A stretch of 64,000 nucleotides of DNA from Gammaproteobacteria bacterium (GTDB lineage Bacteria > Pseudomonadota > Gammaproteobacteria > Ga0077536), in NCBI GenBank assembly GCA_020849475.1, contig JADLGE010000083.1, positions 1 through 64,000 of the forward strand. The letters run 5' to 3'. The notes beneath the pieces were generated by a model. It was not told the DNA's origin, searched no databases, and saw only the letters and a list, made by a program, of their open reading frames with translations. Of the stretch, positions 1 to 64,000 are shown piece by piece; the first letter of the stretch is position 1, and each line of letters opens with the position of its first letter. A program made the translations under genes and the position numbers.

Positions 1-818
1 ATTCCCTTGCGGCCCTTCTCAATAGTCCAGATGCCTGCAACTAGATCAATCTCCTCCCAGCGCACGGTTCGGGTCACGCCGGGGCGATTTGCAGTCCAGA
101 GTGCTAACCATGCACAGGCCTTCACCAGCCGTGACCCGTCATACGCATCTAGAGCGTGCAGGAACGCGGGTAACTCTGAGAGTGGTAGGTGCGGGTAGTT
201 GCGCTTCTCTGGGCCGCGTAGAGCGATGGCAGCGAGGTCTTTGGCCGGATCCGCGGTAGTCCACCCTTTCGCGCGGGCATAACCGAAAATCGCTTTGAGC
301 CACTGCCGGGTCTTTTTCGCGACATCGAATGCACCGCGCTTCTCGATCCCGGCGACCAGCACGCCTAATTCAGCCGCAGTGATGTTTTCCAGTGGCCGAC
401 TGCGAAGCTTTGGTAACAAATCCTTGTTCAGATAGACACGAGCCTGCTCTGAGGTCTTTGGGTCCCATGCTTTGCTGCGGAACGCGTGCCAGGCATTGGC
501 CGCTTGCTCGAACGTATTAGCTACTTGTTCGCGTTCTGCTAGCTTTTCTGCTCTTCGCTTTTCTGCCGGGTCAATTCCGGCGTCGATGAGAGCACGCAAT
601 TCAGCGGCTTTCGACTGTGCCTGTTTCAATGAGGTGTCAGGGTAGGGCTTTCCAACCCGAATCATTCGCGCCTTGCCGCCTTGCCGGTATCGAAGCCGCC
701 AGTACTTCGCACCGTCCGGCATAACGAGCAAGGTCAGCCCTCGACCAGCGGCAAGCGTGTATTTAACCGCACGAGGGCGCGAATTTTTTACTTCGAGATC
801 AGTAAGTTTTGAAGTCAT
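1..818 (-). CDS. Tyrosine-type site-specific integrase (P4-like, DUF4102 N-terminus), 3' part outside window
   Basis: Manual reverse translation from ATG at 818: MTSKLTDLEVKNSRPRAVKYTLAAGRGLTLLVMPDGAKYWRLRYRQGGKARMIRVGKPYPDTSLKQAQSKAAELRALIDAGIDPAEKRRAEK...; open to the window edge; located next to a tRNA gene. Confidence 0.93.
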   Translation of the reverse strand, partial: MTSKLTDLEVKNSRPRAVKYTLAAGRGLTLLVMPDGAKYWRLRYRQGGKARMIRVGKPYPDTSLKQAQSKAAELRALIDAGIDPAEKRRAEKLAEREQVANTFEQAANAWHAFRSKAWDPKTSEQARVYLNKDLLPKLRSRPLENITAAELGVLVAGIEKRGAFDVAKKTRQWLKAIFGYARAKGWTTADPAKDLAAIALRGPEKRNYPHLPLSELPAFLHALDAYDGSRLVKACAWLALWTANRPGVTRTVRWEEIDLVAGIWTIEKGRKG

Positions 819-899
819 ATGTAGCAGTAGGTGCGATCTTCCTGTGATCTGTGTAGCAAAAAGCTTTGCTACACACCGATGCTACACATTCTGCTACAC
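819..899. repeat. Iteron cluster TGCTACAC (three direct copies, two inverted), candidate integrase arm-type sites
   Basis: TGTAGCA 820-826 and GTGTAGCA 851-858 (inverted); TGCTACAC 867-874, 880-887, 892-899. Confidence 0.7.
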
Positions 900-979
900 G
901 AATAGTTCCGGCTTCAACTGGAATACACGGGTACATGTCGGTACCTGAATTCGTTTAGATTCAGCCACTTGATTTTTTG

Positions 980-1006
980 TCGGAAGGCTTCGGAAGTAGT
1001 CGGAAG
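980..1006. repeat. Three TCGGAAG direct repeats with exact 10-bp period
   Basis: TCGGAAG at 980-986, 990-996, 1000-1006, just outside the tRNA 3' end. Confidence 0.75.
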
Positions 1007-1012
1007 GGCAAA

Positions 1013-1086
1013 TGGCTGGGGGACTAGGATTCGAACCTAGACTGGCGGAGTCAGAGTCCGCTGTCCTACCGTTAGACGATCCCCCA
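1013..1086 (-). tRNA. tRNA-Gln (CTG anticodon), CCA encoded
   Basis: Reverse complement TGGGGGATCGTCTAACGGTAGGACAGCGGACTCTGACTCCGCCAGTCTAGGTTCGAATCCTAGTCCCCCAGCCA folds as a cloverleaf; anticodon loop CTCTGAC. Confidence 0.95.
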
Positions 1087-1111
1087 AGAGAGGAGCGCAA
1101 GCTTAATTCAG

Positions 1112-1143
1112 AATCGCATCGGCATAAAGCCCGAAATGCGATT
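1112..1143 (-). terminator. Stem-loop at 3' end of the four-helix bundle gene
   Basis: AATCGCAT (1112-1119) / ATGCGATT (1136-1143) perfect inverted repeat directly downstream of the minus-strand stop at 1145. Confidence 0.4.
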
Positions 1144-1144
1144 T

Positions 1145-1540
1145 CTATTCGGCGACGTGATGCCAACTGCGTTTCATGAGAGGCGTGGAATCCGCCTGGG
1201 CTTCGCACCATTGGATGAGGCTTTGCAGTTGACGGGAAATTTCCAAGGACTCCTGCATGAGTTCGGTCGAGCGCGGCAGAGTGACGAGATCAAGTTGCGC
1301 GGCGAGATAGAGTTGGGTGCGGAGTTCCGCGCAACTCGAGCGTGCGCGTTCGAGGAAGTGCGCGAACTGTCGTAGCGATGAGCGCTCGTAACCTGCGGCG
1401 ATTTGCGCGGCGAGGGCGAGGCTGGCGGACGTGATGTGTTCGCGAAAGACTTGATCTTCGCAGTGCTGAACGAGGGAGTAGGTTTGAATCGCGAAACCGC
1501 AGGCGCGGTTCCATACGCTGAGCGTGTGCAGGGCATCCAT
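1145..1540 (-). CDS. Four-helix bundle protein (23S rRNA intervening-sequence protein-like)
   Basis: MDALHTLSVWNRACGFAIQTYSLVQHCEDQVFREHITSASLALAAQIAAGYERSS...FLERARSSCAELRTQLYLA pattern. Confidence 0.75.
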   Translation of the reverse strand: MDALHTLSVWNRACGFAIQTYSLVQHCEDQVFREHITSASLALAAQIAAGYERSSLRQFAHFLERARSSCAELRTQLYLAAQLDLVTLPRSTELMQESLEISRQLQSLIQWCEAQADSTPLMKRSWHHVAE

Positions 1541-1569
1541 GCCGTGACCTCCATGTCGATGTGAGCAGG

Positions 1570-1590
1570 GCCCGGGCATCCTGCCCGGGC
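1570..1590. terminator. Strong GC hairpin between rpsI and the downstream gene
   Basis: GCCCGGGCA-TCC-TGCCCGGGC; no U-tract, so terminator role uncertain. Confidence 0.35.
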
Positions 1591-1627
1591 TTGAGTGCTT
1601 GCCGTCGCCGCGGCTGCGGCGATGGGT

Positions 1628-2020
1628 TTAGCGCTTCGAGTACTGCGGGCGCTTGCGGGCCTTGTGCAGACCGACCTTCTTGCGCTCGACTTCGCGTGCA
1701 TCGCGAGTCACGAAACCGGCGACACGCAGTGTGCGGCGCAAGGTTTCGTCATAGGCGATGAGGGCGCGGGTGATGCCGTGGCGGATGGCGCCGGCCTGGC
1801 CGGTGATACCGCCGCCTTCGACGGTGACGTTGATGTCGAAGTCGTGGGCCATGTTCACGGTCTCGAGCGGCTGACGCACGATCATGCGGCCAGTCTCACG
1901 ACCGAAGTACTGGTCGATCGGCTTCTCGTTGATCACGATGTTGCCACTGCCGCGCTGCAGGAAGACGCGCGCGCTGGAACTCTTGCGACGACCGGTGCTG
2001 TAAAGAACTTCGTATGCCAT
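1628..2020 (-). CDS. rpsI: 30S ribosomal protein S9
   Basis: Protein with [11 protein letters not shown]...C-terminal [17 protein letters not shown]. Confidence 0.98.
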
Positions 2021-2024
2021 GCGC

Positions 2025-2453
2025 TCAGAACTCCAATTGGATCGGCTGCTGGGCCGTATGCGTGTGTACCGGACCGTTGAAGATCTTGAGCTTGCGCAGC
2101 ATGGCGCGGCCCAGCGGACCCTTGGGCAGCATGCCCTTCACGGCGCGCGTGATGACGGTCTCCGGTGATTTCGCCAGCAGCTTCTCGAAGGTGATTTCCT
2201 TCATGCCGCCGATGTAGCCCGAGTGGTTGTAATAAATCTTGCCCTTGGCCTTGTTGCCGGTGACGCGAATCTTCTCGGCATTGACGATCACGATGTAATC
2301 ACCGGTGTCCATGTGAGGCGTGAAGATGGGCTTATGCTTGCCGCGCAGGCGCTTGGCTACTTCGGCCGCCACACGACCCAGTACCTTGTCGTTGACATCG
2401 AGCAGGTACCAGTCACGTTTGATCGTGTCCGGCGTCGCGGTGTAAGTTTTCAT
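2025..2453 (-). CDS. rplM: 50S ribosomal protein L13
   Basis: [42 protein letters not shown]; upstream of rpsI. Confidence 0.98.
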
Positions 2454-2593
2454 TGAGTCGTCTGGCTGGTTCGGAAAAAAGAGGCGCAATGGTACGGATG
2501 GGCGCCGGGAGTGTCAATGCAAAACCCTGTTATCCCGCCACATTTTAGCCGGCCCCGGCGAGTCGGGCGGTCGCGGTCGCGAGGGCTGGCCTC

Positions 2594-3232
2594 ATGAGGG
2601 CCTATTCGAGTCTGGACCGACTGCTGGAGCGGGCCGACTCGCTGCTGCGGGCGGCAACCCGCACCGGCGCCGAGCAGCGGCGTCCGACGCCCGGTGACGA
2701 ACTTCCTGACCCGCCCCTCGGCCAGGGGCCACGCCGCACCGCGGCCGGCCTCATGCGGGTCAATCATACCGGCGAAGTCTGCGCCCAGGCTCTTTATGTC
2801 AGCCAGGCGGCGCTGGCGCGGGACGAGGACAAGCGCCACGCGCTGCTCGAGGCCGCCCGCGAAGAGGGGGATCATCTTTATTGGTGCGAGCAACGGCTGA
2901 CCGAACTCGGCAGCCACACCAGCCGTCTCGACCCGCTGTGGTTCGTCGGCTCCTGCGCCATCGGCATGGTCGCGGCCGCCAGTGGCGACCGCTGGAGCCT
3001 GGGCTTCGTCGAAGAGACCGAGAGGCAGGTGGTGGCCCATCTGGACGGTCACCTCGGTCGGCTGCCCGACGAAGATCTGCGCAGTCGCGCCATCGTGGCG
3101 ATGATGCGCGACGACGAACAGCGCCATGCCGACGACGCCCAATTGCGCGGCGCGGCGCCCTTGCCGGCCGCGGTCCGTCAGGCCATGGGCTGGACCGCGC
3201 GGGTCATGACCACGCTTTCCTACTGGGTCTGA
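2594..3232 (+). CDS. coq7: Demethoxyubiquinone hydroxylase (Coq7 family)
   Basis: LMRVNHTGEVCAQALYVSQ, EEGDHLYWCEQRL, DDEQRHADDA di-iron motifs. Confidence 0.93.
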   Translation: MRAYSSLDRLLERADSLLRAATRTGAEQRRPTPGDELPDPPLGQGPRRTAAGLMRVNHTGEVCAQALYVSQAALARDEDKRHALLEAAREEGDHLYWCEQRLTELGSHTSRLDPLWFVGSCAIGMVAAASGDRWSLGFVEETERQVVAHLDGHLGRLPDEDLRSRAIVAMMRDDEQRHADDAQLRGAAPLPAAVRQAMGWTARVMTTLSYWV

Positions 3233-3257
3233 GCGCCGGCTTCTGCCGCGCCCGTCG

Positions 3258-4673
3258 TTGAAACCGGCGGAGCGCGCCCATACTCTCTGGCCCATGACCA
3301 AGACACCGACCTTTCTGCGAGCTTACGCGGCGCTGCTCGGCGCCTGCCTGTGGACCCTGAACGCGGCCGCGGCCCTGCCGCCGGCCATCGATGGCAATGC
3401 CCTGCCGAGTCTCGCGCCCATGCTCGAGAGCGTGACGCCGGCGGTGGTCAACATCGCCAGCGAGGGCCATGTCGAGATGCAGTTGAACCCCTTGTTCAAC
3501 GACCCTTTCTTCCGGCGCTTCTTCAACGTGCCCGACCAGCCCATGAGCCGTAAGACCCAGAGCCTGGGCTCGGGGGTGATAGTCGATGCCGCGCAGGGCC
3601 TGATCCTGACCAATAACCACGTTATCGCCAACGCCGACAAGGTCACGGTCAACCTCCGCGACGGCCGCAATTTCAAGGCCGAACTGGTCGGCAGCGATCC
3701 CGACAGCGACGTCGCCGTCATCAAGATCAAGGCCGCCAAGCTCACCGCCCTGCGGCTGGCGGATTCCGACAAACTCAGGGTCGGCGACTTCGTGGTCGCG
3801 ATCGGCAATCCCTTTGGCCTCGGCCAGACCGTGACCTCCGGCATCGTCAGCGCGCTGGCGCGCAGCGGGCTCGGCATCACCGGCTACGACGACCTCATCC
3901 AGACCGACGCCTCCATCAATCCCGGCAATTCCGGCGGCGCGCTGGTCAACCTGCGCGGCGAGCTGGTCGGCATCAACACCGCCATCTATTCCCAGAGCGG
4001 CGGCAACATCGGCATCGGCTTCGCCATTCCGGTCAACATGGCCCACCAGATCATGCAGCAGCTGGTGTCCCACGGGCAGGTCAAACGGGGCTATGTGGGC
4101 GCGCAGTTCCAGGATCTGAATCCCGAACTGGCGGAAGCTTTCGGGCTGCGCGCCGACAAGGGTGCGGTGGTGGTGGACGTCACCGACGGTTCACCGGCGG
4201 CGCGTGGTGGTCTTGTGCCCGGCGATGTGGTCACGCACGTCAACGGCCGCTCGATTTCAAATGCAGCCGAACTGCGTAACCAGCTTGGCCTCATTAGGGG
4301 CGGTCAGAAAATCGAGCTTACGCTGCTGCGTGAAGGGCAGCCGGCGCGCGCAACCGTGGTGATTGCCGACCGTGACGAGGGCGTCAGCGCGTCAGGTCAA
4401 TTCCGTAACGAGCGCTTTGCCGACACCACCATCGGCGAAATTCCGCAGGACTCGCCGGCTTTCGGGCGCCTGCAGGGAGTGATGGCCTACAAGGTCGATA
4501 GAGGTTCACGGGCCTGGGCGGCGGGCCTGCGGGCCGGCGACATCATCGTCTCGGTCAACCGCACGCGCACGCCCAGTCTGCCGGCCTTTCTGGCGGTGGT
4601 GAACCAGGCCCAGGGCGCCCTGCTGCTGAGCGTGCATCGCGGCAACCAGAGCGCCTATCTGGTCATCAAGTAG
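3258..4673 (+). CDS. degQ: Do/DegQ-type periplasmic serine endoprotease with PDZ domains
   Basis: Signal sequence, ILTNNHVIANADKVTV, DSDVAVIKI, NPGNSGGALVNLRGELVGINTA, two PDZ regions; start may be at 3294. Confidence 0.92.
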   Translation: MKPAERAHTLWPMTKTPTFLRAYAALLGACLWTLNAAAALPPAIDGNALPSLAPMLESVTPAVVNIASEGHVEMQLNPLFNDPFFRRFFNVPDQPMSRKTQSLGSGVIVDAAQGLILTNNHVIANADKVTVNLRDGRNFKAELVGSDPDSDVAVIKIKAAKLTALRLADSDKLRVGDFVVAIGNPFGLGQTVTSGIVSALARSGLGITGYDDLIQTDASINPGNSGGALVNLRGELVGINTAIYSQSGGNIGIGFAIPVNMAHQIMQQLVSHGQVKRGYVGAQFQDLNPELAEAFGLRADKGAVVVDVTDGSPAARGGLVPGDVVTHVNGRSISNAAELRNQLGLIRGGQKIELTLLREGQPARATVVIADRDEGVSASGQFRNERFADTTIGEIPQDSPAFGRLQGVMAYKVDRGSRAWAAGLRAGDIIVSVNRTRTPSLPAFLAVVNQAQGALLLSVHRGNQSAYLVIK

Positions 4674-4690
4674 CGCTCAGGCAATGGCGC

Positions 4691-5602
4691 TCAAGTGCAG
4701 TAGTCAACGCCCTTTAGTCTGGCCTCGCGCACCACCGTCGCGAGGCACTGGATGACCTGCGGACGCGCAAAGCCACGACGGTAAAACACCGCAATGGTGC
4801 GCGTCGGCTGCGGCGCCACGAAGGGCCGCACCACGAGGTGCTCGGCCAGGTCTTCGTTGATGCGCATGGTCGACGGCAGGATGGTGAGGCCGGCGCCCAT
4901 CGCGACCATCTGGCAGATGGTTTCCAGGGAACTGCCTTCCAGGGTCTTTTGCAGGCCACCGGCTTGCGGCCCGACCGGGCAAATCTCGAGCACCTGGTCA
5001 CGGAAGCAGTTGCGCGCCCCGAGCAGCAGCAGGGTGTCGCTGGCCAGGTCCGCCGGCGCGATGCGTTTCTTTTTCGCCAGTGGGTGACCGGCGGGCAGGG
5101 CCACGTTGAAAGGCTCGTCGTAGAGCGGCCGTGAAAGCAGCTGCGGGTCGGTGTAGGGCAGCGACATGATCACGGCATCCAGGTCGCCACGCTTCAAAGA
5201 CGCCGCCAGCGCGTCGGTGAAATTCTCCTGCACCACTAGCGCCATGTGCGGCGCATGCTGTTTCAAGCCCGGGATGAGGCGCGGCACGAGGTAAGGGCCG
5301 ACGGTGTAGATGACGCCGAGCCTGAGTTCTCGGCCCAGGGGATCACGCGCCGCCTCGGCAAGCAGTTTGACGCCATCGGCCGCGCTCAAGACATTTTCTG
5401 CCTGCGCAATGATGGTCGCGCCGATGTCGGTCACCAGCACATCGTTGGGACTGCGCTCGAACAGGCGCACGCCCAGTTCCTCTTCCAGCTTGCGCACCGC
5501 CACACTCAAGGTCGGCTGACTGACGAAGCAGGCTTCGGCGGCTTTGCCAAAATGGCGGTGCCGTGCGACGGCGACGATGTAGCGCAGTTCAGTGAGGGTC
5601 AT
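4691..5602 (-). CDS. oxyR: LysR-family hydrogen peroxide-inducible activator OxyR
   Basis: MTLTELRYIVAVARHRHFGKAAEACFVSQPTLS and redox Cys pair region GARNCFRDQVLEICP. Confidence 0.88.
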   Translation of the reverse strand: MTLTELRYIVAVARHRHFGKAAEACFVSQPTLSVAVRKLEEELGVRLFERSPNDVLVTDIGATIIAQAENVLSAADGVKLLAEAARDPLGRELRLGVIYTVGPYLVPRLIPGLKQHAPHMALVVQENFTDALAASLKRGDLDAVIMSLPYTDPQLLSRPLYDEPFNVALPAGHPLAKKKRIAPADLASDTLLLLGARNCFRDQVLEICPVGPQAGGLQKTLEGSSLETICQMVAMGAGLTILPSTMRINEDLAEHLVVRPFVAPQPTRTIAVFYRRGFARPQVIQCLATVVREARLKGVDYCT

Positions 5603-5653
5603 GCTCGCGGGTACAGCAGTGGTGAAGTGCGGCAGGCGCCGAACCGCCGACGT

Positions 5654-6463
5654 TCAGGCGTGGGCGCGCAGGGCCGCACGCGGCTCGCTGTCGACAAAGC
5701 CATGGCGACGGCACAGGAGCGTTTCGAACAGCGCCAGATCGACATAGCAATGCCCCGCCGCGCAGCCTTGCAGCACCGTGAACGGCGCGTCGGGCTCGGC
5801 GGCGGAATCGACCACCAGGTCTGCATCGGGAAATTCGTGATCGCGGGTGAAGCGATGGACGGTGACGATGGTTACCAGGCCAGCGGCGCGCGCCGCTGCC
5901 AGGCCATTGCGGGTGTCTTCCAGTGCCACGGTGTGTTCGGCGGCGGTGCCGAGCGCGGCGAGCGCGGCAAGATACACAGCCGGCGAGGGCTTTTTCTGCG
6001 GCACCGAGTCGCAGGTCTCGAAGGCCGTGAACCACTGTCGCCAGCCGGGCGGCAGATTGTTGTCGAGCAGGGTTTCGATGTTGCTGCGCGCGGAGCTGGT
6101 GGCGATGCCGAGTTTGAGTCCGGCGCCGCGCGCCTCGTCCAGCAAGCGCCGGATACCGGGTCGCAGGCGCACTTCGCCCTCGGTCAGCATGGCGGCGTAT
6201 TTGCGCGTCTTGGCCTTGTGCATGGCCACCACGAATTCGTCGAAGGCAGCGTCCGACGCGAAGCGCCGGCGCAGGCGGCGGCCATAGTCGGCGATGCGCT
6301 CGCGGCCGCCGGAAATGGCCAGCAGTTCGCGGTAGAGCTCAGGCGTCCAGTGCCAGTCCAGACCGTATTCCTGGAACACGTGGTTGAACGCCAGGCGGTG
6401 CACGTCCTCGGTGTCGGCCAGCGTACCGTCGACGTCGAAAATGATGCCTTGCAGTGTTTTCAC
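5654..6463 (-). CDS. HAD-superfamily hydrolase, CbbY-like
   Basis: IIFDVDGTLADTEDVHRLAFNHVF...GIATSSARSN...ALEDTRNGLAAARAAG. Confidence 0.88.
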   Translation of the reverse strand: MKTLQGIIFDVDGTLADTEDVHRLAFNHVFQEYGLDWHWTPELYRELLAISGGRERIADYGRRLRRRFASDAAFDEFVVAMHKAKTRKYAAMLTEGEVRLRPGIRRLLDEARGAGLKLGIATSSARSNIETLLDNNLPPGWRQWFTAFETCDSVPQKKPSPAVYLAALAALGTAAEHTVALEDTRNGLAAARAAGLVTIVTVHRFTRDHEFPDADLVVDSAAEPDAPFTVLQGCAAGHCYVDLALFETLLCRRHGFVDSEPRAALRAHA

Positions 6464-6606
6464 CTAGCGCGTTCGACTCTCGATGCGGGCCCGACTTCCG
6501 ATTTCAGTCTAAGCCAGGCCCTCTGATTAAGCGATTGATTGCGGGCATTCACGCCCGTTTTCGTCCGTGAATTGTGCACCGCCAGCCGTGAGCCGCGGGT
6601 GCGTAT

Positions 6607-7923
6607 TCATACGTCCTTGCCAGCTTGTCGGTCCGAACCGTTAGAAACTTCAGGCCCTTCGAGTTCCACCCGTTCGATTTTTTCGAAGCGCTCGGTGATC
6701 TTGCGGGCCGAAATATTGACCTCGTCGACATCCTTGCTGGCCTGCTGGATGTGCGCGGCGAGCTTGTCCATGCGGGTGCGGAAACGCTGGAAATCGTCGG
6801 CCAGGTAGCCGAGATGTTGCTGGATGATGTCGACTTGCTCACGCGTGGCGGCGTCCTTCAGCACTGCGGCGGCGGTATTCAAGATGGCCCACAAGGTGGT
6901 CGGCGAGGTCAGCCACACGCGGTTGGTCTGGGCGAAGTCGACCAGATCGGGATGATGGGCCTGGATTTCGGCGAACACCGCCTCGGCCGGGATGAACATG
7001 ATGGCGCTGTCGGCGGTGACGTCGCGCACGATGTATTTCTCGGCGATGTCCTTGATGTGTTTGCGGATGTCTTGCTTGAACTGGCCTTCGGCGCGCTTGC
7101 GATCGAGTTCCGCGCGGCTGGGGTCGGTCATGAAGCGGAATGACTCCAGTGGAAACTTGGAGTCGATACAGATGGTGCCAGTGGGATAGGGCAGCAACAG
7201 CACGCAGTCCGCGATGCGGTCATTGCCGAGGCGATACTGCAGGGCGTAACTCGACGGCGGTAATACGTTCGCCACCAGTTGCGCGAGCTGCACCTCGCCA
7301 AACGCGCCGCGCGAACGCTTGTCGACCAGGATCTCCTGCAGACTCACCACTTCGCCGGACAGCGCCGTGATCTTCTTCTGCGCCTCGTCAATCAAGGCCA
7401 GGCGTTTGATGACATCGGTGAAAGTGGCGGTGGTCTTCTCGAAGCCGTCGGACAGACGTTTGTCGACCTGACCGGCGATGTCCTTCAGACGTTCGCCGGT
7501 GACTTTGGTCAGCGCTTCGACCCGTTGGCCGAGATCGGTCGAACTGCGCAGCAAGGCTTCTCCCAGCTGCTGATGCAGGCTGTCGAAGCCCGCGCGCATG
7601 CTGTCATGCAAGGTGGTGAGCGCGCGGCTGCTTTGTTCTTCCGCGTGACGGCGATGTTCGGCCAGACTCAGGCCGAGCTGCTCGCGCAGCCGCGCGTGGT
7701 CTTCCACCAGCAGACTGTGCAGACGTTCGAGACGCTGATCGATGAGTGTGCTGGTGGCCTGCATCGCACTGAGTTGCACCGCAACGGCGTCGAACTGCGA
7801 GTGGTTTTGTTCAAGCCGCGCTAGGCGCCGCGCTATCATCGCCAGCAGGCCGATGACGACCAGCAGCGCCAGCGCGCCAGCGAGAGCAAGGATGGCCGGG
7901 GTATTGGAGAACAGCGGCGGCAT
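6607..7923 (-). CDS. rmuC: DNA recombination protein RmuC
   Basis: N-terminal TM plus coiled coil, RSRGAFGEVQLAQLV, CIDSKFPLESF, ADSAIMFIPAEAVFAEI, TSPTTLWAILNT. Confidence 0.93.
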   Translation of the reverse strand: MPPLFSNTPAILALAGALALLVVIGLLAMIARRLARLEQNHSQFDAVAVQLSAMQATSTLIDQRLERLHSLLVEDHARLREQLGLSLAEHRRHAEEQSSRALTTLHDSMRAGFDSLHQQLGEALLRSSTDLGQRVEALTKVTGERLKDIAGQVDKRLSDGFEKTTATFTDVIKRLALIDEAQKKITALSGEVVSLQEILVDKRSRGAFGEVQLAQLVANVLPPSSYALQYRLGNDRIADCVLLLPYPTGTICIDSKFPLESFRFMTDPSRAELDRKRAEGQFKQDIRKHIKDIAEKYIVRDVTADSAIMFIPAEAVFAEIQAHHPDLVDFAQTNRVWLTSPTTLWAILNTAAAVLKDAATREQVDIIQQHLGYLADDFQRFRTRMDKLAAHIQQASKDVDEVNISARKITERFEKIERVELEGPEVSNGSDRQAGKDV

Positions 7924-8044
7924 GTTCTCAGCAGCGTCTCAAGCTGCGACGGGCACGGATGCGAAAGCTCGGTGGCATACTGACCTCATGGCAAAGATTC
8001 CCGCGTGACGCGGACTATTTCGATTCTAGCGCGCGACAATCCAC

Positions 8045-9139
8045 ATGGTCGAAAATAGCGATGTACCGGCGGACGGCGGCAAACCGCGCAAGGGACGCGG
8101 CGCCACGCTGTCGCCCACGCCGCGCTTTGTGGATACCGAGCGCGCCGGTTTCGACGATGGCTGGGGCAGCGCCGATGAAAGCCCGGCGCCGCTGACCACC
8201 ACCGTTACCAACGAGCGCGTGCAGAGCGTCATCAATCGCAACCAGTCGCCGGATCTGCCGTTCAACCTGTCGATCAATCCTTATCGCGGCTGCGAGCATG
8301 GGTGCGTGTATTGCTATGCGCGTCCGGCCCACGCCTATGTCGACCTGTCGCCGGGCCTCGACTTCGAAAGCCGGCTGTTTGCCAAGCCCGAGGCGGCGGC
8401 GGTGTTGAAACGCGAACTTGCCAAGCCCGGCTATCGCTGTGAGTCGATTGCGCTGGGTGGCAACACCGATGTGTATCAACCCATAGAACGCAAACTCGGC
8501 ATCACGCGCGCCATCATCGAGGTGCTGGCCGAGTGCAATCATCCTTTCAGCATCGTCACCAAGTCGTCGCTGGTCGAACGCGATATCGATCTGCTGGCGC
8601 CGCTGGCGGCGCGCGATCTTGTGCAGGTGTTCATTTCCGTCACCACCCTCGACCGTGAGCTGGCGCGCCGCATGGAGCCGCGCGCGGCCGCGCCGCAGCG
8701 TCGCATCGAAACCCAGCGACGGCTGGCGGCCGCGGGCATTCCCACGGGCGTGATGTTCGCGCCGGTCATTCCGGCCTTGAACGACCACGAACTCGAAAAA
8801 GTCCTGGAGCACGCCGCGCAGGCGGGCTGCCGTTACGCCGGTTACGTGATGTTGCGCCTGCCGCGTGAGGTCAATCCCTTGTTCAAGAATTGGCTCAGCT
8901 GCCACTACCCGCTGAAATACGAACGTGTCATGCACCGCATTCAAGACGTGCGTGGTGGGGAGGAAAGCGACAGCCGCTTTTCCCATCGCATGAAGGGCGA
9001 GGGCGTGTTCGCGCAGTTGGTCGCGCAGCGCTTCGCGCGTGCCTGCCGCAGCCTCGACTTGAACAAGTCGCGCTACCAGATGGATGTGCGTCAGTTCCGC
9101 CCGCCGCGCCCCGATTCACCGCAAATGGATTTGTTCTGA
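8045..9139 (+). CDS. PA0069-family radical SAM protein
   Basis: NPYRGCEHGCVYCYARPAHAY, radical SAM CxxxCxxC; IALGGNTDVYQPIERKLGITR. Confidence 0.92.
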   Translation: MVENSDVPADGGKPRKGRGATLSPTPRFVDTERAGFDDGWGSADESPAPLTTTVTNERVQSVINRNQSPDLPFNLSINPYRGCEHGCVYCYARPAHAYVDLSPGLDFESRLFAKPEAAAVLKRELAKPGYRCESIALGGNTDVYQPIERKLGITRAIIEVLAECNHPFSIVTKSSLVERDIDLLAPLAARDLVQVFISVTTLDRELARRMEPRAAAPQRRIETQRRLAAAGIPTGVMFAPVIPALNDHELEKVLEHAAQAGCRYAGYVMLRLPREVNPLFKNWLSCHYPLKYERVMHRIQDVRGGEESDSRFSHRMKGEGVFAQLVAQRFARACRSLDLNKSRYQMDVRQFRPPRPDSPQMDLF

Positions 9140-9151
9140 GCAGAGCCGAGC

Positions 9152-9667
9152 TCAGTTCAAGGTTGTCGCGCTCGACGGCGCGGTTACCGGCGGCAGGCTG
9201 GGAGGCAAGTCCCAGTCGGTCGCGAGCAGGGCTTGGTCCAGCAAGGCGACGAAGGAATGCAGCAGGGTCGGATTGAGCGCGAGGTCGATGCCGCCCCCCT
9301 GTTCCGGTGCAAGGGCGAGGGTGATGCCGCCATCGCTTTGCGGCCGCAGCTGGCCGCGCGTCAGCAGCACCGGCTCGGCGCCCAGGGGCAGCGCGCGCGA
9401 GGTGTCCTTGAACGGCGTGGCGAAGTCACTGTTCTGGCGCGCGACCTCGTGTTCAAAGCGCAGCAGTTCCTGCTTGGCCAGAGGGTCGGCCTGATGCTGG
9501 ATGCGCGGATGGGCGGCCAGTGCCTGCTCGAGGCCCGGCCGGATGGCCTTGACGAAGCGACGGGTCAACCAGCAGCGAAACTCTTCGCCGGTGTGGGTCG
9601 ATACCCGCAGAAGAAGGCGGTCGTCGCCGGCTGCGAATGAGATCTGGATCTGATCGAGTTGTGCCAT
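9152..9667 (-). CDS. Conserved hypothetical protein
   Basis: Continuous 171-aa ORF MAQLDQIQISFAAGDDRLLLRVSTHTGEEFRCWLTRRFVKAIRPGL; fits the gap between flanking genes. Confidence 0.7.
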   Translation of the reverse strand: MAQLDQIQISFAAGDDRLLLRVSTHTGEEFRCWLTRRFVKAIRPGLEQALAAHPRIQHQADPLAKQELLRFEHEVARQNSDFATPFKDTSRALPLGAEPVLLTRGQLRPQSDGGITLALAPEQGGGIDLALNPTLLHSFVALLDQALLATDWDLPPSLPPVTAPSSATTLN

Positions 9668-9802
9668 GGTCCTGTCGCATCAATGGATTTGCATTGCCTG
9701 CCTGCGTAGCTGCGCGTGGCTCGGCCTGACATGGTCCCTTATCATGCGCCCTGACAATTCCAGCGCGGGCTGTGGTCCACGCGAACGACACGAAAGCACG
9801 AC

Positions 9803-10927
9803 ATGAACGCATCTCCCAGCAGTCTGGCGCGCACGCCGCTGGCGCGCTACCAGGCCGATCTCGACGCCGGCCGTATCACGCATGACGCCGCGCAGGCCGC
9901 TGCCGTGGCGCACATGGAGCGCATCTTCCAGCAGCTCAGCGGGCCGGCCGCCGAACGCTCGGGCGGCTTGATGGACCGACTTTTCGGTCGGCGCAAACCA
10001 CTGTGGAGCGGCGTGCGCGGCCTGTACCTGTGGGGCCGCGTGGGGCGCGGCAAGACTTACATCGTCGATACCTTCTACGACTGCCTGCCGTTTGAAACCA
10101 AGCAGCGTATCCACTTCCATAATTTTATGCGCCACACCCACGCCGAACTGCGCAACTTCAAGCAGGAGGCCGACCCGCTGAAGCGGGTGGCCGAGCGCTG
10201 GGCGGCGCGTCAGCGCGTGCTGTGCCTGGACGAATTCCATGTTGGCGACATCACCGACGCCATGCTGCTGGCTAACCTGCTCGAAGCGCTGCTCGGTCAC
10301 GGCGTAACCCTGATTGCGACCTCCAACGAAGCGCCCGACGAACTCTACACCGGTGGCCTGCAACGCGAGCGTTTCCTGCCCGCCATCGCCATGATCAAGC
10401 AATCTTTGGAAGTGTTCGAGCTGGCCGGCGAAACCGACTACCGGCTGCGCGCGCTCGAGCAAGCGCCGGTTTTCTACTGCTGTGCGCCAGGCGAATGCGA
10501 GGCCGAACTCGCGCGCAGCTTTGAACTCATGACCAGCGGTGAGGCCGCCGATTTCAGTGATCTCGAAGTCGAGGGGCGCAGCATTGCCACCGTGCGTCAT
10601 GCCGATGGCGTGGCCTGGTTCGAGTTCCAGGCCCTGTGCGGTGGCCCGCGCTCGGCGCTTGATTACATCGAAATTGCCCGCTGTCACCACACGGTCATCG
10701 TGGCGGACGTGCCGCGTCTCGGCGTCGACGACAACGACGCCGCGCGCCGCCTCATCAACCTCATCGACGAGCTCTACGACCGCAACGTCAATCTCATCAT
10801 GTCGGCGGCCGCGGAACCCGAAGAGCTCTATCACGGCGGCAAGCTGGCCAAACCCTTTCTACGCACCGCCAGCCGTTTGAGGGAAATGCGTTCCCATGAC
10901 TATCTGGCCAAGCCGCATATGTCATGA
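9803..10927 (+). CDS. zapE: Cell division protein ZapE (AFG1-like ATPase)
   Basis: GLYLWGRVGRGKTYIVDTFYDCLP Walker A, RVLCLDEFHVGDITDAMLL, LIATSNEAPDELY. Confidence 0.93.
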   Translation: MNASPSSLARTPLARYQADLDAGRITHDAAQAAAVAHMERIFQQLSGPAAERSGGLMDRLFGRRKPLWSGVRGLYLWGRVGRGKTYIVDTFYDCLPFETKQRIHFHNFMRHTHAELRNFKQEADPLKRVAERWAARQRVLCLDEFHVGDITDAMLLANLLEALLGHGVTLIATSNEAPDELYTGGLQRERFLPAIAMIKQSLEVFELAGETDYRLRALEQAPVFYCCAPGECEAELARSFELMTSGEAADFSDLEVEGRSIATVRHADGVAWFEFQALCGGPRSALDYIEIARCHHTVIVADVPRLGVDDNDAARRLINLIDELYDRNVNLIMSAAAEPEELYHGGKLAKPFLRTASRLREMRSHDYLAKPHMS

Positions 10928-11061
10928 GGAGCGGGTAAATTTATACAGAACATCGAGATACAGGATTTTCTTGACTTAGAAAATTATCTAACTAATCTAT
11001 CCATCTAATAGTTAGACGAATTGCACGGGCGCCGCCCAAAGCGCGCCCGACCAGAATCAAG

Positions 11062-11283
11062 ATGGACATGCACAACACTTCGACCTCCACCTCGACCTTG
11101 CCCGATCACGAACAGGCCATCGCCCAGCTCATTGCGCGGCGTTATGGCGATGGCGGCGTTTACGTGCCGCGCCAGCAGCCGCGCCGCGGCGCCCTGAAGG
11201 ACGCCATCGCGGGCGGTTTCGTCAGCGAGGATGGCTTCATTACCAGCAAGGGGCGCCGGCTGTTGGCGCGATTCGATCTCTAG
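11062..11283 (+). CDS. Hypothetical small protein (73 aa)
   Basis: Isolated ORF followed by a rho-independent terminator. Confidence 0.55.
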   Translation: MDMHNTSTSTSTLPDHEQAIAQLIARRYGDGGVYVPRQQPRRGALKDAIAGGFVSEDGFITSKGRRLLARFDL

Positions 11284-11328
11284 ACCTCCGTGGGTGAGTT
11301 GACAGGCTAGTCCTGTCACCAGCGTATT

Positions 11329-11356
11329 GGGGCTGCTGTTGCAGCCCTTTTTTTTT
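11329..11356 (+). terminator. Rho-independent terminator
   Basis: GGGCTGC-TGTT-GCAGCCC followed by a 9-T run; a second hairpin TGACAGG-CTAGT-CCTGTCA precedes it at 11300-11318. Confidence 0.9.
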
Positions 11357-11417
11357 GCCCGCATGCGAGCCGGCAAGCCCCGACTGCTTAGCTATAAAGG
11401 CATAAACAAAGAAATAA

Positions 11418-11436
11418 ATATTCTTTTTAAGAATAT
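11418..11436. promoter_or_regulatory. Palindromic operator candidate upstream of sulfite reductase
   Basis: ATATTCTT-TTT-AAGAATAT, perfect 8-bp arms, 69 bp before the cysI start. Confidence 0.5.
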
Positions 11437-11504
11437 AAGACCGTTGTTACTGTGCGCGGCCTTGGATGAGTGGCGGCCCGTGGCCCCCTGTCGGAGTGCC
11501 TTCG

Positions 11505-13163
11505 ATGTATACCTATGACGAGTTCGATCAGCGCATGGTCGATGAGCGCGTAGCGCAGTTTCGCGATCAGACCCGGCGTTTCCTGGACGGCAGCCTCAGC
11601 GAAGAGGAATTCCGGCCATTGCGCCTGATGAATGGCCTGTACATCCAGCGCCATGCGCCGATGCTGCGCGTGGCCATTCCCTACGGCCTGTTGTCGTCGA
11701 CCCAGTTGCGCAAGCTCGCTCACATCGCCCGCACCTATGACCGCGGCTATGGCCATTTCAGCACCCGACAGAACATCCAGTTCAATTGGCCGAACCTGGA
11801 ATCGGTGCCGGACATCCTGGCCGAACTCGCCACCGTACAGATGCATGCCATTCAGACCAGTGGCAACTGCGTGCGCAACATCACCAGCGACGCGTTTGCC
11901 GGCGTGGCGCCCGATGAACTGGATGACCCGCGCCCCTATTGCGAGCTGCTGCGCCAGTGGTCGACTTTCCATCCTGAATTTTCCTACCTGCCGCGCAAAT
12001 TCAAGATTGCGGTGAGCGGCGCCACCCAGGACCGTGCCGCTACGGCTTTTCACGACATCGGGCTGCGCCTGGTGCGTGACGCCGAGCGCGGTCTTGGCAT
12101 GCAGGTGTGGGTCGGCGGTGGCCAGGGCCGCACGCCCAAGGTCGCGGTGCTGCTGCGCGAATTTCTGCCGCTGGCCGATCTGCTGTCCTACACCGAAGCC
12201 ATTCTGCGCATCTACAACCAGTACGGCCGTCGCGACAACAAGTACAAGGCGCGTATCAAGATTCTGGTTGCGGCGCTCGGCATCGACGAATTCGCGCGGC
12301 TGGTCGAAGCCGAGTGGGCGGCCATTCGCGATTCCGTGCTGCGCCTGGACGAGCGCGACATCGCGGCGATGCGCGCGCATTTTCCACGCCCGTCCTACCT
12401 GGCCGCGAACGAGGAAGACATCATGACCGCCGCCTGGGCCGCGATGGAGCCCGAGTTCGCGCGCTGGCTGAAGCGCAACACGCGCGCTCACCGTGAGGCG
12501 GGTTATCGCGCGGTGGTGATTTCATTGAAGGCGCCCGGTGTGCCGCCCGGCGATATCACCGACGTGCAGATGGACGCGCTTGCGAACCTGGCCGACCGCT
12601 ACAGCTTCGGTGAAATCCGCGCGACCTACGATCAGAACCTGGTGCTGGCCGACGTGCGCGAGTGCGAACTGCACGACCTGTGGCGCGCGCTCAGCGATCT
12701 CGGCCTCGCCACCGCCAACATCGGCCTGCTGACCGACATGATCTGCTGCCCGGGCCTGGATTTCTGCTCGCTGGCCAATGCGCGCTCGATCCCCATCGCG
12801 GCGCAGATCAATGCGCGCTTTGCTGACCTCGATTACCTGCACGATATCGGCGAACTGGAATTGAAGATGTCTGGCTGCATGAACGCCTGCGGGCATCATC
12901 ATGTCGGCCACATCGGCATCCTCGGCGTCGACAAGAACGGCGTCGAGTACTACCAACTGACGGTCGGCGGTGTGGCGGGCGACGGCGCCCGGCTCGGCGA
13001 ACGCCTGGGCCCGGCCATCACCGCCGACGCGGTGGCCGACACCATCGAGTCGTTGTTGAACGTGTACGTGCAATTGCGCGAAGGCGATGAGCGCTTCATC
13101 GACACCGTCGCGCGCGTCGGCGTGGCGCCCTTCAAGGACCGCGCCTACGCGGTTGCCGCCTAG
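11505..13163 (+). CDS. cysI: Nitrite/sulfite reductase hemoprotein (CysI-type)
   Basis: FSTRQNIQFNWP, SGNCVRNITSDAFAG, YGRRDNKYKARIKILV, C-terminal siroheme/4Fe-4S region CCPGLDFCSLANARS...KMSGCMNACGHHH. Confidence 0.92.
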   Translation: MYTYDEFDQRMVDERVAQFRDQTRRFLDGSLSEEEFRPLRLMNGLYIQRHAPMLRVAIPYGLLSSTQLRKLAHIARTYDRGYGHFSTRQNIQFNWPNLESVPDILAELATVQMHAIQTSGNCVRNITSDAFAGVAPDELDDPRPYCELLRQWSTFHPEFSYLPRKFKIAVSGATQDRAATAFHDIGLRLVRDAERGLGMQVWVGGGQGRTPKVAVLLREFLPLADLLSYTEAILRIYNQYGRRDNKYKARIKILVAALGIDEFARLVEAEWAAIRDSVLRLDERDIAAMRAHFPRPSYLAANEEDIMTAAWAAMEPEFARWLKRNTRAHREAGYRAVVISLKAPGVPPGDITDVQMDALANLADRYSFGEIRATYDQNLVLADVRECELHDLWRALSDLGLATANIGLLTDMICCPGLDFCSLANARSIPIAAQINARFADLDYLHDIGELELKMSGCMNACGHHHVGHIGILGVDKNGVEYYQLTVGGVAGDGARLGERLGPAITADAVADTIESLLNVYVQLREGDERFIDTVARVGVAPFKDRAYAVAA

Positions 13164-13175
13164 GAGAACGCAAGC

Positions 13176-13652
13176 ATGAGATTCGTGCGCGAAGAACAGG
13201 AAGGGCAGGACGAGTGGCGTCTGCTCGACGACGACGAAGCGCCCAGTGACACGCCGGTGCTGCTGCCGCTGGCGCGCTGGCTGGAGACGGCGCCCGCGCA
13301 GGCCATGCATTGCCACGGTCTATGGGTGCGTCCCGATGATGACCTGGCGCAGGTGCTCGCCGCCGCGCGGCGCAGTCCTCTGGTCGCCGTCGAGTTCCCC
13401 AATTTCAATGACGGGCGGGGCTACAGCATTGCGCGTCGCTTGCGTGTGGCGGGGTACGAGGGCGAACTGCGCGCGGTCGGCGACATCCTGCGCGACCAGG
13501 CGTTTTATCTCGCGCGTTGCGGCTTTACGAGCTTCGCGCCCGCCGCGCATGTGGATAGCGCCGTGTTCATTGCCGGTCTCCAGGATTTTTCTTTCGCCTA
13601 TCAGGGCGCGGCCGACCAACGCAGCATCATCCAGCGCTTGCGCCGCGCCTGA
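13176..13652 (+). CDS. DUF934 domain protein, sulfite-reduction associated
   Basis: VAVEFPNFNDGRGYSIARRLRVAGYEGELRAVGDILRDQAFYLARCGF; immediately after cysI. Confidence 0.87.
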   Translation: MRFVREEQEGQDEWRLLDDDEAPSDTPVLLPLARWLETAPAQAMHCHGLWVRPDDDLAQVLAAARRSPLVAVEFPNFNDGRGYSIARRLRVAGYEGELRAVGDILRDQAFYLARCGFTSFAPAAHVDSAVFIAGLQDFSFAYQGAADQRSIIQRLRRA

Positions 13653-13748
13653 TGCCGCACGCGGCGCGTCGTGCGCCGCGCGATTCAAGCTATACTCCGC
13701 GTGCGCCGACAACACGCGGATGACTGTTCCTCTCATGGCCGTATTCAC

Positions 13749-15068
13749 ATGACTGCGCCACCGGCTGGGGGGACGAAGCCGCTTCGGCGACTGCGTGTGA
13801 TGATCATCGACGCGTCGCGCGAGCACAGCGCCAATCTGCGTCGCCTGCTGGCGCGCGTCCTGCCCGATGTCGAAGTGACGGAATACGATCCCGAACAGAA
13901 GGGCCGGCCGTCGTCCGATTTCGTCTGGCATCTTTACGATGCCGTGCTGCTCGACTACGAACTCGGCATGGGTGAAACCGGCCTCGACTGGTTGAAGAGC
14001 TATGCGCGCCGCACCGGCTTCCCGCCGACGGTCCTGATGGCGGCGGGTGGTGATGATTACCTCGCCGCGCGCGCCATCAAGCTCGGCGCCTGCGACTACA
14101 TCCGCAAGACCGATATCGAAGAGACCCGACTGGCGGCGCTCATCTGCGAGGCGGTCGCGGAAGCGCGCGCCGCCGACCACTTCGATGCCACGGTGCGCGA
14201 AGATCGCATCGCCAGCCACATGGCCATCCTCGATCGCCTGCATCTGCCTGCGTCGCTGGACGGCGAGAGCGCGCCACCCGGCTCGGTCGGCTATCGATTT
14301 GTCAGGCTCATCGGCCAGGGCTCGAGTTCGCGCGTCTACCTCGCCGAAAGGACCACCGATGCCACCACCCTGGTGCTCAAGGTCATCGACATCCGGGGCG
14401 TGCAGGACAACCAGGTGATCGAACGCTTCATGCGCGAGGCCGAAATAGTGTCGGCCATCCGCAGTCCCTACGTGGTGCACTTCTACGATTACGGCCTGAC
14501 CCAGACCTATGGCTACATCGCCATGGAGTTCTTCACGCGCGGCGATCTCAAGCAGCGCATCGAACACGGCGTGGCGGTCAACGACGCGCTGAATTACCTG
14601 CGGCACATCGCGCTCGGCCTGCACGCGATTCACTCGCAGGGCATCGTGCATCGCGATCTCAAGCCGGGCAACATCATGTTCCGCGCCGACGACAGTCTGG
14701 CGCTGGCGGATTTCGGTATCTCCAAGCGCCTCAACCAGACCAGCGATCTGACCAATCTCGGCAGCGTGCTCGGCACGCCCAACTATTTGAGTCCCGAGCA
14801 GGCGCTGGGGCAGAGTGCCGATCATCGCGCCGATCTCTACAGCGCTGGCGTCATCCTCTATGAAATGCTGACCGGCCGTAAGCCGTTCCGCGCCGACAAT
14901 GCCTCGGCCCTGGTCTATCAGCATGTGCATGCCGATCGGCCACAGCTGCCCGAGCCTTTACGGCGTTTCCAGCCTCTCATCGCGCGCCTGCTGGCCAAGG
15001 ATTGCGAGGATCGCATGCCCAGCGCCGCCGCCCTCGTCGATGCCCTCGACCGCCTGCTCGCCGCCTGA
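13749..15068 (+). CDS. Response-regulator receiver domain fused to Ser/Thr protein kinase
   Basis: N-term REC (VMIIDASREH, AVLLDYELGMGETG, YIRKTD) and kinase (LIGQGSSSRVYL, LVLKVIDI, HRDLKPGNIMF, LADFGISK, YLSPEQ). Confidence 0.92.
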   Translation: MTAPPAGGTKPLRRLRVMIIDASREHSANLRRLLARVLPDVEVTEYDPEQKGRPSSDFVWHLYDAVLLDYELGMGETGLDWLKSYARRTGFPPTVLMAAGGDDYLAARAIKLGACDYIRKTDIEETRLAALICEAVAEARAADHFDATVREDRIASHMAILDRLHLPASLDGESAPPGSVGYRFVRLIGQGSSSRVYLAERTTDATTLVLKVIDIRGVQDNQVIERFMREAEIVSAIRSPYVVHFYDYGLTQTYGYIAMEFFTRGDLKQRIEHGVAVNDALNYLRHIALGLHAIHSQGIVHRDLKPGNIMFRADDSLALADFGISKRLNQTSDLTNLGSVLGTPNYLSPEQALGQSADHRADLYSAGVILYEMLTGRKPFRADNASALVYQHVHADRPQLPEPLRRFQPLIARLLAKDCEDRMPSAAALVDALDRLLAA

Positions 15069-15177
15069 TGCACCACGCCGCCGGCGGCGGCTTGAAATCC
15101 TTCACGCTGGCCGCATCTGACGTAGACGCGGTCGCGCGCGATGCGACCGTGCTCATCCACAGGGCGCGCACGACACC

Positions 15178-17571
15178 ATGAACGACGACTCGAATCCGAC
15201 CGCTCACGACCAATCCGCGGCGCCGACCCTGGCCGGTGTGCCGGCGCGTCTGCAGGAGATCCTGCCCGACAAGCTGCTGGTGTTGCCTTTGCGCATGCGC
15301 CCGTTCTTTCCGGCGCAGTCCATGCCCATCGTGCTGGAGGATGAGCTGTGGCGTGAAACCATCGAGCGCGTCGGCAACACCCCGCAGCGCCTGGTGGGCC
15401 TGGTCTATGCGCGCCATCCGCTCGATCAAGGCGCGCCGCAGCCGCAGGACTTTGCGACCTTCGGCACTGTCGCGCGTGTGCACCATGCGATGCGCGACGG
15501 CGGCCGCATCCAGTTCATCGCCGAGGGCATAGAGCGCTTCCGCATCGCGCGTTGGGTGCAGAACGATCGGCCGTTCGTCGTTCAAGCTGACTATCCGCGC
15601 CCGGCGCCGGACAAGGGCAAGGAAGTGCGCGCCTATGCCTTGGCCATCATTAACAAGATCAAGGAACTGTTGCCGCTTAATCCTTTGTACAAGGAAAGTC
15701 TGAAGGCGTTTCTTGACCGCTACACGCCCGACGACGCCTCGCCCTTGACCGACTTCGCGGCGGCCATGACCAGCGCCGATGGCGAGCAGCTGCAGGAGAT
15801 CCTCGAAACCGTGCCGCTGTTGCGGCGCATGGAGAAAGTGCTGCTGCTCATCCAGCACGAACTCGAAGTGGCGGGGCTGCAGACCGAGATTCGCCAGCGC
15901 GTCGAAAGCCGCATCAGCGAACAGCAGCGCGAATTCTTTCTCAAAGAACAGTTGAAGGAGATACAGAAGGAACTCGGTATTTCAAAGGACGACAAGACCG
16001 TCGAAATCGAGCGCTTTCGTGATCGACTGCGCGACTGCGTGGTGCCGGACGACGCGCAGAAGCGCATCGACGACGAACTGCAGAAGTTTGCCTTGCTCGA
16101 AAGCGGTTCGCCCGAATACGGCGTGACGCGCAATTATCTTGACGCCTTGACGTCATTGCCGTGGGGCAAATACTCCCATGATCGCCTCGACCTCGATCAC
16201 GCACGCAAAGTGCTGGACCGCGATCACGCCGGCCTCGACGACGTCAAAGACCGCATCATCGAATTTCTCGCGGTCGGCAAGCTCAGGGGTGAAATGGCCG
16301 GCTCGATATTGCTGCTGGTCGGGCCGCCCGGTGTCGGCAAGACCTCCATCGGTCATTCCATCGCCGACGCCCTGGGCCGCAAATTTTTCCGCTTCAGTGT
16401 CGGCGGCATGCGCGACGAAGCCGAAATCAAAGGCCATCGTCGCACCTACATCGGCGCCATGCCGGGCAAGTTCATCCAGGCCCTGCGCGACACCGGCGTC
16501 GCCAACCCGGTGGTGCTGCTCGACGAGGTCGACAAGATAGGCACGTCTTACCAGGGCGACCCGGCCTCCGCGTTGCTGGAGGTGCTGGACCCGGAGCAGA
16601 ACGTGAGCTTCCTGGATCATTACCTCGACGTACGTTTCGATTTGTCCAAGGTGCTGTTCGTGTGCACCGCCAATCAACTGGATTCGATTCCCGGGCCGCT
16701 GCTCGATCGCATGGAAGTGATACGGCTGGCGGGCTACCTCACCGCCGAGAAGGTCGCCATTGGCAGTCGTTACCTGTGGCCCAAACAGCGCGCCAAGGCC
16801 GGGCTCAACGCGCGCCAGGCGCGCATCAATACCGGCGCGGTCAAAGCCATCGCCGAGAACTACGCGCGCGAAGCGGGTGTGCGTAATCTCGATAAGCAAC
16901 TCGGACGCATCGCGCGTAAGGCAGCGCTGGCAGTGGTGCGCGACCCACGGCATGAAGTGCTGGTCACGCCGCAGAATCTCGAAAGCTTTCTCGGCGCGCC
17001 GTTGTTTCGCAAGCAGGTGCCGGAACGTGGCATCGGCATCGTCACTGGTCTCGCCTGGACGGCGCTGGGCGGAGCGACCCTCGACATCGAGGCGACGCTC
17101 GTGCACAGCAAGAACCGCGGCTTCAAATTGACCGGGCAACTAGGCGAGGTGATGCGCGAATCGGCTGAGATTGCTTATAGCTACGTCGCGGCGCATCTCG
17201 GCGATTACGGCGCCAGCACCGCGTTCTTCGATGAAGCCTTCGTGCATCTGCATGTGCCGGAAGGCGCCACCCCCAAGGACGGTCCGAGTGCCGGTGTGAC
17301 CATGGCCACCGCGTTGTTGTCGCTGGCCCTCGGCCGTCGCATGAAGCGGCCGATGGCCATGACCGGCGAACTGACCTTGACCGGCAGGGTGCTGGCGGTC
17401 GGAGGCATCCGCGAGAAGATCATCGCGGCACGGCGCTCAGGCGTTAAGGAAATCATTCTGCCGGCGGCGGTGCGTGGTGAGTTCGATGAACTGCCGGACT
17501 ACATCCCCGAGGGCCTGCGTTTTCATTTCGTCGAAAATTTCAGCGAGGTGGCAGGCATCGCGTTTGCTTGA
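15178..17571 (+). CDS. lon: ATP-dependent Lon protease
   Basis: [26 protein letters not shown] Walker [23 protein letters not shown] catalytic Ser/Lys domain. Confidence 0.95.
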
Positions 17572-17648
17572 ACCGAACAGCGCGACAGGCCGCGGTGGCG
17601 CGCGGTCTTTGTGCGATACTCGGCCGAACCCACCGTGACGAGGCCGCA

Positions 17649-19100
17649 ATGTCGATCGTAACCGAGCCCTCACTGCTCATTCATCGTCGCACCAAGATAG
17701 TCGCCACCGTCGGGCCGGCATCGAGTTCAGAGGAAGCCATCACCGCCCTCATCGAAGCCGGCGTGAATGTCTTCCGCGTCAATCTTTCCCACGGCAGTCA
17801 CGCCGCCCACGGCGCGGCGATAGCTTTGATTCGACAGGTCGCGCAGCGCCTCGGCACACCGACGGCGATACTCGCCGACCTGTGCGGCCCCAAGATTCGC
17901 ACCGGCAAGTTCCGCGACGGCAGCGTGGAACTCATCGCTGGCAGCAGTGTGACCGTGACCACCGCCGAGGTGCTCGGTGACGAGAAACTCATCCCGTCGC
18001 AATACACGGCCTTACCGCAGGACGTAGCACCCGGCAATCGCATTCTGTTGAACGACGGCGCGGTGGAACTGCGGGTGGTGGCGGTGCGCGGCCAGGACGT
18101 CGAATGCGTGGTGGTGGCAGGCGGCCCGGTCGGCAATCACAAGGGCATCAACCTGCCGGGCACGGCGGTGTCGGCGCCATCATTGACCGACAAGGACCGC
18201 GCCGACGCAGTGTTCGCGCTCGCCGCCGGCGTCGACTTCATCGCTTTATCTTTCGTGCGCAACGGTGAAGACATCAGTTCCCTGCGCGCGATAGTCGACG
18301 CCGCCGAGTCCAAGGCCGGCATCATCGCCAAGATTGAAAAGCCCGAAGCGCTCGCCAACAGCGAAGACATCATCGCGCGCGCCGACGGCATCATGGTGGC
18401 GCGCGGCGATCTCGGCGTTGAACTCAATCCCGAGCAGGTGCCGCTGGCGCAGACGCAGTTGATCACCCGCGCGCGGCAACTCAACAAGCCGGTCATCGTC
18501 GCGACCCAGATGCTGGAGTCGATGATCACCAATGCGCGGCCAACCCGCGCCGAAGTCTCCGACGTGTCCTTCGCGGTGGCGAGCGGCGCCGACGCCGTGA
18601 TGCTGTCCGGTGAATCGGCGGTCGGCAAGTTTCCGGTCGCGGCGGTGCAGATGATGGACCGCGTGGCGCGTCAGACCGAGGCCTACTACTGGCACGCCGG
18701 GCTGGCCTTTCCCGGCGGCCATGCACCGACCACCGTGCCGATGCCTTTCGGCGACGCGATCGCCGATGCCACAGCGCGTCTCGTGACTGATTTACGCGCG
18801 CGTGCGGTGATGGTGATTTCGATGCACGGCATGACCGCCGCCACGATAAGCGCGGCGCGGCCGGCGGCGCCGGTGGTGGCCATCTCCTGCGATCAACAGA
18901 CCTGCCGCCGCATGAGTCTCATGTGGGGCATGATTCCCCACTATGTCGCCAGCGTCGGCGCGGAGAATCCCAACCAGATAGCGCGCCGCGTGGCACGCGA
19001 ACTCGGCTTGGCCAAGGATGGGGGTTACGTGGTGATGGTGCGCGGCTTCAATGCCGACCCCGCCATCAATTCACCGTCGATGACGGTGTTGCAGGTGTAA
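17649..19100 (+). CDS. pyk: Pyruvate kinase
   Basis: RRTKIVATVGPASSSEEAI, FRVNLSHGSHAAH, GIIAKIEKPEAL, MVARGDLGVEL. Confidence 0.96.
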   Translation: MSIVTEPSLLIHRRTKIVATVGPASSSEEAITALIEAGVNVFRVNLSHGSHAAHGAAIALIRQVAQRLGTPTAILADLCGPKIRTGKFRDGSVELIAGSSVTVTTAEVLGDEKLIPSQYTALPQDVAPGNRILLNDGAVELRVVAVRGQDVECVVVAGGPVGNHKGINLPGTAVSAPSLTDKDRADAVFALAAGVDFIALSFVRNGEDISSLRAIVDAAESKAGIIAKIEKPEALANSEDIIARADGIMVARGDLGVELNPEQVPLAQTQLITRARQLNKPVIVATQMLESMITNARPTRAEVSDVSFAVASGADAVMLSGESAVGKFPVAAVQMMDRVARQTEAYYWHAGLAFPGGHAPTTVPMPFGDAIADATARLVTDLRARAVMVISMHGMTAATISAARPAAPVVAISCDQQTCRRMSLMWGMIPHYVASVGAENPNQIARRVARELGLAKDGGYVVMVRGFNADPAINSPSMTVLQV

Positions 19101-19112
19101 TTTTAATTTCGC

Positions 19113-19142
19113 CTGTAGGTGCGAATGAATTCGCACCTACAG
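19113..19142. repeat. Palindromic intergenic repeat, copy 1
   Basis: CTGTAGGTGCGAAT-GA-ATTCGCACCTACAG, 14-bp perfect arms between convergent pyk and ssb. Confidence 0.85.
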
Positions 19143-19153
19143 AAGAGTGCGAC

Positions 19154-19633
19154 CTAAAACGGAATATCGTCGTCGAAATCCATCGGTGGTTCGGCTTGAC
19201 CACGCGGCGCGCTGTCATTCCGGCCGCCACCGCCACCGCCACCGTAGTTTGAGCCACCGCGTTCACCGCCACCCGACGGCCCGCCACCACCACCGCCGCG
19301 GCCGCCGAGCATCTGCATGTCGCTGGCGACTATCTCGGTGCTGAATTTCTCGTTGCCGTCCTTGTCCTGCCACTTGCGGGTCTGGATGCGGCCTTCGATG
19401 TAGAGCTGCGAGCCCTTCTTCACATACTGCTCGACGATTTCCGCGAGGCGGCCGAAGAACACCACGCGGTGCCATTCGGTGCGCTCCTGGGTCTCGCCGC
19501 TGTCCTTGTCGCGCCAGGTGTCGGCGGTCGCCAGGCGCACATTGGCGACGGCGGCGCCGCCGGCCGTGTAGCGCACTTCGGGGTCGGCGCCGAGATTGCC
19601 GATCAGCATGACTTTATTGAGGCCACGTGCCAT
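19154..19633 (-). CDS. ssb: Single-stranded DNA-binding protein
   Basis: [36 protein letters not shown], Gly-rich linker, acidic tail MDFDDDIPF. Confidence 0.97.
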
Positions 19634-19715
19634 GGGTATTTGCTCCTTCGGGATGTTGAGGCGACCTTCCGTGGTCGCTGTAAGGCCGGGATTCTACCCA
19701 AGCCGGCGCGCGTCG

Positions 19716-20906
19716 TCAGTCCTGTGGCGCGGCGTCCAGTGCCGCGCCGGGGGCGCGCAGCGCGGCGACCAACCACACCAGGCACAGCCCGGCGCAGACC
19801 GCCGGCACCAGGGCGAAGCCGAGGCGGCCTGCAACGAAGCCGCCCAGCGTGCCGCCGATGAACATGCCGAGGAACTGGAAGGTCGCGTAGGCGCCGAGCG
19901 CAGTGCCTTTGTAGGCCGGCGGCGCTACCCGTGAGATGAGGCTCGGCAAGGAAGATTCAAGGAAGTTGAAGGCGGTGAAGAACACCGTCAGGGCAATGTA
20001 GGTGCCGACTCGCTGGTGCCAGGTCAGCCACAGCAGGATCTCCGCCACGCACAGCATGGCGATGGCCGAGCAGGAGACTTTCATCAACCAGCCCGGCCGC
20101 ATGGACAGGCGAATCAGCGGCGCGACCAACACGATCGAGGCCAGCAGCACCGGCAGGTAGACGGTGTAATGGCGGGCGGTGGGCAGACCCAGGCCCTCAC
20201 GCAAATCGACCGGAATGGCGACAAAGCTTGCCGCCAGCACCAGGTGCAAGGCCAGCACACCGAAGTACAGCACGCGCAATTGTGGTGCAGTGACCGCGGC
20301 CCACGAGATGCGCGAGCTGCGTTGCGCCTGCGCGGCGGGTGAAGGCACCACGTAGAACAGCACCGGCAGGGCCAATGCGCCGGCCAGACCCGAGGCAATG
20401 AACAAGCCGTTCAGGCCGACCGCGCCATCGATGATCGGACCCACCACGAAGGCCACCGAGAACGCGATGCCGATGCTTATGCCGATGATGGCCATGACCT
20501 TGGTTCGCTGCGATTCGCGGGTCAGGTCGGCCGCCAGCGCGAGGGTCGCGCCCGACACCGCGCCCGCGCCCTGCACGGCGCGGCCGATCAAGACCGGCAA
20601 AATATGATGGGCAAACGCCGCGATGCACGAGCCGAGCGTAAATATGACGAGCCCCATGGCGATGACCGGCTTGCGGCCCAGGCGGTCGGACAGCGTGCCG
20701 AAAGGGATCTGCAGGCAGGCCTGGGTCAGGCCGTAGATGCCGAGCGTCAGTCCGACCATGAACGGCGTGGCGCCGGCCAGTTGATTGGCATACAGCGCCA
20801 GCACCGGCACCAGCATGAAAAGGCCGAGCATGCGCAGAAAGAACACACCTGCGAGGGCGAAGGTGGCGTGGCGTTCGGCGGGGGTGAATGCAGTGCTGAT
20901 TGACAC
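19716..20906 (-). CDS. MFS transporter (YajR-like)
   Basis: 12-TM MFS protein, FGTLSDRLGRKPVIAMGL; conserved position between ssb and uvrA; GTG start inferred. Confidence 0.87.
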   Translation of the reverse strand: MSISTAFTPAERHATFALAGVFFLRMLGLFMLVPVLALYANQLAGATPFMVGLTLGIYGLTQACLQIPFGTLSDRLGRKPVIAMGLVIFTLGSCIAAFAHHILPVLIGRAVQGAGAVSGATLALAADLTRESQRTKVMAIIGISIGIAFSVAFVVGPIIDGAVGLNGLFIASGLAGALALPVLFYVVPSPAAQAQRSSRISWAAVTAPQLRVLYFGVLALHLVLAASFVAIPVDLREGLGLPTARHYTVYLPVLLASIVLVAPLIRLSMRPGWLMKVSCSAIAMLCVAEILLWLTWHQRVGTYIALTVFFTAFNFLESSLPSLISRVAPPAYKGTALGAYATFQFLGMFIGGTLGGFVAGRLGFALVPAVCAGLCLVWLVAALRAPGAALDAAPQD

Positions 20907-21010
20907 GGTTGAAACGAATTGAGCGCTGGTGAAAAAACGCCGTATAGTAATCGTTTGATCTTTGCCGGCGCCAGTCGCAGCCGCACGCCTTCGGAAGCCC
21001 ACAGTACTCC

Positions 21011-23872
<2,862 letters not shown>

Positions 23873-23889
23873 GGCAGCGGACGCCCGGC

Positions 23890-24531
23890 TTACATCGCGA
23901 GCTGCATGCCGAGCAGGTAGCCGTAGAGGATGACGATGGGGGCGACGGCCACCATGCCCATGGCGTGGCCGAACAGTTGCGCGAGGCCCTTGCCATTGCG
24001 GCGCGCATCGAGCCGCGCGCCAAAGTCCTGACCCAGACCGGCGGCGAGCGCCGGCAGCAAGGAACTCAAGCCGAGCAGCGCCAGGGCGCCGAGCAGGCCC
24101 GGCCACAGGCTGGCGCTGACCGCGCCCAGGTAATCGGCGAACCACGCGAATAGCAGCGCCACCGCGCCCATGCCTTGCAGCGCGTCGAGCAGCCCGGGTC
24201 GAGCCGACGGCAGCAGCATGGGCGCGACGACACGGGCCAGCAACACGGCGAGGAGCCATGCGCCCCCGCGCAGCGCATCGGCCGGCATGAGCGTGTCGAA
24301 GGACGGCGCGGCGCGAAAGCCGAACAGCGCCGGGTAGGCGAACAGCACCGCCGTCACGATCACGGCGCCACGCCACAGCGGCGCGCCGAGGCGCTGCCAC
24401 AGGCCCGGCATGCGCGGATGGTCATGGGCGAGTCGCGCCAGTCGACGCGTCAGCCATAGTTCGAGACACACGCCCGCCACCAGCACCGCCATGAGGTCGA
24501 GCATTCCTATCGACGGTGACAAGGGCAACAT
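23890..24531 (-). CDS. Conserved integral membrane protein
   Basis: Multi-TM ORF MLPLSPSIGMLDLMAVLVAGVCLELWLTRRLARLAHDHP. Confidence 0.72.
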   Translation of the reverse strand: MLPLSPSIGMLDLMAVLVAGVCLELWLTRRLARLAHDHPRMPGLWQRLGAPLWRGAVIVTAVLFAYPALFGFRAAPSFDTLMPADALRGGAWLLAVLLARVVAPMLLPSARPGLLDALQGMGAVALLFAWFADYLGAVSASLWPGLLGALALLGLSSLLPALAAGLGQDFGARLDARRNGKGLAQLFGHAMGMVAVAPIVILYGYLLGMQLAM

Positions 24532-24608
24532 GCGTCGGGCCTCAGTGCGTCGGCGCAAACGAATCAAGTATCATGCCGCCCATCCCCGACCTTACAGGTA
24601 TCCACTGA

Positions 24609-25547
24609 ATGTCCGTCCTGATCTGCGGCTCGCTTGCGTTCGATAACATCATGGTGTTCCAGGACCGGTTCAAGAACCACATCCTGCCCGACAAGATCCA
24701 CATCCTGAACGGGTCCTTCCTGGTGCCGGAACTGCGCCGCGAATTCGGCGGCTGCGCCGGCAACATTGCCTACAACCTGAAACTGCTCGGTGGCGCGCCC
24801 CTCATCATGGGCACGGTCGGTATCGACTTCGCACCCTATGCAAGCTGGTTGAAAGGGCAGGGCATCGAGACCCGCTGCATCAGCACCATCGATCAATCCT
24901 TGACCGCGCAGGCCTTCATCACCACCGATCTCGATGACAACCAGATCACGGCCTTCCATCCCGGCGCGATGAATTTCTCGGCCAGCAACAAAGTGGCCGA
25001 CGCCGGCGCGGTTGAGCTCGGCATCATTGCGCCCGATGGCCGTGACGGCATGCTCGCACACGCTAGGCAGATGCACGAGGCCGGCATTCCTTTCATTTTC
25101 GACCCGGGCCAGGGCATGCCGATGTTCGACGGCGATGATTTGAAAGCGTTCATCGACATCGCCACCTGGGTGACGGTCAACGATTACGAGTCGGAATTGA
25201 TGCAGGAGCGCACCGGCCTGTCGCCCGAGGCGATCGCCGAAAGAGTCGAGGCTTGCATCGTCACGCGCGGCGGTGAAGGCTCCAACATCTATACCGGCGG
25301 CGGCCGCATCGACATTCCGAGTGCCAAGCCGGCCAGCCTCACCGATCCGACAGGCTGTGGCGATGCCTATCGCGCCGGTCTGCTGTATGGCCTGGTCAAC
25401 AAGCTGCCGTGGGAAACCACCGGTCGCATCGCGTCGCTGCTCGGCGCCATCAAGATTGCCCACGCCGGCACCCAGAACCACTACTTCACGCGCGATGAAT
25501 TCGCGGCGCGTTATGCGGCGGAGTTTGGCGCCAAGCTCGACTGGTAG
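24609..25547 (+). CDS. PfkB-family carbohydrate/nucleoside kinase
   Basis: ICGSLAFDNIMVF, GGCAGNIAYNLKLLGG, DPTGCGDAYRAGLLYGL. Confidence 0.93.
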   Translation: MSVLICGSLAFDNIMVFQDRFKNHILPDKIHILNGSFLVPELRREFGGCAGNIAYNLKLLGGAPLIMGTVGIDFAPYASWLKGQGIETRCISTIDQSLTAQAFITTDLDDNQITAFHPGAMNFSASNKVADAGAVELGIIAPDGRDGMLAHARQMHEAGIPFIFDPGQGMPMFDGDDLKAFIDIATWVTVNDYESELMQERTGLSPEAIAERVEACIVTRGGEGSNIYTGGGRIDIPSAKPASLTDPTGCGDAYRAGLLYGLVNKLPWETTGRIASLLGAIKIAHAGTQNHYFTRDEFAARYAAEFGAKLDW

Positions 25548-25550
25548 CTT

Positions 25551-27572
25551 TCACTTCAGCGCGCGCAGGAAGTCATCGATGGAGGTCGCCGGCGCGCTGC
25601 AGTGCGTGCCGCGACACACGTAGGCGGTGACCGTGGCGCCCGCCTGCGCCGCGCGTGAGTCGAGAATGCCGGGCAGCGCTTTCTCATCGCTGGGGATGGC
25701 GTAACAGGTGATGTCCGACCCCGCGAGCTGTGCGAGCCGTGCCCGCCATTGATCCATCTCACGGTGGTCGTCGCCGCGCAGCAGCACATGGGGCGGCGCG
25801 CTGGCATGGCGAAAATTCGCGCCGAGCGCACTGGCGTGGGCCGGCGGCGCGCGATGCGCGGCCTGCATCGCCGCTTCGAGCGCGCGCTCGGCGGCGCGTT
25901 GATAGCGTGCATCACCGACCAGGTGCGCAAGCTCCAGCAGCGCCGTGGCGCTCATCACGTTGCCCGACGGCAGGGCGTCATCACTGAAGCTGCGCACGCG
26001 CACCAGCAGTGCTTCGTGATCGCGCGCGGTGAAATAAAAGCCGCCGCGCTGCTCATCCTCGAACTGCGTCAGCAGCACGTCGGCCAGCGCCACGGCGAAT
26101 TCAAGATCGCCGCGCCGCCAGCGGCAGTTCAGCAATTCCACAGTGGCCGCCAACATGAAGCCGTGGTCATCGAGATAGCCCGGCACGCTCGCCACGCCGT
26201 GGCGACTGGTGGCAAGCAAGCGGCCGTCGCGCCAGTGATGCTGGATGATGAAATCGAACGCACGCTCGGCGGCGGCGATGAAATCCGTTCGCGACAGCAG
26301 ACGACCGGCGCTGGCCAGCGCACGTATGGTGAGCGCGTTCCATGAAGTGAGGATCTTGTCGTCGCGGGCCGGCGCCACGCGGCTGGCGCGTGCGGCGTGG
26401 AGCTTGCGCAACTGCGCAAGCGTGGTGGCCGAGGGCGGCGTGAGCGGCTGGTTGCTGCCCGGCGCAGGGCGGCGCAAATGCCAGCGGCCTTCGAAATTGG
26501 CGGCGCCGGCCAGGCCATATTGTTCGGCAAACCCAGCGTAGTCGGCGCCCAGCAGGCTTTGCACTTCGTCGCGCGTCCACACGTAGTAGCTGCCTTCCTC
26601 ACCCGCCGCGTCGGCGTCGATGCTGGAATGGAAGCCGCCGCGCGCATCCTGCATGTCGGAAATCAGCCACTCGGCCGTCGCGCAGGCCACGGCCTGCACA
26701 TCGTCGAGTCCACGCTGCGCACCGACCTGTGCATAGAGACCGAGCAGTGCGGCGTTGTCGTAAAGCATTTTTTCGAAATGCGGAATCGACCAGTGCGCGT
26801 CGGTTGAATAGCGATAGAAGCCGCCGCCGACATGGTCCATGAGGCCGCCGGCCGCCATCGCGCGCAGACTGAATTCAACCAGGGGTGCGTGGTCGGTGAG
26901 CAGCAAGGCCAGCGCTTCGGGATGAGGGAATTTCGGTGCGCCGCCGAAGCCGCCGTGGCGGGTATCGAAGCTTTGGCGAAACTGCATGACGGCGCGCGCC
27001 ATGAGCGCCGGTTCGAAGCCGGCCGATTCATCCTCGGCGCCGGCCAGTTGCGCGTCGAGCGCGGCGCGCATGTTGTGCTTGAAGTCCGCCATCTCGCCGC
27101 CGCGTTCGCGATAGGCCTGCGCCACCCTTTGCAGCACATCGGCAAACCCCGGCCGGCCGTGACGCGGCGTATTGGGGAAATAGGTGCCGCCGAAATAAGG
27201 CATCTGGTCGTCGGGCGTCAGGAACATGGTCAGCGGCCAGCCGCCGTTGGCCTGGGTCAGCAACTGGTGCGCGGCCTGGTAGATCTTGTCGAGGTCCGGG
27301 CGCTCTTCGCGGTCGACCTTGATGTTGATGAACAGGCGGTTCATGAGCGCGGCGATGTCGGCGTCCTCGAATGACTCGTGGGCCATGACATGGCACCAGT
27401 GACAGGCCGAGTAGCCGATGGACAGCAGTATCGGCTTGTTCTCGGCGCGTGCCCGCGCCAGCGCGTCCTCGCCCCAGGGGTACCAGTCGACGGGGTTGTC
27501 TGCGTGTTGCAGGAGGTAGGGGCTGGTGGCGTCGTGCAGGCGGTTCATGGCGCGGATTTCGGGCTCAAGCAA
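25551..27572 (-). CDS. Thioredoxin-domain (DUF255/YyaL-type) protein
   Basis: [48 protein letters not shown]. Confidence 0.93.
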
Positions 27573-27668
27573 GGGGGCGCAACGCTATCACGTCGGGCGC
27601 CGCCGAGTCCGCCTCCCGGCGCTTCGAACAGTGCATAATGGCGGCCGGTTGCTGTGACGTCTCTGGCC

Positions 27669-28457
27669 ATGATTCCGTTTCCTCCTATCGATCCCGTCGC
27701 TTTCACGCTCGGCCCCGTCGCCGTGCACTGGTACGGCCTGTCCTACATCGTCGGCATCGGCCTCGGCTGGGGCCTGCTGCACGACCGCGCCGGGCGCAGC
27801 AACGGGCGCTGGACGCGCGACCAGGTGGCGGATCTGGTGTTCTACGCGGCCCTGGGCGGCGTACTCGGCGGCCGCATCGGTTACATCCTGTTCTACAACC
27901 TGCACACCTATCTTTCACAGCCCTTGTCGATACTCGCGGTGTGGCGCGGTGGCATGTCTTTCCACGGTGGCGCCATTGGGCTGTCGCTGGCCTTGGCATG
28001 GTTCGCGCGCGCCAATCAGCGCAGTTTCCTCGAGGTCGCGGACTTCCTGGTGCCGGTCGTGCCGATAGGGCTCGGGCTCGGCCGCATCGCCAATTTCGTC
28101 AATCAAGAGCTATGGGGCGCCGCCACCAGCCAGCCATGGGGGGTGCTGTTCACCAACCCCGCCGCCGGCGGCGTCGCGCGCCATCCGACCCAGTTGTATG
28201 AAGCGTTCCTCGAAGGACTGGTGCTGTTCCTGATCCTGAACGCGGTCGCGCGCAAGCCGCACGCCCATGGCACGGTGATGGCGTGGTTTCTCATGCTCTA
28301 CGCCGTATTCCGTTTCACCATCGAGTTCGTGCGCGAACCGGACGCGCATATTGGCTACCTGGCTTTCAACTGGCTGACCATGGGGCAGTTGCTGTCATTG
28401 CCGATGTTCATCATCGGCGCGGTAATGCTGGTCGCGGTCAGCAATCGCAAGGGGTAG
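27669..28457 (+). CDS. lgt: Prolipoprotein diacylglyceryl transferase
   Basis: VAVHWYGLSYIVGI, GGRIGYILFYN, WRGGMSFHGGAIG, GRIANFVNQELWG. Confidence 0.96.
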   Translation: MIPFPPIDPVAFTLGPVAVHWYGLSYIVGIGLGWGLLHDRAGRSNGRWTRDQVADLVFYAALGGVLGGRIGYILFYNLHTYLSQPLSILAVWRGGMSFHGGAIGLSLALAWFARANQRSFLEVADFLVPVVPIGLGLGRIANFVNQELWGAATSQPWGVLFTNPAAGGVARHPTQLYEAFLEGLVLFLILNAVARKPHAHGTVMAWFLMLYAVFRFTIEFVREPDAHIGYLAFNWLTMGQLLSLPMFIIGAVMLVAVSNRKG

Positions 28458-28463
28458 ACGAGG

Positions 28464-29258
28464 ATGCAGGCGTATCTCGATCTTCTGCGCCATGTGCGCG
28501 AGCACGGCGTGCGCAAAACGGACCGCACCGGCACTGGCACCTTGAGTGTTTTCGGCCACCAGATGCGTTTCGATTTGAGCCGTGGCTTTCCGCTGCTGAC
28601 CACCAAGAAGCTGCATTTGAATTCGATCATCCATGAACTGATCTGGTTCTTGCGTGGCGAGTCGAATGTCGCCTACCTGCGCGAGCACGGTGTGTCGATC
28701 TGGGACGAGTGGGCCGATGCCGCCGGCGAACTCGGGCCGGTCTATGGTGTGCAATGGCGTTCGTGGCCGCGTGCCGATGGCGGCGCCATCGATCAGATCA
28801 CTGAAGTCATCGACGCCATCAAGCGTACGCCCGATTCGCGACGGCTGGTGGTGAGCGCGTGGAACGTCGCCGACATTCCGCGCATGGCGCTCGCGCCCTG
28901 TCATGCCCTATTCCAGTTCTACGTGGCCGACGGTCGCCTGTCCTGCCAGATGTATCAGCGCAGCGCCGACATCTTCTTGGGCGTGCCCTTCAACATCGCG
29001 TCCTACGCCTTGCTGACACTCATGATTGCGCAGGTGTGTGAACTCGAAGCGGGCGACTTCGTGCACACCCTGGGCGATGCCCACATCTATCTCAATCACC
29101 TGCAACAGACCGATCTGCAGCTGACGCGCACGCCCTATCCCGCGCCTCGCATGGTGCTGAACCCGGCGGTGCGGTCCATCTTTGATTTCAAGCGTGAAGA
29201 CTTCGTGCTGGAAGATTACCAATGTCATCCGCATATCGCCGCGCCGGTCGCGGTGTGA
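28464..29258 (+). CDS. thyA: Thymidylate synthase
   Basis: [45 protein letters not shown]. Confidence 0.98.
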
Positions 29259-29274
29259 TGGCGGCGCGACGCGC

Positions 29275-29787
29275 GTGAAGCTGGCGCTGGTGGTGGCGAT
29301 GGCGCGCAATGGCGTCATCGGCCGTGAAGGCACTTTACCCTGGCATCTGCCGGCCGACCTGCAGCGCTTTCGCGCCATCACCATGGGCAAGCCAATCGTC
29401 ATGGGGCGACGCACCCACGAATCCATCGGTCGGCCCTTGCCGGGGCGGCGCAATATCATCTTGAGCAGTGCGCCCGATTACGTTGCGGCCGGCTGCGAAG
29501 TATTTGCCAGTCTGGACGCCGCGCTCACGGCGCTGGCCGCGGTCGACGAAGTGATGATCGTCGGCGGCGCGGCACTCTATGCCGAAGCGCTGCCGCGGGC
29601 CGCGCGCCTGTACCTCACCGACGTCGAGGCGACGCTCGACGGCGACGTGTTCTTTCCCGCCTTCGACCGCGCGCAGTGGCGCGAGGTCGCGCACGAGCCG
29701 CACGACGCGGATGAACGTAACGAACACGCTTACTGCTTTCGCGTGCTCGAACGCATCAGTCAAATGGCGCCGCCGTCGTCGACTTGA
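29275..29787 (+). CDS. folA: Dihydrofolate reductase
   Basis: LALVVAMARNGVIGREGTLPWHLPADLQRFRAITMGKPIVMGRRTHESIGRPLPGR; GTG start inferred. Confidence 0.94.
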   Translation: MKLALVVAMARNGVIGREGTLPWHLPADLQRFRAITMGKPIVMGRRTHESIGRPLPGRRNIILSSAPDYVAAGCEVFASLDAALTALAAVDEVMIVGGAALYAEALPRAARLYLTDVEATLDGDVFFPAFDRAQWREVAHEPHDADERNEHAYCFRVLERISQMAPPSST

Positions 29788-30592
29788 CCTGAAACAGGGC
29801 GCCGTCCTCGAGGCGCATGGCGGTCAGCTCGCCACCCCACACCGCGCCGGTATCCAGCGGATAGACGCGCAAGCTCTGCCATTCGGTCGCCGCCAGGCGC
29901 AGGGTCGACCAGTGACCGAACACGATGCGTAAATCACGACTGGCGCGCGCCGGCATGCGGAACCAGGGAATGAGACCGCTGTCGGCCGTGGGCTCGCCCT
30001 TGTCCTTGAGATCGATGCTGCCGTCGGCGCCGCAATAGCGAATGCGGGTCAGGCAATTGGTGATGTAGCGCAGGCGCGCATGGCCGCGCAGCGATGTCTG
30101 CCACTGGGCCGGTTCATCGCCATACATGTGCTGAAGGAAATCGACGAAGTCATCGCCACGCAGGACTTCTTCCACTTCACGCGCACAGGCCTGCGCGGTG
30201 GCGAGATCCCACTGCGGCGCCAGGCCGGCGTGCACCAGTGTGTAATCGAGCGTGGCATCGTGATGCAGCAGCGGCTGGCGACGCAGCCACGCCAGCATCG
30301 CGTCGCGGTCAGGCGCGTCGAGAATGTCGTCGAGCGTGTCGCGCCGCCGCGGCTTGATGCCCGGCACACAGGCGCAGGCCAACAGATGCAGGTCGTGATT
30401 GCCGAGCACCGTCACCACGCTTGCGCCGAGCGCCATCACGCTGCGCAGCACCGCGGCCGACTGCGGCCCGCGGTTGACCAGGTCGCCCACCAGCCACAGC
30501 CTGTCGCGCATTTCATTGAAGCTGACGGCTGCCAGCAGTGCCATGAGTTCGCGATGGCAGCCTTGCACATCGCCGATGGCATAGGTGGCCAT
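29756..30592 (-). CDS. apaH: Bis(5'-nucleosyl)-tetraphosphatase (symmetrical)
   Basis: MATYAIGDVQGCHREL, LWLVGDLVNRGPQS, VLGNHDLHLLA. Confidence 0.96.
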   Translation of the reverse strand: MATYAIGDVQGCHRELMALLAAVSFNEMRDRLWLVGDLVNRGPQSAAVLRSVMALGASVVTVLGNHDLHLLACACVPGIKPRRRDTLDDILDAPDRDAMLAWLRRQPLLHHDATLDYTLVHAGLAPQWDLATAQACAREVEEVLRGDDFVDFLQHMYGDEPAQWQTSLRGHARLRYITNCLTRIRYCGADGSIDLKDKGEPTADSGLIPWFRMPARASRDLRIVFGHWSTLRLAATEWQSLRVYPLDTGAVWGGELTAMRLEDGALFQVKSTTAAPFD

Positions 30593-30602
30593 GCGCGTGG
30601 CC

Positions 30603-30983
30603 TCAGTTGAGTACGCGCGGCACGGCCAGACGGAAGATGGGAATGGCCGCCGTGAATTGCTCGCCGTCGCTGGCCTTCATCTGGTAGCTGCCGCTCATGC
30701 TGCCCAAGGGCGTTTCGAGCACCGCGCCGCTGGTGTACTGAAAGGCCTTGCCCGGTTCAATCAACGGCTGCTGACCGACTACGCCATCGCCGTGCACTTC
30801 CTGCACGCGGCCGTTGGCATCGGTGATCAGCCAGTGGCGGCTGAGCAACTGCGCCGCCACCGTACCGGTGTTGGCGATGGTGATGGTGTAGGCGAAGGCG
30901 TAGCGATTGGCGGTCGGCTCGGATTGCTCTTCGAGATAGGTGCTCTGCGCGTTGACGCGGATGTTGTATTTGCTGTCGTTCAT
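30603..30983 (-). CDS. apaG: ApaG protein
   Basis: YLEEQSEPTANRYAFAYTITIANTGTVAAQLLSRHWLITDANG; adjacent to apaH. Confidence 0.95.
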   Translation of the reverse strand: MNDSKYNIRVNAQSTYLEEQSEPTANRYAFAYTITIANTGTVAAQLLSRHWLITDANGRVQEVHGDGVVGQQPLIEPGKAFQYTSGAVLETPLGSMSGSYQMKASDGEQFTAAIPIFRLAVPRVLN

Positions 30984-31049
30984 GCGGTGATTCCGTGGCT
31001 ATGGCGCCGGGCAATATGCGCCGGGCGCCATTGTAAGGGCCACGCCAGT

Positions 31050-32129
31050 TCAATAGCGCGCCATGACGTGCGTGGCGAAGTCGCGAAACACGCGGCGCGC
31101 GTGGTCCATTGGCGGCAGCAGCGTGATCTCGCGCAGGCCCGCTGCCTCGGCGTCTTTCAAGCGCGCGATGATCTGCTCGGGTTCGCCGGCCAGGATCCAG
31201 GTCTCGATGGCCTCGGGGGTGATGAAGCGCCGTTCCTCCGGCACCAGCCACGAGCAATGGCCTTCATGGATCTGAAGATAACGCTTGTGTTCGGGGGTCG
31301 ACATCTTGTCGACGTACGCACAGTACTCGTCCCACACATTGCGCACCGCCGGCGGCAGCGCCGAATCGTCGCCCGTCAGCTTCCAGTTCTCGTAGCAGTA
31401 GTGCAGCGCCGCTGCGACCTGCGAACCGCACTGGTCGATGACGCGTGGGCTGTTGAGCTTCTCGCCCGGCCCCAGCACCACCGCGCTGGTCAGCGCGGCG
31501 CTGTGGAAATCGGCTGGAAAGGCGCGCTTGACCTCGGCGGCGCCGGCACGCATGAGCTCGTAGCTTTGATGCACCAGCGCCGGCGGCTCGTTGAGCGCCG
31601 AGATGCGGCCGTCGCCGTAGGCGCCCGCGGCGCGCAGCGCGCCTGGACCATTGGCCGCCACCCAGATCGGGATCTCGTGGCTGATATCGATGAACTTGCG
31701 CTCGAGATGTAGAAAGCGGATGTCGCGGGTTTCGCCGTTCAAGCTGTACTCGACTTCATCGCCCGCCAGGAGGCCGCGCACCACGCGCAGGTATTCACGG
31801 AAGGGCTTGGGCTTCATTGGCTTCATGCCCATCACGCGCATGGCCGTGTGTCCGGTGCCGAGGCCGAGGAACACGCGTCCCGGCGCCAGTGCCGCGATGC
31901 TGGCAATGGAGTGGGCGGTGACCGGCGCGATGCGGGTCGGCGCGATGGACACTCCGGTGCCTATCTTGATGCGCGAGGTGTTGACCGCCGCCAGTGCCAG
32001 CACGGCGTAGCAGTCCGACCAGATCATCTGCGAGTCAGGCACCCAGCCATGGTCGTAGCCAAGGTCCTCGGCCAGCTTGATGAGCTGCCAGTCGTTGATA
32101 TGCGTGCCGATCATCGCGCCGAATTTCAT
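31050..32129 (-). CDS. LLM-class (luciferase-like) oxidoreductase
   Basis: LAEDLGYDHGWVPDSQMIWSDCYAVLALAAVNTSRIKIGTGVS, LGLGTGHTA. Confidence 0.86.
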   Translation of the reverse strand: MKFGAMIGTHINDWQLIKLAEDLGYDHGWVPDSQMIWSDCYAVLALAAVNTSRIKIGTGVSIAPTRIAPVTAHSIASIAALAPGRVFLGLGTGHTAMRVMGMKPMKPKPFREYLRVVRGLLAGDEVEYSLNGETRDIRFLHLERKFIDISHEIPIWVAANGPGALRAAGAYGDGRISALNEPPALVHQSYELMRAGAAEVKRAFPADFHSAALTSAVVLGPGEKLNSPRVIDQCGSQVAAALHYCYENWKLTGDDSALPPAVRNVWDEYCAYVDKMSTPEHKRYLQIHEGHCSWLVPEERRFITPEAIETWILAGEPEQIIARLKDAEAAGLREITLLPPMDHARRVFRDFATHVMARY

Positions 32130-32272
32130 GCTCGTCCCCTCAATTACCCGTGGTCGTTCCCCGCATCGTTTGCCATCGCGGGCGGGCGGTCAAGCATGGT
32201 GGCCGGTGATTGCCGCAGGGCTGGGCGGCTGCTAGGGTGCGGCGCCCGCCACTTTCATCACGAGCCCGACCC

Positions 32273-32923
32273 ATGTCCGAAAATTTGAGGCCGCGTCTGC
32301 AATTGCGCTCACCGCAAAGGAGGATGCGCATCGCACTGCTGCTGATAGTGCCGGCCGCCATTGCGTTCAACCTGTACGTGAGCAACATCGCGCTGTCGCG
32401 CGACATCGACGGCATCACCTTCGTGCAGCCGCCCGGTTGGAACTATCACACTGATACGGCCGTAATCCCCGACACGCGGCGTATCCATTTCAGCGCCGCC
32501 GGCCTCGCCAATGCCATACGCGACGAGCATGGCGTGCCCTTGTTCGTGACCACCAAGTACCCGGCCGACAAGGGCGGACTCAACCCGCTCATAGGCGTCA
32601 ATGTCTTCGCGCACAAGTCCGACGTGCAGCTCGCGCCGGAAAAATTACTGGAAGCGAAGCTCGCCGAAGTGCAGCGCGGTTCGAACAATGCGCTGGAAGT
32701 CATCGAGCCGATCACGGCACTGGGGCTGGCAACCCTGCCGGCGGCGCGCGTGGTGGTGAAAATCGTCGGTGGCAAGGAGGCCCAAGGGCTCAACCGCACG
32801 ACCGCCTATGCGCTGGTCGCCGGCCACCTGAGCTTCACCATCATTGCCTCGGACGCCGAGCAGGGCGAAGAAGCGATGAAGAGCGAACTCGACGATTTCG
32901 TTTCTTCGATTGCGGTCGATTGA
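32273..32923 (+). CDS. Hypothetical protein with N-terminal membrane anchor
   Basis: IALLLIVPAAIAFNLYVSNIAL TM segment; continuous 216-aa ORF. Confidence 0.65.
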   Translation: MSENLRPRLQLRSPQRRMRIALLLIVPAAIAFNLYVSNIALSRDIDGITFVQPPGWNYHTDTAVIPDTRRIHFSAAGLANAIRDEHGVPLFVTTKYPADKGGLNPLIGVNVFAHKSDVQLAPEKLLEAKLAEVQRGSNNALEVIEPITALGLATLPAARVVVKIVGGKEAQGLNRTTAYALVAGHLSFTIIASDAEQGEEAMKSELDDFVSSIAVD

Positions 32924-32938
32924 TCGTCATCGGGCCAC

Positions 32939-33208
32939 CTACAACGCTGTAATCAGATAGCCGCCGAGGATGACGGCGGTTACCACCGCCACCCATATTT
33001 CCGCCACCAGCCGCCACGGCATGGCGCCGCTCGACAGCTCCATGAAATGCAGGAACACCAGCCGCAGCTTGAACGCTGCAATCAGGATGATGGCGATGGT
33101 CGCGCTGCGCGCGGGTGCGTCGTTCTCGACCAGCACTGCGACCGTCAAAGTCGCGGCGAACAGGGCCAGCCACGCGCGCGTCATGGGCAGTTTGAACAGC
33201 GAATTCAT
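32939..33208 (-). CDS. Cytochrome c oxidase subunit IV / NorF-like small membrane protein
   Basis: MNSLFKLPMTRAWLALFAATLTVAVLVEN...IILIAAFKLRLVFLHFMEL; ATGA overlap with the preceding COX3-like gene. Confidence 0.75.
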   Translation of the reverse strand: MNSLFKLPMTRAWLALFAATLTVAVLVENDAPARSATIAIILIAAFKLRLVFLHFMELSSGAMPWRLVAEIWVAVVTAVILGGYLITAL

Positions 33209-33864
33209 GGTGTGTGCAACAGATACAGCATCGGGAACAGCACTAACCACAGCAAGTCGACCATGTGCCAGTAGCAGGCGCTCGACTCAATCCAGATCAC
33301 GTATCGGTCATCGAGATCATCGCTGCGACTCTTGGCCAGGCATACCGCCAGCACCATCATGCCGACCACGAAATGCAGGAAGTGCAGGCCCGTCAGCGCG
33401 AAGTAGAACATGAAGAAATCGTTGCTGAGCAGGGTGATGCCCGCCGCAATCTTGTGCCAGTACTCGACTATCTTGCTGACCGCGAAGCCGGCGCCGACCA
33501 GCATGCCGAGCGTGAGATAACGACTGACCGCCGCGCGCTGACCGAGACGCGCGCTGTGCACGGCCAGCGCCACCAGCCACGAACTCGTCAGCAGGATAAG
33601 GGTGTTGAGCACGCCGAGGCGCGGGTCGAGCGCCTGGCGTGACTGTTCGAACAGGGCGGGCGCCTTGCCGCGTTCAACCATGAACAACAGGAACAGCAGC
33701 GCGAAGAGCGTGATGTCGGCGCTTATGAAAAACCACACGCCCTCGTCACCGGCCAGCTTGCGCTGACCGGTGAACGATGCCGAGGCGTGCGGGTGGTCGT
33801 CAGGCCGATGCACCCACGGCCTTGCCGACGCCGGCGGCAGGGGTGTGTGCGTGCTCGGTTGCAC
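33205..33864 (-). CDS. Cytochrome c oxidase subunit III / NorE-like protein
   Basis: FYFALTGLHFLHFVVGMMVL, SACYWHMVDLLWLVLFPMLYLL. Confidence 0.83.
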   Translation of the reverse strand: MQPSTHTPLPPASARPWVHRPDDHPHASASFTGQRKLAGDEGVWFFISADITLFALLFLLFMVERGKAPALFEQSRQALDPRLGVLNTLILLTSSWLVALAVHSARLGQRAAVSRYLTLGMLVGAGFAVSKIVEYWHKIAAGITLLSNDFFMFYFALTGLHFLHFVVGMMVLAVCLAKSRSDDLDDRYVIWIESSACYWHMVDLLWLVLFPMLYLLHTP

Positions 33865-34570
33865 CGCGCGCTTCGGCTTCCAGACGCTTGATGGACGAGA
33901 ACAGGTAGGTGGTGACGAACACTATCCAGAAGAACCACAGGAAGAACTCGACCCAGAAATTGAGCGTGCCGCTGCGCGCGAAGATGCCGCTCTTGAAAAA
34001 CGGCATGAACACTTCCGCCACGAAGCTGAAGCCGACCCAGATGCCGTACCAGGCCAGCCATTTCGGCACCAGCGGCACGGCGCGCCGGTCTTTCAGAAAC
34101 GCTACCCCCATCGCCACCATCTGCACGGTCGTCACCATGTAGCCCATGTCGATCAAGAGCCAGGCGGTGTCGTAGAGCAGTTGCAGAATTGAATCGTCAA
34201 GTGCCTCGGGGCGGTAGGCGCCGGCCAGCCAGAACACACAGGACACCATGATCGGCACCACCGTCAGGCCCGCGCCCCACACCGCGCAGGTCGAGAGGAT
34301 GTTGTTGTCTTTTTCGATGCCGTATTCGATGACTTTGCCGATGGCGAGGCCCCACAGGAAGTACAACACCGTGAAGCTCATCGCCATGCTCATGCCGAGG
34401 CGGATGAGATTGGCGTCGCTGCGAAAGTAGTCGCCGATGACCTTGGCCGGAACATCGGGCTGGAAGGGCGGGATGTTGTGGCCCATGAGCCCCCAGAACA
34501 CGATGAACACCACCAGGAAAACCGGGCCGCACCACGCCAACACGCGCAGGTATTTCAAGCGCTCCAGCAT
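33800..34570 (-). CDS. Multi-pass membrane protein, oxidase-associated
   Basis: MLERLKYLRVLAWCGPVFLVVFIVFWGLMGHNIPPFQPDVPA; overlaps the COX3-like gene. Confidence 0.72.
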   Translation of the reverse strand: MLERLKYLRVLAWCGPVFLVVFIVFWGLMGHNIPPFQPDVPAKVIGDYFRSDANLIRLGMSMAMSFTVLYFLWGLAIGKVIEYGIEKDNNILSTCAVWGAGLTVVPIMVSCVFWLAGAYRPEALDDSILQLLYDTAWLLIDMGYMVTTVQMVAMGVAFLKDRRAVPLVPKWLAWYGIWVGFSFVAEVFMPFFKSGIFARSGTLNFWVEFFLWFFWIVFVTTYLFSSIKRLEAEARGATEHAHTPAAGVGKAVGASA

Positions 34571-34803
34571 TTCGTTTACTCCCCTTTTCGAAGAACTGTG
34601 ATGGGCGCGCGACCGTGGGTGGCGGCGCACCGGATGTGGCCAGACCGCTTGATGGCGATCGGTGCCCAGAATAGTAAGCATGCGTACCATAACCGTGCAA
34701 GCTTTCGATGACGGTGCCGCAGGGGTGGCTCCATGAGCAGGCGACGCCCCGCGCCGCGGGCCCGACGTTACACTGAGGCCACACAGCACAGGGGGACGGA
34801 CAC

Positions 34804-36453
34804 ATGGCACAACTCGACGGCACGGCAATCATCGCGCGCAGCCTCAAGCGTCAGGGGGTGGAGCACATCTTCGGCGTGATGGGCTTTCCCATCGTCGACC
34901 TCGCGCAGGTCGTGCAGCGCGAAGGCTTGAACTACTACGGCTTTCGCAACGAACAGTCGGCCAGCTACGCGGCCGGTGCGGTCGGCTTCATGACCGGGCG
35001 TCCCGGCGTGTGCATGACGGTGTCCGGGCCGGGCATGGTGCACGCGGTCGCCGGCCTCTCCAATGCGTGGGCCAACTGTTGGCCGATGCTGTTGGTGAGC
35101 GGCGCGCCCGATTCCTACCAGCGTGAGCAGGGTGCATTCCAGGAAGCGCCGCAGCTCGAAGCGGCGCGGCCCTTCGTCAAGCTCAGCACGCGCCCGGATT
35201 CGCTGGCGCGGGTGCCGGCCTATATCGAAAAATGCGTGCGCACTTCGATGGCCGGCCGCCCCGGCGCGGTCTATCTCGATCTGCCCAATGACATCATCGC
35301 GGGCAAGCACGATGAAGCGTCGGTGCCGTGGGCGCCGTGCTGTGGGGCGCCGCCCAGACCGCTGGCCGACCCGCGCGAAGTGGAGCGCGCCCTGGCCGCC
35401 TTGCGCGCCGCCAAACGGCCGCTGGTAATCGTCGGCAAGGGCGCGGCCTACGCCCATGCGGAGCATGAAGTGCGCGCTTTCCTCGAAGCCTCGCGCCTGC
35501 CGTTCCTGGCGGCGCCGATGGGCAAGGGCGTGGTGCCGGACGACCATGCGCAATCGGTGGCGCCGGCGCGTTCGTTGGCCCTGCAGGAAGCGGACGTGAT
35601 TTTCCTCATCGGCGCGCGCCTGAACTGGATCATGCATTTCGGTCTGCCGCCGCGTTTTGCGCGCGACGTGCGCGTCGTGCAACTGGACATCGCCGCCGAA
35701 GAGATAGGCACCAACGTGCCGGCCGAAGTGGGATTGGTCGGCGATGCGCAGGCGGTGATGTCGCAGCTCAACGAAGCGCTGTCAGCGGCGCCCTGGCAGT
35801 TAGCCGCCGACAGCGCCTGGTGGACGGCGCTGCGCGCCAAGATTGCCGAGAACGATGCACAGGTCGCCGCCATGAGCCGCGACGACGCGCTGCCGATGGG
35901 CTATTACCGGGTGTTTGGCGAGATTCGCGCCCAGCTGCCGCGCGACGCCATCATCGTCAGCGAAGGCGCCAACACCATGGACATCGGCCGCAGCATGATG
36001 CCGAACTTCGCGCCCCGGCAGCGCCTCGATGCCGGTACTTTCGGCACCATGGGGGTGGGGCCGGGTTTCGCCATCGCGGCCGCCGTCACCCATCCCGACA
36101 AACGCGTGTTCTGCATCGAAGGTGATTCAGCTTTCGGCTTCAGCGGCATGGAAGTCGAAACGGCGTGCCGCTATCGGCTGCCGATCACCTTCATCGTCGT
36201 CAACAACAACGGCATCGGCGCCGGCGAGACGGTCCTGAGCGATCCGATACCGCCCAACACCTACACGCCCAATGCGCGTTACGACAAGGTGATTGAAGCT
36301 TTCGGCGGACGAGGGTTTTTCGTCAACACGCCGGATGAACTGCGCAAGGCGCTCAGCGACGCCGCGCTGGAAAGCATGCCGACACTCATCAACGTGATGA
36401 TCAACCCGGTGTCGACGCGCAAGCCGCAGAAGTTTGACTGGCTGACGCGCTGA
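34804..36453 (+). CDS. ThDP-dependent enzyme, 2-hydroxyacyl-CoA lyase/oxalyl-CoA decarboxylase-like
   Basis: IFGVMGFPIVDLAQ, NEQSASYAAGAVGFMTGRPGVCMTVSGPG, GDSAFGFSGMEVETACRYRLPITFIVVNNNG. Confidence 0.87.
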   Translation: MAQLDGTAIIARSLKRQGVEHIFGVMGFPIVDLAQVVQREGLNYYGFRNEQSASYAAGAVGFMTGRPGVCMTVSGPGMVHAVAGLSNAWANCWPMLLVSGAPDSYQREQGAFQEAPQLEAARPFVKLSTRPDSLARVPAYIEKCVRTSMAGRPGAVYLDLPNDIIAGKHDEASVPWAPCCGAPPRPLADPREVERALAALRAAKRPLVIVGKGAAYAHAEHEVRAFLEASRLPFLAAPMGKGVVPDDHAQSVAPARSLALQEADVIFLIGARLNWIMHFGLPPRFARDVRVVQLDIAAEEIGTNVPAEVGLVGDAQAVMSQLNEALSAAPWQLAADSAWWTALRAKIAENDAQVAAMSRDDALPMGYYRVFGEIRAQLPRDAIIVSEGANTMDIGRSMMPNFAPRQRLDAGTFGTMGVGPGFAIAAAVTHPDKRVFCIEGDSAFGFSGMEVETACRYRLPITFIVVNNNGIGAGETVLSDPIPPNTYTPNARYDKVIEAFGGRGFFVNTPDELRKALSDAALESMPTLINVMINPVSTRKPQKFDWLTR

Positions 36454-36468
36454 AGCTGGTACGCGTTC

Positions 36469-36496
36469 TGTAGGTGCGAATGAATTCGCACCTACA
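36469..36496. repeat. Palindromic intergenic repeat, copy 2
   Basis: TGTAGGTGCGAAT-GA-ATTCGCACCTACA, identical over 28 bp to the copy at 19114-19141; between convergent genes. Confidence 0.85.
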
Positions 36497-37424
36497 AATT
36501 TTCCAACTCGCCATAACGCTTCACCACCGCTTCCAGATCCGCAATCAACTCCAGCGCCGCCGGCGGCAATGTGCGGTCGACCAGGGTGCCGATCAGCATT
36601 GGCAGCACCAGCAGCCGCGCCTGCGCCACCGGCAGACGCAGCGGCACGAAGGCGCCGCTCGAGACTTCCGCATGCAGTAGCGCACTGGTGGCGAAGCCCA
36701 CCGCGTCGGTCTCGCGCACAATGGCGCGCACTACACCGAAATCGTTGACGATGACGGCCGCGTCGCGTCGCGCGCCGGCTTCGACTTCATTGCGCAGCTC
36801 TTCGCCGATGCGGCGTATGAACCAGCGCGGTCCCGGCCCTTGCACGATGGGATAGGCCATGATGCTCGCGAGTCCATGGGGCCTGCCGTTCGCGAGCGGA
36901 TGGCCGGGCCGCACGAACGGTTGTGCGTGAATCAGGCCGATTTCGCGCAGCTCGAGACCGGCGGTCGGCACGTCGGGGCGCACGCCGAAAAAGAAATCGA
37001 TGCGCTTGTCGCGCAGTTCCTGGGCCAGCGAACTCGAGTCCTGGGCCTGCAGGCGAAACCGCAGGCTTGGGTAGCGGCGCATGCCGCTGACGATGGCTTC
37101 GGTGAGATAGGGCTCGATGAGGCCGGCCTCGGCGCCGATGGCGAGGCGGCCGATGGCGGAGCCCTTGATGAGGCCGATTTCGCGGTGCGCTTCGTCCATC
37201 AGGCGCAGCGCCTGCGCGGCGGCGTCAATCACCACGCGGCCGTAGACGGTCGGGTGCGAACCACGCCGGTCGCGTTCGAACAGGGGCGCGCCGTAGGCGG
37301 CCTCCATGCGCGTGATGACATCGCTCAAGGTCGACTGCGAGATGCCGAGCGCCTCGGCCGCACGGCGCATGTTGCCGGCATAGGCCAGCTCGGTCAGAGC
37401 CTCAAGTTCTTCGCGGTGATTCAT
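36492..37424 (-). CDS. LysR-family transcriptional regulator
   Basis: MNHREELEALTELAYAGNMRRAAEALGISQSTLSDVITRMEAAYGAPLFERDRRG. Confidence 0.9.
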   Translation of the reverse strand: MNHREELEALTELAYAGNMRRAAEALGISQSTLSDVITRMEAAYGAPLFERDRRGSHPTVYGRVVIDAAAQALRLMDEAHREIGLIKGSAIGRLAIGAEAGLIEPYLTEAIVSGMRRYPSLRFRLQAQDSSSLAQELRDKRIDFFFGVRPDVPTAGLELREIGLIHAQPFVRPGHPLANGRPHGLASIMAYPIVQGPGPRWFIRRIGEELRNEVEAGARRDAAVIVNDFGVVRAIVRETDAVGFATSALLHAEVSSGAFVPLRLPVAQARLLVLPMLIGTLVDRTLPPAALELIADLEAVVKRYGELENL

Positions 37425-37438
37425 GGCAGTGCTCCGCG

Positions 37439-37506
37439 CCAGGTCACGTGCTTGACCTGGATCTAGTTTGACCGGATAGCCGAACGTATCGAGTCTATTA
37501 TCCGGT
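37439..37506. promoter_or_regulatory. Divergent promoter with two inverted repeats
   Basis: CCAGGTCA-N6-TGACCTGG (37439-37460) and ACCGGATA-N20-TATCCGGT (37471-37506) between lysR and the amidohydrolase. Confidence 0.5.
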
Positions 37507-37655
37507 TTTACGAACGACAATCTTTGGTGCCAGACTTTCCCGCCACAGCGATGCTCGCCCCGCGAGCCAGTCGCGACGCCCGCCAGAGGCGCACGCCGGT
37601 TGCGATCTCGCCACCGTCCACCGGTCCAACGCAGCATTTCGAGAGGAGAGGAACC

Positions 37656-39368
37656 ATGGCTCAATTCGACACCCTGATTCAGAACGGCACCATCATCGAT
37701 GGCACGCGCGCACCGCGCTTCAATGGCGACATCGGCATCCGCGACGGCAAGGTGGTGGCGATTTCGCGCACACCGCTGGCCGCCAGCGACGCCAAGCAGG
37801 TGATCGACGCCAAGGGCCTCATCGTCGCGCCCGGCTTCGTCGACCTGCACACCCACTACGACGCGCAGATTCAGTGGGACCCCTACTGCACCTTGTCCGG
37901 TTGGCACGGTGTGACTTCACTGGTGCTCGGCAACTGCGGCTTCGGCTTTGCGCCGGTCGCCCCCAATAATCGTGATCGCGTGATGCTGTCGATGTCACGC
38001 GTCGAAGCCATTCCTTATGACTCGATGAAAGAGGGCATGCTGTGGGACTGGGTGACCTTCCCCGAGTGGATGGATTCCCTGTCGCGCATGCCGAAGGGCG
38101 TCAACGTCATTTCCTACGTGCCCTTGGGCCCGCTCATGATCTGGGTGATGGGTCTCGAAGAAGCCAAGTCGCGCGAACCGACCGACGCCGAAATGGCCGA
38201 GATGTGCCGCCTTATCAACGTCGGCATGGATGCCGGCGCACCGGGCTGGTCAGTGCAGAAGCTCGGCGATGGTTTCACCTCGGTGCAGCGTGATTACGAC
38301 GGCACGCCGATGGTCACCGACATGATGAGCAACGAGACTTGCTTGAAGTTCGCCGAGGTGCTGAAGAAGCGCGGCAACGGCCACATCCAGATCACCCAGG
38401 CGCGCGAAGACATCTACGAAGACCTGGTGTTCGTCGAGAAGCTCGCCGAAGTGTCGGGCTGCCCAGTGCTGTTCAACGTGGTGTCGGCCAACAACTACCA
38501 TCCGCGCCAGAGCCGCCGTCTGCTGCAATGGGCCGAGAAGGCCCAGGCCAAGGGCAACCAGGTGTGGTTGCAGGCCATCAACGTCGGCAACGAACAGACC
38601 ATGACCTTCGAGGATTTCAATCTGCTCGACGGCCAGGACGATTGGCGCAATGTCACGCTCGGCGACGTGCCGACGCGCAAGGCCAAGATGCAGGACCCGC
38701 AGATTCGCGCCAACCTGCGCGAAGATTATGACCACGGTCGCATGCCGGTCGTCACGGGCCCCATCAAGTACTTCGTCGTGCACAAGACCTTCAAGCCCGA
38801 GAACAAGCAGTGGGAAGGCATGACGCTCGAGGCCATCGGTGCCGCGCAGGGTCGTCACCCGATCGACTGCCTGCTCGACATCGTGGTGGATGAAGACCTG
38901 CGCACCGAGATCTACACGCCGCCGTTCAACACCGATGTCGAACTCAACCGCGAGATCTTCAGCAGCGAATACACCGTGCCGGGCGTATCCGACGGTGGCG
39001 CGCACACCAAGTTCGTGACCATCGGCCGCTACACCACCGAGTTCATCACTGACTTCGTGCGTGACAAGGGCATCCTGGGTCTCGAAGAAGCGCATTACCG
39101 CCTGTCGTGTCTGCCAGCCAAGATGGCGGGCTTTCTCGACCGCGGCGTGCTGATCGAGGGACGCCCGGCCGACGTGGTTATCTACGATTACGATGCCTTG
39201 AAGTGCACGCCCTCGGAAATCGCCCACGATTTCCCCGGCGGCGAATGGCGCCGTATCCAGAAGGCCGAAGGCTATCGATACATCATGGTCAACGGCGATG
39301 TCACTTTCCGTGACGGCGAATGCACCGGCGCGACGCCGGGCAAACTGCTGCGTCACGGGACTGCTTGA
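37656..39368 (+). CDS. D-aminoacylase/N-acyl-D-amino-acid deacylase-like amidohydrolase
   Basis: DTLIQNGTIIDGTRAPRFNGDIGIRDGKVVAI, GFVDLHTHYDAQIQWDPYCTLSGWHGVTSLVLGNCGFGFAP. Confidence 0.9.
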   Translation: MAQFDTLIQNGTIIDGTRAPRFNGDIGIRDGKVVAISRTPLAASDAKQVIDAKGLIVAPGFVDLHTHYDAQIQWDPYCTLSGWHGVTSLVLGNCGFGFAPVAPNNRDRVMLSMSRVEAIPYDSMKEGMLWDWVTFPEWMDSLSRMPKGVNVISYVPLGPLMIWVMGLEEAKSREPTDAEMAEMCRLINVGMDAGAPGWSVQKLGDGFTSVQRDYDGTPMVTDMMSNETCLKFAEVLKKRGNGHIQITQAREDIYEDLVFVEKLAEVSGCPVLFNVVSANNYHPRQSRRLLQWAEKAQAKGNQVWLQAINVGNEQTMTFEDFNLLDGQDDWRNVTLGDVPTRKAKMQDPQIRANLREDYDHGRMPVVTGPIKYFVVHKTFKPENKQWEGMTLEAIGAAQGRHPIDCLLDIVVDEDLRTEIYTPPFNTDVELNREIFSSEYTVPGVSDGGAHTKFVTIGRYTTEFITDFVRDKGILGLEEAHYRLSCLPAKMAGFLDRGVLIEGRPADVVIYDYDALKCTPSEIAHDFPGGEWRRIQKAEGYRYIMVNGDVTFRDGECTGATPGKLLRHGTA

Positions 39369-39389
39369 GGCGAGGAGAGGCCTTGCGGT

Positions 39390-39590
39390 GGCGGCAGCTT
39401 CGGCATGCCGCCGTCAGGGAGAGGGGGGAGCGTGTTCGAAGTAATTCGGGCGCGTCCTCTCCCTGGCGATTCTCTTTCTTACTTTGCCTGCTGGGTTTGA
39501 CGCACGGGTTTGATTCAAATGTCAGACTGAAGCCTGACCCACAGAAGTAGGCCGCCCTCGTCGTGGGTCAGACTTCAGTCCGACATTCGA
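39390..39590. repeat. Three successive stem-loop-forming inverted repeats between convergent genes
   Basis: GGCGGCA/TGCCGCC 39390-39412; cgtcagggagagg/cctctccctggcg 39412-39468; TCAAATGTCAGACTGAAGCCTGACCCAC / GTGGGTCAGACTTCAGTCCGACATTCGA 39515-39590. Confidence 0.65.
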
Positions 39591-39632
39591 CGCCGCGATG
39601 GAATGGCAAACGGCCAGTGTTGCCAACAGCCG

Positions 39633-40514
39633 TCAGCCGATATACCGCGCGTACTCGTCCAGCGCCTTCAACACCACGCTCTCATCGCCTATCGGCAAGC
39701 GCATGATCGCGCGTTTGACGCCGGTCGCGCGCGCCTTGGCCAAGGTCTCGGCTGACTGGATTTCATCGTTGAGGAAAAATAGCGACACTTCGAGCCTGGC
39801 AGGATCGCGGCCGAGCTCACGCATCTGCCGGTGCACGTCGGCGATGTTGGCGGCGGTCTCATCGACATCGAAGGCGAGCGGCAGCCAGCCATCGCCATGA
39901 CGCGCGACCTGGGCGCGACCGAAAGGCGTGTTCAAAGTACCGAGCACCACCGGCGGCCCTTCGGGTTTGAGCGGCTTGGGATATTGCCAGCTCTCGGCAA
40001 ACTCGACGAACTCACCTTTGAAGCTGGCTTTCTCCTGCGCCCACAAGGTGCGCACCGCCGCCAGGCGTTCGCGCAGCTCGCGCCAGCGTGTTTCGAACGC
40101 CACGCCGTGGTGGCCCATCTCGGCGACGTTCCAGCCGGCGCCGATGCCAAAAATGAAGCGTCCGTCGCTCAGGCGATCAAGCGTCGCCACGTGCTTGGCA
40201 ATGTTGATCGGGTGGTATTGGTTGAGCAGGCACACGCAGGTGCCGAGCCGCAGGCGCGTGGTCACCGCTGCCGCCGCTGCCAGGGACGTGAACGGATCGG
40301 ACATGTGGCGATACTCTTCCGGCAGGAAGAACAGGTTGCCACCGGCCATCGGCATGCCGGTCTCGGGATCGGCGGGCTCGCCCGGCAATGGCACCGGAAT
40401 GTGCGTGTGCTCGGGCACCCACAGTGATTCGAAGCCGCGCTCCTCGGCGGCGCGCGCGAGCTTGTCGGCCCGCAGTGTGTATTCCGTATTGAATGAGAAG
40501 ACGCCGATATCCAC
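39633..40514 (-). CDS. LLM-class (luciferase-like) oxidoreductase
   Basis: DIGVFSFNTEYTLRADKLARAAEERGFESLWVPEHTHIPVP, IGAGWNVAEMGHHGV; GTG start inferred. Confidence 0.9.
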   Translation of the reverse strand: MDIGVFSFNTEYTLRADKLARAAEERGFESLWVPEHTHIPVPLPGEPADPETGMPMAGGNLFFLPEEYRHMSDPFTSLAAAAAVTTRLRLGTCVCLLNQYHPINIAKHVATLDRLSDGRFIFGIGAGWNVAEMGHHGVAFETRWRELRERLAAVRTLWAQEKASFKGEFVEFAESWQYPKPLKPEGPPVVLGTLNTPFGRAQVARHGDGWLPLAFDVDETAANIADVHRQMRELGRDPARLEVSLFFLNDEIQSAETLAKARATGVKRAIMRLPIGDESVVLKALDEYARYIG

Positions 40515-40587
40515 TGGGGAGTTTCTCCGCTGCCGATGGTTCGCCGGAGTGTAACCAACTCGGCGTGCGCGTGTCACAGTCGCGGCG

Positions 40588-42198
40588 TCAGTGACCCGCG
40601 CCGCCCTGCGCCATGTCGACCTTGCGCACCAGCGGCATCAACAGCAGCGATGCGAAGAACATCGCGCCCAGCAGTTGAAACATCTGGTTGGTGGTCATGA
40701 CTTCCGCTTCACGCCAGGCCAGACGCGCGAGCATTTCGAGACCGGCGCGCGCCGCATCGGGACTGCCATGGGCAAGTGCGCCGGCCTGCATCTGCTGCAA
40801 CAAGGCCATGGTCTGTGTGTCATCAACGCGCATGAAGCTACGCAGGTGCGCGTAGTATTCCTTGCGCCAGCCGACCATCAAGGTATTGGCAACCGCCAGA
40901 CCGATGGCGCCACCGAGATTGCGCATGAGGTTGAACAGACCGCTGGCGTTCTGCACTTCCTCGGGCGGCAAGGTGCCGAGCGCGAGTGCGTTGATGGGCA
41001 GGAAAATGAACATCATGGAAATACCGCGCAGCGCCTGCGGCAGGAACATTTCCGCGTAACCCCAATCGGCGTTCATGGCGCCGTTCATCCAGCAGCCGGC
41101 GCCATAGATGGCGAGCCCCAGCGCCAGCATCACACGTGAATCCATCCAGCGTGCGGCGGCGCCGGCCAGAAACGCCGACAGGAACTGAAAGCCGCCGGTC
41201 ACCATGAGGTATTCGCCGATCTGCAGGCTGTTGAGGCCTTTGACCGTGGCCAGATGCACCGGCATGAGATACAGCACCGTGTAGATGCCGACACCCATGA
41301 TGAAGCTGTAGATGCTGCCGACGGCAAAATTGAAATCGCGGAACGCACGCAGCTCGACTATCGGCTCTTTGATGGAAAGCTCGCGCACCAGCATGCCCAC
41401 CCCGCCGAAGATCGCGAGCGCCGTGAACAACACGATTTCATGGCTCTCGAACCACTGCTCGCGCACTCCTTCTTCCAGCACGAATTGCAGACTGCCCAGA
41501 AACACCACCACGCACAGCACGCCGAGGAAATCGATGCGTTTGAGCAAGGACCAGTCGGGCTGATCGACCTTCACGAATATCGCCACGCATAAGGTGATCA
41601 AGGCGCCTGGCAGCAGATTGATCAGAAACAGCGCGTGCCAGGAGTAGGACTCGGTGAGATAACCACCGAGCACCGGGCCAGCGGTCGGCGCGATGGTCAC
41701 GACCAGACCGGCGACCACCGTCATGGGCGTCTGCAGACGTGGCGGGAACAGGGTGTAGATGACCGAGAACACGGTCGGAATCATCACGCCGCCGAAAGCG
41801 CCCTGCAGGGTGCGGAATGCGACCATCGCCGGCAGGTTCCACGCGAACGCGCACAGCGCGCTGGTGAGGGTGAAGCCGCCGGCGGCGACTGCCACCAGCA
41901 CGCGCGTCGACAAGGCGCGCGCCAGCCAGCCGGTCAAGGGAATGATGATGACCTCGGCGATGAGATAGGAGGTCGTCACCCAGGTGATCTCGTCGCGCGT
42001 GGCGGAGAGCCCGGCCTGAATCTGTTGCAGCGAACTCGAAACGATCTGGATATCGAGAATGGCGATGAAGATGCCGAGCACCATCGCCGCGAAGCCTATC
42101 CAGTCGCCAACGCTCAGTACCCGCTCGGTGGCGCCGTTGCCGTTGGCGACGTTCTCGCTCACGGTGGGGCGGCGCGCACGCGCACTTTCACCACGCAC
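40588..42198 (-). CDS. emrB: DHA2-family (EmrB/QacA) MFS multidrug transporter
   Basis: 14-TM MFS; LDIQIVSSSLQQIQAGLSATRDEITWVTTSYLIAEVI. Confidence 0.92.
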   Translation of the reverse strand: MRGESARARRPTVSENVANGNGATERVLSVGDWIGFAAMVLGIFIAILDIQIVSSSLQQIQAGLSATRDEITWVTTSYLIAEVIIIPLTGWLARALSTRVLVAVAAGGFTLTSALCAFAWNLPAMVAFRTLQGAFGGVMIPTVFSVIYTLFPPRLQTPMTVVAGLVVTIAPTAGPVLGGYLTESYSWHALFLINLLPGALITLCVAIFVKVDQPDWSLLKRIDFLGVLCVVVFLGSLQFVLEEGVREQWFESHEIVLFTALAIFGGVGMLVRELSIKEPIVELRAFRDFNFAVGSIYSFIMGVGIYTVLYLMPVHLATVKGLNSLQIGEYLMVTGGFQFLSAFLAGAAARWMDSRVMLALGLAIYGAGCWMNGAMNADWGYAEMFLPQALRGISMMFIFLPINALALGTLPPEEVQNASGLFNLMRNLGGAIGLAVANTLMVGWRKEYYAHLRSFMRVDDTQTMALLQQMQAGALAHGSPDAARAGLEMLARLAWREAEVMTTNQMFQLLGAMFFASLLLMPLVRKVDMAQGGAGH

Positions 42199-43199
42199 GA
42201 CAGGCCCGGCTTCAGGAGTGTCAGGGCGCGATTGGCGTCGAGGCGAATCTTGACCGGCACACGGCGCACTATCTTGGTGAAATTGCCGGTGGCATTTTCG
42301 GGCGGCAGGATGCTGAACTCGGCGCCGCTGGCGGGCGCGGTGCTGTCGACCATGCCGGTGAATGCGGCCTGCGGATAGGCGTCCACTTCAATCGCCACCG
42401 GCTGGCCGGCGCGCATGTCCTGCAACTGCGTTTCCTTGAAATTCGCCTCGACGAACAGATCGTCCTGCGGCACCAGGAAGGCGAGTACCGCACCCGGCTG
42501 CAACAACTGGCCGACCTGCACCGTGCGATTGCCGAGCACGCCGCCGATGGGCGCCACGATGCGGGTGTGGGACAGAGCGATGTCGCTACGGCGTAAGGCA
42601 GCGACGGCGGATTCGTGCGCGGCATCCGCCTCGGCCATCTGTGCCGCGAGCGTGGCGCGTTCGCGGGTCGCTTCGTCGGTCAACGCGCGTTGGCGCGCGA
42701 GTTCGGCGCGCGCGATGGCAAGCGTGCTGTCGGCGGCGTCGCGCTGCTGGGCCGGCACTGAGCCGTCTTCCACCAGGCCGTCGAGCCGCGCGAGATCTTT
42801 CTGAGCGCGCGTGAAGCTGGCGCTGGCGGCGGCGAAGCTTGCAACGTGCTGCGCGATGCGCGCGTTCTGGGTGTCGAGTTCGGCCGTCAAGGTCGTGCGC
42901 CGCAACGCGCGGGCAACGACTTCAGCGGCGGCCTGTTCGCGCTCCGCGAGCAGCGGCGCGTCGTCTATCTCGACCAGCAGCGCGCCGGCCTCGACGCTTT
43001 GATTGTCAGTGAAGTGCACCGCTTTGACGTGGCCGGTGATGCGCGCGCTGATCTGCGCCATGTGGGCGCGCACGTAGGCATTGTCGGTGCTCTCGAATGG
43101 GTGCACATGGGTCTGCCACCAGGCGTGGCCGAAATAGCCGATCACGGCCAGCAGGCCGCACCACAAAAGCAAAGTCAGGAAACGCGTCAGTGCGCGCAT
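42159..43199 (-). CDS. emrA: HlyD/EmrA membrane fusion protein
   Basis: STDNAYVRAHMAQISARITGHVKAVHFTDNQSVEAGALLVEID; operon with emrB. Confidence 0.92.
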   Translation of the reverse strand: MRALTRFLTLLLWCGLLAVIGYFGHAWWQTHVHPFESTDNAYVRAHMAQISARITGHVKAVHFTDNQSVEAGALLVEIDDAPLLAEREQAAAEVVARALRRTTLTAELDTQNARIAQHVASFAAASASFTRAQKDLARLDGLVEDGSVPAQQRDAADSTLAIARAELARQRALTDEATRERATLAAQMAEADAAHESAVAALRRSDIALSHTRIVAPIGGVLGNRTVQVGQLLQPGAVLAFLVPQDDLFVEANFKETQLQDMRAGQPVAIEVDAYPQAAFTGMVDSTAPASGAEFSILPPENATGNFTKIVRRVPVKIRLDANRALTLLKPGLSCVVKVRVRAAPP

Positions 43200-43213
43200 G
43201 GCTAGAATCTTGT

Positions 43214-43228
43214 ACTAAACCGTGTAGT
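43214..43228. promoter_or_regulatory. Candidate TetR operator in emrA/tetR divergent promoter
   Basis: ACTAAACCGTGTAGT, 15-bp dyad with one non-symmetric pair. Confidence 0.6.
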
Positions 43229-43278
43229 GTAGAATAATCAGCCCGCCCGCAATCCGCAATGCCTGGTGCCGGACCGCC

Positions 43279-43887
43279 ATGACGCAACTCAGTGACGCCA
43301 AGCGCGACGCCATCCTGGTGGCCGCCTCGCGCATGTTCCTGGCCGAGGGCTTCAGCGCGGTCAGCATGGACGCCATTGCCTTGGCCGCGCCGGTCTCCAA
43401 GCCCACGCTATATAACTATTTCCCGGGCAAGCAGGCCTTGTTCCTGGCGGTGGTCGAGCGCGACTGCGCGCGGCTGGCGGCCGCCGTCGACAGCGCGGTG
43501 GCCGACGAAGGCGACCTGCGCACCGATCTCGAAACCATTGCACGCGCCTATGTCGACATCGTCTATGCGCCGGAATGCCTGGCGCTGTACCGCGTGATCA
43601 TCGCCGAGCTGCGTCATTTTCCGGAACTCGGGCGACTCACCTACGACAGCGGCGCGATTCCGATCATCGATGCCATCAGTCGCTACCTGCGCGGTGTCGG
43701 CAGCAAAGGCGATGTGCGCTTCACCAAGGTCAAGGAATCGACGCTGCTGTTGATCGGGCTTTTGACCGGCGACGAATTCCATCGCTGTCTGCTCGGTCTC
43801 GCAACCACGCTCAGCACCCGCGAACGCGGCCAGTTGGTCAAGCGCGCGGTGGAGTGCTTTTTGAATGCGCATCGCGAGCATGGCTGA
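43279..43887 (+). CDS. TetR-family transcriptional regulator
   Basis: RDAILVAASRMFLAEGFSAVSMDAIALAAPVSKPTLYNYFPGKQALFLAVV. Confidence 0.93.
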   Translation: MTQLSDAKRDAILVAASRMFLAEGFSAVSMDAIALAAPVSKPTLYNYFPGKQALFLAVVERDCARLAAAVDSAVADEGDLRTDLETIARAYVDIVYAPECLALYRVIIAELRHFPELGRLTYDSGAIPIIDAISRYLRGVGSKGDVRFTKVKESTLLLIGLLTGDEFHRCLLGLATTLSTRERGQLVKRAVECFLNAHREHG

Positions 43888-45316
43888 GCGCCGTTCGTGC
43901 TTAATCGCCTTGCCGCTGCTGCTGGCGAGCGGCTGCGCGGTTGGTCCCGATTACCACGCACCGGCGCAGTCCGCGCCTGCCAGCTGGCAGGCAACCGCGG
44001 CCGCGCCCGACAGCGCCTTGCAGTCCGCAGCGGTCAGCGATGATGCGCAGGCGCTCAAGCATTGGTGGACGTGGTTTGAAGACCCCAGTCTCACCGCGCT
44101 CATGGACATGGCCATCGCGCAGAACATCGACGTACGCACGGCGATGTCCCGCGTCGCCGCGGCGCGTGCGGAGCGGCGCGCCGCGCAAGCCGGTGTCGGC
44201 CCGCAGCTCGGCATGGGCATAGGCAGCGAGCGCACCCAGAATCCGATGCCGGGTCTCGCGCCCGGCCTAACGTTCACACAGCATGAAATCGGCTTCGATG
44301 CGCGCTGGGAGATTGATCTTTTCGGTCGCCAGAAGCGGCGGGTGGAAGCCGCCACGGCCCATATCGACGCTACGCAGGCAGACGTGCAGGCCGCCATGAC
44401 GGTGCTGTGCGCGGAAGTGGCGCGCAGCTACTTTGAACTGCGTGAAGCCGATGCCGAGCTTCGTTATCTTGAGGCGGCGATCGCACTCTCCAGCAAAGAT
44501 GCACAGCATGCAGCGCGTCTTGCCGATGCCGGCATTGGCAGCCGCGACGCCGCGCTGGCGGCCGACGCGCGCATTGCAACGGCACGCACGCGCCTGATTG
44601 CCGAGCAACTCGCACGCGACACGCTGCAACGGCAGATTGAACAGTTGCTGGCGGTCGAACCCGGCAAGCTGGCCGTTGCGCTCAGCGCCCGTGAACAGGC
44701 TTTACCACAGTTCGCGCCACGCCTGTTGCTGACGCCGGCGGCGGTGTTGCGTAACCGCCCGGATATCCAACGCGCCGAGCGTCAACTCGCCGCCGCCACC
44801 GCGCTGAAAGCTGCGGCCATCGCCGACATGTATCCGCGTGTTTCCATAGCGATGTTCTTTGGTCTGCGCAACACCGCGCTGTCGGCGCTGATGAGCATCG
44901 CCTCGAAGTCATGGTCGGGCGGCGGCTCGGTGCTGCAACCCTTGTTCGATGGCGGACGCCTGCGCGCCATGGTCGAAGTGCGCAACGCCGATATCGATGC
45001 CGCGCTGCTGGCCTACGAAGGTGCGACGCTCGCAGCGCTGCACGAAACCGAAAGCGCCTTGGCGCAATGGCTGGCCGCCGAACAGACACGCGAAGCGCAG
45101 CTGGCGCGCCTGCGCGCGAGTGAAGAATCAGTGGCGCTGGCCAGGCACCGTCAGGCGCAAGGCATCGCGAGCGCGCAGGATGTCATTGCCACTGAACTCG
45201 CTGAACTCGAGGCGCGCGCGCAATGGAGCCGCAGCCAGGCGGCCGTGACGATTGCCACCGTGGCGGTGTTGAAGGCCTTGGGTGCGGGCATTCAGCATGA
45301 GGACCTGGGCGGGTAG
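43865..45316 (+). CDS. Outer membrane efflux lipoprotein (NodT/OprM family)
   Basis: LLLASGCAVGPDYHAPA lipobox; FDARWEIDLFGRQKRRVEAA. Confidence 0.92.
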   Translation: MRIASMAERRSCLIALPLLLASGCAVGPDYHAPAQSAPASWQATAAAPDSALQSAAVSDDAQALKHWWTWFEDPSLTALMDMAIAQNIDVRTAMSRVAAARAERRAAQAGVGPQLGMGIGSERTQNPMPGLAPGLTFTQHEIGFDARWEIDLFGRQKRRVEAATAHIDATQADVQAAMTVLCAEVARSYFELREADAELRYLEAAIALSSKDAQHAARLADAGIGSRDAALAADARIATARTRLIAEQLARDTLQRQIEQLLAVEPGKLAVALSAREQALPQFAPRLLLTPAAVLRNRPDIQRAERQLAAATALKAAAIADMYPRVSIAMFFGLRNTALSALMSIASKSWSGGGSVLQPLFDGGRLRAMVEVRNADIDAALLAYEGATLAALHETESALAQWLAAEQTREAQLARLRASEESVALARHRQAQGIASAQDVIATELAELEARAQWSRSQAAVTIATVAVLKALGAGIQHEDLGG

Positions 45317-45327
45317 GTTCCCGGCCT

Positions 45328-45948
45328 TCACGGTCCCGCCAGCCACGCGGCTACGGCCTGCATCCCGTGCGGCGAGCGAAGCCACGCCAGCGCAACGCAA
45401 TTGATGATCACGGTCGCCCAGAAAGCGACGCGGAACGACACCTTCCTGGTCTTATGGCGGAACATGCTCTGCGCCATCATCGCGCCCGGCCATCCGCCCA
45501 AGGCACTCATCAAGTGCAAAGTGCTTTCCTGGGTACGCCACTGGCCTTGCATGGCGGCCGCCTTGTCGAACGCGTACAGCAAGTACGCGACACAGCTGAG
45601 CGCGAGGTAGGCCACCAGCACCAACGCGTGGAGCTTGCCCTGCGCGACGCTGAGGCCGACAAAGCAAAACATGAGCACCGGCAGCACGGCGCTGGCCGGC
45701 GTCAGGCGCACGTCGCGCGACGGCGGCCTGTTTTTTCGGGCTACGACAAACGAGACGTTCGCGGCCTGTGGCCTTCTTTGCGGGTCGAGAACCACTTCAT
45801 AGGTGACGAGCTCGTTGCCGCTCGGTCGGGGTCCGCGCTTGCTGAAAGCTTTGATATGGATGAAGACGTTTGCACCGCCGGCATTCGGTGTAATGAAACC
45901 GAAACCCTTGTCGTCCTTCCAGTCGGTGATCCGGCCTTGATAGCGCAT
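45328..45948 (-). CDS. Cold-shock domain plus DUF1294 membrane protein
   Basis: GRITDWKDDKGFGFITPNAGGANVFIHIKAF; C-term YLLYAFDKAAAMQGQWRTQESTLHLMSALGGWPGAMMAQSMFRHKT. Confidence 0.93.
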   Translation of the reverse strand: MRYQGRITDWKDDKGFGFITPNAGGANVFIHIKAFSKRGPRPSGNELVTYEVVLDPQRRPQAANVSFVVARKNRPPSRDVRLTPASAVLPVLMFCFVGLSVAQGKLHALVLVAYLALSCVAYLLYAFDKAAAMQGQWRTQESTLHLMSALGGWPGAMMAQSMFRHKTRKVSFRVAFWATVIINCVALAWLRSPHGMQAVAAWLAGP

Positions 45949-45978
45949 GCTGATTCCAGTTGAGAGTAGGCGTGTGCC

Positions 45979-46731
45979 TCAGAGCAGCCGCCAACGCATG
46001 CCGCCTGTAATGAATTGCGCGCCGTCGTGTTCGATGCCATGGGCGGCGAGCGCGCCCAGCACCGCGGCCTTGTCGGTGCACACGATGTCGAGCCCCGCCA
46101 GTCCTTGCGGCCGGCCATCGCGACACGGCACGAAGCACAGGCCGGCGTTATCGAGCTTGAGCAGCGACAAGTCGCCCTGCTTCTGCACCGGCACCTGCAG
46201 AATGCGCCCCCAGTGCGCGGCGAGCGCGGCGGCATCGTCGGCTTGAATCTCGGCGGCGGCGATGGCGTTGATGCGCGACTCGCGCACATGCGCCCGCCAA
46301 TGCTCGCCCGCCGGCACCCAGTCTTCGCTGTCGTTCAGTTGTTGGTCGATTTCGAGAAACGAGCCACCGGTATCGCGCGGATGGAGCTGCATGTTGCGAA
46401 AGCCCGGCGCCTTGAATTCGTGGGCGATGCGCACACCCAGCGCATCGACATGCCGTCGCCGCGCGTCGTGGTCGTCGCATTGCAGGATGACCATGTAGCC
46501 GCCGTCGCCGTCGCGTCGTTCGAGATAGCGACCGGCGGCCGTGTCGGCGCGTGTGGGGGCGACGATTTCGACGAACTGGCGGCCGATGGGCAGCAGCACA
46601 TTCTGCAGTCCGTAGGCGGCGACCGCCGGGTCGCGATGGCAGGGCGACAGCGCGAAGATATCGACCAGGGTCTGTTCCAGCGGCGCCAGCCGTGCCGCCA
46701 CCAGCGCAATCTGACGTAATGCGAGTGCCAT
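45979..46731 (-). CDS. VOC-family (glyoxalase-like) protein
   Basis: LRQIALVAARLAPLEQTLVDIFAL...GLQNVLLPIGRQFVEIVAP pattern. Confidence 0.75.
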   Translation of the reverse strand: MALALRQIALVAARLAPLEQTLVDIFALSPCHRDPAVAAYGLQNVLLPIGRQFVEIVAPTRADTAAGRYLERRDGDGGYMVILQCDDHDARRRHVDALGVRIAHEFKAPGFRNMQLHPRDTGGSFLEIDQQLNDSEDWVPAGEHWRAHVRESRINAIAAAEIQADDAAALAAHWGRILQVPVQKQGDLSLLKLDNAGLCFVPCRDGRPQGLAGLDIVCTDKAAVLGALAAHGIEHDGAQFITGGMRWRLL

Positions 46732-46909
46732 GTGCGTAGCGCCTTGTGCAGGTTGTTGGCGATTTTAGTGTTGGTGATTGTAGTCAATGAGGCGCCGGCG
46801 CTTCGATAGCCCGCGCGTGGTGTATCTTGCGGCCTGGGCCATCACCACCATAAGCACGAGCACGGGCGCAACGCATGGATGTTCAAACACGCGCAAAGAG
46901 TAGGGGGCC

Positions 46910-49675
46910 ATGGACTGGCTGAGCGTTGGCCTGTGGGTCGGGGTGGCGATGGTGATGCTGTTCGCCGCGCGTTATGGGCTAGTGCTCCTGACCTTGCATC
47001 GCCTGCGGCTGGCGCCGGCGGCGCCAGCCGTGCACATCGATATCACGGAGGTGCCGGCCTCCCATGCGGAGCTGCTGGCCTTGGCGGCGCCGCGTCTCGA
47101 GGCACTGGGCTTCACCTTGCAATACGCATCGAGGGGGCAGGCCATGCTGGTCACCAACCAGCCCTGCCCGAGTTACAGCACCACCTGGTGGCAGGCCGAG
47201 CATGGCGTGTGGGCAGTGGTATCGCTCGACGAGCAGCCGGAATACGACAGGCTCTATCACGTCGCCTTCTACAGCTTCTACGCAGCGCCACCGCATCTGT
47301 ACAGCGTGGCGTGCCACGCCCATGAACTGGTGGCGGTGCATCCGCAATTCAGCCTGGCCGACAGCGGGGCCGATCTCGCTCACCAATGGCAGATGCATCT
47401 CGAGCGCATGGCGACACGCAGCGCGGACCGTCTCATCACCGAACATGACAAGGTTGCTGACATCGAGCGTCGCCTCGCCGCCGAGACCCGCGCGGCTTTG
47501 GGGGATACGGACGACTTCACGGTGCATGCCGACGGCACAGCGCAGCTGACGTGGCGTGGCGCTTGGCGTTACATGCGGCGTTACCTGGCCGGCATACAAG
47601 CTCTGCATCAGCACCCACTCGCAGCTGCGGATGCCAATGGCATCGCCGCGACTGAGCCGCAGGCACGCCGCCTGCGGGCGCAGGCCGATGTCATTGCCAT
47701 ACGCACCGCACTCGCGGCCGCGCAGGTCGACACCAGCTATCGCGCCAAAGGCCTGTTGTTGCTCATCACCGGCATCGCCTCGCTGCTGCTGTTTGGCTGG
47801 CGTTTCGACTGGCTGTTCAGCGTGGTGCTGGTGGCGGTATTGCTGTTGCACGAACTCGGGCACCTGGCGGCGATGCGTTGGGCAGGCTATCGAGACCTCA
47901 AGATATTTTTCATTCCCTTCATCGGTGCGATGGTCAGCGGTCGCGAACAGCAGGCGACCGCGGGCCAGAAAATGCTGGTGCTGCTGGCCGGACCCGTGCC
48001 GGGCATCGTGCTCGGCTGCGCGTTGTTGCACGGTTATGCCAGTCAATGGTGGCCGCCATTGTCGTGGCTGCCCGCCGCGGCCAGCCTGCTCATGGTCGTC
48101 AACGTCTTCAATCTCCTGCCGTTGGTGCCGCTCGACGGCGGACGGTTCTTCGATCTTTTGTTGATGGCGCGACTGCCGCGTTGGCGCGGTGTTTTTGCCG
48201 CGTGCAGCGCGCTTGGCATGCTGGCGGCGGGCCTATGGTTCGAGGCGCCGCTCATGATCGGCCTGGGCAGCGTGCTGTTGCTGGGAGTGCCATCCGCGCT
48301 GCGTGAGGCGCGCCTGGTGGCGGCATTGCGCCGCGTGCACCGCGAAGGCTACGACAGCGACGGCGCATGGCTCACGGCCTTGACCGGATTACTGCTCGAT
48401 GCGCCCTACGCCGCGCTGCCCTATGGGCGTCGTCAGTTGCTCGCACGTAGCATCACCGCCAGCAGCCTCGCGCCCGCGCCGTCGCTGACGACCGTAGCCG
48501 CGGGTATATGCCTTTATGTGTTTGCACTGGCCCTGCCGGTGTGGACGTTCGCGCAGCATGGCGTCGATATCCTCGGCACCATCGGCATGGGCGCCGTCAG
48601 CGCAACGCTGCCACCGTCGCAGGCCGACATCGACGCAAACCTCGAGGCTCACATTGCCGCCGCGGCGGATGACGCGGCGCGTGCGGCGCTGGTCTTGCGC
48701 GCCGCCAGCGCGGCCGAGGACGCCGAAGACTACCCACGGGCGCATGCGTTGTATCAACGCGCGCTGGCGTTGGTGGGGGAAGGCGCCAACGCGCAAACGC
48801 AGCGCGTGGAGGCGACGCTGGGCATGGCACGGAACGCTGAGGAACCCGCAACCATCAAGCCCATGCTTGAACGATTGTTGACGACCCTCAACGCTTCAGA
48901 CAACGCCACGCGTTTGCTGCGTGCCCGTGTATTGAGCGCCATGAGCCAGGATTTCACGCCCGCCGGCAGGCCATCTGATATTGCGCGTCTCAGCGAAGTC
49001 GTGGCGATACGCACAGAGCTCCTGCCCGCCGACGACTTCGGTGTGCTCGATGCGCGGCAGTCGCTCGCGTGGCAACTGTGGCAGGACGACCAAGCAGCAG
49101 AGGCGGTGGTGCAGTTGCGTGCCCGATTCGAAGCGGTCATGGCCGCGTGCCCGCCTGACTGTGCACCGGACCAGGCCTGGCTGCGCAGCCAGGCGTATCT
49201 TGATTACGGATGGTTGCTGCTGGCGCTGGGCAAGCGTGCCGATGCCACGCGGCTGGTGAATGACTACGCCGCACGTATCAGCGCCACGACGCCTGCCGAC
49301 TTCGCGAAGGATGAGCGCGTGGCGGTGCTGCATGGGTGGATACGCGATGCGGGGGGCGACCACACTGGCGCTGCCGCCGGGCTATCGAGCTTGATTGCAC
49401 GGCAAGCCGACTCCCACGCCACGTTCACGGATCTCCAGGGGCTGATCGATCTCGCCATCTTCAGCGAGCGCGGTGGTGATGAACTGGCGGCGGCGCGTTG
49501 GCGCGAACGCCTGCAGGCGCGCGTGGCGGCGCTGCGGCAGCGCAATCCGGCACTGAACCTGGCTTGGCTGCAGCACGCGCGCAGCGCGCCCTATGCCTGG
49601 CAGCGCATACGCCTCGATGCCGAGTTGGCATGGCTCGCGCAGCGCGAGCCGGCTTTGCTGGAAGCGGCGCCGTAG
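46910..49675 (+). CDS. M50-type intramembrane metalloprotease fused to long C-terminal repeat region
   Basis: VLLLHELGHLAAMRWAGYRDLKIFFIPFIGA (HExxH) and NLLPLVPLDGGRFFD; C-term Ala-rich helical TPR-like segment. Confidence 0.85.
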   Translation: MDWLSVGLWVGVAMVMLFAARYGLVLLTLHRLRLAPAAPAVHIDITEVPASHAELLALAAPRLEALGFTLQYASRGQAMLVTNQPCPSYSTTWWQAEHGVWAVVSLDEQPEYDRLYHVAFYSFYAAPPHLYSVACHAHELVAVHPQFSLADSGADLAHQWQMHLERMATRSADRLITEHDKVADIERRLAAETRAALGDTDDFTVHADGTAQLTWRGAWRYMRRYLAGIQALHQHPLAAADANGIAATEPQARRLRAQADVIAIRTALAAAQVDTSYRAKGLLLLITGIASLLLFGWRFDWLFSVVLVAVLLLHELGHLAAMRWAGYRDLKIFFIPFIGAMVSGREQQATAGQKMLVLLAGPVPGIVLGCALLHGYASQWWPPLSWLPAAASLLMVVNVFNLLPLVPLDGGRFFDLLLMARLPRWRGVFAACSALGMLAAGLWFEAPLMIGLGSVLLLGVPSALREARLVAALRRVHREGYDSDGAWLTALTGLLLDAPYAALPYGRRQLLARSITASSLAPAPSLTTVAAGICLYVFALALPVWTFAQHGVDILGTIGMGAVSATLPPSQADIDANLEAHIAAAADDAARAALVLRAASAAEDAEDYPRAHALYQRALALVGEGANAQTQRVEATLGMARNAEEPATIKPMLERLLTTLNASDNATRLLRARVLSAMSQDFTPAGRPSDIARLSEVVAIRTELLPADDFGVLDARQSLAWQLWQDDQAAEAVVQLRARFEAVMAACPPDCAPDQAWLRSQAYLDYGWLLLALGKRADATRLVNDYAARISATTPADFAKDERVAVLHGWIRDAGGDHTGAAAGLSSLIARQADSHATFTDLQGLIDLAIFSERGGDELAAARWRERLQARVAALRQRNPALNLAWLQHARSAPYAWQRIRLDAELAWLAQREPALLEAAP

Positions 49676-49690
49676 CTCAGCGCACGCGCA

Positions 49691-50881
49691 TCAACTCAGG
49701 ATCACCGGCGGCGCGAGCGGTTCCATGCCGAGCATCATGCGCCCGGCTGATTCAATCTGGTTGACTGCCACTGCGAAATGCTGAGTCGCGGCGTGCGCGT
49801 CGCGCAGCGAACGCTGCAGCGGGTTGCGTCGATAATTGGCGTTGGCGCCCGACAGTGTGAACATGATGTCGGTGGCGCGCGCGCAGTTGTGCACGGCCTT
49901 GGTCGCGGCCAGCAGCATGTTGGCGCGCGCCTCGAACGAGACCTCTTCTTCGCGCGCGATGAACTCGCCGAATTCGCGCAAGGCGTCCTTCAACCATGCG
50001 CGCGAACCGCGCACCAGCGCCACCGCATCGGCGAGACCGATGTGGAAAGTCGGACGCTCACGCAGGGTGACCTTGCTGGCGACACCGGTCTTGGTCTGCG
50101 CAATCTCAACCGCGCGGTCAATCGCACCTTGCGCAATGCCGATGGCAATGAAGCCGGCCTGCATCACGCCCGTGGCATAGGATGGGTAGCGATACAAAGG
50201 CCCGCTGAAATGTCGCGCATCGGGCCGCATGTTGCGACCGAAAGCCCAGCTCATGTCCTGCGGCACGAATACGTCGTCGAGAATCACATCGTGACTGCCG
50301 GAGCCGGCGAGGCCGCTCACGTCCCAGGTCTCGTCGATGGTGTAGCTCGAGATTGGCACGAAGCACGCGCGCGTGCGCGGCGCGCCGTGCTCGTGGAACA
50401 AGGGCGTAGCGCCGTCGTATTCCTGGCACAGCACGAAATACCAGCTGCAGTGCTGGCAACCGCTGGCGAATTGCCAGCGGCCCGTGACGCGATGCCCACC
50501 CTCGACACGCAGCGCGCGGCCGAAAGGAAAGAACGCCGAGCCGGTCACGACTTCGGGTTGATTGGCGAAGATGGTTTCGATGGACGTCGGCGCCATCGGC
50601 GAAGTGAACAAGGTGTTGACGTTGCCGATGAAGGCACACCAGCCGGCCGAGCCATCGATGCGTGAAATCGCTTCCAGGCACTCGGCGAATTCGAGCGGTG
50701 CGAGTTCCGAGCCACCGAGCGAGCGCGGCAGGTAGAGCTTGAACAGGCCCGCCTCGATCAGCGCCTTGACCACCGGCGGCGCGAGGCGACGCTGCTGCTC
50801 GGCGCTGTCGGCGTGGGCTGCGATGAGCGGTGCGAGCCGCGCGATGCTGGCGAGGTGCTCTTGCATTACTTCGGTGCTCAT
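49691..50881 (-). CDS. Acyl-CoA dehydrogenase-like flavoprotein (HsaA/type 2 monooxygenase-like)
   Basis: LAPPVVKALIEAGLFKLYLPRSLGGSELAPLEFAECLEAISRIDGSAGWCAFIG. Confidence 0.87.
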   Translation of the reverse strand: MSTEVMQEHLASIARLAPLIAAHADSAEQQRRLAPPVVKALIEAGLFKLYLPRSLGGSELAPLEFAECLEAISRIDGSAGWCAFIGNVNTLFTSPMAPTSIETIFANQPEVVTGSAFFPFGRALRVEGGHRVTGRWQFASGCQHCSWYFVLCQEYDGATPLFHEHGAPRTRACFVPISSYTIDETWDVSGLAGSGSHDVILDDVFVPQDMSWAFGRNMRPDARHFSGPLYRYPSYATGVMQAGFIAIGIAQGAIDRAVEIAQTKTGVASKVTLRERPTFHIGLADAVALVRGSRAWLKDALREFGEFIAREEEVSFEARANMLLAATKAVHNCARATDIMFTLSGANANYRRNPLQRSLRDAHAATQHFAVAVNQIESAGRMMLGMEPLAPPVILS

Positions 50882-50963
50882 GGCGCTCCTGCTCGAGTGA
50901 TGGAAGTCGCACGCATCATGTGGCGCGTCATGGCCGCTGTACAAGCCCGTGCGGCGCCGCCTT

Positions 50964-52250
50964 TCAGTCCTCGGCGATGCGGCTGTGGCGCCGGGTGTCG
51001 GGCATGAACACATAGACCAGCAGCGAGCAGGCGATGACGATGCTCACATAGCTGTAGAACCAGGTCTCGTGGCCAGCCTGCTTGAAGGCCAGCGCCACAT
51101 ATTCGGCGGTGCCGCCGAACAGGGCATTGGCCAGCGCGTAGGGCAGGGCGACGCCGAGCGCGCGCACCTCGGTCGGGAAGAGTTCGGCCTTGACCACCGC
51201 GTTGACCGAGGAATACAGCGACACTATCAGCAGCGAACCCGTCACCAGCATGAAGGCGGTGAGCATGTCGCGCGTCGCCGCCAGCGTCGACAACAGCGGC
51301 CAGGTGAGCGTTGCACCGAGCACGCCGAAGGCCAGCAGGATGACGCGCCGTCCGACCTTGTCGGACAGCGCGCCGATCACGGGCTGCACCAGCGTGAAGA
51401 CCACCAGTGCGCCGGCAATGATGCGGCTGGCCTGATCGGTGCTGAAGCCCGAGGTATTGACCAGGAATTTCTGCATGTAGGTCGAGTAGGTATAGAACGA
51501 CAGCGTGCCGCCGGCGGTGAGGCCGATGACGGTCAGCGACTCGCGCGGGTGGCGGCGCAAGAGATCCATGGTGGTCGTGCGTGGTCCACGGCGCTGTTGG
51601 AACGACGGCGTTTCGTCCATGCCGCGTCGCAGCCAGAACACCGCCATTGCAAGACCGCCACCGACGAAAAACGGTACGCGCCAACCCCAGGCCTGCATCT
51701 CGGCCGGCGACAGCAGCGCACTCAAGGCCAGCAGCAGGCCCATGGCGATGAGCTGGCCGAGAATCAAGGTCGAATAAAACACACCAGACCACATGCCGCG
51801 ATTGCGCCGCGCCGCCATTTCCGCGAGATAGGTGGCGGATACGCCGTATTCACCGCCCATGCTCGCGCCCTGCAGGATGCGCGCGAAGACGAGGATGGCC
51901 GGCGCCGCCGCGCCGATCTGCGCCTGCCCCGGACACAGCGCAATCATCAATGACCCGAAGCACATGAGATTGACCGACACCACCATCGCCGCGCGGCGTC
52001 CGGCGCGGTCGCCATACAGACCCATCAGCCACGCGCCGACAGGCCGCGCAAAAAAGCCCACGCCGAACACCGCCGCGGTATTGAGCAACTGGCTGGTCTG
52101 GTCCTGGTGCGGGAAAAACACCTTCGAGAAGTAGAGGCCGAAAGCCGCGTACACGAACCAGTCGAAGCTCTCGACGACGTTGCCGGCCGCGCCGGCGATG
52201 ATCGAGCGCAAGCGGTTCGCGCCGTGCGTCTCGGGGTGGGGTGCGGTCAA
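50964..52250 (-). CDS. MFS transporter, metabolite:H+ symporter (MHS) type
   Basis: GNVVESFDWFVYAAFGLYFSKVFFP, GLYGDRAGRRAAMV, LQGASMGGEYGVSATYLAEMA. Confidence 0.92.
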   Translation of the reverse strand: MTAPHPETHGANRLRSIIAGAAGNVVESFDWFVYAAFGLYFSKVFFPHQDQTSQLLNTAAVFGVGFFARPVGAWLMGLYGDRAGRRAAMVVSVNLMCFGSLMIALCPGQAQIGAAAPAILVFARILQGASMGGEYGVSATYLAEMAARRNRGMWSGVFYSTLILGQLIAMGLLLALSALLSPAEMQAWGWRVPFFVGGGLAMAVFWLRRGMDETPSFQQRRGPRTTTMDLLRRHPRESLTVIGLTAGGTLSFYTYSTYMQKFLVNTSGFSTDQASRIIAGALVVFTLVQPVIGALSDKVGRRVILLAFGVLGATLTWPLLSTLAATRDMLTAFMLVTGSLLIVSLYSSVNAVVKAELFPTEVRALGVALPYALANALFGGTAEYVALAFKQAGHETWFYSYVSIVIACSLLVYVFMPDTRRHSRIAED

Positions 52251-52400
52251 GTTTGATCCTCAAGGGCAGAACAGGGCGTCGGCCGTCGGCCATTGTCGCC
52301 GATTCGTGGGCTGAAGTCCGAGGCCCGGACGTGCGGTGTTGGCTGGCGCATGCCGCGTCCGCAGTCGCGGCGTCTCGCGCTCGGCGAGGCGTTCAGGCGG

Positions 52401-53741
52401 TCAGCAGAAGCCCTCATCGCGCATTTCGCGCACCGTGTCCTCGAAGGCTGATACGAGTGTATCGATATCGCTCATCGTCATCGGTGTAGAGAGCGCGCCG
52501 ATGCCGCGCATCGAGAGCTGGATGCCGCGATTGCACAGGCCGAGAAAGGTCAGCAGGTTGCGCGTAGCGTCGGCGCTCTCGACGGCGCGCGCGTCGGTGA
52601 GTGGCACCTCGGTCCAATGCACCTGGAACAGCGAGCCGGCGCCGCACACCTGGGCCGGCAGGCGTTGTCGCTCGATGACCGTCGTGAGTTTGGCGCGGGC
52701 GGCATCGCCGAGGCTGTTGATATGGGCAATCGCGCTTTCGTCCAGCAGTTCCATGGCGGCGAGTCCGGCCGCCATGGTCATGGGATTGGCGCTGAAGGTA
52801 CCGAGATTGGCGACCGCGCCATCGGCTTCGAGGCAGGCCATGAATTCCCTCCGTCCGCCGACCGCGCCGACCGGAAAGCCGCCGCCGATGATCTTGGCCA
52901 TGGTCGTGAGATCGGGATCGAAGCCGTAATAGCCCTGCGCGCCGCCTACCGCATGCCGCAGCGTGATCACTTCGTCGCAGATGAGCACGATGCCGGCACG
53001 GCGCGTCTCGTCGCGCAGGGCGCGCAGGAATGCCGGCTGTGCGGGAATGACGCCGCCGGCGCCCTGGATGGGCTCGACGATGATGGCGGCGAGTTCGTGA
53101 CCATGGATGGTGATGGCTTCGCGCACTGCCTCGACGTCGTTGTAGCGCATCAGCACGACGTCGGCGCAGGCGGCCTGCGGCAGACCGCCGACGTCGGCGT
53201 GAGGGGCAGTCACCCCTACCGGGTCATTCGGTGCGCGCAGGCCGTGACCGCCCACCATCACGAAATCCGACCAACCGTGATAACCGCCTTCGAACTTGCC
53301 GATACGGTTGCGACCGGTCACCGCGCGCGCGATGCGCAGAGCGACCATCACCGCCTCGGTGCCGGAGCTGTTGAACACTACCTGCTCGAGGCTGTGCACC
53401 CGTTCGCACAGGTATTCGGCGAGCGCCAGCTCCTGCGCGCCCGGTGCTGAATAGGTCGTGCCGTGCGCGAGCTGACGATGCACCGCGGCGATGATGTGTG
53501 GATGGCCGTGACCGTGCACCAGCGTGGTGTAGTTGTTATGGAAGTCGATGCGCGTGTTGCCGTCGATATCGATGCCGGTCACGCCGTCGGTCTTATCGAT
53601 ATAGAACGGGAACGGAGGATGGCGCAGCAGCGAGCGCGAAGTGCCGCTCGGTATGCGCTGCCCGGCGCGTGCGGCGTGTTGGCGCGAGCGCGCATTCTGG
53701 GCGAGATAGGTCTGCCAGGCGCGGCTGTGTTCGATATTCAT
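52401..53741 (-). CDS. Class-III aminotransferase (glutamate-1-semialdehyde aminomutase-like)
   Basis: NSSGTEAVMVALRIARAVTGRNRIGKFEGGYHGWSD, LICDEVITLR, TTMAKIIGGGFPVGAVGG. Confidence 0.9.
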   Translation of the reverse strand: MNIEHSRAWQTYLAQNARSRQHAARAGQRIPSGTSRSLLRHPPFPFYIDKTDGVTGIDIDGNTRIDFHNNYTTLVHGHGHPHIIAAVHRQLAHGTTYSAPGAQELALAEYLCERVHSLEQVVFNSSGTEAVMVALRIARAVTGRNRIGKFEGGYHGWSDFVMVGGHGLRAPNDPVGVTAPHADVGGLPQAACADVVLMRYNDVEAVREAITIHGHELAAIIVEPIQGAGGVIPAQPAFLRALRDETRRAGIVLICDEVITLRHAVGGAQGYYGFDPDLTTMAKIIGGGFPVGAVGGRREFMACLEADGAVANLGTFSANPMTMAAGLAAMELLDESAIAHINSLGDAARAKLTTVIERQRLPAQVCGAGSLFQVHWTEVPLTDARAVESADATRNLLTFLGLCNRGIQLSMRGIGALSTPMTMSDIDTLVSAFEDTVREMRDEGFC

Positions 53742-54430
53742 GGCTGTCGACTCCGCACGCTTTCAACGAAAGCGCGAAACTGTTCGAGGTCGCGCTGCTT
53801 GATGCCCTGTGCTGCTTCGGCATCATGCGCCGCGATGGCTTCGATCAGCGCTGCGTGGTTGGACCACGACTGCGCAAAATAGGCTGGGCGTTCGGCCAGC
53901 ATGACGCGCACCGCAGCGCTACAGTGCGGCACGCTCTGCATGCGCAGCACTTCGATGAGACGCAGCAGCACCGGGCTTCTCGCCGCCTGGTAGACGGCGA
54001 ATTGAAACGCGTTGTTGCGTTCGAGCGCGCCGTGCAGGTCGCTGGCGCGGCCAGCGACCTCCACTTCGCGGCACAGGGTCGTCATCTGTTCGATGTCAGC
54101 GGTCGTGGCGTGGCGCGCCGCGCGCGCCGAGGCGTCGCCTTCGAGCGTGATGCGCAGATCCCAGATGTCGGCGGCGGCGGCGCTGTCGAGTTGCGGCACC
54201 ACGATGCCGCGATTGGGCAGCACCGCGAGGGCGTTCTCCGCCGCGAGCCGCGACACCGCCTCACGCACCGGCATCATGCTGGTGCCGAGTTCATCGGCGA
54301 GTTGGCGCAGGGTGAGCACCGCGCCCGGTTCGAGGCGACCGGACAACAGCGCGCTTTTCAAACCTTCATAGGCGAGCCCGTTGAGCGTCACGCGCTCGAC
54401 GCGGGAAAAAACCGGCGCAGGACTGGCCAT
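53738..54430 (-). CDS. GntR-family (FCD-type) transcriptional regulator
   Basis: LNGLAYEGLKSALLSGRLEPGAVLTLRQLADELGTSMMPVREAVSRLAAENAL; start at 54430 or 54472. Confidence 0.92.
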   Translation of the reverse strand: MASPAPVFSRVERVTLNGLAYEGLKSALLSGRLEPGAVLTLRQLADELGTSMMPVREAVSRLAAENALAVLPNRGIVVPQLDSAAAADIWDLRITLEGDASARAARHATTADIEQMTTLCREVEVAGRASDLHGALERNNAFQFAVYQAARSPVLLRLIEVLRMQSVPHCSAAVRVMLAERPAYFAQSWSNHAALIEAIAAHDAEAAQGIKQRDLEQFRAFVESVRSRQP

Positions 54431-54472
54431 GGCGGCTCCATGTGGCGAGGACCGCCGCAGTCTAATTGACAT

Positions 54473-54484
54473 CTGTGATCACAG
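54473..54484. promoter_or_regulatory. Perfect 12-bp palindrome, candidate GntR operator
   Basis: CTGTGATCACAG between divergent gntR and hyuA. Confidence 0.6.
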
Positions 54485-54518
54485 CTACCTATAGTCCGGC
54501 GCAATGTACGAATGACGG

Positions 54519-56618
54519 ATGAGCGGCATGGCAGACCGGCGTAGCGAACAGGCTTGGCGCATCAGCGTTGATACCGGCGGCACGTTCACCGACGTGGTGG
54601 TGGTCGATGACAGCGGACGCTTCACCATCGGCAAGGCCTTGACCACGCCGGCCCGCATCTTCGGAGGCCTTACCGCGGCGCTGGCCGACGCGGCGCAGAA
54701 GCTTGAGCTCAGCATGGCTGAAGTGCTGGCCCGCACATCGATCTTCATCTACGGCACCACGCGCGCGACCAATGCCATCGTCACCGGCTCGGTGGCGAAG
54801 ACCGCCTTCCTGACCACGGCCGGCTTCCCCGACATCCTCGTGCTGCGTGAAGGCGGCAAGTTCAATCCCCACGATTTCTCCACGCCCTTTCCCAAGCCGT
54901 ATATCCCGCGCCGCCATACGTTCGAGATCGAGGAGCGCATCGGCGCCACGGGCAAAGTGGTGAAGCCGCTCGATGAGGCGCAGGCTGAAAGCGTGCTGCG
55001 CGACATCCGCGCGCTGGGATTCGAGGCGCTGGCGGTGGCCTTGCTGTGGGCTACCGCCAACCCCATGCACGAGCGGCGTCTGGCCACACTCATCGAGCAA
55101 CACCTGCCGGGCGTGCCCTATACGCTCGGCCATGCGCTCAACCCGATACTGCGCGAATACCGGCGCGCGTCGTCGGTCGCCATCGATGCCTCGATCAAAC
55201 CCTTGATGCAGGCGCATCTGCGCGACCTGCAGAGCGATCTGCGCGACGCTGGCTACCGTGGCGAGCTCTTGATCAGCACCACCATCGGCGGCTGTATCGA
55301 TGTCGAAAGCGTCATCGAGCGGCCGATTCATACCGTGCGCTCGGGGCCGGCCATGGGCCCGGTCGCGGGGCGACGCTACGCCGCGCTCGAAGCGCGCGCC
55401 GAGCCAGCGCTGGTGGTCGACACCGGTGGCACGACTTTCGACGTCAGCCTGGTGCGCGACCAACACATCGCCATCACCCAGGAAACCTGGCTCGGCGAGC
55501 GCTTCACCGGCCACATGCTTGGCATTCCCGCCGTCGACGCGCGCAGCGTCGGCGCCGGCGGTGGTTCCATCGCGTGGCTGGACGACGCGGGCTTGCTGCA
55601 TGTCGGACCGCACAGCGCGGGGGCGGAGCCAGGGCCGGCCTGCTATGGCCGTGGCGGCACGCGCGCCACCGTCACCGATGCGGCGCTGGTGCTCGGTTAC
55701 CTCGACCCGGAATTCTTCCTCGGCGGTCGCATGCGTCTCGACACCGACGCGGCACGGCGCGCCATCAACGGCATTGCCGCGCTGCTCGGCATCAGCGCCG
55801 AGCAGGCGGCCTATTCCATCTTCGCGGTTTCCAACGAGACCATGATCAACGCCATCAAGGACATCACCGTCAGCGAAGGCATCGATCCTTCTGAAGCGGT
55901 GATCGTGGCCGGCGGCGGCGCGGCCGGACTCAACATCGTTTCGATAGCGCGCGAGTTGCAATGTCGTGCCGTCATTGCGCCGCGCACCGCCAGCGTGCTG
56001 TCCGCCTGCGGCATGCAATTCTCGGACGTCCAGGCCGAAGCCAGCGCCGCGGCGCCGACCCGCTCCGATGCCTTTGACAGAGCATTGGTCAATCGCGCGC
56101 TGGCGGATATCGACGCACGGCTTGATGAATTCGCCGCGCGACTCGCCGCGCGCGGCTTCGATCGGCTCTCACGCCACTACCGCGTCGATGCGCACTACAC
56201 CGCACAAGTGTGGGACTTGAGCGTCGAACTGCCGAGCGCGCGCATCGAAGATGCGGCCGCCGAGGAAGCGCTGGTGGAAGCCTTCCACGCCGCCCATCGC
56301 CGCGTGTTCGAAGTCGAGGATCGCGCCAGCGCGGTGGAATTCCTGAGCTGGACAGGGCGTCTCTCGGTATCGTTGCCCGATATCACGGTGGTGAGCCAGG
56401 GCGCGAGCCATGAGCAAGCGCCGACCCGGCGCCAGGTGTGGTTCGACCTCGACGGCGCAGTCGAGGCGACGGTGGTGCGCGGCGATGCGCTCGCGACAGG
56501 CGCCGAGGTCAGCGGCCCGGCGATCATCGAGGAGGCGACCACCACCTTGATCCTGCCGCCCGGCACGCGCGCGCGGCTGACCACCAACGACAGCTATGTC
56601 ATCGAGTTGAGCGCTTGA
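54519..56618 (+). CDS. hyuA: Hydantoinase/oxoprolinase subunit A
   Basis: WRISVDTGGTFTDVVVVDDSGRF, FIYGTTRATNAIVTG, VVDTGGTTFDVSLV, VGAGGGSIAWLD. Confidence 0.95.
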   Translation: MSGMADRRSEQAWRISVDTGGTFTDVVVVDDSGRFTIGKALTTPARIFGGLTAALADAAQKLELSMAEVLARTSIFIYGTTRATNAIVTGSVAKTAFLTTAGFPDILVLREGGKFNPHDFSTPFPKPYIPRRHTFEIEERIGATGKVVKPLDEAQAESVLRDIRALGFEALAVALLWATANPMHERRLATLIEQHLPGVPYTLGHALNPILREYRRASSVAIDASIKPLMQAHLRDLQSDLRDAGYRGELLISTTIGGCIDVESVIERPIHTVRSGPAMGPVAGRRYAALEARAEPALVVDTGGTTFDVSLVRDQHIAITQETWLGERFTGHMLGIPAVDARSVGAGGGSIAWLDDAGLLHVGPHSAGAEPGPACYGRGGTRATVTDAALVLGYLDPEFFLGGRMRLDTDAARRAINGIAALLGISAEQAAYSIFAVSNETMINAIKDITVSEGIDPSEAVIVAGGGAAGLNIVSIARELQCRAVIAPRTASVLSACGMQFSDVQAEASAAAPTRSDAFDRALVNRALADIDARLDEFAARLAARGFDRLSRHYRVDAHYTAQVWDLSVELPSARIEDAAAEEALVEAFHAAHRRVFEVEDRASAVEFLSWTGRLSVSLPDITVVSQGASHEQAPTRRQVWFDLDGAVEATVVRGDALATGAEVSGPAIIEEATTTLILPPGTRARLTTNDSYVIELSA

Positions 56619-56632
56619 ACGAGGAGACGCCC

Positions 56633-58453
56633 GTGACCCGCACCCACCACGCTGACGGCGCAGCCCGCAGACTGTCGCCCATGCTGCTCGCGGTACTCGC
56701 CAACCGCTTCGATGGCGTGGTGCGCGAGATGACCAACACCATGTTGCGCACCGGTCGCTCGGCGGTAATCAACTCGGCGCGCGATTTTTCCTGCGGCATC
56801 ACCACTGCTGACAATCAATTGTTCGCGACCGCTGAAGGTTTGCCGGCCCATACCTATGGTCTCAACCTGCAGACTGCGGCGATGTGCGCCTTCCATGACG
56901 ACATCGCCGAAGGCGATGCCTATCTGCACAACGATCCCTACAGTGGTAATTCCCATCCCGCCGACCACACGCTCATCGTGCCGGTGTTCTGGCAAGGCCA
57001 GCACATGTTCAATGTGTGTGCCAAGGCGCATCAGGCCGATATTGGCAACAGCCTGCCCACCACCTACCACGCCGCTGCGCGCGACATCTACGAGGAAGGC
57101 GCGCTGATCTTCCCGGCCGTACGCGTGCAGCGCGGCGGACGCAACATCGACGACATCATCCGCATGTGCCAGCGACGCATTCGCGTGCCGGACTACTGGT
57201 ACGGCGATTTCCTGGCCATGCTGGCTGCGGTGCGCACCGGCGAAAAGCGCATCCATGAAGTGTTCGCGAAATATGGCGCCGAGACGCTCGCGCGTTTCGT
57301 GACCGAGTGGTTCGACTACAGCGAAGCGCGCATGCGCCAGGCTATCCGCAATCTGCCGGCGGCGACCGTCGAGCGCCGCAGCGCGCACGATCCCCTGCCA
57401 CCGATGATGCCTGACGGCATTCCCGTGCATGCGAAGGTGACGGTCGACCCGCAAGCCGCGCGTGTGGTCATCGACCTGACCGCCAACATCGACAACATGG
57501 ACAACGGGCTCAATCTTTCCGAAGCCTGTTCGATCAGCAATTCCGTGGCTGGCATCTTCAACTGCCTGCCGAGTGATATCCCACGCAACGGCGGCTCCTA
57601 TCGCTGCGTGGAAGTGAAGCTGCGTGAAGGCGCGGCTATAGGTATTCCGCGTTTTCCCCACAGCTGTTCGGTGGCGACCACCAATGTGTCCGACCGCCTG
57701 CTCAACACCGTGCAGGCGGCGCTGTCTGATCTCGGTGAAGGCTATGGTCTGGCCGAGGGCGGCATCGGCATGGGCGCCGGCTTCTGCGTGATCTCGGGTC
57801 GTGATCCGCGCCATGGCGATCATCCCTACGTGAATCAACTCATCATCGGCAACAACGGCGGCCCGGCCAGTCCGACATGCGATGGCTGGGTGACCTACGG
57901 TATTCCAGTCGTCGCCGGCCTCATGTATCGCGACAGCGTGGAAGTGAGCGAATTGAGTTACCCCATTCACTATCGCGAGATTCGTCTCACCACCGACACC
58001 ATGGGCGCCGGCCGGCGGCGCGGCGGACCCGGTGTCGAGATCACCTATGGGCCGAGCGACGGGCCAATGACCGTGGTGTTCGCGGCCGACGGCCAGGTCA
58101 ATCCGGCGCGCGGCGTGCGCGGCGGCGGTGACGGCAACATCGGGGCCATGCACGTCATCGAGCGCGACGGCAGCCGTGTACGCGCGCCCAGCGTCGGGCA
58201 AATCGTGCTGGATGTCGGCATGTGGCTGAACGGCGTTGAAACGTCTGGCGGTGGCTATGGCGACCCTTTGGATCGGGAACCGGAGCGCGTGCGTGAAGAC
58301 GTGCTCGAACGCCACGCGACATTCGAACACGCGCGGACAGTCTATGGCGTGGTGTTCAACGACGCGCGCCTCAATGACGCGCTGGCGGTGGATGTCGAGG
58401 CCACGCACAAGCAACGCGCTGCGTTGCGCGCGGCACGGCTGCGTGCACATTGA
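56633..58453 (+). CDS. hyuB: Hydantoinase B/oxoprolinase subunit B
   Basis: MTRTHHADGAARRLSPMLLAVLANRFDGVVREMTNTMLRTGRSAVINSARDFSCGI; LHNDPYSGNSHPADHT; GTG start inferred. Confidence 0.94.
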   Translation: MTRTHHADGAARRLSPMLLAVLANRFDGVVREMTNTMLRTGRSAVINSARDFSCGITTADNQLFATAEGLPAHTYGLNLQTAAMCAFHDDIAEGDAYLHNDPYSGNSHPADHTLIVPVFWQGQHMFNVCAKAHQADIGNSLPTTYHAAARDIYEEGALIFPAVRVQRGGRNIDDIIRMCQRRIRVPDYWYGDFLAMLAAVRTGEKRIHEVFAKYGAETLARFVTEWFDYSEARMRQAIRNLPAATVERRSAHDPLPPMMPDGIPVHAKVTVDPQAARVVIDLTANIDNMDNGLNLSEACSISNSVAGIFNCLPSDIPRNGGSYRCVEVKLREGAAIGIPRFPHSCSVATTNVSDRLLNTVQAALSDLGEGYGLAEGGIGMGAGFCVISGRDPRHGDHPYVNQLIIGNNGGPASPTCDGWVTYGIPVVAGLMYRDSVEVSELSYPIHYREIRLTTDTMGAGRRRGGPGVEITYGPSDGPMTVVFAADGQVNPARGVRGGGDGNIGAMHVIERDGSRVRAPSVGQIVLDVGMWLNGVETSGGGYGDPLDREPERVREDVLERHATFEHARTVYGVVFNDARLNDALAVDVEATHKQRAALRAARLRAH

Positions 58454-58474
58454 TAACTTGCGGGAGCACTGACC

Positions 58475-59830
58475 ATGGCCACCAGCGCAATCCGAACCGC
58501 CGAGGATGAACGTCTGCCGATGCTGCTCGGCTTTCAGCGCGTCTCCGACAACACCGCGATTGCAACGCGCTTCATGGAGTACGGGCGCGGCATCTACGTC
58601 TACGACACGGACGGCCGTGAATACATCGAGGCCACTGCGTCGTTCTATGTTGCCTCTCTCGGTTATCAGAACGCCGAATTGATCGACGCCATCGAACGCC
58701 AGTATCGCGAGCTGCCGTTCTTCGTGTCGGCGCTGCATCGCACCAGCCGCGCATCGTTGGAGCTGGCCGAGAAACTGGTCAGCCTGGTGCCAGTGGCAGG
58801 CGCGCACATGTTGTTCGGCTCGACCGGCTCTGAAGCGATCGACTTCCTTATCAAGCTGCTGCGCTTCGGCGCCGTCGCGCGCGGTGAGCCGCAACGCACG
58901 ACCATCATCGGCCGCCACGGCAGCTATCACGGCGGCACCATTGCGTCCGCCAGTCTCACCGGCGGGCATCACGAGGAGTTCGGCCTGCCCATCGCTGGTT
59001 TTCGCCATGTCGCGCAGCCGGACTATCACGGCGAGCGCGAACCCGGTGAAAGCCAGACGGCGTTCTGCCAGCGCCTGGCGCGCGAACTCGAAACACTGAT
59101 AACACACGAACCGGCTGACAGCATCGCCGCGTTCTTTTGCGAGCCGATAAGTTTTTCGGCCGGCTTCAAGTTGCCGCCGGCCGACTATTTCCCAAGCATC
59201 GTGCCGGTGCTCGACGCCCACGGCATCGAACTCGTCGCTGACGAAGTGGTGACCGGTTGTGGCCGCACGGGCCAATGGTGGGGCAGTCAGAGTTTTGGCC
59301 TGACGCCCGCCCACGCGACCATGGCCAAGGGCATCACCTCGGGTTACTTCCCGTTGTCGGCGGTGGCTATCGGCGAAAACCTGTATCGCGATCTTGAGCG
59401 CGGCTCGGAACGCATCGGCACACTGGCTCATGCCGGCACCTATGCCGCGCATCCGGTCGGCGCCGCCGCGGCCTTGAAGACCCTCGAAATCATTGAGCGC
59501 GATGGCCTGGTCGAGCACGCCGCGCGCATGGGCGAGCGTCTGGGTGCGCGGCTGCTAGACTTGGCGGAACATCCCTTGGTCGGTGACGTGCGCAGCGCGG
59601 GGCTCGCCGCGTGCCTCGATTTCTTACGTCGCGATGGCGACGATCGGCCGATCAACGACGACGCCGATGCGGTGCTGGAACGCGTGTATTCCAAACTCCT
59701 CGAGCGCGGGGTGGTGGCGCGCCCGGCAGGGCGCAGCCTCATCATCGCGCCGCCGCTGGTGATCGAGGCCGATGAAATTGACGAGATCTGTCGACGCGTG
59801 AGCCTTGCGCTCGACGACGCGCTGCGCTGA
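58475..59830 (+). CDS. Class-III aminotransferase
   Basis: GSTGSEAIDFLIKLLRF, RHGSYHGGTIASASLTGG, ELVADEVVTGCGRTG, TMAKGITSGYFPLSAVAIG. Confidence 0.94.
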   Translation: MATSAIRTAEDERLPMLLGFQRVSDNTAIATRFMEYGRGIYVYDTDGREYIEATASFYVASLGYQNAELIDAIERQYRELPFFVSALHRTSRASLELAEKLVSLVPVAGAHMLFGSTGSEAIDFLIKLLRFGAVARGEPQRTTIIGRHGSYHGGTIASASLTGGHHEEFGLPIAGFRHVAQPDYHGEREPGESQTAFCQRLARELETLITHEPADSIAAFFCEPISFSAGFKLPPADYFPSIVPVLDAHGIELVADEVVTGCGRTGQWWGSQSFGLTPAHATMAKGITSGYFPLSAVAIGENLYRDLERGSERIGTLAHAGTYAAHPVGAAAALKTLEIIERDGLVEHAARMGERLGARLLDLAEHPLVGDVRSAGLAACLDFLRRDGDDRPINDDADAVLERVYSKLLERGVVARPAGRSLIIAPPLVIEADEIDEICRRVSLALDDALR

Positions 59831-59845
59831 ACGTCGCGGCGGACC

Positions 59846-60388
59846 TCAGCGCGCCGCCACCGGCGACCGCTTCAAAGTACTGAACACATCCAGCAACTGA
59901 TCGGCCAGACTGACCGCCGCGCGCCGAGTCATGCGTTCGTCGTTCATCGCGCCGCGCAGATCGGCCTCGACACGCGCGACCGCGAGATCGCGATGGACGT
60001 CTACCAGGAACACCCGCAGCCACGACACCAGGAAACTGAATTTGCGCTGCACGCCGAAGGCCACCCAGTCGGCGCCCGCCGCACGGCCGAGCGCCGCGAC
60101 CGCGGCGGGGTGGGCGATGAAATAGCCATTTGACGCCAGCGCGCGCGTCTCGGCGTCCACGCTGTGCTCGATGATGGTCACGCCGCTGGCTTTCAGGCGC
60201 TCGCGCAGGAACGGCGCGAGCGCCGCCGAGCGTGCGAGTTCGGCAGGCACGCGCGGCAGCAAGGTGTCGTCCTCGAGCCCGAAGTCGAGCACCAGCACCC
60301 GTTCACCAGCTGCGTTGGCGGCGCCGGCAAAGAGCATGAGTGCGGCGAACAGTGCGGGGAACAGGCGTGAGCGATGCAGTGCACGCAT
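59846..60388 (-). CDS. DUF2380-like secreted protein
   Basis: Signal peptide then RVLVLDFGLEDDTLLPRVPAELARSAALAPFLRERLKASGVTII. Confidence 0.7.
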   Translation of the reverse strand: MRALHRSRLFPALFAALMLFAGAANAAGERVLVLDFGLEDDTLLPRVPAELARSAALAPFLRERLKASGVTIIEHSVDAETRALASNGYFIAHPAAVAALGRAAGADWVAFGVQRKFSFLVSWLRVFLVDVHRDLAVARVEADLRGAMNDERMTRRAAVSLADQLLDVFSTLKRSPVAAR

Positions 60389-60638
60389 GGTGAATATCCA
60401 AGGTGCGGCCCATTGCCGCGATGATCAAGTTAGCGCGCAGAGGCGTTTGTGCGAAAGGTCAGGCTGCCCGCCGCGGGCCGGGCATTTTGCCCGAGGGTCA
60501 CGCAGGCTGCCCGTCGCGCTGCTGTCGCTGTAGAGCGCGCGCCGGCGCGAAGTACCTCACACAATCCGTCGGCGGCGCCCGCTAGCGCGTGGGTATACTC
60601 GAGGCACGGTGCAAGGGCGGGGAGTAGGAGAGGGAACC

Positions 60639-63098
60639 ATGGAACGACATCGTGCACGACCGCGCTGCCTTGCAGCCGCACTCGCCTCGGCGCTCGCGAC
60701 TGTTACTGCCGAGGGCGCTGACCATACCCGCGAGGTCGTACGCGCGGGCGACGACTTCGGTGGTCCGGGCAGCGCCTTCACGTCTTTCATCGCGCCCACC
60801 ATCAACAATGCCGGCGCGGTGGTGTTCAATGCGCGTCTTGCCGGCGACGCCATCACCGGGGCAAACAACAGCGGCGTCTATCGTTACCAACTGACTGCGC
60901 CCGCGTTGCCGGTGGTCAACGGCTTGGTCGAATTACTGCGCGAAGGCAACTCGTTCGCTGCCGGCAGCGGCGCACTCACCCCGGCCGACCTGTTCCTGGC
61001 GCGCGTACAGCTCGAGAAGCCGGTGTTCAACCTTGCGGTGCCGGTAGTCGGCAAATTCGACGCCATCGCGGCGCAGGTGCGCACCGTCGGTGGCCTGGCC
61101 GCGGGCGATTCGGTCATCGTCGTGGAGGAGCTCAACCTGCCGGGGTTCGCGCTCGCCGGTGTCGAAGGCGAAGACCTGCCGGGTGGCAACGGCAGCTTGC
61201 GCGATCTGGCCGGTTTCAATCTGTTCGGCGTGGGCATCAACGGTGAAACCGGCTTCTTTGCCGCGATGAATAACACCACCGGCGGCACAGCGGACGACAC
61301 CGCGCTGTTCCGCTATCAGAACGGTGTGCTCACCGAACTGGTACGCGAAGGCGATGCGCCCAGCGGCACGACGCTCTCCGGCGTGTTCTCGCCGCGCATG
61401 AACCGCACGGGTGAAGTGGCCTTCCTGGGCGGACTCGCGAGCGGCGACGTCACCACCGACAGCGCCGTGTTCCGCATCGCCGGCAATGGCACGGCGACCT
61501 CGCGCATCGTGGTCGAGGGCGACGCCGTGCCCGGTGGTGATGGTGAATTCGGCACGTTTGGCGAAGTGAGCATCAACGGCGCGGGCGATGTGGCATGGAC
61601 CGCGCTGTTGCGCAACACCGATGGTCTGCCGGGCACGCCTTTCGCCGGCAGCACGGCGCTCGACGACAGTGCTCTTTATCTAGCGCGCGCCAACGGCACG
61701 CTGCTGCAACTCGCGCGGGAAGGTGACGAAGTGAGTCCCGGCGGTGCGCGCCTGGGCGCGCTGGCCGATGCGTTCAGCGGTGACGTGCCACGACCGAGTT
61801 TCAACGACGATGGCGCGGCGGCCTTCCGCGCCGAGCTGTTCAATGGGGACGCCGAGACCAGCACCGGCATTTTTATCGCCGCGCCTGATGGCCTCACCGA
61901 GATCGCGCGCAGTGGTGCGGCCTACGACGACGGCCTGTTCGGCAGCTTCGATCACCCGGTCATCAACAACCGTCGTATGGTGGCCTTCAAGACCGAGATA
62001 GTGGCCGGCGATGTGAGCGGTGAAGAAGGCACGGTGCCCGTCCTCGAGACCGCGCTGGTGGTCTCCGACGGTATCGATTTCGCCACCGTCGCGCGCGAGG
62101 GCGATGTGCTCGATGGTGGCACCGTGTTCGACATCGACTTCAACGCTGACCCGACCGGGCCGTCCAATGGTTTCGACGATCTCGGACGCGTCGCCTACCA
62201 GGTGACCTACGCGAACGGCGTGCGCGCCATCAACGTGTGGACGCCACGCGCCCTGTGGCGCGGCAGCTTCGCGCCGCCCGATGGCGAAGCGCAGTGGGAC
62301 GACGCGCACAACTGGCGTTTCGGCATGCTGCCCGGCGCGGCGCAGGATGCCGATATCGTCACTACCGGCGGTGTCATCCATGGCCCGGGCCACGACACCA
62401 CGCTGGCCTCGCTGACGGTGGGCGGCTCCACCCGTCTGCTACTCGGCAGCGGTGGACTCGGCACCATCGGTGGCTTGGCCATTGGCGCCGACGCGAGTGT
62501 AGAAGGTGGCGGCGCGGTGTCCGGACCGGTCTCCAATGAGGGCGCCATCCATGTCACGCCGGGCCACGCGCTGACCATGAACGGCGAACTCGTGAACGGC
62601 GGTGAAATCCGCGTCGACGCTGTCGCCACTGTGCGCTTTGCGGGCGGCTATGCCGGCAGCGGCTTCATCAGCGGCGCGGGCGCCAGCCTGTTCGAAGGTG
62701 GGCTCAGACCCGGCGACAGCCCGACGCTCATGCAGGTCGAAGGCGATATGGTGCTCGGCGACGCCAATGAGACCGTGCTCGAAATCGCCGGGCTGGCGCG
62801 CGGCATGCAGTACGACGCGCTGGACGTCGGCGGTCATCTCACGCTCGGCGGCTCGCTGCGTATTGCGCTGCTGGACGGCTTCCAACTGGCCGCGGGGCAG
62901 AGCTTCCTGCTGTTCGATGCCGGATTGCTGGACGGTGGCTTCGCTGACCTGCTGCTGCCCGAAATTGATGGCCTGACGCTCGCCTGGGGGCGTGACTCGC
63001 ACAGTCTGCGGCTCTCGGTGCAGGCGGTGCCGGTGCCGGACATGGCCTGGATGTTCGCCGCTGTTGCCTTGTGGATGCACCGCCGCCGGCGCCCTTGA
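60639..63098 (+). CDS. Secreted tandem-repeat (NxxGxxAF-type) protein with C-terminal sorting-like tail
   Basis: Repeats NNAGAVVFNARL, NRTGEVAFLGGL, NGAGDVAWTALL, NDDGAAAFRAEL with LVREGD units; tail VPVPDMAWMFAAVALWMHRRRRP. Confidence 0.82.
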   Translation: MERHRARPRCLAAALASALATVTAEGADHTREVVRAGDDFGGPGSAFTSFIAPTINNAGAVVFNARLAGDAITGANNSGVYRYQLTAPALPVVNGLVELLREGNSFAAGSGALTPADLFLARVQLEKPVFNLAVPVVGKFDAIAAQVRTVGGLAAGDSVIVVEELNLPGFALAGVEGEDLPGGNGSLRDLAGFNLFGVGINGETGFFAAMNNTTGGTADDTALFRYQNGVLTELVREGDAPSGTTLSGVFSPRMNRTGEVAFLGGLASGDVTTDSAVFRIAGNGTATSRIVVEGDAVPGGDGEFGTFGEVSINGAGDVAWTALLRNTDGLPGTPFAGSTALDDSALYLARANGTLLQLAREGDEVSPGGARLGALADAFSGDVPRPSFNDDGAAAFRAELFNGDAETSTGIFIAAPDGLTEIARSGAAYDDGLFGSFDHPVINNRRMVAFKTEIVAGDVSGEEGTVPVLETALVVSDGIDFATVAREGDVLDGGTVFDIDFNADPTGPSNGFDDLGRVAYQVTYANGVRAINVWTPRALWRGSFAPPDGEAQWDDAHNWRFGMLPGAAQDADIVTTGGVIHGPGHDTTLASLTVGGSTRLLLGSGGLGTIGGLAIGADASVEGGGAVSGPVSNEGAIHVTPGHALTMNGELVNGGEIRVDAVATVRFAGGYAGSGFISGAGASLFEGGLRPGDSPTLMQVEGDMVLGDANETVLEIAGLARGMQYDALDVGGHLTLGGSLRIALLDGFQLAAGQSFLLFDAGLLDGGFADLLLPEIDGLTLAWGRDSHSLRLSVQAVPVPDMAWMFAAVALWMHRRRRP

Positions 63099-63245
63099 GG
63101 CCGGTGGGGCGTCGCGGTTCTCCATCCTTGGCCATGGCGGTCGCTAACGGCTGACGGTCTGCCGCGTCACGGCGCATGCTCGAACTGTCGGGCCGCGGCC
63201 CGGGTTTCGCCCTGCATGGGCACTATCTTCTGGAGGTGAATTGAC

Positions 63246-63839
63246 ATGACATCATCGAAATCACGCGAAGCCTGGGTCGAGATCCCGGGCCCGGCGAGCC
63301 ACAGTGAGCAGGCCGGCCCCTATGACTTCGGCTTCGTGCCGGCCATGGGACGGCTGCTGGCGGCTCATCCGCTCATCGGCCCGGCCTTCATGGCGCTCTA
63401 TGGCGCCGTCATGTTCGCCCCAGACGGCGCACTCAGCCGCGGTGAGCGTGAATTCGTCGCAGGCGTGGCCGCCGCTGCGCAGGGCTGCACCTACTGAACC
63501 GAGTCCCATACAGAATTCCTCCGTGTCGAGGGAGAAAGCCTGGAACTCGCGCAAGCCATCAAGCATCGGCGTTGGCGTGAAGTGGTCGACCTGACCGCCC
63601 GCCAGCGTGCGCTGGGTGAGCTCGCGGAAAAACTGTCGGCGACGCCGACCCGCATGCTGGAGCGTGACTGGCAGCCGTTGCGTGATCTCGGGTTCGATGA
63701 CCGGGCGTGCCTGGAAGTCGCGCACATCGTCGGTATCTTCAACCACCTCACGCGGCTTGCCGACGGACTGGGGCTCGAGCTCGACGCCGCCACGCGGGCC
63801 GCTGCCGAGTCGGGTGTGGCGCTGCGACGTCCGGACTGA
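63246..63839 (+). CDS. AhpD/peroxidase-related (carboxymuconolactone decarboxylase-like) protein with in-frame TGA (candidate Sec) at 63495-63497
   Basis: Same frame before and after TGA; ...GEREFVAGVAAAAQGCTY[U]TESHTEFLRVEGESLELAQAIKHRRW...LTARQRALGELAEKLSATPTRMLERDWQPLRDLGFDDRACLEVAHIVGIFNHLTRLADGLGLELD; CxxUxxxH matches CxxCxxxH. Confidence 0.8.
63511..63545 (+). promoter_or_regulatory. Candidate bacterial SECIS stem-loop
   Basis: UUCCUC (63516-63521) - CGUGUC loop - GAGGGA (63528-63533); loop begins 24 nt after UGA, G at second loop position; possible lower CAG/CUG helix. Confidence 0.55.
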
Positions 63840-63882
63840 TACGTGCCTATCCCTGGCCGGCGAGGCCGCCGCGCGGCGCGGC

Positions 63883-64000
63883 CTACGGCGGGTGAGACGT
63901 CGAGAAAGCGCCACGCCACGCGGCCGCGGGGTGAGGAGCCTGCAGGCGGTCGTGACCGAAGAGCTTGCGACGCAGGCTGCCGGGCTGGTAGCCCGTGGCC
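63883..64000 (-). CDS. C-terminal fragment of an unidentified protein, truncated by window edge
   Basis: Open minus frame ...ATGYQPGSLRRKLFGHDRLQAPHPAAAWRGAFSTSHPP*; high GC3; no family recognised. Confidence 0.3.
   Translation of the reverse strand, partial: ATGYQPGSLRRKLFGHDRLQAPHPAAAWRGAFSTSHPP

Follow-up and report, generated by a model that had tools for sequence, protein, structure and literature searches.

The window analysed here is the 64,000-nucleotide stretch C83:1-64000 of a draft genome (5.40 Mb, 137 contigs, 96% complete, 2% contamination). Close to its end, two half-ORFs at 63246-63497 and 63582-63839 occupy one reading frame, with starts 336 nt apart. A reading made earlier from the letters alone had joined them into one 197-residue protein interrupted by a TGA at residue 84, and retranslation agrees: this codon is the sole stop between the ATG and the final TGA. 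It falls, as was also claimed, on the second cysteine position of a CxxC...H motif (C81-x-x-U84-x-x-x-H88), the active site reading C81-T-Y-U84-T-E-S-H88. Standard gene calling can in this manner cut an active-site selenoprotein in two. The third-position GC content is 0.78 before and 0.75 after the TGA, and 0.80 in the genes of the genome. The features of the locus and of the decoding machinery are collected in Table 1. Upstream of the gene, an 829-aa ORF (60609-63098, plus strand) ends in VPVPDMAWMFAAVALWMHRRRRP, which resembles a PEP-CTERM-type sorting tail.

Table 1. Features of the selenoprotein locus (window coordinates) and of the selenocysteine genes (contig C26)
Feature	Position	Strand	Remarks
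GGAGG ribosome-binding site	63232..63236	+	9 nt ahead of the ATG; read from the sequence
AhpD-like/peroxidase-related selenoprotein gene	63246..63839	+	197 codons including Sec84; stop TGA 63837-63839
Glu69, first proton-relay residue	63450..63452	+	invariant in alignment; by spacing corresponds to Glu118 of M. tuberculosis AhpD and Glu36 of PA0269
Cys81, first residue of CxxU	63486..63488	+	invariant in homologue alignment
UGA at codon 84, place of the second Cys in CxxC, decoded as selenocysteine	63495..63497	+	TGA in 17/17 homologues and 3 distant paralogues
Lower stem round the candidate SECIS (CGAGU/ACUCG, CCA/UGG)	63500..63549	+	complete fold, ca. -16 to -17 kcal/mol
His88, relay histidine, four residues past Sec	63507..63509	+	invariant in homologue alignment
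Family SECIS site, degraded	63507..63525	+	CAUACAGA-AUU-CCUCCGUG here, CACGCAGA-GUU-UCUGCGUG in the family; 3/8 pairs broken, loop G lost
Candidate substitute SECIS, UUCCUC-CGUGUC-GAGGGA	63516..63533	+	apical loop at 24 nt from the UGA, second loop base G
selA	C26:35371-36720		596 bits
selB	C26:36765-38642		431 bits
tRNA-SeC, anticodon tca	C26:40006		above Rfam cut-off
selD	C26:41593-42522		424 bits

Fold and active site

The proposed AhpD-like/peroxidase-related identity is borne out by profile searches with the TGA read through. Against TIGR01926 (NCBIfam, peroxidase-related, AhpD-like fold; curated cut-off 81.8) the protein reaches 116.8 bits, and against the Pfam CMD profile PF02627 39.2 bits. 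The AlphaFold model of the readthrough protein (pLDDT 91) is all-helical and matches the PDB structures 6k40, 2prr, 2oyo and 3c1l with TM scores of 0.74-0.80 by query; the Foldseek E-values to the first three are in the 1e-9 range.

The active site follows the Glu-(11)-Cys-x-[His/Tyr]-Cys-x3-His relay of the AhpD/CMD fold. In PA0269 this relay consists of Glu36, Cys48, Tyr50, Cys51 and His55, which correspond to Glu118, Cys130, His132, Cys133 and His137 of M. tuberculosis AhpD (PMC3141380). The five residues of PA0269 are spaced identically (Glu-x11-Cys-x-Tyr-Cys-x3-His) to Glu69, Cys81, Tyr83, position 84 and His88 of the window protein, all invariant in the homologue alignment. Because the spacing is exactly equal, selenocysteine can be placed, at the level of sequence, where PA0269 has the cysteine adjoining the relay histidine.

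The product is most likely an all-helical thiol/selenol oxidoreductase of the TIGR01926 kind. By analogy with AhpD, Glu69, Tyr83 and His88 would relay a proton so that Sec84, corresponding to the attacking (peroxidatic) residue of M. tuberculosis AhpD, attacks a peroxide or a similar oxidant. Cys81 would then resolve Sec84 by forming a selenenylsulphide, and this bond may be reduced by a thiol donor of the cell. No AhpC partner is seen among the immediate neighbours of the gene.

Selenocysteine machinery and its use in the host lineage

As the sequence-only reading had stated, the window holds no sel gene, and its only tRNA is a tRNA-Gln. The genome nevertheless carries the full set, selA, selB, tRNA-SeC and selD lying together on contig C26 (35371-42522), and UGA 84 would be decoded as selenocysteine by these components. 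The genes selA, selB and selD themselves end in TGA, so that elsewhere in the genome this codon is an ordinary stop. An ORF situated between tRNA-SeC and selD (L065:14007-15509) resembles, by eye, a fusion of MsrA, a thiol domain and MsrB in the cysteine form.

The same genome contains 21 CMD-domain matches, two others of which also have TGA at the second cysteine. One is the CMD-fold gene C51:58878-59453 (minus strand; L082), with the motif NACHYUIPTH. About 16 genomes of the genus and family are listed as having an internal TGA in genes of this type, whose SECIS loop GGUC at +21 is invariant across the 14 genes that were read. The other is the CMD-domain gene C119:1362-1904 (plus strand; L089), with NQCSLUMK (CSLU). 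For this type, nearly all matches among genus and family genomes are listed with an internal TGA, and the CxLU motif with a stem-loop was read in three loci. With their conserved TGA codons and stem-loops, these two gene types argue that selenocysteine decoding is in use in the host lineage.

The window gene itself has no second copy in the host's class, the one hit among 369 genomes being the gene itself. The best other matches are at most about 36% identical, and those that were read are cysteine forms. As the gene was found in none of the sampled relatives of the host, its distribution suggests lateral gain or patchy retention.

Conservation of the in-frame TGA

Seventeen relatives with 51-66% identity were retrieved by scanning 84,980 species genomes. 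Six peptides served as search patterns, one of them QGCTYCTE, and if anything these patterns favoured cysteine forms. The sequence-only reading had proposed looking for cysteine at residue 84 in homologues; every one of the 17 has TGA there, an identical interruption rather than the scattered stops of a decaying gene. Record titles place the homologues in Binatota/Binatia, Acidobacteria, Deltaproteobacteria (Myxococcota in the tree labels), Actinomycetota, Latescibacterota, Gammaproteobacteria and unclassified bacteria. SelB is above cut-off in 13 of the 17 homologue genomes, all of which are MAG records.

In every pair with a homologue, identity is higher after the TGA (55-72%) than before it (42-60%), and by this comparison the part after the TGA is under constraint. 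A chance mutation on the catalytic cysteine, which the earlier reading had called unlikely, is excluded by the 17 identical codons, the higher downstream identity and the similar third-position GC on both sides.

Three distant Binatota paralogues (L122, L123 and L124, peroxidase-related) also carry the TGA, within CHYUIVAH, CHYURSSH and CSYUTVSH, respectively. In the tree, 18 selenocysteine rows are split by a 100/100 branch from 29 cysteine relatives taken from the host's class. This topology is compatible with, and does not prove, a single origin of the selenocysteine rows; the separating branch is long and the root is not fixed. Neither the genome scan nor the tree yielded a cysteine version within the clade, which is apparently Sec-only. 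The gene context of the homologues, inspected by eye, shows no conserved partner outside Binatia, and no relative was found on viral contigs. In one Deltaproteobacteria MAG, a second CMD selenoprotein candidate (L050:6231-6603, CHYUIDGH) lies some 2.6 kb downstream from the homologue and has its own strong hairpin with a GGC loop at +26.

The SECIS element of the clade

The 17 homologues and the three paralogues share a hairpin after the UGA, CACGCAGA-GUU-UCUGCGUG, whose loop lies 17 nt from the UGA with G as its first base and fits the bacterial model (PMC13188914). The GUU loop is invariant in 20/20 relatives. In L122 and L124 one pair has changed from C-G to G-C, a compensatory exchange that retains the loop. 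In the 17 homologues, synonymous choice at conserved codons +1 to +9 after the UGA is 88-100% identical, whereas at conserved codons elsewhere it is mostly 30-80%. This comparison, with its frozen synonymous codons and compensatory pair change, gives direct evidence that the coding sequence contains an RNA element. We relied on comparison because single-sequence folding is weak for any SECIS, even a conserved one, and short pieces were uninformative. An Rfam search at the locus found nothing.

A degraded site and a candidate substitute in the window copy

The window copy lacks the +17 GUU-loop hairpin of its own clade. The first loop base has changed from G to A, the sole such sequence among 21, and seven codons at +1 to +8 differ from the common choice (six synonymously, one from Ala to Thr). 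The sequence-only reading of a selenoprotein is supported by the sel genes of the genome and by the identical TGA in the homologues. The broken family SECIS, which had gone unnoticed there, means that the decoding signal is not the ancestral one.

Slightly further downstream, a candidate hairpin at +24 agrees with the published bSECIS rules for loop, stem and spacing (PMC13188914). Its upper stem alone is worth -5.8 kcal/mol, a value equalled or bettered by 3.75% (about 4%) of synonymous recodings. For the whole fold, 14.5% of recodings are as stable, which is not significant on its own. The candidate therefore beats chance weakly.

From these comparisons, the SECIS of the window copy has most likely shifted. 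Continued decoding with a shifted SECIS is argued by the protein after the UGA, which is as conserved as in other members, and decoding is probably directed by the hairpin about 8 nt further downstream. In broader terms, we lean modestly towards a case of natural SECIS turnover, in which a hairpin conserved across phyla was lost while UGA-Sec decoding was kept, either through the new hairpin or with little dependence on a SECIS.

The main rival is that a former selenoprotein gene has recently lost its SECIS by erosion, that the UGA now mostly terminates and that decay has begun. It would account for a hairpin that all 20 relatives keep and the window copy alone has lost, loop G included, and for a gene whose absence from sampled host relatives makes it look dispensable or transferred. 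However, the codon changes at +1 to +8 take time, while the 113 residues past the UGA have stayed 55-72% identical to the homologues with no frameshift, no further stop and one lone change at otherwise invariant columns, and third-position GC remains normal after the UGA. We consider such a recent loss improbable.

A nonsense mutation, or a sequencing or assembly error, in a cysteine gene is very improbable. Although one base separates TGA from a cysteine codon, the same TGA in 17 independent assemblies and in distant paralogues refutes it in practice, the selenocysteine machinery is present and a cysteine version was not found in the clade. Code reassignment or a suppressor tRNA could also place some other amino acid at an in-frame TGA, which is least credible of all in a genome with a dedicated tRNA-SeC and selA, selB and selD, and reassignment was rejected since its ordinary genes terminate at TGA.

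Taken together, the gene very probably encodes a selenium-containing AhpD-like enzyme in which UGA 84 is read as selenocysteine by the organism's own SelA, SelB, SelC and SelD, with the ancestral SECIS lost and probably shifted. Selenocysteine insertion in the cell, peroxidase activity and a thiol as electron donor are what we infer from this. Twenty relatives with one frozen SECIS and one homologue without it make a clean experimental pair, and the distance over which a bacterial SECIS can shift without loss of selenocysteine decoding at the UGA becomes directly testable.

Comparison with known systems

The closest solved structures, 2oyo, 6k40, 2prr and 3c1l, are uncharacterized peroxidase-related/AhpD-like proteins with the same fold as the window protein. 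They and PA0269 (2o4d, 2ijc) are about 25-29% identical to it and have cysteine where it has selenocysteine.

Membership in NF041238, the AhpD-related CFYUT (seleno)protein family, was rejected (63.5 bits; cut-off 175). That family has a homologous C-terminal AhpD core with selenocysteine at the matching place, and CFYUT occurs in several relatives of the window protein. However, the model spans 357 positions, of which the 197-residue window protein matches 215-342 only.

The sequence-only reading had pointed to a precedent in marine metagenomes, and it exists: AhpD-like CxxU selenoproteins were reported from the Sargasso Sea in 2005 (PMC1088965) and in GOS in 2008 (PMC2398784). A 2026 review and catalogue places them in TIGR01926 (PMC13188914). 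The kind of protein encoded in the window has hence been known since 2005, and it shares with the window gene the TIGR01926 assignment, the selenocysteine at the second cysteine and a stem-loop after the UGA. The present analysis adds a clade that apparently consists of Sec forms only, the SECIS frozen in it and one copy without that SECIS; by this lack the window gene differs from the published kind. Whereas the published reports concern marine metagenomes, the present clade extends across Binatota, Myxococcota, Actinomycetota and others, so that further bacterial phyla join a selenoprotein family first described from the sea.

Follow-up and report, generated by a model that had tools for sequence, protein, structure and literature searches.

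A shifted-register SECIS candidate in an AhpD-like selenoprotein gene of a gammaproteobacterium

An AhpD-like gene (carboxymuconolactone decarboxylase fold) in the window, by which we mean the whole stretch of 64,000 nucleotides that was analysed, contains an in-frame UGA that almost certainly encodes selenocysteine and is followed by a hairpin different from the one carried by all known orthologues of the gene. Computed directly, the hairpin of the family is lost in the window, a new hairpin is present, and the apical loop of the latter is shared with three other selenoprotein genes of the host, all unrelated. There are good grounds to regard the new hairpin as a genuine bacterial SECIS (bSECIS) in a shifted register, its loop built from the CGUG of the former 3' arm, and we are slightly more confident still that it functions as the SECIS of this gene. 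The kind of signal is already known; the novelty lies in its position, in the register shift and in the host-type loop.

Table 1. Positions of the features discussed, in the window and elsewhere in the host genome.
Feature	Position	Strand	Basis or remarks
Shine-Dalgarno sequence GGAGGTGAA, strong	63232..63240	+	5' of ATG 63246; read directly from the sequence
AhpD-like selenoprotein gene	63246..63839	+	197 codons, UGA taken as Sec; CxxU motif C-T-Y-U
In-frame UGA, predicted selenocysteine codon (residue 84)	63495..63497	+	Orthologues, two distant paralogues, downstream coding constraint
Lower helix, 5' arm CGAGU.CCA (tentative)	63500..63508	+	Pairs with 63541-63549 in the minimum-energy fold of UGA+57 nt, -17.0 kcal/mol
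Putative remnant of ancestral family SECIS, CATACAGA-ATT-CCTCCGTG	63507..63525	+	Codon-by-codon comparison; orthologues CACGCAGA-GTT-TCTGCGTG
Apical hairpin, probable bSECIS, UUCCUC[CGUGUC]GAGGGA	63516..63533	+	Pairing probability 0.93; apical loop common to three other genes
Lower helix, 3' arm UGG.ACUCG (tentative)	63541..63549	+	Minimum-energy fold
Peroxiredoxin (Prx) candidate, FPKAFTGGU-TAQC	L120:13086, contig C48	+	Candidate SECIS AUCACUC[CGUGA]GAGUGGU, 21 nt, extended stem
PrdB-like candidate, U-PVC	L154:4053, contig C74	+	Candidate SECIS ACCAGAC[CGUGU]GUCUGGU, 17 nt
WAxxUGC-type redoxin candidate, WGSYUGC	L166:1986, contig C3	+	Candidate SECIS CUUGUC[CGUGU]GGCAGG, 20 nt
UGSC-motif candidate	L112:3488	+	Of the three UGSC candidates, two scored, both above the NF041046 cut-off
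UGSC-motif candidate	L112:17944	-	
UGSC-motif candidate	L087:12967	-	No clear hairpin under the bSECIS model
selA-selB operon, selC and selD close by	L032:7348-10667, L001:1501-1596, L067 (contig C26)		

The selenocysteine codon and the integrity of the gene

The open frame extends from ATG 63246 to TGA 63837 and is interrupted by the UGA at residue 84. With this UGA read through, the window protein scored 116.8 bits against TIGR01926 (cut-off 81.8) and 39.2 bits against PF02627 (CMD; cut-off 23), and the selenocysteine stands where CxxC has its second cysteine, which places the protein among the CxxU members of TIGR01926. It is not a member of NF041238, the AhpD-related (seleno)protein CFYUT, against which it scored 63.5 bits at a threshold of 175. 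The CxxU proteins of TIGR01926 are a catalogued selenoprotein family (PMC13188914), and AhpD-like CxxU selenoproteins were earliest reported from the Sargasso Sea (PMC1088965). Insertion of selenocysteine at the UGA would complete the CxxU redox site.

The TGA is present at the same codon in 31/31 orthologues, which are 51-67% identical to the window protein and reside in Binatia, Actinomycetota, Acidobacteriota, Myxococcota, a gammaproteobacterium and Latescibacterota. Identity to these orthologues amounts to 64-75% downstream of the TGA versus 54-63% upstream, the region 3' of the TGA is under purifying selection (pN/pS about 0.24-0.36), and the coding score based on codon usage is equal on both sides. 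Constraint and coding signal downstream of the TGA therefore argue that a full-length selenocysteine protein is made, despite the loss of the family hairpin. It could be held instead that the gene is decaying, its SECIS gone, so that translation ends at the UGA and yields only a fragment of 83 residues; the destruction in the window of a SECIS that every orthologue possesses would be in keeping with this, as would the occurrence of the gene in only one of the 36 genomes of the host's family. Decay is nevertheless highly improbable given that the 113 codons after the TGA are intact and as similar to the orthologues as just described, with pN well below pS and a full coding signal. Errors of assembly or sequencing, in the TGA itself or in the neighbouring differences, are more improbable again, to the point of being negligible: the assembly is a 137-contig draft, but 31 independent orthologues also have the TGA, and the differences in the hairpin region respect codons and are mostly synonymous.

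The host genome encodes the complete sel set on one contig (Table 1), namely selC, selD and the adjacent pair selA and selB, and selB was found in 30/36 genomes of the host's family. On that contig a beta-lactamase-like gene and an MsrA/MsrB-like gene intervene between the sel genes.

The window hairpin and the family hairpin

The initial annotation had described a 6-bp stem, UUCCUC/GAGGGA with one G-U pair, closing the loop CGUGUC 24 nt past the UGA, and both the coordinates and the fold were confirmed. The arms lie at 63516-63521 and 63528-63533 and enclose the loop at 63522-63527, whose second base is G as claimed, and the stem, with its one U-G pair, has a mean pairing probability of 0.93 in a fold of the UGA and 57 nt. 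The lower CAG/CUG helix (63511-63513/63540-63542) suggested as an extension was recovered in shorter folds only; with 57 nt, the helix CGAGU.CCA/UGG.ACUCG was predicted in its place, starting 2 nt past the UGA and not conserved.

The published bSECIS consensus comprises an apical loop of 3-9 nt on an upper stem of 4-16 bp (PMC13188914, Fig. 2A), a G at loop position 1 or 2 that is usually followed by G or U, a distance of 16-37 nt between UGA and loop, and a minimum free energy of -7.5 kcal/mol or lower (PMC13188914). With a 6-nt loop, a 6-bp stem, a second loop base G followed by U, a spacing of 24 nt and a host that encodes SelA, SelB, SelC and SelD, the window hairpin agrees with every published constraint; for the energy this holds with the extended fold, since the 50-nt element 63500-63549 reaches -16.3 kcal/mol and passes the threshold while the 18-nt core alone, at -5.8 kcal/mol, does not. 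No SECIS model of Rfam matched in a scan of the window. The folding energy of the region is ordinary (z = -0.84), and hairpins of 6 bp or more that have a G in loop positions 1-2 and lie at 16-37 nt are common by chance: 30% of synonymous recodings contain one, as do 23% of in-frame coding sites, and the requirement for G and then G or U lowers the rate to about 10%. With an ordinary energy and a chance rate of 10-30%, the fold alone is therefore insufficient to accept the window hairpin as a SECIS.

Structural conservation in TGA-containing homologues had been set as a test that could refute the hairpin, and here the outcome was negative: the window hairpin was present in 0/31 orthologues, with a pairing probability of 0.00 in all of them. 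It fails because the orthologues use another hairpin, CACGCAGA-GUU-UCUGCGUG, which has a pairing probability of 0.47-0.97 in them and 0.00 in the window, where it is broken; the window element is therefore probably a replacement, and not the conserved SECIS of the family. The underlying orthologue codons, CAC GCA GAG TTT CTG CGT G, are nearly frozen even at synonymous sites (CAC, GAG and CTG in 31/31, CGT in 30/31, GCA and TTT in 28/31). The window reads CAT ACA GAA TTC CTC CGT G, with five codons differing from the consensus, four of them synonymously. What is left of the family hairpin has three mismatched pairs and has lost the loop G, and its 3' end, CGTG, now lies inside the new loop.

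That the window hairpin took the place of an ancestral one is likely, and depends on the age of the family hairpin. Two TGA-containing AhpD-like paralogues, L050 and L052, both from the Latescibacterota genome of L027 and about 34% identical to the window protein, carry a family-type hairpin and the TGA at the same codon, and the hairpin of L052, ACGGAGA-GGA-UCUCCGU, contains a compensatory change from C-G to G-C. An in-frame TAA occurs within the matched stretch of L050. The family hairpin, being found also in these outgroup paralogues, is therefore old, and by parsimony, resting on the two of them, it would be ancestral. Their placement in the tree relies on long branches. Alternatively, nothing was replaced: the window gene may stem from an early branch that always had a CGUG-type SECIS, the other 31 sharing a derived hairpin. 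The protein tree gives no firm placement of the window and is compatible with it as sister to the 31 orthologues (p-AU 0.40), and the end branch of the window is long (0.62); the family hairpin of L050 and L052, which fall outside the clade, argues against such an early origin, which we hold to be unlikely. No closer relative with the window hairpin was found in the 36 genomes of the family, in 369 of the class, in viral contigs, in plasmids or, by peptide pattern, in 85,000 species genomes; the plasmid search returned only distant proteins (37%).

An apical loop shared within the host genome

Further selenoprotein genes were sought in the approximately 2.6 Mb of the 5.4-Mb genome that was read, as TGA codons flanked by coding signal up- and downstream and accompanied by a residue motif, without use of RNA structure. 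The search gave six candidates, a peroxiredoxin, a WAxxUGC redoxin, a PrdB-like protein and three UGSC proteins (Table 1), and the remainder of the genome may hold more. Two of the names are approximate, since the PrdB-like protein scored 102.6 bits against TIGR04483 (above noise, cut-off 300) and the WAxxUGC protein 258.6 bits against NF041054 (just under the cut-off of 300); for these two, which are below NCBIfam equivalog cut-offs, the position of the TGA and the motif served as evidence. The PrdB-like gene sits in an apparently non-clostridial genome. Formate dehydrogenases, considered as a second selenoprotein, gave matched stretches without TGA, and relatives of the other selenoproteins were not found in viral contigs.

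The C[CGUG..]G apex of the window hairpin recurs in three of these six genes, the PrdB-like, Prx and WAxxUGC genes, which are unrelated to one another. Defined by a C-G closing pair, a loop starting with CGUG, a stem of at least 6 bp and a distance of 16-37 nt from the UGA, the group comprises these three and the window gene. The window and Prx genes supplied the motif, which the WAxxUGC and PrdB-like genes, found later, then fitted; the probability that three out of six genes would have such a loop by chance is about 7e-8. No CGUG loop was seen in the three UGSC genes, of which one has the hairpin GUCGUGGA[GUG]UCCAUGAC at 19 nt and a second UGCA[GUU]UGCA. It is the recurrence of this apical loop in three unrelated selenoprotein genes of the host that leads us to accept the window hairpin, and together with the selenocysteine codon, the sel gene set and the bSECIS fit it lends support to the interpretation as a SECIS in the initial annotation.

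A CGUG loop closed by six or more base pairs appeared in 0.7% of free synonymous recodings of the window gene, and a CGUGN(1-2) loop so closed at 0.15% of 576,987 in-frame coding sites of the host genome. The CGTG bases, however, were already there in the ancestral 3' arm, so that the loop is more likely to arise by chance in the window: with CGT GTC held fixed, 9% of recodings formed a CGUG-loop stem of 6 bp or more, and 1.6% did so with a 6-nt loop. These rates bear on the possibility that the UGA does encode selenocysteine while the window hairpin has arisen by chance, in which case SelB would use either what remains of the decayed family hairpin or the register CUCC[GUGUCGAG]GGAG. Besides the inherited CGTG, such a reading can draw on the frequency of generic bSECIS-like hairpins at comparable sites, and no second sequence was found with the window hairpin in this gene, so that it shows no covariation. 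Neither substitute folds appreciably, however, the pairing probability being 0.00 for the family hairpin and 0.05 for the other register, and chance hardly accounts for a C[CGUGN]G apex common to three selenoprotein genes that are unrelated but reside in one genome. We consider a chance fold rather improbable, and return to the window hairpin as the probable SECIS of the gene.

Proposed mechanism and comparison with known elements

In bacteria, SelB and Sec-tRNA(Sec) bind the apical part of an in-frame hairpin past the UGA and deliver selenocysteine at the A site (PMC13188914). By analogy, host SelB with Sec-tRNA(Sec) would bind the C[CGUGUC]G apex as the ribosome reaches the UGA and deliver selenocysteine there, and the lower helix, if formed, would be melted by the approaching ribosome. 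The family hairpin, which lies 7 nt nearer the UGA and has a GUU loop, may have been dismantled by mostly synonymous changes, the new register taking over: the synonymous Phe-Leu changes TTT CTG to TTC CTC would have broken the old stem and formed the new 5' arm, which pairs with the Glu-Gly codons GAG GGA, and the CGUG of the old arm would thereby have shifted into the loop, giving a SECIS of a type present elsewhere in the host genome. Binding of SelB to the window hairpin is an inference, as is the view that the change fitted the gene to its host. None of the remaining 35 family genomes has the gene, which makes it attractive to suppose that it may have been acquired from elsewhere and then adapted to SelB of the host. 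As a tentative generalization, for which we would claim somewhat less than even chances, SECIS dialects may be host-specific and set by SelB, and a gene entering a new dialect would have its SECIS rewritten in place by a register shift, within coding constraint and with an old stem arm reused as the new loop, the window being an example.

Bacterial SECIS elements are reported to resemble each other poorly (PMC13188914). A host in which four unrelated genes have the same apical loop makes the loop specificity of its SelB directly testable. The probable replacement in the window of a hairpin kept by 31/31 orthologues likewise renders SECIS turnover within coding sequence testable. A SECIS search built on the family hairpin would miss the window gene, which is found by homology to its TGA-containing relatives.

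Compared with the SECIS of its orthologues, the window element belongs to the same gene and the same UGA codon and is likewise a downstream hairpin with G-U in the loop, but its loop is placed at 24 rather than 17 nt and its stem, UUCCUC-CGUGUC-GAGGGA, is in another register. With the elements of the PrdB-like, Prx and WAxxUGC genes it has in common the C-G closing pair and the CGUG at the start of the loop; the loops of those genes are 5 nt long (CGUGU or CGUGA) at spacings of 17-21 nt, whereas that of the window is 6 nt at the largest spacing of the set, on a stem shorter than those of Prx or the PrdB-like gene. With the bSECIS consensus model it shares the location inside the coding region, the size of loop and stem and the G-U from loop position 2, and differs in the folding energy of the apical core alone. 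In the SECIS elements of E. coli fdhF and fdnG, SelB recognises an apical G-U in a hairpin just 3' of the UGA, with a GGUC loop and a bulged U in the stem. The window hairpin resembles these elements in the apical G-U and in its location just downstream of the UGA, but its loop is CGUGUC and a bulge is not evident in its stem.
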